This document shows positions 1 through 26,108 of a stretch of 26,108 bases of DNA, in pieces. Within the stretch, counting starts at the first letter, position 1, and the number at the start of each line of letters is the position of its first letter. The stretch covers positions 1-26,108 of the IMG/VR virus record IMGVR_UViG_3300034788_000159, one strand, 5' to 3'. The position numbers were made by a program, and so were the translations under genes. Source of the stretch: a virus. Below the pieces are notes generated by a model. That model was given only the letters and a program-made list of their open reading frames with translations, did no database searches and was not told the origin of the DNA.

Positions 1-130
1 TGTTTTGCTCTCCGAGCAGGTTTTCAGTCATGCTCCTTGTACCCTGTCGAAACCATTGCACCCCCTAGCTTATGGAGGTGAGGGGAGTCGAACCCCTGTC
101 CAAAATATAGGTTGCACCACCTACATGGCT
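1..130 (-). ncRNA. ssrA: Circularly permuted (two-piece type) tmRNA gene, partial at left edge
   Basis: On the minus strand a tRNA-like acceptor domain appears in permuted order. First comes the 3' half: a T-stem (81-85 with 93-97) around a 7-nt T-loop TTCGACT, then the acceptor strand CACCTCC (80-74) and discriminator A (73). A 7-nt linker follows (72-66). Then comes the 5' half, starting GGGGGTG (65-59) and followed by the typical tmRNA segment TGGTTTCGACAGGG. CACCTCC and GGGGGTG pair over all 7 bp with one G-U. No CCA is encoded after the discriminator, so it would have to be added. A small hairpin (about 104-124) precedes the T-arm. This order (acceptor piece, linker, coding piece) is that of the permuted tmRNAs of alphaproteobacteria and marine picocyanobacteria. 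The sequence GCAAAACA at positions 8-1 may open the tag reading frame, but the tag lies outside the window. The 5' boundary of the acceptor piece is uncertain. The gene begins just after the oxygenase stop at 140 and may be cotranscribed with it. Confidence 0.85.
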
Positions 131-139
131 TTTACTGAG

Positions 140-673
140 TCATCCATCAGGACTCGGAGTTACAAATACATTACCAGCTATAGTAGTTCCTGTGCCACCA
201 CTTAGTACATAATGTTCTACAAATGATGGAAATATTATTATATCACCATTGTGTAGTTCTGGTCTATAATCCATGTTGAAATACCCATCATACATGGCCA
301 TCTGAGACTCGACTCTGAACCTGTATGGATTTAAAAATACAGTTCTTGATACATCAACATCTTCATATATTATAAAACTCCACTGTGAATAACAATGGAT
401 ATGTGGATCTTGAAAGTCTTGTGGTGTCTCGTATTTATTACGCCATATTTCTTCTATCTTTGCCTCGCCATACTTGACACCAAGAGTGTCTATATTCCTA
501 GCTACAATCTCTGATATATGAGATATAGTCTCATGGCTTACCTGTTTATTTGTTCTCAAACTGGTTTTGAGTCTTGACCTAAATGTAGGTTCAAGACTCT
601 CATCTATCACTTGTATCTTATCAAGCTCCACCTTGTCAATGAAAAATGGAACTGAGAAGAAATCATGCTTCAT
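140..673 (-). CDS. Putative 2OG-Fe(II) oxygenase, HxH type (paralog A)
   Basis: 177 aa. It resembles the phage 2OG-Fe(II) oxygenase-like family (2OG-FeII_Oxy_5 / TIGR02466 style). The jelly-roll core has HIH at residues 91-93 followed by QWSFIIYED, then GDIIIFPSFVEH (about 143-154) supplying the distal histidine. In place of the usual 2OG-binding Arg the C-terminal strand reads GTTIAGNVF, with no basic residue. The first metal motif is HxH rather than the common HxD. It is clearly paralogous to the 172-aa protein at 1068-1586 (shared start pattern, HIH..QWSFIIY, FLNP, IIIFPSF, GTTI.GN). The start ATG overlaps the end of the 49-aa gene at 663-812, so the two are probably translationally coupled. 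The substrate is unknown; protein or nucleotide hydroxylation would be a guess. Confidence 0.75.
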   Translation of the reverse strand: MKHDFFSVPFFIDKVELDKIQVIDESLEPTFRSRLKTSLRTNKQVSHETISHISEIVARNIDTLGVKYGEAKIEEIWRNKYETPQDFQDPHIHCYSQWSFIIYEDVDVSRTVFLNPYRFRVESQMAMYDGYFNMDYRPELHNGDIIIFPSFVEHYVLSGGTGTTIAGNVFVTPSPDG

Positions 674-812
674 TCTTTTTAGGTTTCTCTTTTAAAACTT
701 CTTTTCCTGTCTGTTTGGCAATAAATGCAGCAAGTTCTGGAGTCTCTTCCCACTCCCATATTTGATTATGTTGGGGATTTTTTTTCTCAATCGTGTGTGT
801 GCGTTTTACCAT
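663..812 (-). CDS. Small hypothetical protein, 49 aa, overlapping both neighbours
   Basis: ATG at 812-810 and TGA at 665-663 give 49 residues starting MVKRTHTIEKKNPQHNQ and ending KEKPKKNEA, with a WEWEE motif in the middle. A strong Shine-Dalgarno AGGAG lies 8 nt before the ATG, inside the end of the 93-aa coiled-coil gene. The last codons overlap the start of the downstream oxygenase. The gene is lysine- and glutamate-rich, with no recognised domain. The good ribosome site, both overlaps and the fit into an otherwise empty 113-nt gap make it likely real. Confidence 0.7.
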   Translation of the reverse strand: MVKRTHTIEKKNPQHNQIWEWEETPELAAFIAKQTGKEVLKEKPKKNEA

Positions 813-1068
813 CTTCAATCTCCTGTGTTAGTAGTTCGATTTCATGTTCGAGTCCAATGATTCTGAGTTCTGCGTCGCTGGCAGATCTCTCAAGGGCTCT
901 TACTTTAGTACTTAAGTTTGCAATTTCTACTCCAAAAGCATCAATGTTCTGAAGTAGTAACTCATTACCAAAGGTTTGAGGATTTCCCTGTTCTGCATAG
1001 GCAGTATCTTCCACTTTGTCAATCTCTTTGAGGTAATCCTCTCGACTCATTCTGTTTTCTTTTGCCAT
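787..1068 (-). CDS. Small coiled-coil protein between oxygenase genes
   Basis: 93 aa. The C-terminal half (about residues 40-88) has a regular heptad-like pattern rich in Leu, Ile, Glu and Arg (for example VRALERSASDAELRIIGLEH), so a coiled coil is expected. The N-terminus is charged (MAKENRMSREDYLKEIDK). There is no signal peptide or membrane segment. The start codon shares one base with the stop of the upstream oxygenase (1068). The position between two oxygenase paralogs suggests a partner or adaptor for them, or a minor virion component. This is inference from location only; I do not recognise the family. Confidence 0.75.
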   Translation of the reverse strand: MAKENRMSREDYLKEIDKVEDTAYAEQGNPQTFGNELLLQNIDAFGVEIANLSTKVRALERSASDAELRIIGLEHEIELLTQEIEDGKTHTHD

Positions 1069-1586
1069 TACTGATACTCCATGTAAATGTTTCCTGATAT
1101 TGTAGTTCCCTCATTACCAGCGTTGACCATGTGCATGAGGAATGATGGGAATATTATTATGCTACCTGGCCCTAGATCAGGTTTATAATCTAAAGGAAAA
1201 TCCTTTAAACAATTACCAAGTTGATTCTGAATCAATCCCATTGAAGGATTTAGAAAAGATGTCTTAGCATGTAAATCAACGTAGATTATAAAACTCCACT
1301 GACATCGTGGATGGATATGTGCATCTTGATAATGATGCTTGTCATATCTATTATACCATATATGCCCGAATTTGGGATTAGCTCCCAACAAATTTTCATC
1401 ATATAAATTTTGATTTATGATGTTTGATAGATGTTCATATGCCTCATTTTCAAGAGGCAATTTCTTGGCGAAAGTAGATGGCACTCCAGCATCCCATGTG
1501 GGTTCTGTAACCATTTCTGGTATCTTTATCTTTTCTAAGTCAACCTTATCTTCAAAGATAGGTATAGCGAAAATTTCTTTCTTCAT
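1068..1586 (-). CDS. Putative 2OG-Fe(II) oxygenase, HxH type (paralog B)
   Basis: 172 aa, paralog of the protein at 140-673. HIH at residues 90-92 is followed by QWSFIIYVD. The distal metal histidine is in IIIFPSFLMH (about 143-152). The last strand reads GTTISGNIY, again without the Arg/Lys that normally holds 2-oxoglutarate. Both paralogs start with a similar short segment (IFAIPIFEDKVDLEKIKI here). The gene overlaps the next upstream oxygenase by 4 nt. The two copies could form a heterodimer, act on different substrates, or have lost catalysis and act as binding proteins; the sequence does not decide. Confidence 0.75.
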   Translation of the reverse strand: MKKEIFAIPIFEDKVDLEKIKIPEMVTEPTWDAGVPSTFAKKLPLENEAYEHLSNIINQNLYDENLLGANPKFGHIWYNRYDKHHYQDAHIHPRCQWSFIIYVDLHAKTSFLNPSMGLIQNQLGNCLKDFPLDYKPDLGPGSIIIFPSFLMHMVNAGNEGTTISGNIYMEYQ

Positions 1587-2212
1587 CTTGGCGGTAAAGG
1601 CACTGTCCTCATAGTTTTATATACGAGACTAGATCTTAGTCCACGATATGTTTCGTTTGGTGGATTACCATGATGTTCTATGTTTCCCTTGAACAATATT
1701 ACTCTTCCTGGCGCAGGGTCTATTCCTTGCCATTCATCATCTAACTTATACATTAACTGTCCACCCCATGATGAATCCCACTCTTTATTCACATAATAAC
1801 AGAAACTTATACCATTGTCACATTCACAATCTCTGTGAGGAGTTGTATTATGAATCCATTGTTGTCCATTGACTAGAATCTCTCCTAGTTCTACTTGGAA
1901 GGGTAGACTACTCATAACCGCAGTGTATATCATCTTGAAACAAGAGTCACTAGCGTGAGGAGATTTGGGAGGGAATATTTGTTGTTTCAATGCTCCCACT
2001 TCTTCCCAATCAGGGTCTGCTCCAATATCATGTCCGTCCTCTGGATACCCACTCGTATGGCCATAGAACCAACCATAACTGGTCATAATTGTGTCATGTA
2101 CATGATGTATGAACCAGCCAGGAAATAAATTATCTACAACGTAGATTTCATCCTTGCTTAGATCATACTGTGACCAATCTAATCTATCTGTCCAACAATC
2201 AATGTGTATCAT
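1583..2212 (-). CDS. 2OG-Fe(II) oxygenase, prolyl-4-hydroxylase-like
   Basis: 209 aa. It has the full facial triad and co-substrate site of the P4Hc-like (2OG-FeII_Oxy_3) fold: HRD at residues 126-128, a distal histidine in GNIEHHG (180/181), and an Arg in RGLRSSLVYK (190 or 193). WGGQL and PAPGRVILF are also typical. Unlike the two downstream relatives this one looks catalytically complete. It lies first in the oxygenase cluster, 2 nt after the 107-aa gene and overlapping paralog B. Such enzymes are common in cyanophages but their targets are not known to me. Confidence 0.85.
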   Translation of the reverse strand: MIHIDCWTDRLDWSQYDLSKDEIYVVDNLFPGWFIHHVHDTIMTSYGWFYGHTSGYPEDGHDIGADPDWEEVGALKQQIFPPKSPHASDSCFKMIYTAVMSSLPFQVELGEILVNGQQWIHNTTPHRDCECDNGISFCYYVNKEWDSSWGGQLMYKLDDEWQGIDPAPGRVILFKGNIEHHGNPPNETYRGLRSSLVYKTMRTVPLPPR

Positions 2213-2214
2213 GG

Positions 2215-2538
2215 TTAGTAAAGCCAGTCTTGATATTCGCCTTCTATGTCCAGTTCAGCGAGTTTACTTTCTTCTAATTGTTGTCTTTGTTGTCTAATAT
2301 CCTCATGTAGTCTTTCTGTTGGCGATGGTAGTCCCTGTTGGCCAGGCAACTCACCCTCTTTTTGTGCATCTACATCAATGATCTGAGGTGGCAATGGTTT
2401 AGGAGCATCTATTCGTCTGTAAGTAAATCCTTCACCTTCATGCAATTCTAGAGTTCTGATTGCATATTTCTCATGGCTGCAATCACAATATTTCTGGCCT
2501 AGTCCATCATAACAAGACCAATATGGGTAGTGTATCAT
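2215..2538 (-). CDS. Hypothetical phage protein, 107 aa
   Basis: 107 aa. The N-terminus is aromatic- and cysteine-rich (MIHYPYWSCYDGLGQKYCDC, three Cys and one His), suggesting a small metal site or disulfide. A proline-rich middle follows (APKPLPPQ), then a helical Gln/Glu-rich C-terminus (LHEDIRQQRQQLEESKL). No known domain recognised. It sits between the virion structural gene upstream and the oxygenase cluster, and ends 2 nt before the oxygenase ATG. It could be a minor virion protein or belong to the oxygenase group. Confidence 0.75.
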   Translation of the reverse strand: MIHYPYWSCYDGLGQKYCDCSHEKYAIRTLELHEGEGFTYRRIDAPKPLPPQIIDVDAQKEGELPGQQGLPSPTERLHEDIRQQRQQLEESKLAELDIEGEYQDWLY

Positions 2539-2562
2539 AATGTTATTTTACTCTAATAATTG

Positions 2563-4176
2563 TTAGATGTCAACCCAGTTGAAGTCCTCTATCTGTGCAG
2601 CCTGTTGTAATGATTGTTTTCCTTTAGCATTTAGATATCCTATGGATTGTAAGTATCCCCAAGCTTGTCCTTCGTCTGTGTCTCTTAATGATCTTAATGT
2701 CTGTGATCCACTTATATAGTGGTTTATGATTGGTGTATTTTTTGCAATTATGGCGTTCATTTCTGACTCAGCAGTGGTTATTGCAGAATCATAAGTTCCG
2801 CAATCGCCTGGTATTGCACCAGCTGGAGGAGTTCCTGTATATCCTATAGCAGCACCTGTGGTAGAACCTACACTTATTATAACTCTCTGTCCTAAAGTTG
2901 CATGTGTAGTGGTGACATCCCCATCACCACCTCTAACTTGGATCGTAGGCCATGAGAAATCGCCAATGTAATACTCCACTCTACCAGCACCTACAGCAGG
3001 CTCTGGTTCAGATGTTATTTCACTCCACTGTGTAGTAATTTTTGGATCACCATTGTTTATCAATTCTAATTGATGTCCTTTACCTATGTTACCACCCTCC
3101 GCTATGCCTATTTCTACTGGGTCTATTGGATTCTTTGATGAATCAAATTCTATATCAGAAATGTCGCCAGGCCTGATTACCAAGAATGAACTTTGAATAC
3201 CTGTAGCGACTGGAGCAGCACTCAGCGATGCAAAATAATATGTTGAAACAACTCCAACATGAAAGTTTCTACCTACCTCTGGATCTACACTTGATATTAC
3301 TGGGTTACTTAGAGTGGCAAAATCAAAAACCACCTCTATCGCAGTTGTGATACCATTAGATTGAACATAACTGGTAATACCTACAGCAGTTCCAAATCCT
3401 GTAATAGTTGTGCCTGTTGGTATGAATCCATCACTGGTTCTATCTGAGTTATCATATATCTCATCGCCAATATTGAAATCTGTTATGAATCCTACTCTCT
3501 GATCTCCATATATCTTATTGTCAGAAGCAGTACAGAATCCACTAACTGCATAGTTATATGCAGCATAACTTGTAGTTCCTAACCCTGTCACTGATGGTGC
3601 AGTCTGAAATATAACTGGATTATCCAATGAATCTTTAATAAGATCTCCTGTCTTGATACCAGCAGAGGCAGTTGTAGTTGAAAATCCAGTCAACTCTGCA
3701 GCATCATCATCTAATATAATCAAGGCACCGCTGCCTGGGTTGGCATCAGCAGTATCAATAGTTAGAACAACGTTAGCACCATAGTCCCTGTTCTTAGGGT
3801 GTCTATAAAACTTTGCTCCGTAATATCCTAAGAATCGAAACGTGTTTGGATCTTTTTGTACTTCATATACTACTACCTCTTGTTTACTATTATTGTAAAT
3901 ATTCAGAGATTTTGCGTCTATCTGTATCCATTTCAAGTCACTTCTACAACCATGTGATACTCTGTCAAGGTATGCTTGTTGAACAGCCTTAATCTTTTCA
4001 TTGATTGGAGGTATGTAAGGTTGGATCTTTGTATCTAACTTAATAATTAGTTCATCATACTCATCAATGATAGCATCTACAATCGCCAAAGATTCATTGA
4101 TAGATGCTGCACTCTGAGCCTGTTGTTCTTTGTCCTCTCTTAGTCTTTTTGAAATATTAAATGGATTAGCAGCCAC
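2563..4176 (-). CDS. Virion structural protein, T4-like cyanophage type (537 aa)
   Basis: 537 aa. A helical N-terminus (about 10-70, heptad-like) is followed by a long Thr/Gly/Ser-rich beta region with repeated segments such as TGLGTTSYAAYNYAVSGF and GFGTAVGITSY, then a helical C-terminus. This composition is typical of tail or baseplate periphery proteins of marine T4-like phages. It follows two tail-spike-like genes in the same transcription unit (1-nt overlap with the upstream gene), which supports a virion role. No enzymatic motif is seen. I recognise the type but not a T4 counterpart. Confidence 0.7.
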   Translation of the reverse strand: MAANPFNISKRLREDKEQQAQSAASINESLAIVDAIIDEYDELIIKLDTKIQPYIPPINEKIKAVQQAYLDRVSHGCRSDLKWIQIDAKSLNIYNNSKQEVVVYEVQKDPNTFRFLGYYGAKFYRHPKNRDYGANVVLTIDTADANPGSGALIILDDDAAELTGFSTTTASAGIKTGDLIKDSLDNPVIFQTAPSVTGLGTTSYAAYNYAVSGFCTASDNKIYGDQRVGFITDFNIGDEIYDNSDRTSDGFIPTGTTITGFGTAVGITSYVQSNGITTAIEVVFDFATLSNPVISSVDPEVGRNFHVGVVSTYYFASLSAAPVATGIQSSFLVIRPGDISDIEFDSSKNPIDPVEIGIAEGGNIGKGHQLELINNGDPKITTQWSEITSEPEPAVGAGRVEYYIGDFSWPTIQVRGGDGDVTTTHATLGQRVIISVGSTTGAAIGYTGTPPAGAIPGDCGTYDSAITTAESEMNAIIAKNTPIINHYISGSQTLRSLRDTDEGQAWGYLQSIGYLNAKGKQSLQQAAQIEDFNWVDI

Positions 4177-5132
4177 TATTCAATACCTCCTAACTTAACA
4201 AAATCCTCGCCAGGATAGTCAAACATATCATTTCCTTCGTATTCTGTGATTAGTGGTTTGAGATCTTTTCTCTCACCATATACTATGTAACTACAGCGAA
4301 TAGTATGTGAATTGAAACCATGTGGATTTACTAAAATACTTGTTTTATCTTTCATTTTAGCAACAGCATAACATAAACTTTGATGAGATCCTATTGGAGT
4401 TAAGTGTGCTGTGATAGTATCCTCATCTACGAGATCGTTCCAATAATCAGGAAGTTCTATTTCATTAGTTCCCTGTAATATTCCCCTATAATATACACCT
4501 ATCTCTGGGCCTTCTAGTGATACATGTCTCAGTCTCCACCCATCTTTACTTGGGTGTTTGATATCAAATGGTTTTGCAGGCAAGGCTCTGGCAGTCGCCA
4601 GTTGTCCATTTAACCAAGCACAGGAGATAACACCACCAACCTTTAAAGATCCACCAATATCTGTTCTTCCTGATATGAATACATTTTTATTAAATTGACA
4701 ATTATCATTTGCAACATTCAAGGCATGTTTTGTACTGGTAGCAAATGTCTCTTCTGGTGCATATCTCTTGGTAGGAGCCCACGCTGTTCTCGGACTATAA
4801 TAAAAGTTCTCGCTATAAAATTCTGATGTACCCGATCTAAAAAGAGAGAAACCATCAACCTGTAGAGATATTTGTTTTCCTTTTAATTTAGATGCAAATT
4901 GATGATCTAATTCTTGTTTCTTTCCTTCATTACATTGAAACTCAGGAGGGCCTATCATTGCTGATGCCTGTGCAATACCTCTGTTAGGAGTATTATTAAA
5001 GTAGGATGGGCCACTTACAGACAGTGTGCCAGGAATTCTTTCCCAAGATTCTTCCTCTACTAAGAAAGACATATCCTTTGTGCCAATCTGAGCAAAATCA
5101 GTTATATTTTGAAATCCTACTTGAAAACCCAT
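4176..5132 (-). CDS. Tail-tip or fibre-like virion protein with conserved C-terminal domain
   Basis: 318 aa. The C-terminal domain begins with FDIKHPSKDGWRLRHVSLEG at residues 189-208, then ELPDYW (226-231) and TAHLTPIG (241-248). I know this motif set from many marine phage tail-fibre and virion structural proteins, where it follows repetitive beta-structure. The N-terminal part is beta-rich, with GRTDIGGSLKVGGVI (155-169) resembling the triple-beta-helix repeats that precede such domains. It overlaps both neighbours by one base and sits directly after the gp5 / beta-helical protein pair, so a baseplate spike or short fibre role is likely. Exact function inferred. Confidence 0.7.
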   Translation of the reverse strand: MGFQVGFQNITDFAQIGTKDMSFLVEEESWERIPGTLSVSGPSYFNNTPNRGIAQASAMIGPPEFQCNEGKKQELDHQFASKLKGKQISLQVDGFSLFRSGTSEFYSENFYYSPRTAWAPTKRYAPEETFATSTKHALNVANDNCQFNKNVFISGRTDIGGSLKVGGVISCAWLNGQLATARALPAKPFDIKHPSKDGWRLRHVSLEGPEIGVYYRGILQGTNEIELPDYWNDLVDEDTITAHLTPIGSHQSLCYAVAKMKDKTSILVNPHGFNSHTIRCSYIVYGERKDLKPLITEYEGNDMFDYPGEDFVKLGGIE

Positions 5133-5710
5133 TAGGCCATATCCTCAAAGAATTCCCTAATTCGGTTATTCAATACTGTCATTATCTTACCAGCATATCT
5201 AGCTCTTGGAGCAGTGTCCATAGTATCTAAGTTGATACTCGAAGCACCAAGAAAATCAGTAAACTGTCCTGCCATGGTTAGGTTTTGTCTTGTTAATACA
5301 TTGCAATTAGTTGATTTCAGATTCATAATAGTACAATTATGAAAAATCTTATCACCTAATATTTTTACCTCTTCCTCAGCATCAAGAGTAATATTTCTTG
5401 CACGAAGTTCTATGTCTCCATTTTTACATTCAATCTTGATATTCCCATTTTTGGCCAGAATAATTTTTGACATTTCTTCTTCTGTGCTGTCCTCTCCGAC
5501 AAACTCATAAGAACAATTATTTACAACTAACTTTTGAGTTCCGTTTTTATACCATGCTATGCCCTGTAAATTATCTGTAGTCACAGAATAGTCTACATAC
5601 TCTCCTTTCAAATCCCCATCAGGTATCTTTATACCAGAAGCAACTCTGAAATTAGGATAGTTACCATAATATTCTTGGGTATCTTGTTGTTGTTTATCTA
5701 ATTCAGCCAT
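5132..5710 (-). CDS. Baseplate spike-associated beta-helical protein
   Basis: 192 aa. The central part (about 83-120) alternates short polar strands: NGNIKIECKNGDIELRARNI followed by TLDAEEEVKILGDK. This pattern is like the C-terminal triple-stranded beta-helix of T4 gp5 and VgrG-type spikes. The gene starts at the gp5 stop (1-base overlap). A plausible reading is that the spike helix, which the 1003-aa gp5 lacks in obvious form, is carried here as a separate chain. The N-terminus (MAELDKQQQDTQEYYGNYPN) is polar, and the C-terminus (RARYAGKIMTVLNNRIREFF) is helical. No enzyme motif. Confidence 0.65.
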   Translation of the reverse strand: MAELDKQQQDTQEYYGNYPNFRVASGIKIPDGDLKGEYVDYSVTTDNLQGIAWYKNGTQKLVVNNCSYEFVGEDSTEEEMSKIILAKNGNIKIECKNGDIELRARNITLDAEEEVKILGDKIFHNCTIMNLKSTNCNVLTRQNLTMAGQFTDFLGASSINLDTMDTAPRARYAGKIMTVLNNRIREFFEDMA

Positions 5711-8700
5711 CAGTATCCTCCTCCATAGCCACCGCCACCGCTGGATCCTCCGCCCCCACTTGATCCACCAGACCCGCCACCACTAGGAGGAGTAGGAGGA
5801 GGAGTAGGAGGCTGTTGTTGAGGAGCTGGACTACTGGTTTCCGTAGTAGGAGTAGTTGTCTGCGTTGGTGTCGTAGTTGTTGGCGTAGTTGTTGTAGTTG
5901 AAGCAGTATCACTTGTGTTAGTTTCACTTGCATCAGTGGATTCGGAAACATTTGTCTGTTGAATTTGTGGGTCTGTTGTTGTGGATTGAGTGTAAGTTAT
6001 TGGTGCTGACCTTCCTAAACTCTCTTCCTTTGTATTGTATATTATACTATGTGCTGTGGGTACATGTACAGCTCCTACCATCTTACGTCCTGTAGTTGGG
6101 TGAACGTGGAAAGGCCCGTAATATGGATTACCATTTACCCAACCAACTTGTGTCTTAGGTAAACTATAAACACAGTCTACCACATTTACTACAAGCATGC
6201 CAGGGCCTGGTCTTTCTCCAATATCTGCCACAAAGTCTGGGCTGTATGATACTACAGGTATTAGTCTTGCCCCGACTCCTGTTTTTGTATTTATTATGAC
6301 TGGCGGAATCTTTTTATGTTTATCTTTACAGTTCATATTCTGAACTCCAACAACAGATCCAGCAGGGGTCAACAGGAGATCAAAACTACACTGTCCAACC
6401 ATACCACTATCTCCAGAAGTATATCCAATTCCAGGCTTCTGTGGGATTAAAGTTGTTACTATACCAACCGCTTCGCTACCGATACCAGATACTCCTCTAG
6501 TTGTGAAGTTATATGTATCTGTCTTAGAAATTCCAACAAATTCATTATCATTTAAGTCTAAGAAAGATCCTACTGACATCTGTATATGATATTCAGTATT
6601 GAATTTTAAATCTTTTGCTGGATCAACCTTGATAATTCTATCTGACAAAAATGATATTCTCTTGTCTTGTATTGGTATGGTTTCATGTACCACATTACTA
6701 GCTGACTCAGTAATACTGAGACTACCAGTTCCCTTGACTATCGCCTCATTGAAAGTAATAGAAAGAGATGTAGCAGTCTGAACTCCAACAGCGTCATCAG
6801 AAGGGGTCGTAAATGTTATGAATGGATCTATGGTATCTAAGTTAGTTCCATCTGCACCTATTCCAGAAGTAACACCGATGCCAGGCCCCTCTGTAACAGG
6901 ATACTTAGGAGGAACTACGTTAGTTGATGGGCAATATCCTTCTCCAGGCGATATCATGTAGACATCAACCACCGATCCATTTGAATCTATTACTGTTTGT
7001 GCTTTAGCTCCGCCTCCATTATGTGTTTTATCAATGATACTGACTATTGGAGGCACAGTGTATCCAAATCCTTTCTCTATTATCTGTAGTGTTAATATAC
7101 TTCCGTCTATTGATGATACAATAGGAATCATTGCAGCAGTTTTAGTTCCATTGCCATATACTTCTACCTTTGGAGGTATACAATCTGGCCACACAAAACC
7201 AGGCGGAACACTATCTGATAGATCATCCTGATTCTTTGGATTATTTGTTGTGTCATTACAGTTGAATAATTCTGGAACTCCTCCGCCCAACAAACTTAGG
7301 AATGAGAATTTCTTTGGAGAAGTTAGTAAGTTGATATTAGCTAAACCTAAAGTTTGATCTGCAACTTCTAAAGAAGAGAGTAACTTGGAGTTGTCGATTA
7401 CTGATTTGAAACTAATATCTGGTTTCTTTCTCATTCCTCCAGATTGTGTCCAATCTTTATACTCTTTACACTGTAGAGAATCACACTCTAAGAAAGACAT
7501 CACAGTATCTGTATAACTGCTAACCTTGTCTAATAAACTTCCAATATCACCCACTGATCCTGTCAACCAATCCAATCCCTGTGTAATTGGTTCTAATCCT
7601 TTCTTGATACCATCATTGATTCCAGCCATCAATGCTCCTATAGCCTGTTCGATGGCACAAGCAGTTCCGTTCAAAGCATTTCCCACCATGTCTTTGAACA
7701 TATCCTTTATCTCACCCAGAAGATCTCTTCCCAATTTATTGAAAACACAAAATATAATATCTGTTATCCTTTTGAACGCTGCAACTATTGGAGTTTTCTC
7801 TGCCTCCGTTACATACAATCCAATAAAGTCTCTATATCTCTTGGATAGAAATGCAGTTATCTTATCTCTTAGCACAGTGATGATTTTTTTCATCGCACCG
7901 TTAGCTAATTTAGTAGACCTCTCAATCTCCTTGTCTATATCTACAAGGAGATTCCTAGAAGTATCTACATACTGACCAGCATATTCTGTGAGTGAGTTAA
8001 TTGTCTTTAGAAAACTTCCAACAGTATGTGTAACATCACTGAGAGCATCATTGTCACAACCGTTGGTCATGGTAACTGTTTCAGATGCACCTCTATTAGC
8101 AAAAGCACCCTCAACTTTTTGTGCTTTACTTACACCCTCTGTTGCTAATGCATCAACTTTCTTACCAGATGGAGTTTCTTTTTCTTTAAACTCACCAACT
8201 TTATTCTCTGCATTATTTGATGGTGTTGCACCACCTTCCTTATCCTCTTCCAGTGGTAAACTGGTAGGGCCTTCTACGCCTGCCTCTCTACCAGAGAGAA
8301 CAGCAAATACATTCTCTCTTTCTACATCATCATTATATGATCCAGTGTTCTTGGGGCCTAGTGAGTTAACGTTTCTCGCTAAAGCACCGAAGATGACAGG
8401 TTGTTGTCCTTCTTCTCCATCTAAAAAGAATCCAAAGACAGTTTCTCCTCCCACCATTCTAGAACTGTTACCCATATTGGATTGACCAGCTCCAGATGTT
8501 GCATCTACAAGAACATGAGCCCACGGCAAATCATCATCGGATAATATGGTGTCATCAAATGGATGATATCCGATTATTCTAACTTTGCACCTAAATGCCC
8601 ATCCAGCATCCGTATCAGTGGCTTCATTTCGCCAAACACTTGGGTTAGCTACTCTGCCGATCCACCATATGAATCCATCTCGGCCAACAAAGTTGGTCTT

Positions 8701-8721
8701 TAGTAGGGCACTGTCTAGCAT
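5710..8721 (-). CDS. 5: Baseplate hub / spike protein gp5, long form without visible lysozyme domain
   Basis: 1003 aa. The N-terminal OB-fold (about 10-125) is recognisable as gp5: GRDGFIWWIGRVANP, then WAFRCKVRIIGYHP, LPWAHVLV and ETVFGFFLDGEEGQQPV. Then come a charged linker, a helical region (about 225-480), beta repeats with GFGYTVPPIVSI (551-562) and related GxGY segments, a bacterial Ig-like (Big_5/SbsA-type) domain at about 632-741, the motif GPFHVHPTTGRKMVGAVH (869-886), and a Thr/Pro/Gly-rich tail (about 910-1003) ending in Gly-Ser repeats. T4 gp5 is 575 aa with a lysozyme domain; I see no lysozyme catalytic pattern here. The start ATG overlaps the CP12 stop by one base. Confidence 0.88.
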   Translation of the reverse strand: MLDSALLKTNFVGRDGFIWWIGRVANPSVWRNEATDTDAGWAFRCKVRIIGYHPFDDTILSDDDLPWAHVLVDATSGAGQSNMGNSSRMVGGETVFGFFLDGEEGQQPVIFGALARNVNSLGPKNTGSYNDDVERENVFAVLSGREAGVEGPTSLPLEEDKEGGATPSNNAENKVGEFKEKETPSGKKVDALATEGVSKAQKVEGAFANRGASETVTMTNGCDNDALSDVTHTVGSFLKTINSLTEYAGQYVDTSRNLLVDIDKEIERSTKLANGAMKKIITVLRDKITAFLSKRYRDFIGLYVTEAEKTPIVAAFKRITDIIFCVFNKLGRDLLGEIKDMFKDMVGNALNGTACAIEQAIGALMAGINDGIKKGLEPITQGLDWLTGSVGDIGSLLDKVSSYTDTVMSFLECDSLQCKEYKDWTQSGGMRKKPDISFKSVIDNSKLLSSLEVADQTLGLANINLLTSPKKFSFLSLLGGGVPELFNCNDTTNNPKNQDDLSDSVPPGFVWPDCIPPKVEVYGNGTKTAAMIPIVSSIDGSILTLQIIEKGFGYTVPPIVSIIDKTHNGGGAKAQTVIDSNGSVVDVYMISPGEGYCPSTNVVPPKYPVTEGPGIGVTSGIGADGTNLDTIDPFITFTTPSDDAVGVQTATSLSITFNEAIVKGTGSLSITESASNVVHETIPIQDKRISFLSDRIIKVDPAKDLKFNTEYHIQMSVGSFLDLNDNEFVGISKTDTYNFTTRGVSGIGSEAVGIVTTLIPQKPGIGYTSGDSGMVGQCSFDLLLTPAGSVVGVQNMNCKDKHKKIPPVIINTKTGVGARLIPVVSYSPDFVADIGERPGPGMLVVNVVDCVYSLPKTQVGWVNGNPYYGPFHVHPTTGRKMVGAVHVPTAHSIIYNTKEESLGRSAPITYTQSTTTDPQIQQTNVSESTDASETNTSDTASTTTTTPTTTTPTQTTTPTTETSSPAPQQQPPTPPPTPPSGGGSGGSSGGGGSSGGGGYGGGY

Positions 8722-8948
8722 TAGTCGTCATAAACCAAGCATTCTGGTTCGTCAGGGTGCATATCACAGAAAAGTTCTAGTGCATTAGGGTCATGATGAT
8801 CTCCCGCTGCGATCTCTTCTTTGTGATGTTCTGCGTATGTTTCTAATTCCTCTAGTTCTACTTTAGCGTGTCTGCGTGCTGCAGGGCTTGATAGAGGATC
8901 TTCTGCTATTTTTCTGTCTTTTTCGATGTGTTGTTCTATACTTTCCAT
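8721..8948 (-). CDS. cp12: CP12-like Calvin-cycle inhibitor
   Basis: 75 aa. The C-terminus LELFCDMHPDEPECLVYDD matches the CP12 hallmark (C-x3-P-x3-EC-x-VYDD), which binds GAPDH and, with PRK, shuts down the Calvin cycle. The central VELEELETYAEHH resembles the CP12 AWD-VEEL helix. Only the C-terminal cysteine pair is present; the N-terminal pair of many plant and cyanobacterial CP12s is missing. Cyanophages are known to carry cp12 to divert host carbon flux toward the pentose phosphate pathway. An AGGAG ribosome site lies just before the ATG and overlaps the end of the gp27-like gene. The stop overlaps the gp5 start (TAATG), so CP12 and gp5 are translationally coupled inside the baseplate operon. 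Confidence 0.85.
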   Translation of the reverse strand: MESIEQHIEKDRKIAEDPLSSPAARRHAKVELEELETYAEHHKEEIAAGDHHDPNALELFCDMHPDEPECLVYDD

Positions 8949-8957
8949 AGGTTCTCC

Positions 8958-10355
8958 TTATGTGAGTCCATACGAATCTCTGATGAGATTCAATGCAGTG
9001 ACATTTTTTCCATCTGATATTTCAAAATGGTGTCTCAAGCTACGAATCAAATAATATCCACTTAGTTCTTGATCCAGATTTTTATTTTCTGTATCATTAG
9101 GCCCTGATTCAGGAACCTGAACTTTAATAATATCTCCAGCCCGTAGGTTTATGTTACATGGTACTGTTATATTTAGGGACTGTTGGAAGAGCAATGTATA
9201 GCGAGAGAACGCTTTTGCCATGTCAGAATCTGACCTACCAGACCCTTCTACGTTGTCATCTTGGTTAGTTTCTAGTGTTGGGGCTAACATACCCTTATCA
9301 CCTATTCTTACCAAAACTCGTGAAGCCGCTTCACTGACATCCCCTGCTGGGATTGGAACGTCCTTACCCGCTACTTTTACTCCATCCTTATCTAATTCAT
9401 CCTTCAGTCTATGAGGGATAGCTTTCGTACTCCAGTCTAACGGATTATAGAAATATGTCAAGTTAGAGTATAATCCGACCCTTAAATTTTTCTGTAGATT
9501 CGTAGATTTGTCTGTGTAATGATGAATTATTCGGAAATTATTCTCTGGTTTCTCTTCCGACTCTATGAAAGTAGAGAATGTATAAGTTTCCGCTACTCTT
9601 TCATCTTTCTTCTTTGTTTCTTTCTTTGAAGGAGCAATGTCACCTGTCTGTGATATTAAACCATCAACTGACTTGAACTTGAAACCATCATAAGTTTCAT
9701 AGAAGAAAAATCCAGAAGTACCACCTACGCTACCTGTTTGTAGTGGTTGTGCTTTAGGGCATAACCAAGTCAAAATATAAAATGGCTTTCTGTTATTACC
9801 TATAAATTCATATGGCGTAATACTATCCTCTATCTCTGCTCTCTCCTCTAACTCCTCTTTCTTTATATTGAATATTTTTGGGTCTGTAAGAATGTCTCTG
9901 ATATGAGAACTTATATTGGCTTTTGAATATTTCTTCTGACATCTAGTAGTCTCATTCATTAAGTTCTCTAAGGAAGTGCATTTCAAGGTAAATGTTTCTT
10001 GGCCTTCGTTCTTAGATACATCTAAGATGCTAGTAACATATAATGGATTATTAAACTTTCCTTCCTGATCACCAAATATTAAATCACCAAAGTCAGTTCC
10101 AATAGTCATATCCAATCTCTCATACCCTCTCACTGGCAATCTACTGAGTAAGTTAGTGGTGTCTGAGCAGTTTATATAAACCGAGTATGATGGAGATAAT
10201 AAATCTTCAAAGTAATCAACAGTAATCACATTTTGAGAAATACTCTCAGCGCTGAGTTGTTCGTTATTTGGATCTCTTTTGTCGCCTGCAAACTGAATAT
10301 CTTCATCTACAGTTAGATTTGCCTTTTTGACAATGATTTTATTAAGACTTGACAT
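8958..10355 (-). CDS. 27: gp27-like baseplate hub protein
   Basis: 465 aa. The beta-rich N-terminus (ITVDYFEDLLSPSYSVYINC), the conserved YEFIGNNRKPFYILTWLCPK (about 182-201) and the C-terminal LRAGDIIKVQVPESGP / SGYYLIRSLRHHF segment resemble the gp27/gpD-type hub proteins of T4-like marine phages. In T4, gp27 (391 aa) forms the trimeric collar that holds the gp5 spike. Here the gene precedes gp5 with only cp12 between, supporting the call. The start overlaps the stop of the 618-aa tail protein by one base. Assignment rests on motif memory and position. Confidence 0.75.
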   Translation of the reverse strand: MSSLNKIIVKKANLTVDEDIQFAGDKRDPNNEQLSAESISQNVITVDYFEDLLSPSYSVYINCSDTTNLLSRLPVRGYERLDMTIGTDFGDLIFGDQEGKFNNPLYVTSILDVSKNEGQETFTLKCTSLENLMNETTRCQKKYSKANISSHIRDILTDPKIFNIKKEELEERAEIEDSITPYEFIGNNRKPFYILTWLCPKAQPLQTGSVGGTSGFFFYETYDGFKFKSVDGLISQTGDIAPSKKETKKKDERVAETYTFSTFIESEEKPENNFRIIHHYTDKSTNLQKNLRVGLYSNLTYFYNPLDWSTKAIPHRLKDELDKDGVKVAGKDVPIPAGDVSEAASRVLVRIGDKGMLAPTLETNQDDNVEGSGRSDSDMAKAFSRYTLLFQQSLNITVPCNINLRAGDIIKVQVPESGPNDTENKNLDQELSGYYLIRSLRHHFEISDGKNVTALNLIRDSYGLT

Positions 10356-12211
10356 TACGAGGCCCCCAGTTCGTTAAACAGGAATGATGAAAATACCTCT
10401 GTATCAGAACTTCCAATAGGAATTATCTGTGCATCTGGTGTGGGTGCTGGTTGAGTGACTGGTTTAGAAGGCATCGGAGTTTGATTTTTTGATACGATCA
10501 TAATATTATTTCCACCACCAGAGAAAGCTCCACCTTCAGCATACTCTGGATAGAAATCCATGTTGGTGTAAAAACCACCTTTTGAAAATGGCATCCACAA
10601 TCCACCCGCTGCGAATCCACCACCTACAACTCGAACATTATAACCATGTTCTTTCCTATCAAGCCTTCTCGCTTGTTCTTTCTTCTCATATGTCGCTCTT
10701 GCAGCGTCACTTCTGTTGAGAATATCTATGTATTGTTTTAGTGGCATATTCACTGTACCATTTATAACATCAATGAAAGTCTTTTTCTCAAATCCTGGCA
10801 CCTTCTTGATTTCCTCCATCAGTTGTTGTTGATGTTCTTCTAAATCTCGTATCGCAATGTCAGCTATTTGTTCTTGGAAAGTTTGAGTTTCTTCAAACGT
10901 AGTGTTCTCAAATTTTTTCATAACTTTAGTTGTTATTTCACTAGAATATCCATAATAACCATCCTCACCCATTATCTCTTTTTCTTTATATTTTTCAAAC
11001 TCTTTACCTACCTTCTGTTTTACTTTGCTATTGTGGGTTTCTTTCGTTTTAGTTATCATCTTACTATTAGAAACAAGTAGCGATGGTGGAGATACTTCAC
11101 CATATCGGTATCCTATTTTACCTGTAAATGGGATTAATTTTGGGCCTGTTTTTTTACCCTTTTCTGGAGTAAACTCACCGCCTGAATCAAAAAACTTTTT
11201 AGAATCTATTTTACCACCAGTAGAGAATCCCATATTCTTAGCTTCTCTCATCCTTCTACCAGTTAGACTAGGATCTTTTCTTGTAGCAGGGGTGTCAAAT
11301 GGAACAATAAATGCACTACCAGCAGGGCCTCTACTGACATATTCTTTACCATGACCTATAAAGTCTACACCTTTACCATCTAATGATACTGGATATCCTG
11401 ATTGAGGGCCCTCTATCCATCCACCTTCTGCCATTTCTGGAGTGACTTCACCTTTGACTTCCATACTACCAGTTTCTTGTTCAACTGTTGGTTCTGATTT
11501 CATATTCATCGCACCTTCTACATTCTCCTGTTCTGCTGGATTTTGAACCAACTCCGTAAATCTAGATTTTAGTCCATCCACCAATGAAGAAAATCTAGTA
11601 AGTTGTTCTTCTTTTATATCTCCTGTTAGCTCTTCTTTCTTCTCCTCTTCTGGTTCTTCTGATTCTTCTGATTTTACCTCCTGTTCTTCGTCTTTCTTTT
11701 CTTTTTCTTCGTCTCTAGCTTCCTTCTCTTTGCTCTCTTCTTCTTTCTTCTCGTCAGTCTTAACTTCCTTGAGTTGCTTTAAGTCTCCTTTACTTATCTC
11801 TTTACCTGTCTTTACAGTCTCTTCTACATTCTTGAGAGCTTCTGTCTTTTTTTGTTCTTCTTCTTTTATCTGTTGCTGTTGAACTTTTTCATCTCCAGCG
11901 AACTGATCATCAGTAGGTAAATCTTCAGCCTTTGTTTTATTTCCCTTAGAAAGTAACATAGGGAGCATCATCATGGCACCTACAGCACCCATGATCATCT
12001 TGCCGCCACCGCCACCACCTTTCTTTTTACCCTTAAATTTACTTAAAAAGTTTTCTGCTTTTTTAAATGCTGAATCGCCTGGAATATCTTTCCCTACTTT
12101 ATTTGTACTACTATTCAGAAAACCAGCAAATTTCTTGATACTACTCTCAGCAGTATCAACAGCCTTCTGTGCTTTTTGATTAACTTTTAAAGTAGATATC
12201 GAAGTCTTCAT
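10355..12211 (-). CDS. Low-complexity tail protein, tape-measure-associated (618 aa)
   Basis: 618 aa. Basic helical N-terminus, a poly-Gly stretch (about 65-70) before a short hydrophobic segment (KMIMGAVGAMMMLPMLL, 71-87), then a very acidic Lys/Glu coiled coil (about 107-205). A conserved block follows: GGWIEGPQSGYPVSLDG, FIGHGKEYVS and AFIVPFDTPATR (about 263-311), which I associate with tail proteins of marine T4-like phages. The second half is charged and helical with Gly-rich patches. It overlaps the 588-aa gene by 4 nt (ATGA). It may be a second tape-measure chain or internal tail protein. T4 has gp28/gp29 in the equivalent place, but homology is not visible to me. Confidence 0.65.
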   Translation of the reverse strand: MKTSISTLKVNQKAQKAVDTAESSIKKFAGFLNSSTNKVGKDIPGDSAFKKAENFLSKFKGKKKGGGGGGKMIMGAVGAMMMLPMLLSKGNKTKAEDLPTDDQFAGDEKVQQQQIKEEEQKKTEALKNVEETVKTGKEISKGDLKQLKEVKTDEKKEEESKEKEARDEEKEKKDEEQEVKSEESEEPEEEKKEELTGDIKEEQLTRFSSLVDGLKSRFTELVQNPAEQENVEGAMNMKSEPTVEQETGSMEVKGEVTPEMAEGGWIEGPQSGYPVSLDGKGVDFIGHGKEYVSRGPAGSAFIVPFDTPATRKDPSLTGRRMREAKNMGFSTGGKIDSKKFFDSGGEFTPEKGKKTGPKLIPFTGKIGYRYGEVSPPSLLVSNSKMITKTKETHNSKVKQKVGKEFEKYKEKEIMGEDGYYGYSSEITTKVMKKFENTTFEETQTFQEQIADIAIRDLEEHQQQLMEEIKKVPGFEKKTFIDVINGTVNMPLKQYIDILNRSDAARATYEKKEQARRLDRKEHGYNVRVVGGGFAAGGLWMPFSKGGFYTNMDFYPEYAEGGAFSGGGNNIMIVSKNQTPMPSKPVTQPAPTPDAQIIPIGSSDTEVFSSFLFNELGAS

Positions 12212-13974
12212 AAGGCATCCACTATATTGAATACAGACTTAGCATGTAGAATGTGCATGTTCGCAGTATCAATAGCAAGTAATGATGGAATTTGGTTCTG
12301 TGGTTTAACAAACTCTCTGTCCATAACATCACTAGGTTTTTTTGCTGGAGCACCCTTCTTACCCCCACCTGATGCAGGGATTTCTAGTGGTATAATATTA
12401 TCTCCACCACCGCCACCGCCGCCTGATGAACTGCCACCACCTTTTGCTGGTTTAGATATATCTCCAGCAACCTGTGTTGTTGCATCTTTTTTCTTAGTAT
12501 CTGGTTTTATTGCCTCTGCCTGTGCAATATTATCATTTGCAAAACTAATTGGATCTTTATTAGCTTCACCTGGCTTTACAGTGTTTATACCTTTCTTTTT
12601 CCTACCTCCACCGCCACCTTTTTTAGGTGTTAATGCTTTTTTTACACCTCCAAGAAAATTACCAGCTTTTTCTTTGAGACCACCAATGGTGTTCTTTATA
12701 TTATTGAATATTTGACCAGGCTTTGACTTTCCATCTTTACCATCTTTACCATCCTTAGCTTCTTCTGCGAAGTTTGGATCATTCATAACTTTTTCAACAT
12801 TTTCCCTAGTTCCTTCCATAGTTGTTGTGCCTTCTGCTATGGGGATAAGTTCATTAATTTCATCCTGTAGGGCTTTTATTCTTCCTCGTAAGTCTTTCAT
12901 CTTCGCCGCAATCTCTGGATCTTCAGGGTTATTACTGTGAGCTCTTTTTAAGTCATTCAGATCGTCTTTTAGATCTCTGTGTTCATCAAATGCCGCAACG
13001 ATTCTTCTAGTGGTTGGTGAATCATTCCCTGATGTGATCTGGCCACGATCCATGCTAATTTTTAAATCGTGTACTTTCTTGTCACCGTCATTATCTGTAA
13101 ATTTTTTAAATCTATAATCATCTGTAAATATACCTTTTTCAGTATCCGTGACACTCTGTTTTTCTTGGACTCCTAGTGATTTGAACCTCTTCACCCTCTT
13201 TGGTGTAAAATCCAAAATACTAGAAAACTTATCCAATATATTTTTGAATATGCCAGCATTACCCTTGTCTTTCTTTACTTTTGCCTCTTCCTGTTTCTTC
13301 TCTAACTTCTTCTTCTTTCTACCTCTAATGAAATCTATGCCTTTTTTGAGTAATGCTCCACCAGCTGCCACTGCTCCACCAGCGACTGCAACCTTGGCTA
13401 CAGTTGGAAGTGCAAGTGCAGCCGCACCAGCGATAGCGACTCCTTTGATTAACTTACCAAATATACCTCCTCCACCACCTTTATCTTTACCCTTAGCTGA
13501 TGCAAGTTTTTTTACAAACTTACTTGCCAACTCATTAGCCTTACCAATAAACTCTACAGACCCACCTAATTTCCCTCTCATTCCCTCAAGACTTGATCCG
13601 AATTGATTCAATGAATTCAATCCACCATCAAATATCTTACCTAGAAACTTGTTAGGGTCAAATGAATTTACCTTTTCTTCAATTTTATTAGATAACTTAG
13701 GTATCAGATTTTGAGCCTTCGACTCTACAATCTTATTGATCTTCCTGATTCCACCCTGTTTCAGATCTGATGCTATTGGTTTTATCTTAGAAACAGACTT
13801 TTGAAGAAACTTTGAACCCCCTACCTTAGCTCCTGATATTCCTTTTCTAGTAGCTCTGACTGCTTTTTTACCAGCCAATGCAGTCTTTTTGACAACCTTA
13901 GACTTAGACACACGTTTGGCTGCACCTTTGGCTGCCTTACCTAATGCTCCGATTGTAGATGAGAGTTTACCCAT
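12208..13974 (-). CDS. Tape-measure-like tail protein (588 aa; gp29 counterpart by position and size)
   Basis: 588 aa. Strongly basic, Ala/Lys-rich helical N-terminus (1-100), a Gly cluster before an Ala/Val hydrophobic segment (about 178-209, VAIAGAAALALPTVAKVAVA), a charged coiled-coil section (about 210-390), three collagen-like GKD repeats (about 407-416) and a Gly/Ser/Lys-rich tail. This is tape-measure-like architecture. The length is close to T4 gp29 (590 aa), the tail-length ruler. It directly follows gp26 plus the 63-codon frame, joined by a predicted -1 frameshift. In lambda-type phages the gene after the frameshifted tail assembly chaperone is the tape measure. It overlaps the 63-codon frame by 8 nt. 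Confidence 0.65.
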   Translation of the reverse strand: MGKLSSTIGALGKAAKGAAKRVSKSKVVKKTALAGKKAVRATRKGISGAKVGGSKFLQKSVSKIKPIASDLKQGGIRKINKIVESKAQNLIPKLSNKIEEKVNSFDPNKFLGKIFDGGLNSLNQFGSSLEGMRGKLGGSVEFIGKANELASKFVKKLASAKGKDKGGGGGIFGKLIKGVAIAGAAALALPTVAKVAVAGGAVAAGGALLKKGIDFIRGRKKKKLEKKQEEAKVKKDKGNAGIFKNILDKFSSILDFTPKRVKRFKSLGVQEKQSVTDTEKGIFTDDYRFKKFTDNDGDKKVHDLKISMDRGQITSGNDSPTTRRIVAAFDEHRDLKDDLNDLKRAHSNNPEDPEIAAKMKDLRGRIKALQDEINELIPIAEGTTTMEGTRENVEKVMNDPNFAEEAKDGKDGKDGKSKPGQIFNNIKNTIGGLKEKAGNFLGGVKKALTPKKGGGGGRKKKGINTVKPGEANKDPISFANDNIAQAEAIKPDTKKKDATTQVAGDISKPAKGGGSSSGGGGGGGDNIIPLEIPASGGGKKGAPAKKPSDVMDREFVKPQNQIPSLLAIDTANMHILHAKSVFNIVDAL

Positions 13975-14158
13975 TTCGTGCCTGTGCTTCTCTTTGTCTT
14001 TGTTTTAGTTGTTCCTCTTCAATATGAAGTCTGAGTAGTCCAACATAGATGTCTCGTTCCCAAGGCGGCATGTTCTCTATCTCCCATAGGGAATATTTAT
14101 GGAACTGCATGAGGGCGAAATTAATGCGAAAGTATGTCTCAAGATCAATATGAGACAT
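13967..14158 (-). CDS. 63-codon frame: C-terminal part of a frameshifted tail assembly chaperone (gp51 position)
   Basis: 63 aa if translated alone. It has SLWEIENMPPWERDIYVGLL (about 23-42), a pattern I associate with the T-domain of tail assembly chaperones, and a Glu/Gln/Arg-rich helical end (EEEQLKQRQREAQARNG). Its ATG lies 2 nt after the gp26 stop and is buried in the 12-bp hairpin at 14130-14162. It is in the -1 frame of gp26 and is reached by slippage at 14167-14173, so the main product may be the gp26 fusion. In T4 the gene after 26 is 51 (hub assembly catalyst); this may be its counterpart by place, but T4 gp51 is much longer. Confidence 0.7.
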   Translation of the reverse strand: MSHIDLETYFRINFALMQFHKYSLWEIENMPPWERDIYVGLLRLHIEEEQLKQRQREAQARNG

Positions 14159-14173
14159 ACTTAGGCGAAAAAA
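14130..14173 (-). other. Programmed -1 ribosomal frameshift signal joining gp26 to the 63-codon frame
   Basis: Minus strand. The heptamer TTTTTTC (14173-14167) reads GA T TTT TTC in the gp26 frame, the X XXY YYZ register for -1 slippage. A 4-nt spacer (GCCT) follows, then a perfect 12-bp stem AAGTATGTCTCA / TGAGACATACTT (14162-14151 with 14141-14130) around a 9-nt loop. The gp26 TAA lies across the spacer/stem border. After slippage the ribosome reads CGC CTA AGT ATG and continues through the 63-codon frame. The fusion would have 238 gp26 residues, three linker residues (Arg-Leu-Ser) and 63 more, 304 in total. Confidence 0.85.
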
Positions 14174-14880
14174 TCCGTTAGCCCCTCTAATACTATAGTG
14201 TTTTTCTTTTTAGTGTTTGGATTAACTACCTCTAGTGTATGTGTCAGTTTAGGCATGGTCTCAAAGAATTGTTCAATCTTTTGAAACTGTGCTGATGTCA
14301 ATGATTCTACCCACTCTTTGAGTTCTTTCTTTGTACACTCAGATGCTGAAAACATATCCTTATCATTATAAACCATATCAATAGATGTCGCTATCATCTC
14401 AAATGATTTTTCTACAGCGTCCTCATCATCTTGACTGAAGTTAGTTTCTATGAACTGACTAAGAGATGGATACTTCATTTTTACAGAATAACCATCTGAT
14501 AGTTCAATATCTGAACTATGTTCATCGTTGCTAGATACTTCAATATCATCAATAAGGACTGTGACAGGAACTTCTGTCTTGCCATCATCACCACATGTCA
14601 CCATAAGTTCAATTGATTCACCGACAGATTTTCCACGAATATTCAAAAATAGATATTCAATATCAAAACTTGGTAGTTGATCGACTTTGATTCCCTTTGT
14701 TAAAACACATTCTTTTATAACTTGTTTAACAGCAGTGGTTATTTGTTTTTGATTTTCTGACTCTAGCGCAAGTATGAGAACTTTTTCTTCTCTTACCAAA
14801 AATGGCCTATACTTGATAGTTTTGCCATTGGATGGTAATTTCAATTCATACTCAGCAGTTGAAATTTTAGGTAAAGGCAT
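14161..14880 (-). CDS. 26: Baseplate hub assembly protein gp26 / tail assembly chaperone N-terminal part
   Basis: 239 aa. It matches the T4_baseplate (gp26) family: an N-terminal pattern ELKLPSNGKTIKYRPFLVRE and EEKVLILALESENQ followed by a helical middle and a short C-terminal strand. T4 gp26 is 208 aa and acts in hub assembly. The end reads GLTDFFA and stop, with the two Phe codons forming the slippery heptamer of a likely -1 frameshift. A minority of ribosomes would therefore make a 304-aa extended form. The gene follows gp54 after 31 nt containing a late-promoter-like CTAAATAA. No clear Shine-Dalgarno is seen. Confidence 0.82.
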   Translation of the reverse strand: MPLPKISTAEYELKLPSNGKTIKYRPFLVREEKVLILALESENQKQITTAVKQVIKECVLTKGIKVDQLPSFDIEYLFLNIRGKSVGESIELMVTCGDDGKTEVPVTVLIDDIEVSSNDEHSSDIELSDGYSVKMKYPSLSQFIETNFSQDDEDAVEKSFEMIATSIDMVYNDKDMFSASECTKKELKEWVESLTSAQFQKIEQFFETMPKLTHTLEVVNPNTKKKNTIVLEGLTDFFA

Positions 14881-14899
14881 AATAAGTAATTATTCGTTA

Positions 14900-14907
14900 T
14901 TATTTAG
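14900..14907 (-). promoter_or_regulatory. Late-promoter-like octamer upstream of gp26
   Basis: On the minus strand CTAAATAA lies 20-27 nt before the gp26 ATG, in the only real gap of the tail block. It resembles the T4 late promoter element TATAAATA and related A/T-rich late elements in cyanophages, recognised by gp55 with gp33. The same octamer occurs before gp4 at 15785-15792. AT-rich background makes chance matches easy. Confidence 0.4.
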
Positions 14908-14911
14908 AGGG

Positions 14912-15784
14912 TTAATTTGAAGCTTTATCTACAGTATTTTCAGACACATTCTCAGCGTTGACTACCTGTGAAAGACCCTTCTGTGGCACCGCTGGCGCAG
15001 GGGTTCCTTGATTGTTGACAATATAGTATCTGTCATATGCAAACTCAACAGTAACTTGTAATAGGTTTCCGCCTGCATAGTTGAGTGGTATGTCTTGTAT
15101 TGATATAGGGAAGGCATTTATAAAGTTATAACTGATAGCATCAGGTTTAAACTCTTCTGGAAGACCATCCGCACCTAGATTTCTTTCAAACTTTGTGATT
15201 GATATATCTCTTTTATAGTCGTGAGGATATCTAAATCTATGGAAGGCAAATCTTTCATCATTATTTGGATATCCGCCAGGGTATCCCTGATTATGTTTGA
15301 TTCCCTCTTGTGTTACATAAAGAGGATTCATAAAGTTAAACCACTCTTGGAAGAGTTTCAAAGTTTTATAATCTTGAGACACAAAGAAAGTCAATGATAT
15401 ATCAGTGTATTGTCTTTGTGTAGCAAATCTCTCTCTAATACCCTGTCTACTTCCAACTTCCTGTACCACAGCCATTGATACGCCAGGCAACATTGCCTCA
15501 TTACATAGTATCTCATATACTTCTTTCTGTCCATTATCTAATAATCCACAAGATGTCAACCATCTACTTAAGTCATTGGCAACTTTTTCACTTTGATAAA
15601 CACTGGATGATGCAGCATCTAATGTAACTGGAAACGCATCAATGGGTTCTGCACCAATGTTAGCTAGATCCATCTGAACTTTAAAAAAGTTAGAGAGAGC
15701 TGGGGCACCAAGAGCCGATCTAAATGTTTCTATATCTTTTACTAACTTATCGTTGCTAAAATAACTTTTCTGTTGCCTGGCCAT
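14912..15784 (-). CDS. 54: Baseplate tail-tube initiator gp54-like
   Basis: 290 aa. It shows the tail-tube fold pattern of cyanophage gp54/gp48 proteins: LPGVSMAVVQEVG (99-111), FATQRQYTDISLTFFVSQDY (120-139), FQEWFNFMNPL (145-155), FRYPHDYKRDISITKFERNL and a C-terminal FAYDRYY. T4 gp54 (320 aa) starts tail-tube polymerisation on the gp48 cap. gp48 is encoded on the opposite strand at 16766-18418. The C-terminal 40 residues are Pro/Ala/Asn-rich and probably disordered. The start is 12 nt from the first in-frame ATG of the divergent gp4 frame. gp48 and gp54 share this fold, so the exact number is less certain than the family. Confidence 0.8.
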   Translation of the reverse strand: MARQQKSYFSNDKLVKDIETFRSALGAPALSNFFKVQMDLANIGAEPIDAFPVTLDAASSSVYQSEKVANDLSRWLTSCGLLDNGQKEVYEILCNEAMLPGVSMAVVQEVGSRQGIRERFATQRQYTDISLTFFVSQDYKTLKLFQEWFNFMNPLYVTQEGIKHNQGYPGGYPNNDERFAFHRFRYPHDYKRDISITKFERNLGADGLPEEFKPDAISYNFINAFPISIQDIPLNYAGGNLLQVTVEFAYDRYYIVNNQGTPAPAVPQKGLSQVVNAENVSENTVDKASN

Positions 15785-15792
15785 CTAAATAA
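15785..15792 (+). promoter_or_regulatory. Late-promoter-like octamer in the divergent gp54/gp4 junction
   Basis: CTAAATAA on the plus strand begins one base after the gp54 start codon. A start site about 6 bases beyond the octamer would give a leader of roughly 20 nt to the favoured gp4 ATG at 15818. The overlapping palindrome TAAATTTA (15790-15797) also gives CATAAATT on the minus strand, a weaker candidate for gp54. Confidence 0.45.
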
Positions 15793-15817
15793 ATTTATGA
15801 CTTACCATACTATGTAT

Positions 15818-16276
15818 ATGGCTTATCAGGGAAAATTTAAACCCAGACATGTAAAAAAATACAAAGGTGATCCCACTCAGATTGTCTATAGGTCTCTTTG
15901 GGAGAAGAAATTTATGGAATACTGTGATTTGACTGAGAGCGTAGACCAATGGCAATCTGAAGAATTCTGGATACCATACAAAAATCCATTAGATAACAGA
16001 GTGCATAGATACTTCCCAGACTTTTTTATCAAATATAAGGATAAATCTGGTAAAAAAAGATCTGTGGTCATAGAAGTAAAACCAAAGAAACAAGTCAAAG
16101 AACCAAAGAGAAATCCAAAAAGGAAAACTCAAGCGTGGTACTACGAAGTTAAAACATGGGTAGTAAATCAAGCAAAATGGAAAGCAGCACAGTCATATTG
16201 TGCTGACAGGAAATATGAGTTCAAGATTATGACAGAAGACGATTTAGGTATATCACATGATCGCAGACGATATTAA
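15818..16276 (+). CDS. 4: Head completion protein gp4 (PD-(D/E)XK nuclease fold)
   Basis: 152 aa from the ATG at 15818. That start gives MAYQGKFKPRHVKKYKGDP, which aligns with the T4 gp4 N-terminus (T4 length 150). Earlier in-frame starts (ATG 15797 and 15812, TTG 15773) would add residues unlike the family and run into the divergent gp54 promoter or gene. YRSLWEKKFMEY, HRYFPDFFIKY and VVIEVKPKK give the pattern of a TnsA-like PD-(D/E)XK nuclease (Asp in PDF, Glu-x-Lys in IEVKPK). In T4, gp4 acts after DNA packaging to complete heads before tail joining. It overlaps the next gene by 20 nt. Confidence 0.88.
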   Translation: MAYQGKFKPRHVKKYKGDPTQIVYRSLWEKKFMEYCDLTESVDQWQSEEFWIPYKNPLDNRVHRYFPDFFIKYKDKSGKKRSVVIEVKPKKQVKEPKRNPKRKTQAWYYEVKTWVVNQAKWKAAQSYCADRKYEFKIMTEDDLGISHDRRRY

Positions 16277-16769
16277 AGAATTAGCTGGTACTCAACGTAA
16301 ACCAGATGGATGGTATACAAACCAACTGGAATCAGCTTTGGGTGCGGTACAAAAGAGAAACGCCAGTGATATCGACACTCAGGGTGTTAGAATGGGCGAT
16401 CTAATTTTCTTTGGATATAATCCCTCAAGACCCGAATATCTAGAATTTTGGGACGTTTACCCCCTAGCAGTGGTGATAGGATTTTACGAGGAAGGTGTTC
16501 TTGGTTGTAATTTACACTACATAAATCCAGATTACCGTGATGTAATTGCAAATGCCCTACTAAATAGTCGTGGAGAATCTCCTGTTCCCAAAAATAGCGT
16601 CCACAAATACCTGTGGTCGGGTATGAGAACTATATTTAAAGTTCCAAGAGAAGAGAACTGGGCTGACATCTCTCTACTTCCTACCGAACAATTTGTAGAT
16701 AAGAACGGTGTGAGGTTTCCCAAATACAGAGCATTTAATAGTCAAAATCAAAAGAGAAGGAAAAAATGA
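16257..16769 (+). CDS. Conserved T4-like phage protein of unknown function (170 aa)
   Basis: 170 aa. MGDLIFFGYNPSRPEYLEFW (about 46-65), then VYPLAVVIGF and GCNLHYINPDYRDVIANALL, form a compact beta-rich domain that I have seen next to structural genes in T4-like marine phages. I cannot name its T4 equivalent. The C-terminus is basic (QNQKRRKK). It starts inside the end of gp4 and overlaps the gp48 start by 4 nt (ATGA), so it belongs to the gp4-gp53 late unit and is likely a virion or assembly protein. Confidence 0.75.
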   Translation: MIADDIKELAGTQRKPDGWYTNQLESALGAVQKRNASDIDTQGVRMGDLIFFGYNPSRPEYLEFWDVYPLAVVIGFYEEGVLGCNLHYINPDYRDVIANALLNSRGESPVPKNSVHKYLWSGMRTIFKVPREENWADISLLPTEQFVDKNGVRFPKYRAFNSQNQKRRKK

Positions 16770-18418
16770 CATTCACACCCATTGCTAATTCAGAATTTGG
16801 TGAAGAAATAAATCCTCAAGTTGAGATATCACAACAGGATTCGGAAGGGAATGTCAGAAATTATAAAGTATTCTTCTCAGAAACAGGTGGAACAACAGTT
16901 AGGGCTGTTGATGCTAATGGTCAATTACTACAGAACGTAGAACCAATATACAAAGATGGAGTTTGGGATCAATCCAAACTAACAAAGAATACAGCATCTT
17001 CTTTATCAAAAGATGATCAACTAAGAATTCATCAAGCAATACAAACATCAACTAAGGAACATATTGAGGCTACTTCTCCTGGCTTAGCAAAACCTAAATG
17101 GACTACACAAGAGGGATACGCTAATGGAATACCATCTGATAAAGATGCTGAACAAAAAAGATTAGAAAATAAAATAAAGAATGCCAGAAATAATAAAGAA
17201 AGGGTGATGTATAAAAGAAGTTTGAGGAATTATAATAAAAGTAAAGTTAATAAAGGTAAGACAAATCAAGGTATAGCAGCAGGGGGAACAGCGACTGGTC
17301 AAGGTCAAAAAGCTGTAGGTGCAATACAAAATGCGTTCAGTGGTGCAGAAGAAGCAGATACACTATTCAAAAAGATAGTGAAGTATCCTATGGATATGTC
17401 CAACAGTATGGATCATATGTTCATACAATGTTACTCCTATCGAGCCCCTTATGCAGCTGCATTAGATGGTAAGACTGGAGATGGATTGTTTAGGAAAAAG
17501 AGAAAAAGTGGTTTCGCTTTTGGTTCAGAGAGAACAACACCATATAAAAGAAAACTAGGTGCTGGTATCAAACTACCAATGCCAAACAATATGACTGACG
17601 GAAACCCAAGAAACTGGGGTGAACAGAGCATGGATGCTGGTCAAATGGGTGCGATACAGTCATCAAGTAAAAACGTACTGACCAGTTTCTTTACTAATGA
17701 TTTTGGTGGTTATGGAGCAACTGCTAGAAAGTTATCCATGCAAGGAGAAATGTTAACTCAGGAATCTACAAGAGGACTTTCCATAGCTAACAAGATTGCA
17801 CAGTTAGCAAGTGAAAGTGGATTTGGTGATGTAAGTTCAGAGCAAGTTCTTTCCAGAAGTGTGGGTGTGGTGGTAAACTCAAACACAGAATTACTTTTTG
17901 CTGGTGTGTCCTTGAGATCTTTTGAATATCAGTGGTTATTGAGTCCAAGAAATAGATTAGAAGCAGCAAATGTTAGAATGATTATTCGTGCATTTAAACA
18001 GTGGTCTGCTCCTAAAAAAGTTAGAAAGATAGACAATGGAGAATTATCTAATGTGGGTAAGGCTGGTGGCCCTTCATTCTTCTTAGGAACTCCTAATATA
18101 TTCAGACTAAGATTCGTTACCAATGGTAATAGAAATATTCTTGGTGTGAATAAATTTAAAGCATGTGCATTACAGAACGTAGATCTAAACTACACTCCAG
18201 AGGGTCAGTGGTTAGCGTATGAGAATGGTATGCCAATATCTGTTATGATGACTCTTAGATTTGCTGAACTTGAACCCATATATGATACAGATTACAGTCC
18301 AGACGTAGCTGAAACTAGAGCATATGATGAATCAACCGAGATGGGTAGACTTGGAGATTTGATGCCAATAAGTATCATCAAACAAAACAGCCCATACTCA
18401 TCAGATGTAGGTTACTAA
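16766..18418 (+). CDS. 48: Baseplate tail-tube cap gp48
   Basis: 550 aa (T4 gp48 is 364 aa). The C-terminal domain carries the family pattern: NSNTELLFAGVSLRSFEYQW (371-390), LLSPRNRLEAANVRMIIRAF (391-410), FFLGTPNIFRLRF (438-450), LNYTPEGQWLAYE (474-486) and ELEPIYDTDY (501-510). The N-terminal 200 residues are extra and include a basic stretch (130-170), possibly disordered or contacting neighbouring wedge proteins. gp48 caps the central hub and seeds the tube with gp54. It is followed after one base by gp53. The separation of gp48 and gp54 onto opposite strands differs from T4, where they are adjacent. Confidence 0.87.
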   Translation: MTFTPIANSEFGEEINPQVEISQQDSEGNVRNYKVFFSETGGTTVRAVDANGQLLQNVEPIYKDGVWDQSKLTKNTASSLSKDDQLRIHQAIQTSTKEHIEATSPGLAKPKWTTQEGYANGIPSDKDAEQKRLENKIKNARNNKERVMYKRSLRNYNKSKVNKGKTNQGIAAGGTATGQGQKAVGAIQNAFSGAEEADTLFKKIVKYPMDMSNSMDHMFIQCYSYRAPYAAALDGKTGDGLFRKKRKSGFAFGSERTTPYKRKLGAGIKLPMPNNMTDGNPRNWGEQSMDAGQMGAIQSSSKNVLTSFFTNDFGGYGATARKLSMQGEMLTQESTRGLSIANKIAQLASESGFGDVSSEQVLSRSVGVVVNSNTELLFAGVSLRSFEYQWLLSPRNRLEAANVRMIIRAFKQWSAPKKVRKIDNGELSNVGKAGGPSFFLGTPNIFRLRFVTNGNRNILGVNKFKACALQNVDLNYTPEGQWLAYENGMPISVMMTLRFAELEPIYDTDYSPDVAETRAYDESTEMGRLGDLMPISIIKQNSPYSSDVGY

Positions 18419-18419
18419 A

Positions 18420-19175
18420 ATGTCAAAAGGTTATTTTTCTTACTTCCCAGATATAAATTACGTTTCTAGGACTACGGATAGATCTTCTAATGATGAGTTT
18501 ATCGCTGTCAAGAATATCTTTAGAAGACCAAAGCTTCGTGATGATCTTGAGAATGTTCTCACAGCGTTTGAAGATTATATGATTATCGGTGATGACAGAC
18601 CAGAACAAGTTGCTGAAAAAGTATATGGCGATCCTAGATTTGATTGGGTTATTTTAACAACAAATAATATTACCAAGATCCAAGATCAATGGCCATTGAA
18701 CTCTAATGATTTCCAAAAATATATTCATGATAAGTATGGTTCTGAAGAAGCATTAGCGGAGATTCATCACTATGTAACTGAACTATTACTCGATGATAAT
18801 TCTAGAGTAGTTGTTCCAGAAGGCTTAGTTGTAGATTCTAACTTCGACAGTAGATATCTAGAGAGAAACTTTTCAAGACAAGAGGAAGTCACTTATAGTG
18901 GTGAGAGTTTAAATGACTTGAATAGTGTCGATAATGCTGGTACAGTTAGAGATTCTAATGGTAATATAATTTCACATACTAATGTATTTGCCGTCAGTAA
19001 CTATGAATTTGAAGAAAATGAAAATGACGCTAAGAGAAGAATTAAAGTATTACAACCACAGTTCTTAGAAGTTGCAGTTGCTGATATGAATAAGATCATG
19101 AAATATAAAAAGTCTGGCGACTTTATCAGTGCCAGACTTAAAGGAACATATAACCCAAGACTTAGTGGGTCATAG
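18420..19175 (+). CDS. 53: Baseplate wedge protein gp53
   Basis: 251 aa (T4 gp53 is 196 aa). It has the gp53 pattern near the N-terminus: YFPDINYVSRTTDR, then a DDRPEQVAEKVYGDPRFDWV block (58-77) that aligns with RPEELANAIYG..YWVLL of T4. The C-terminal IKVLQPQFLEVAVADMNKIM matches the T4 end (IKIIAKSDINSFMNDLIRIM). gp53 joins wedges around the hub. The extra residues lie in a polar middle insert (about 125-200). It converges on gp32 with 2 nt between stops. Confidence 0.87.
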   Translation: MSKGYFSYFPDINYVSRTTDRSSNDEFIAVKNIFRRPKLRDDLENVLTAFEDYMIIGDDRPEQVAEKVYGDPRFDWVILTTNNITKIQDQWPLNSNDFQKYIHDKYGSEEALAEIHHYVTELLLDDNSRVVVPEGLVVDSNFDSRYLERNFSRQEEVTYSGESLNDLNSVDNAGTVRDSNGNIISHTNVFAVSNYEFEENENDAKRRIKVLQPQFLEVAVADMNKIMKYKKSGDFISARLKGTYNPRLSGS

Positions 19176-19177
19176 AT

Positions 19178-20092
19178 TTATTCTTCTGCGAGTTTCTGAA
19201 AATAACTTAGAGCATCATCCTCATCTTCTGTTGTTGCAGTTGCAGCAGCAGATAAATTAGATATTTCATCTAGTTCATCAGCAGATGGACGATTTAACCC
19301 TTCACTTAGATCTTCTAGTTCTTCAGTGTCAACTTTAGGTGTAACTACTTTCTTAGTTCCTAAAACAGCATCCAAACGTCCTTTGAGTTCATCATAAGAT
19401 TTGAACTGATCAGGAGCAGTAAACTCACTTAAATCATAGATCTTGTCGTAGATCTTTTCTAGTTCAGCATCATCATCTAGAAGTGCCTCAGTCTTTCCAA
19501 ACTCTGAGCTATCATAGTTCCAGAATCCAGCGACCTGTTTGATCTTTAATTTAAAGTTAGCACCCTTCCAAAAGTCGAATGGGTTGATTGGTTCTTCATC
19601 TTCAAACTCAGGTTGCATTGCAGCGGTGATCTTATCAAAGATCTTCTTACCAAACTTGTATAGTTTGACTTGTCCTTCGTTCTCAGGATTTGCAGAATCT
19701 TTTACGATATAAACATTGGCGTAGTAAGATAACTTACGTTTCTGTTTACGAGCAATATCTTTATCAGATTCACGACCACTGTTCCAAAGAGTTCTGTTTA
19801 ATTCCCCTACAGGATCGTTTTTACCAACAGTGGTTAAACTGTTTTCAATATACCAGCCACCTGGCCCTTGAAATGCATGACTCCATACTTGAGTCCATGG
19901 CAATTCAGCATTGGCATGTGCAGGGAGGAATCGTATAACAGCGAATCCGTTACCTGCTTTATCTACAGATGGTTTCCATAGACGTTCATCAGTATTACTT
20001 CCACCTTTTTCGTTGAGTTTCTCAACTTTTTTCATTAATCTCTCTGTGAGAGACCCTGCTTTAGATTGTTTCTTTAATGCAGCAAATGACAT
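19178..20092 (-). CDS. 32: Single-stranded DNA-binding protein gp32, cysteine-free variant
   Basis: 304 aa (T4 301). Conserved core: DERLWKPSVDKAGNGFAVIR (35-54), KLSYYANVYIVKDSANPENE (120-139), YKFGKKIFDKI (145-155), FKLKIKQVAGFWNYD (180-194). The N-terminus (LKKQSKAGSLTERLMKK) corresponds to the cooperativity region. The acidic C-terminus (TTEDEDDALSYFQKLAEE) matches the protein-interaction tail. T4 gp32 binds zinc through one His and three Cys; here the whole protein has no cysteine, so the zinc site is absent. It coats replication and recombination intermediates. It has its own sigma-70-like promoter (20132-20160) and GGAGAA ribosome site. Confidence 0.95.
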   Translation of the reverse strand: MSFAALKKQSKAGSLTERLMKKVEKLNEKGGSNTDERLWKPSVDKAGNGFAVIRFLPAHANAELPWTQVWSHAFQGPGGWYIENSLTTVGKNDPVGELNRTLWNSGRESDKDIARKQKRKLSYYANVYIVKDSANPENEGQVKLYKFGKKIFDKITAAMQPEFEDEEPINPFDFWKGANFKLKIKQVAGFWNYDSSEFGKTEALLDDDAELEKIYDKIYDLSEFTAPDQFKSYDELKGRLDAVLGTKKVVTPKVDTEELEDLSEGLNRPSADELDEISNLSAAATATTEDEDDALSYFQKLAEE

Positions 20093-20131
20093 TTAATATT
20101 CTCCGTATTTTTGTATTGTTGGATTGTTTGT

Positions 20132-20160
20132 ATTATAACATGTAATGATATATTAGTCAA
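20132..20160 (-). promoter_or_regulatory. Sigma-70-type promoter for gp32
   Basis: On the minus strand TTGACT (20160-20155), a 17-nt spacer and TATAAT (20137-20132) form a near-consensus housekeeping promoter. TG lies one base before the -10, extended -10 style. The expected start is about 30 nt before the gp32 ATG, leaving room for GGAGAA. The -35 lies in the final codons (GTT GAC TAA) of the upstream DUF1825-like gene. This would allow early transcription by host polymerase. Confidence 0.75.
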
Positions 20161-20500
20161 CAGGAGGTAAATCTGTTTCTAGTTTCGCTAACGTTTCCGA
20201 TAGAGTTTCAAAAAACTGATTTATATTCTGCCCGTCTTTCAATCCTAGAAACTTTGCAGATTCTAAGATATGTTTTTTCATTTCAAGAGCATCAGGATCT
20301 TCCTTCTCTAATGACAGACGAAACATAAAGTTCTTCTGTTTTTCAAGAAGTTTTTTCATTTTCGCAATATACAGATGTCCCTCTTCAGTGGTAGGATTTC
20401 TCATACCTCTGACAGCGATGCCTGTCATAATGTCTTCTTGTAACTCCTGTATCTCGACCATTGAGGCTCTGACAGCTGGAGCATTGAAAAACTTACTCAT
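20153..20500 (-). CDS. DUF1825-like protein of cyanobacterial/cyanophage type
   Basis: 115 aa, mostly helical. The pattern MVEIQELQEDI, MKKLLEKQKNFMFRLSL, DPDALEMKKHILESAKFLG (near residues 14-87) resembles DUF1825, a short family I know from cyanobacteria and their phages. No catalytic motif. In T4 the place before gene 32 is held by gene 59 (helicase loader); I see no clear gp59 similarity, so a replication-accessory role is only suggested by location. The last codons double as the -35 of the gp32 promoter. Confidence 0.7.
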   Translation of the reverse strand: MSKFFNAPAVRASMVEIQELQEDIMTGIAVRGMRNPTTEEGHLYIAKMKKLLEKQKNFMFRLSLEKEDPDALEMKKHILESAKFLGLKDGQNINQFFETLSETLAKLETDLPPVD

Positions 20501-20520
20501 TAATAACTCTGATGGTATAA

Positions 20521-20808
20521 CTATTTATCTGTTTTAGATACCCACATAGGTAGGTATATCAGGGTAAAAGCACTACCCCAGAAGGCGAGAAAGACGTATA
20601 AATGACTACCTCTGTGAGGTGAAAATGCAAACCCTAAGGCTACAACAATCACCCAAACGTAGTCTACTATACCATGAAAGGTTTGCCAACCATCACCATA
20701 TTTTTCTATAAGATTATCTCTCTGTTTTGCAGCCCAAGGCGATACATGTCTCATCATCACAAATCCCTCATTGAGAAACATGATGGTGAACCCTATCCAG
20801 AATATCAT
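20521..20808 (-). CDS. Small multi-pass membrane protein, unknown
   Basis: 95 aa. Three hydrophobic segments: residues 1-17 (MIFWIGFTIMFLNEGFV), about 48-62 (VDYVWVIVVALGFAF) and about 68-88 (HLYVFLAFWGSAFTLIYLPMW). Histidines and aromatic residues are unusually common. The short end WVSKTDK is basic. The start overlaps gp33 by 4 nt. I do not recognise the family. A host-membrane function such as modifying the envelope is possible but unsupported. Confidence 0.7.
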   Translation of the reverse strand: MIFWIGFTIMFLNEGFVMMRHVSPWAAKQRDNLIEKYGDGWQTFHGIVDYVWVIVVALGFAFSPHRGSHLYVFLAFWGSAFTLIYLPMWVSKTDK

Positions 20809-21059
20809 AGCGGTAATTTAGATCTCGAAGTTCTCTTAAGATAATTTAGTTCAGTTGCTTCTGCTTTCAATTTATCTTTTAGTGGCTTAGAAATTAATTT
20901 ACCTACTGACTCGAACTCTATATTCTTTTCTTCACAATAGCTTACCAGAGCCTCAATATAATTAAGGTCAGTAGTAAGTACAAGTTGCTCGATGTCACTT
21001 GTGAATTTATTCTGACAGAGAAATTTCTCTTTTAGTAGTTCGTTAACTTCCTTCTCCAT
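20805..21059 (-). CDS. 33: Late transcription coactivator gp33
   Basis: 84 aa from the ATG at 21059. FTSDIEQLVLTTDLNYIEAL, then VSYCEEKNIEFESVGKLIS and LKDKLKAEATELNYLKRTS match the T4 gp33 helical core (FIIEKMVEEFGMSYLEA..FLEENSI..). In T4, gp33 bridges RNA polymerase, sigma gp55 and the sliding clamp at late promoters. I prefer the second ATG: the longer frame to 21140 adds 27 residues that overlap the exonuclease coding region and have no family support, while the chosen ATG has GGAGAG just upstream. It overlaps the exonuclease end by 17 nt. T4 order is 33-59-32; here two other genes lie between 33 and 32. Confidence 0.82.
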   Translation of the reverse strand: MEKEVNELLKEKFLCQNKFTSDIEQLVLTTDLNYIEALVSYCEEKNIEFESVGKLISKPLKDKLKAEATELNYLKRTSRSKLPL

Positions 21060-21729
21060 ACTCTCCGAGTTTGTGGGTGACAAATTCTTTAATATACTTG
21101 GTAAGAAGCTTAATATAGTCACGTTTGTTTCTTTTTTCATAAACTTTTACATCTCCATTTTCACATACCATTAAGGTAACAATCTTCTCAACAGCAATAC
21201 CTGTCATTTCATAATACATGCAGGCATACGCAGTCTCTTGAACGAAGTAGTTTTGACACCACTTCTCTGGTTTAATCTTCTTAGATGTTTTGAAATCTAT
21301 AATAGCTAACTCGCCATTATATTCTGCAATACAATCAACTCTTCCAGCAATGCCAAAGTATTCAGAATACAGTGGTTTTTCTAATGCGTGAATATTATTT
21401 ATATTGTCTAAGGATTTTTTGCCATAAAGGAACAATGCTTTGGTCGTTGGAAGAACGTCTTCAAGAGTATTGATGTCCTTATTCAAAAGATACTGTTCTA
21501 CAAGATCGTGGAATCTAGTTCCTCTTCCTGTAGCGACTTTTGTAATCTTATTGGCTTCCTCTTCACCAACTCTCTTACGCCAGTTAATAAAAGTCTGACG
21601 ATTATAGAAACTTGTTATAGAGGTAATAGAAGGAGCTTTCTTTCCACTTGGAAGAGTGTAATATCGAACTCCATCTATAGTATTGGCTTCTAACTCAAAA
21701 TCACCAAGTTTATTCAAATGGGTAAACAT
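21043..21729 (-). CDS. PD-(D/E)XK exonuclease (RecB/Cas4/MGME1-like)
   Basis: 228 aa. It contains a His in GRGTRFHDLVE (about 69-79), GRVDCIAEYNGELAIIDFKT (129-148) with the catalytic Asp (GRVD), Asp and Lys (IIDFKT), and the following QETAY (164-168) typical of the RecB-nuclease/Cas4 group. There is no four-cysteine Fe-S cluster as in true Cas4, so it is closer to MGME1-type exonucleases. It probably trims or degrades DNA during replication, recombination or host DNA breakdown. The start overlaps the PhoH stop by one base. Confidence 0.85.
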   Translation of the reverse strand: MFTHLNKLGDFELEANTIDGVRYYTLPSGKKAPSITSITSFYNRQTFINWRKRVGEEEANKITKVATGRGTRFHDLVEQYLLNKDINTLEDVLPTTKALFLYGKKSLDNINNIHALEKPLYSEYFGIAGRVDCIAEYNGELAIIDFKTSKKIKPEKWCQNYFVQETAYACMYYEMTGIAVEKIVTLMVCENGDVKVYEKRNKRDYIKLLTKYIKEFVTHKLGEYGEGS

Positions 21730-22490
21730 TATAAAGACAAAGCGAGTTTAGTAACCAAGTAGTTTCTTACTAGACCAGAGCGTACAATGTCATCTATACC
21801 AAATTCAACTACACCAAAATCATCTTCCATGATCTCAATGATACGTTTAAAATCTAAGATGCCATTCTTCTCATTGGATTTCGTAAGATCCGTTTGAGTA
21901 GAATCACCACAAAACATTATTTTACAGTTATCTCCTACTCTTGTTATTATACTATCTAATTCATGAAAATTCAAGTTTTGCATCTCATCTACTAACACAA
22001 TGCAATTATCAAGTGTTGTTCCCCTGATAAATGATGTGCTCCAGAATGAAATAGTTTCTTGAGCTTTCAGATTACCGTATAACATTTCAAAGTCATTGTC
22101 TGAGGGCATCTCAAACATATACTTTACCATATTCTTATATGGAATCTGATAGAGTGATGACTTATCCTCATGATCTCCAGGCAGGAAACCAATCTCTCTT
22201 GTAGACACTAATGATCTGACGATATACACCTTATCATATGGCGTCATTTCATCTAGAACATCTTTGAGTGCTAAGTATAAACTGATAAATGTTTTACCTG
22301 TACCAGCAGCACCATATGCAAACATGTTCTTTCCTTTTGCATAGTGATCAAACAATACTTTCTGGTTATCTGTGATGGGTTCAACATCAACCAGCATACC
22401 ATTATTAATAGGTCTTTTACGACGCATCTGTTTGGCAGTCATGCCAACTCCTACAGTTTTGTTAGTATTCCTTCTTTTTTTAGTTGACAT
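21729..22490 (-). CDS. phoH: PhoH-family P-loop ATPase
   Basis: 253 aa. Walker A GAAGTGKT (60-67), the STREIGFLPGDHEDK segment (96-110), Walker B CIVLVDEMQN (163-172) and CGDSTQTDL (194-202) identify PhoH. The short N-terminal extension is basic (MSTKKRRNTNKTVG). PhoH is widespread in marine phages; its role (RNA or phosphate-stress related) is not settled. No Pho box is evident in the immediate upstream DNA, which is coding. It overlaps the 89-aa gene by 11 nt. Confidence 0.93.
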   Translation of the reverse strand: MSTKKRRNTNKTVGVGMTAKQMRRKRPINNGMLVDVEPITDNQKVLFDHYAKGKNMFAYGAAGTGKTFISLYLALKDVLDEMTPYDKVYIVRSLVSTREIGFLPGDHEDKSSLYQIPYKNMVKYMFEMPSDNDFEMLYGNLKAQETISFWSTSFIRGTTLDNCIVLVDEMQNLNFHELDSIITRVGDNCKIMFCGDSTQTDLTKSNEKNGILDFKRIIEIMEDDFGVVEFGIDDIVRSGLVRNYLVTKLALSL

Positions 22491-22749
22491 TAATACCTCT
22501 ATTGGCTAAACGACCCTTGACTCCACCAGCTTTTTCAGATTTCTTTAGAATCTCACCCCAGCCTGGATGTTTGTTGGTGAGTTTATCTTTCCACTCTCCA
22601 ACTTCTCCGACGCCTGGAACTGTGGATGGATCTGAGTAATCCCTTGTCCAATCGGGATTGTCCTCTTTCCATTTGTCCCACTCCATGATACTCATTACAA
22701 CCTCTTTCTGTTCACCAGTTTTTGTGTTGACTACAGGGTATGTCGCCAT
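22480..22749 (-). CDS. Conserved small T4-like phage protein (89 aa)
   Basis: 89 aa, very tryptophan-rich. MATYPVVNTKTGEQKEVVMS, IMEWDKWKEDNPDWTRDYSD and HPGWGEILKKSEKAGGVKG are recognisable as a conserved cyanophage protein with FmdB-like sequence style. No zinc-binding cysteine is present. Function unknown. The start overlaps the ThyX stop by one base, and it lies between thymidylate synthase and PhoH. Confidence 0.75.
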   Translation of the reverse strand: MATYPVVNTKTGEQKEVVMSIMEWDKWKEDNPDWTRDYSDPSTVPGVGEVGEWKDKLTNKHPGWGEILKKSEKAGGVKGRLANRGINVN

Positions 22750-23438
22750 TAAGTTTCCTCTCCGTGAAGTTCTTTTTTAATTTGTTTTTGAATTTCAACT
22801 ACACCATTTCTCCATTCTAATGCTTCAGAAACGATTGGGAACTGTTCTATGAATACAGTTTTACATGCTTGTGCAATGTCCATGTGTTCCTTCTGAGTTC
22901 CATGAGCGGATCTCAGTTCAATATAATGAATCCATGATCTACAAGAACCTGTCATATAGATTCTTGTGGGTGTACAGAGTGGTAGAACCATTCTGGCACA
23001 TTCCTTTGCAACACCTTCTTCCAACATCTGTTGATATAAGGCAGTTGCAGAGCTAAACAAAGTGTTCATTTGCAATTCCAACTTTTGTTTAACAAACTCA
23101 TCAAGATCGTTTGTAGAATTTTGACGATTCTTTTCATCCTGTCTTCTGAGTTCTGGGATAGGAATCTCTCCCAACTTTGTGCTATCAGCGTATCGCTGAG
23201 AGAACTCTTGAAAAGTAAATGATCTATGACGTAGAATCTGTGCTGCAATGGCACGAGTCGTTTCAATTTCAAGAGTCATACTAGATTGTTCAAATACTGA
23301 CCAGTGATTATGTTTGATACAGTATTTTAATAATCCAGCAAACTTTTCGTTGTCCTGATTACTTGGGTTAGATACTCTGGCGATATACGCCATAGTCTTC
23401 TCTGCATCAGGTGTAATACTTACTAATTTTACATCCAT
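22749..23438 (-). CDS. thyX: Flavin-dependent thymidylate synthase ThyX
   Basis: 229 aa, a normal length. The ThyX signature RHR-x7-S is at residues 70-80 (RHRSFTFQEFSQR). The start YIARVSNP and the C-terminal half with RSWIHYIELRSAHGTQKEHM fit the family. It makes dTMP from dUMP using FAD, NAD(P)H and methylene-tetrahydrofolate, supporting phage DNA synthesis. Glutaredoxin encoded nearby is part of the same nucleotide metabolism theme. The ATG overlaps the stop of the 47-aa gene (TAATG), so expression is coupled. Confidence 0.95.
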   Translation of the reverse strand: MDVKLVSITPDAEKTMAYIARVSNPSNQDNEKFAGLLKYCIKHNHWSVFEQSSMTLEIETTRAIAAQILRHRSFTFQEFSQRYADSTKLGEIPIPELRRQDEKNRQNSTNDLDEFVKQKLELQMNTLFSSATALYQQMLEEGVAKECARMVLPLCTPTRIYMTGSCRSWIHYIELRSAHGTQKEHMDIAQACKTVFIEQFPIVSEALEWRNGVVEIQKQIKKELHGEET

Positions 23439-23581
23439 TACAATTCTTCTTGATCTGCATAGGTGACACGATGTTCACCACCATTAACGTAAGCAGTAGG
23501 ATCAGAATAAACTTCTGCTTCTAACTCCTCAATAACAGTTTTCAAATTCTTAATAATAAGTTTTAGGTGATTCTTGTCCAT
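23438..23581 (-). CDS. Small acidic protein, 47 aa
   Basis: ATG 23581-23579, TAA 23440-23438. 47 aa: an amphipathic helix (NHLKLIIKNLKTVIEELEAE) followed by VYSDPTAYVNGGEHR and an acidic end. I have a recollection of similar helix-plus-VYSDPSAY proteins in cyanophages. It starts one base after the upstream oxygenase stop and overlaps thyX, leaving no gap. No strong Shine-Dalgarno is seen, so translation may depend on coupling. Confidence 0.7.
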   Translation of the reverse strand: MDKNHLKLIIKNLKTVIEELEAEVYSDPTAYVNGGEHRVTYADQEEL

Positions 23582-23582
23582 G

Positions 23583-24062
23583 TCAAATAAAATAATTAAA
23601 ATTGATTACACATCTACGAAGTGTATCGGTAGGAGTACAACCAGCATGTAAAGTATTTGAATTAAATACTACCATACGATTAGCTATACTGTCAACCTTT
23701 GTACCATCTTCAAATCGAGTGTACCCATCATTACTATTTACATAATAGATGGCAGTAATACAATCGTCAACATCTTTGTGCATTTCATATTCAATCCTTT
23801 CGGGTGTTTTCATATTTAGATTAGCTTTAATCCTGACGATTGAAACTGGTTCAAGTTCATTGATGATAGGAAATAAGTTATAAAAAAATTTACTTCTGGG
23901 TTCAAACTGATGATAGAATATATGACAGAATTGGTAATTACCATCTTCAGGCGCGTTCACACCATTAACAAACTCCCACTGAAAAGAAGAATCCTCCATC
24001 AAAGTTTTGCGGAGGATTTCATAGTCATCTGGCTTTAGTAAATCATCTATTACTTTCAGCAT
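23583..24062 (-). CDS. 2OG-Fe(II) oxygenase (fourth in window)
   Basis: 159 aa. Facial triad HKD (H95, D97) and distal H139 in TLHAGC, with R149/R150 in LRRCVINFNYF as the likely 2-oxoglutarate ligand. The segment AIYYVNSNDGYTRFEDG is typical of phage oxygenases of the P4Hc style. Unlike the HxH pair near the left end, the active site looks complete. It overlaps the 58-aa gene and lies in the nucleotide-metabolism block, not among tail genes. Substrate unknown. Confidence 0.85.
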   Translation of the reverse strand: MLKVIDDLLKPDDYEILRKTLMEDSSFQWEFVNGVNAPEDGNYQFCHIFYHQFEPRSKFFYNLFPIINELEPVSIVRIKANLNMKTPERIEYEMHKDVDDCITAIYYVNSNDGYTRFEDGTKVDSIANRMVVFNSNTLHAGCTPTDTLRRCVINFNYFI

Positions 24063-24219
24063 CTTCTGCTTCTTTCAGTAGTTTCGACACATATTTCTCT
24101 GTGCCATCCATAGTCTTTACAGCGAACAAATTAGATTTCATATATTTCTTAGTCTTCTTATACTTCTTGAGGAGTCTCTTATACTCCTCAGCGTTCATTT
24201 CAACTTTACCTTCAGCCAT
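24043..24219 (-). CDS. Small basic protein, 58 aa
   Basis: ATG 24219-24217, TGA 24045-24043. MAEGKVEMNAEEYKRLLKKY begins a lysine-rich helix (KKTKKYMKSN), ending KLLKEAEDAESNR. Likely an amphipathic helical protein. It overlaps the 56-aa gene upstream by 8 nt and the oxygenase downstream by 20 nt. Function unknown. Confidence 0.65.
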   Translation of the reverse strand: MAEGKVEMNAEEYKRLLKKYKKTKKYMKSNLFAVKTMDGTEKYVSKLLKEAEDAESNR

Positions 24220-24382
24220 TTAAAATGTCTCCCTCGAAGTTCATCATAGCGAGCAAAGTATCATAAGGGATCCATGCAGGGTCTTCATTATCGAACTGCA
24301 CTTCTACTTCCTTGATATTTTTTTGTAAGAATCTACTATAAGAAGTTCTTACATTTTTCACAACACTCATAGGATTAATCAT
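24212..24382 (-). CDS. Small hypothetical protein, 56 aa
   Basis: ATG 24382-24380, TGA 24214-24212. MINPMSVVKNVRTSYSRFLQ, then VEVQFDNEDPAWIPYDTLLA. The ATG overlaps the stop of the 97-aa gene (ATGA), and the end overlaps the next small gene by 8 nt. The overlap chain and codon continuity support a real gene. No family recognised. Confidence 0.65.
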   Translation of the reverse strand: MINPMSVVKNVRTSYSRFLQKNIKEVEVQFDNEDPAWIPYDTLLAMMNFEGDILNG

Positions 24383-24672
24383 TTACGTTTTCTTTGTGAT
24401 GGTTTACCAGCGGGAGATTTTTTCTCTGACTCTGGGCTCCATAACTTAGGATTTACGATACCCATTGTCTGTTTCCAACCTTTTAGTCCTGTTTTATATT
24501 TGTCATAGTAATAATCAAACATCTCTGTTTGTTTCTGACATAGTGTAATATCATAGAAGACTTTATCTTCTCCATTTTCCTTATCAACATACTCAATAAG
24601 ATATGCTGTATAAGGTAACTTCCTATCTTCTGCTAATTTAGGATCACACTTTTCATGAATTACTTTTACCAT
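24379..24672 (-). CDS. Hypothetical protein, 97 aa
   Basis: 97 aa. A beta-rich first half (AYLIEYVDKENGEDKVFYDI), then aromatic FDYYYDKYKTGLKGWKQTMG and a basic end (SPAGKPSQRKRK) that may bind nucleic acid. No known domain recognised. The start overlaps the upstream stop by one base, so it is part of the same tight operon. Confidence 0.75.
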   Translation of the reverse strand: MVKVIHEKCDPKLAEDRKLPYTAYLIEYVDKENGEDKVFYDITLCQKQTEMFDYYYDKYKTGLKGWKQTMGIVNPKLWSPESEKKSPAGKPSQRKRK

Positions 24673-25250
24673 TAGGATCTATTCCCCCATGTAATTTCTG
24701 GATAAGCTTCCGCCACTAATTCCTTAGTGATGTTATACTTTGTATTCAGTGCCTTGTCTTTTACAAGAACAAGAATCTCAGCCTCTGGTGGTGGCAGTGT
24801 CTCAAGAATATTAATAAAGATTGACTCTCTCTTAATCTTGTTAAGTTGATCGTCGCCACCTTTTACAAAACGATAGAACTGTCTTGCAGAATTACGAATA
24901 GTACTCCTCTGTGGAAGACCTTTCTCTCTATCTGCTTGAACATCACTCTCTACAGGTTGATATGGAACAGGGCCGTCTGGTAGCATGGAAACTACAGACT
25001 CATCAAAATTCCATATCATAGTCATCTTGAATGAATCTTCTCCATGAGTGCGGAGTATATCTAACTTCTTTGCTTTAACTCTCTCAGCATCAACTGCTTC
25101 CAATAGCTCATGAACCATAGGGTTAGGTGGCAGTTCCTTTTTCTTTACTGATACTGTTCTTGGTTTAGATGCGGTGGTTTTTCTACGAGTGGTAGATTTC
25201 TTCCTAGTTGACGTAGATCTAGTCTTCGTCGTCTTCTTCGCTGTTGTCAT
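24672..25250 (-). CDS. DUF6433-like T4-family phage protein with basic N-terminal tail
   Basis: 192 aa from the ATG at 25250; a TTG nine bases earlier is possible, but GAGG about 10 nt upstream favours the ATG. The N-terminal 45 residues are Lys/Arg/Thr/Ser-rich and histone-tail-like (TKTRSTSTRKKSTTRRKTT). The body has HELLEAVDAERVKAKKLDIL, MIWNFDESVVSMLPDGPVPY, FYRFVKGGDDQL and ITKELVAEAYPEITWG, which I recognise as a protein conserved in T4-like cyanophages (DUF6433 as I recall). Function unknown; the tail suggests nucleic-acid contact. Its first 32 nt overlap the end of the membrane-protein gene in another frame. Confidence 0.78.
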   Translation of the reverse strand: MTTAKKTTKTRSTSTRKKSTTRRKTTASKPRTVSVKKKELPPNPMVHELLEAVDAERVKAKKLDILRTHGEDSFKMTMIWNFDESVVSMLPDGPVPYQPVESDVQADREKGLPQRSTIRNSARQFYRFVKGGDDQLNKIKRESIFINILETLPPPEAEILVLVKDKALNTKYNITKELVAEAYPEITWGNRS

Positions 25251-25452
25251 TGTTTTCAAACCTCAAGGCTACTATTTCATCGGCAATTAAATTACCGTTT
25301 TCATCATACATCTCAGGGTGTGTAGGTATCGCACCTTGATTATGCATATTGACGTAATTATTCTGTTGGGCTAACCAACCAATTATACCACCTAATATCA
25401 AGAATGTAAAGCATAGTATACTGAATATGACAAGAAGTACTGTAGTTTCCAT
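25219..25452 (-). CDS. Small single-pass membrane protein with acidic tail
   Basis: 77 aa. N-terminal hydrophobic segment (residues 4-28, TVLLVIFSILCFTFLILGGI plus IGWLA), then a polar domain YVNMHNQGAIPTHPEMYDEN and an acidic end EEDDED. Looks like a membrane anchor with a soluble tail. This small protein type is common in cyanophages; function unknown. AGGAGAT precedes the ATG. The acidic end is encoded by the same DNA as the basic start of the next gene. Confidence 0.75.
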   Translation of the reverse strand: METTVLLVIFSILCFTFLILGGIIGWLAQQNNYVNMHNQGAIPTHPEMYDENGNLIADEIVALRFENNDNSEEDDED

Positions 25453-25461
25453 GTCGATCTC

Positions 25462-25629
25462 CTAATTGTTGGTTTTCTTTTTGATGTCCAGAGATAGTCT
25501 AAACTCCCTGCCAAATAAGGATAGTTTGATATCAAAGAACTTTTGAGGTGTTTGTTTAGAAGGCTTTCTTTTATCTCCTTTGAGTATAAGTTCTACACCT
25601 TTATTTATGTCCATATCCGAAAATGACAT
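25462..25629 (-). CDS. Small basic protein, 55 aa
   Basis: ATG 25629-25627, TAG 25464-25462. MSFSDMDINKGVELILKGDK, then KPSKQTPQKFFDIKLSLFGR and a basic end DIKKKTNN. It starts in the glutaredoxin stop (TAATG) and ends 9 nt before the membrane-protein ATG. Alternating hydrophobic residues suggest beta strands. No family recognised. Confidence 0.65.
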   Translation of the reverse strand: MSFSDMDINKGVELILKGDKRKPSKQTPQKFFDIKLSLFGREFRLSLDIKKKTNN

Positions 25630-25862
25630 TAGTTTAGCCTATGTTCTTTCAAGTATTTTAAGGTTTCATTAGCGTTACCTAAAGTTTTGCCATCAAGAAC
25701 CACTTGTGGTAGAGAAAGAACGTTCGGAAACTTTTCTTCAAACTCCTCTACTGTAAAATCTTTATTTAATTCTTTATATTCATACTCTTTTCCTAGCAAG
25801 TCAAGACACATTTTTACCTTGAAACAAGCAGGACATTCATTTTTTCCGTATACTGTGTACAT
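25629..25862 (-). CDS. Glutaredoxin
   Basis: 77 aa. Redox motif CPAC (residues 10-13) after MYTVYGKNE, the cis-Pro segment SLPQVV (50-55) and GNANETLKYL place it in the glutaredoxin/thioredoxin fold (T4 NrdC-like). It likely supplies electrons to ribonucleotide reductase. The ATG lies 2 nt after the stop of the partial upstream gene. Phage glutaredoxins of this length are common. Confidence 0.92.
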   Translation of the reverse strand: MYTVYGKNECPACFKVKMCLDLLGKEYEYKELNKDFTVEEFEEKFPNVLSLPQVVLDGKTLGNANETLKYLKEHRLN

Positions 25863-25864
25863 AC

Positions 25865-26108
25865 TTAATACCTAATTACATCTATTTTATGCCACTCATG
25901 GTCAAAAACTAATAGACCTCCAAGTGTTTCTTCGTTGTAGCATACTGTAAAGTATGTAGATAACTTTCTGCCATCTAATCCTCTGTTTGGAGTGTCACCT
26001 ACAAAAAGAACCCGACCTTCTAGTGGTTTACCACCTAAAACTTCGGGTACTCTTACTATAGAACCTTTACGGATCGCTACGGTTCTCTCTGTATCTAAGA
26101 AAACTTTC
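25865..26108 (-). CDS. Conserved hypothetical phage protein, partial (5' end outside window)
   Basis: At least 80 residues are visible, ending in TAA at 25867-25865; the start lies beyond the right edge. KVFLDTERTVAIRKGSIVRV, GRVLFVGDTPNRGLDGRKLS, TYFTVCYNEETLGGLLVFDH and EWHKIDVIRY suggest a small beta-barrel-like fold. I believe similar proteins occur in cyanophages, without known function. It lies just upstream of glutaredoxin. Confidence 0.7.
   Translation of the reverse strand, partial: KVFLDTERTVAIRKGSIVRVPEVLGGKPLEGRVLFVGDTPNRGLDGRKLSTYFTVCYNEETLGGLLVFDHEWHKIDVIRY

Follow-up and report, generated by a model that had tools for sequence, protein, structure and literature searches.

Does gene 26 of a marine T4-like cyanophage encode one tail protein, followed by a separate small gene, or do its ribosomes also read on in a second frame to make a longer product from the same locus? 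The question is raised by a 26,108-nucleotide stretch (IMG/VR record IMGVR_UViG_3300034788_000159, positions 1 to 26,108; hereafter the window), for which a sequence-only reading had proposed that a programmed -1 frameshift joins gp26 to the frame after it. Judged from sequence, it is almost certain that this phage produces its tail chaperone in two lengths by means of a -1 slip near the 3' terminus of gene 26. The features on which the argument draws are the following:

14912..15784, minus strand: tail tube protein gene, adjoining gene 26 upstream (Phage_TTP_2, E 1.5e-18; phrog_45, E 6.7e-36)
14161..14880, minus strand: gene 26, putative short tail assembly chaperone TAC-N, 239 aa (PF12322 T4_baseplate, E 2.7e-74; phrog_150, E 2e-80)
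14167..14173, minus strand: slippery heptamer T TTT TTC, an X XXY YYZ motif in the gp26 register, conserved in relatives
14163..14166, minus strand: spacer GCCT, 4 nt, read from the sequence
14130..14162, minus strand: stem-loop of 12 bp with a 9-nt loop (z -6.0 and z -5.1; compensatory changes in relatives)
13967..14167, minus strand: -1 frame extension, TAC-C domain (phrog_634, E 2.1e-24), which with gp26 would give the 304-aa TAC-NC
14158-13967, minus strand: 63-codon "gp51" ORF inside the TAC-C extension, with its ATG at 14158-14156
12208..13974, minus strand: 588-aa protein directly downstream, candidate tape measure (position, length, hydrophobic stretch at ~171-209)

gp26 carries the PF12322 / phrog_150 domain in its short form, as seen in the profile matches, and ends in ...L T D F F A stop, encoded on the minus strand by GAT TTT TTC GCC TAA. 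The elements described by the sequence-only reading can all be retraced there: the heptamer lies in register at the last Phe codons (14173-14167), the spacer GCCT follows (14166-14163), and translation in the -1 frame (...GLTDFF-RLS-MSHIDLETYF...) runs stop-free into the 63-aa frame, for a total of 304 aa. The locus has the lambda G/GT-type layout, i.e., an X XXY YYZ motif in register near the 3' end of the gene and an open -1 frame beyond it. It also lies next to a tail tube gene on its upstream side, and downstream to a protein that is a candidate tape measure only. For this 588-aa product, the earlier description as tape-measure-like holds with respect to position, length and hydrophobic stretch and makes the assignment plausible; a comparison with T4 gp29 showed no sequence similarity. 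Further along, in the hub region, a 618-aa protein (window 10355-12211, minus strand) matches endolysin-annotated phage families (phrog_1200) and is possibly a tail-associated lysozyme. The frequency of the heptamer was dropped as evidence in its own right, its count in this AT-rich window being at chance level (13 TTTTTTC against 11.5 expected). Because the heptamer alone is common in the window, the case rests on its context (position, register and hairpin) and on conservation.

Relatives were gathered from IMG/VR and from phage records, which yielded 175 distinct junctions at which a long ORF precedes a gp51 domain. The gp51 domain lies in the -1 frame in 174 of these and in the +1 frame in one (S-SCSM1). 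T TTT TT[C/T] stands in register at 161 of 161 distinct -1-frame junctions outside the Ackermannviridae, a set that spans Kyanoviridae (including Pelagibacter phage Mosig and Methylophilales phage Melnitz-1), KVP40-like VH7D/6E35.1a, Aeh1-like AS-szw, pf16, phiM7, Xanthomonas X1 and Stenotrophomonas Yut2; RHph_N34 (T TTT TTG) and nACB2 (T TTT TTT), outside this set, are also consistent. The expectation that heptamer and -1 frame would be conserved across relatives was therefore borne out at these junctions, but not in S-SCSM1, with its +1 frame, nor at the 13 junctions of the Ackermannviridae, where the domain is in the -1 frame behind a non-canonical R ATT TTC site. Synonymous constraint was assessed in 81 representatives sharing less than 80% nucleotide identity. 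Of the two Phe codons in the heptamer, the first is TTT in all 81, compared with 464 TTT to 221 TTC (68% TTT) in the rest of the gene; the codon preceding it ends in T in all 81 while its amino acid varies (Asp, Ser, Asn, Ala). The corresponding log10 probabilities, -13.7 and -14.9, are rough and overstated, the sequences being related.

Two kinds of departure from the canonical junction were observed. TAC-C stands in the -1 frame without the canonical heptamer in Ackermannviridae (GA[A/G] ATT TTC) and in Vibrio D506 (TCA CTT TTC), at sites where full re-pairing is possible for the A-site codon only; in Vi01, the -1 frame opens only at the non-canonical site. In S-SCSM1 the heptamer is kept and the gp51 domain, which has an ATG of its own, lies in the +1 frame (~1180-1215 of the locus); this reflects either an indel introduced by sequencing or the uncoupling of gp51 in that lineage.

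Immediately 3' of the spacer, AAGTATGTCTCA (14162-14151) pairs perfectly with TGAGACATACTT (14141-14130) around a loop at 14150-14142 on the minus strand. Coordinates and fold agree with the 12-bp stem and 9-nt loop first described as spanning the stop of gp26 and the ATG that follows: the 5' arm contains most of the stop codon together with the ATG at 14158-14156. The predicted fold has a free energy of -19.2 kcal/mol (z = -6.0 against dinucleotide shuffles, 0 of 200 of which were as stable; z -5.1 against synonymous shuffles). Against synonymous-codon shuffles, the segment following the heptamer is also more stable than expected in the two main cyanophage groups, namely the group of the window (mean z -3.4; 18 of 18 representatives below -1) and an S-CAM1-type group (mean z -3.6; 42 of 44 below -1). 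The hairpin occupies an equal position in both, with unrelated sequences (GUAUGUCUCA/UGAGACAUAC in the group of the window, ACUCUUCCA/UGGAAGGGU in the S-CAM1 type). Within groups, both sides of the stem have changed in a compensatory manner (UA to AU and UA to GU; CG to GC), and pairing exceeds that of slid controls (92.9% vs at most 49%; 95.5% vs at most 55%). In the ACG-2014d, AS-szw and X1 types, the hairpin is weak or missing.

This hairpin is a probable frameshift stimulator. The alternative is that it masks the gp51 ATG, or acts as an attenuator or terminator, with no part in stimulating the frameshift, which would be compatible with frameshifting that needs no stimulator. The ATG does lie within the 5' arm in the group of the window, and the sequence-only reading had held that the hairpin hides it. 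However, the S-CAM1-type group has a hairpin at the same place, of different sequence, and no ATG to hide, and no T-run follows the hairpin in the window. Since most of the S-CAM1-type group lacks the ATG, masking cannot primarily account for the hairpin and would at best be a secondary effect; we consider this alternative unlikely, if still worth bearing in mind. The literature searched, available in part, returned general papers and held no description of a conserved, covarying cyanophage hairpin of this kind.

The predicted fusion has a counterpart that is encoded in a single frame, T4 gp51. In an end-to-end alignment, 226 columns of an in-silico fusion profile match the T4 gp51 family (hhalign E 3.1e-18), and the frameshift junction is crossed gaplessly (DFFRLSMSHIDLETYF aligned with DIFRLLLNPDEVFSFY), including the residues RLS encoded before the ATG. 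The TAC-C extension alone also matches this family (hhalign E 3.4e-7), and both hhalign and phrog_634 identify the C-terminal domain as homologous to the end of T4 gp51. T4 gp51 (249 aa) itself has PF12322 over residues 1-201 (E 3.9e-52) and a full-length match to phrog_150, whereas the phrog_150 match of T4 gp26 is confined to the first 235 columns. Conservation across relatives and this natural in-frame homologue together support the proposed fusion of gp26 to the next frame, and with it the reading of the products as lambda G/G-T-like tail assembly chaperones. Structure searches are suggestive only: for the AF2 model of gp26 (pLDDT 84), the highest-probability PDB match among the 50 listed was the HK97 TAC 2ob9, a weak match (prob 0.72, E 0.84, TMt 0.44-0.53), with prob 0.20 for the second-ranked of the 50. 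A PDB fold search with a T4-gp51-like model returned no TAC, 2ob9 included, among the 50 listed. Searched against PDB sequences, the gp26 profile gave only marginal matches, to prefoldin (E 0.06-0.07), which were taken as noise.

The same junctions bear on whether gp51 is a gene at all. An ATG for the gp51 domain is present near the junction in 80 of the 161 relatives, only one of these 80 has an SD-like motif, and 81 lack the ATG, including 35 without any ATG, GTG or TTG. In the GenBank records of ACG-2014d, S-PRM1, S-WAM1, S-CAM1 and Vi01, the domain has no annotation. Because start codon or SD-like motif are missing and the domain goes unannotated, many lineages probably make TAC-C solely as a fusion, as far as can be judged from these sequences; some independent gp51 may be made in the window, where the ATG is present. 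A different account would have ribosomes terminate at the TAA of gp26 and reinitiate 2 nt further on, at the ATG, yielding a separate 63-aa gp51 next to a coincidental heptamer. The TAA-gt-ATG spacing fits such coupling, as do the relatives with an ATG and S-SCSM1, whose gp51 lies outside the -1 frame and has one. It does not account for the relatives without a start codon, for the 79 of 80 ATGs without an SD-like motif, for heptamer codons frozen at synonymous sites, or for an alignment to T4 gp51 that runs gapless over the junction from upstream of the ATG, and we regard termination-reinitiation as very improbable. That transcriptional rather than ribosomal slippage on the T6 run yields the fused frame is barely credible: a T run is there, and a mixed product is expected from either mechanism, but transcriptional slippage normally requires longer runs and has no need for register or a stable 3' hairpin, whereas here a C follows the run in 77 of 81 representatives, so that it has only six T in nearly all of them, and the register is fixed.

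Ribosomal frameshifting thus remains our preferred explanation, and we hold it to be very probable as a whole, with a TAC-N gene and a structure-aided -1 frameshift giving rise to the 304-aa TAC-NC; the slippage itself, its efficiency, the chaperone role and the partners are what we infer. Gene 26 would be translated into the short chaperone, TAC-N. The downstream hairpin would pause ribosomes, a fraction of which would slip by -1 on T TTT TTC, with tRNA-Phe re-pairing from TTT to TTT and from TTC to TTT. Slipped ribosomes would bypass the stop two codons on and add ~66 residues, the TAC-C or "gp51" domain, so that TAC-NC would be made in sub-stoichiometric amounts. If the analogy to lambda gpG/gpGT holds, the tape measure may be coated by TAC-N in many copies and TAC-NC in few, with TAC-C recruiting tube subunits. 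For Kyanoviridae more broadly, it seems likely that a G/GT switch is stimulated by RNA structure, with a hairpin conserved in two unrelated sequences, and that where gp51 lacks an ATG (about half of the sampled junctions) it is probably no separate gene.

The 2022 work of Vladimirov, Gautam & Davidson (Virology 566:9-15) reportedly identified the T4-like chaperone genes, assigned T4 TAC-N and TAC-NC to genes 26 and 51, and found frameshifting conserved in several T4-like groups; it is also said to have closed the gap left by an earlier exception made for T4. That exception stems from a 2016 review, which describes the G-T frameshift as a conserved feature of long-tailed phages, "except T4" (PMC5009743). 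In a further paper, poly-T frameshift signals in T4-like TAC-N genes are cited as known, to Vladimirov 2022 (PMC12846349), and the literature searched for a cyanophage gp26/gp51 frameshift held nothing direct beyond that citation. Since the present analysis agrees with the 2022 conclusion, the finding is true but already known: the T4-like chaperone frameshift arrangement is real, widely conserved and published. What follows is a correction of annotation in hundreds of cyanophage genomes, in which the "gp51 baseplate hub assembly catalyst" would be the frameshifted end of gp26. T4 gp51, described in 2010 as essential but without a known function, would likewise gain a definite role, that of the long-form tail assembly chaperone. 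The hairpin data further contribute a stimulator open to testing, along with a series of junctions, supplied by nature, that are intact, start-less or rearranged.

Among known systems, the T4-like chaperones of Vladimirov 2022 belong to the same 26/51 gene family, of which the present case is a further member, from an uncultured viral contig. In T4, gp26 and gp51 have been listed as hub assembly chaperones, gp51 being essential and absent from the particle (PMC3004832). Genes 26 and 51 of T4 (locus 6803-8229) are PF12322 paralogues; gp26 corresponds to TAC-N, and gp51 combines a gp26-like domain with the cyanophage-type C-terminal domain. As the sequence-only reading had noted, the two are separate in T4, a short and a long form that are divergently transcribed without frameshifting, whereas here both forms would come from one locus. 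In a tree of the TAC-N domain, T4 gp26 and gp51 each form supported clades, the tree resolving neither their joint placement nor the date of duplication. Vibrio phage pv27 carries short and long gp26/gp51 paralogues in tandem (locus 11-1353), an apparent second frameshift-free solution. The TAC locus of Pakpunavirus/Vandenendeviridae (phage Adele) likewise encodes TAC-N and TAC-NC by a -1 frameshift, in a region elsewhere annotated as a separate hypothetical gene, but uses a GTTTTT motif and belongs to another phage family (PMC12846349). Finally, the short and long chaperone pair resembles lambda gpG/gpGT (PMC5009743), from which it differs in its slippery site and in showing no sequence homology; the site in the present case is followed by a hairpin that is strong and conserved.
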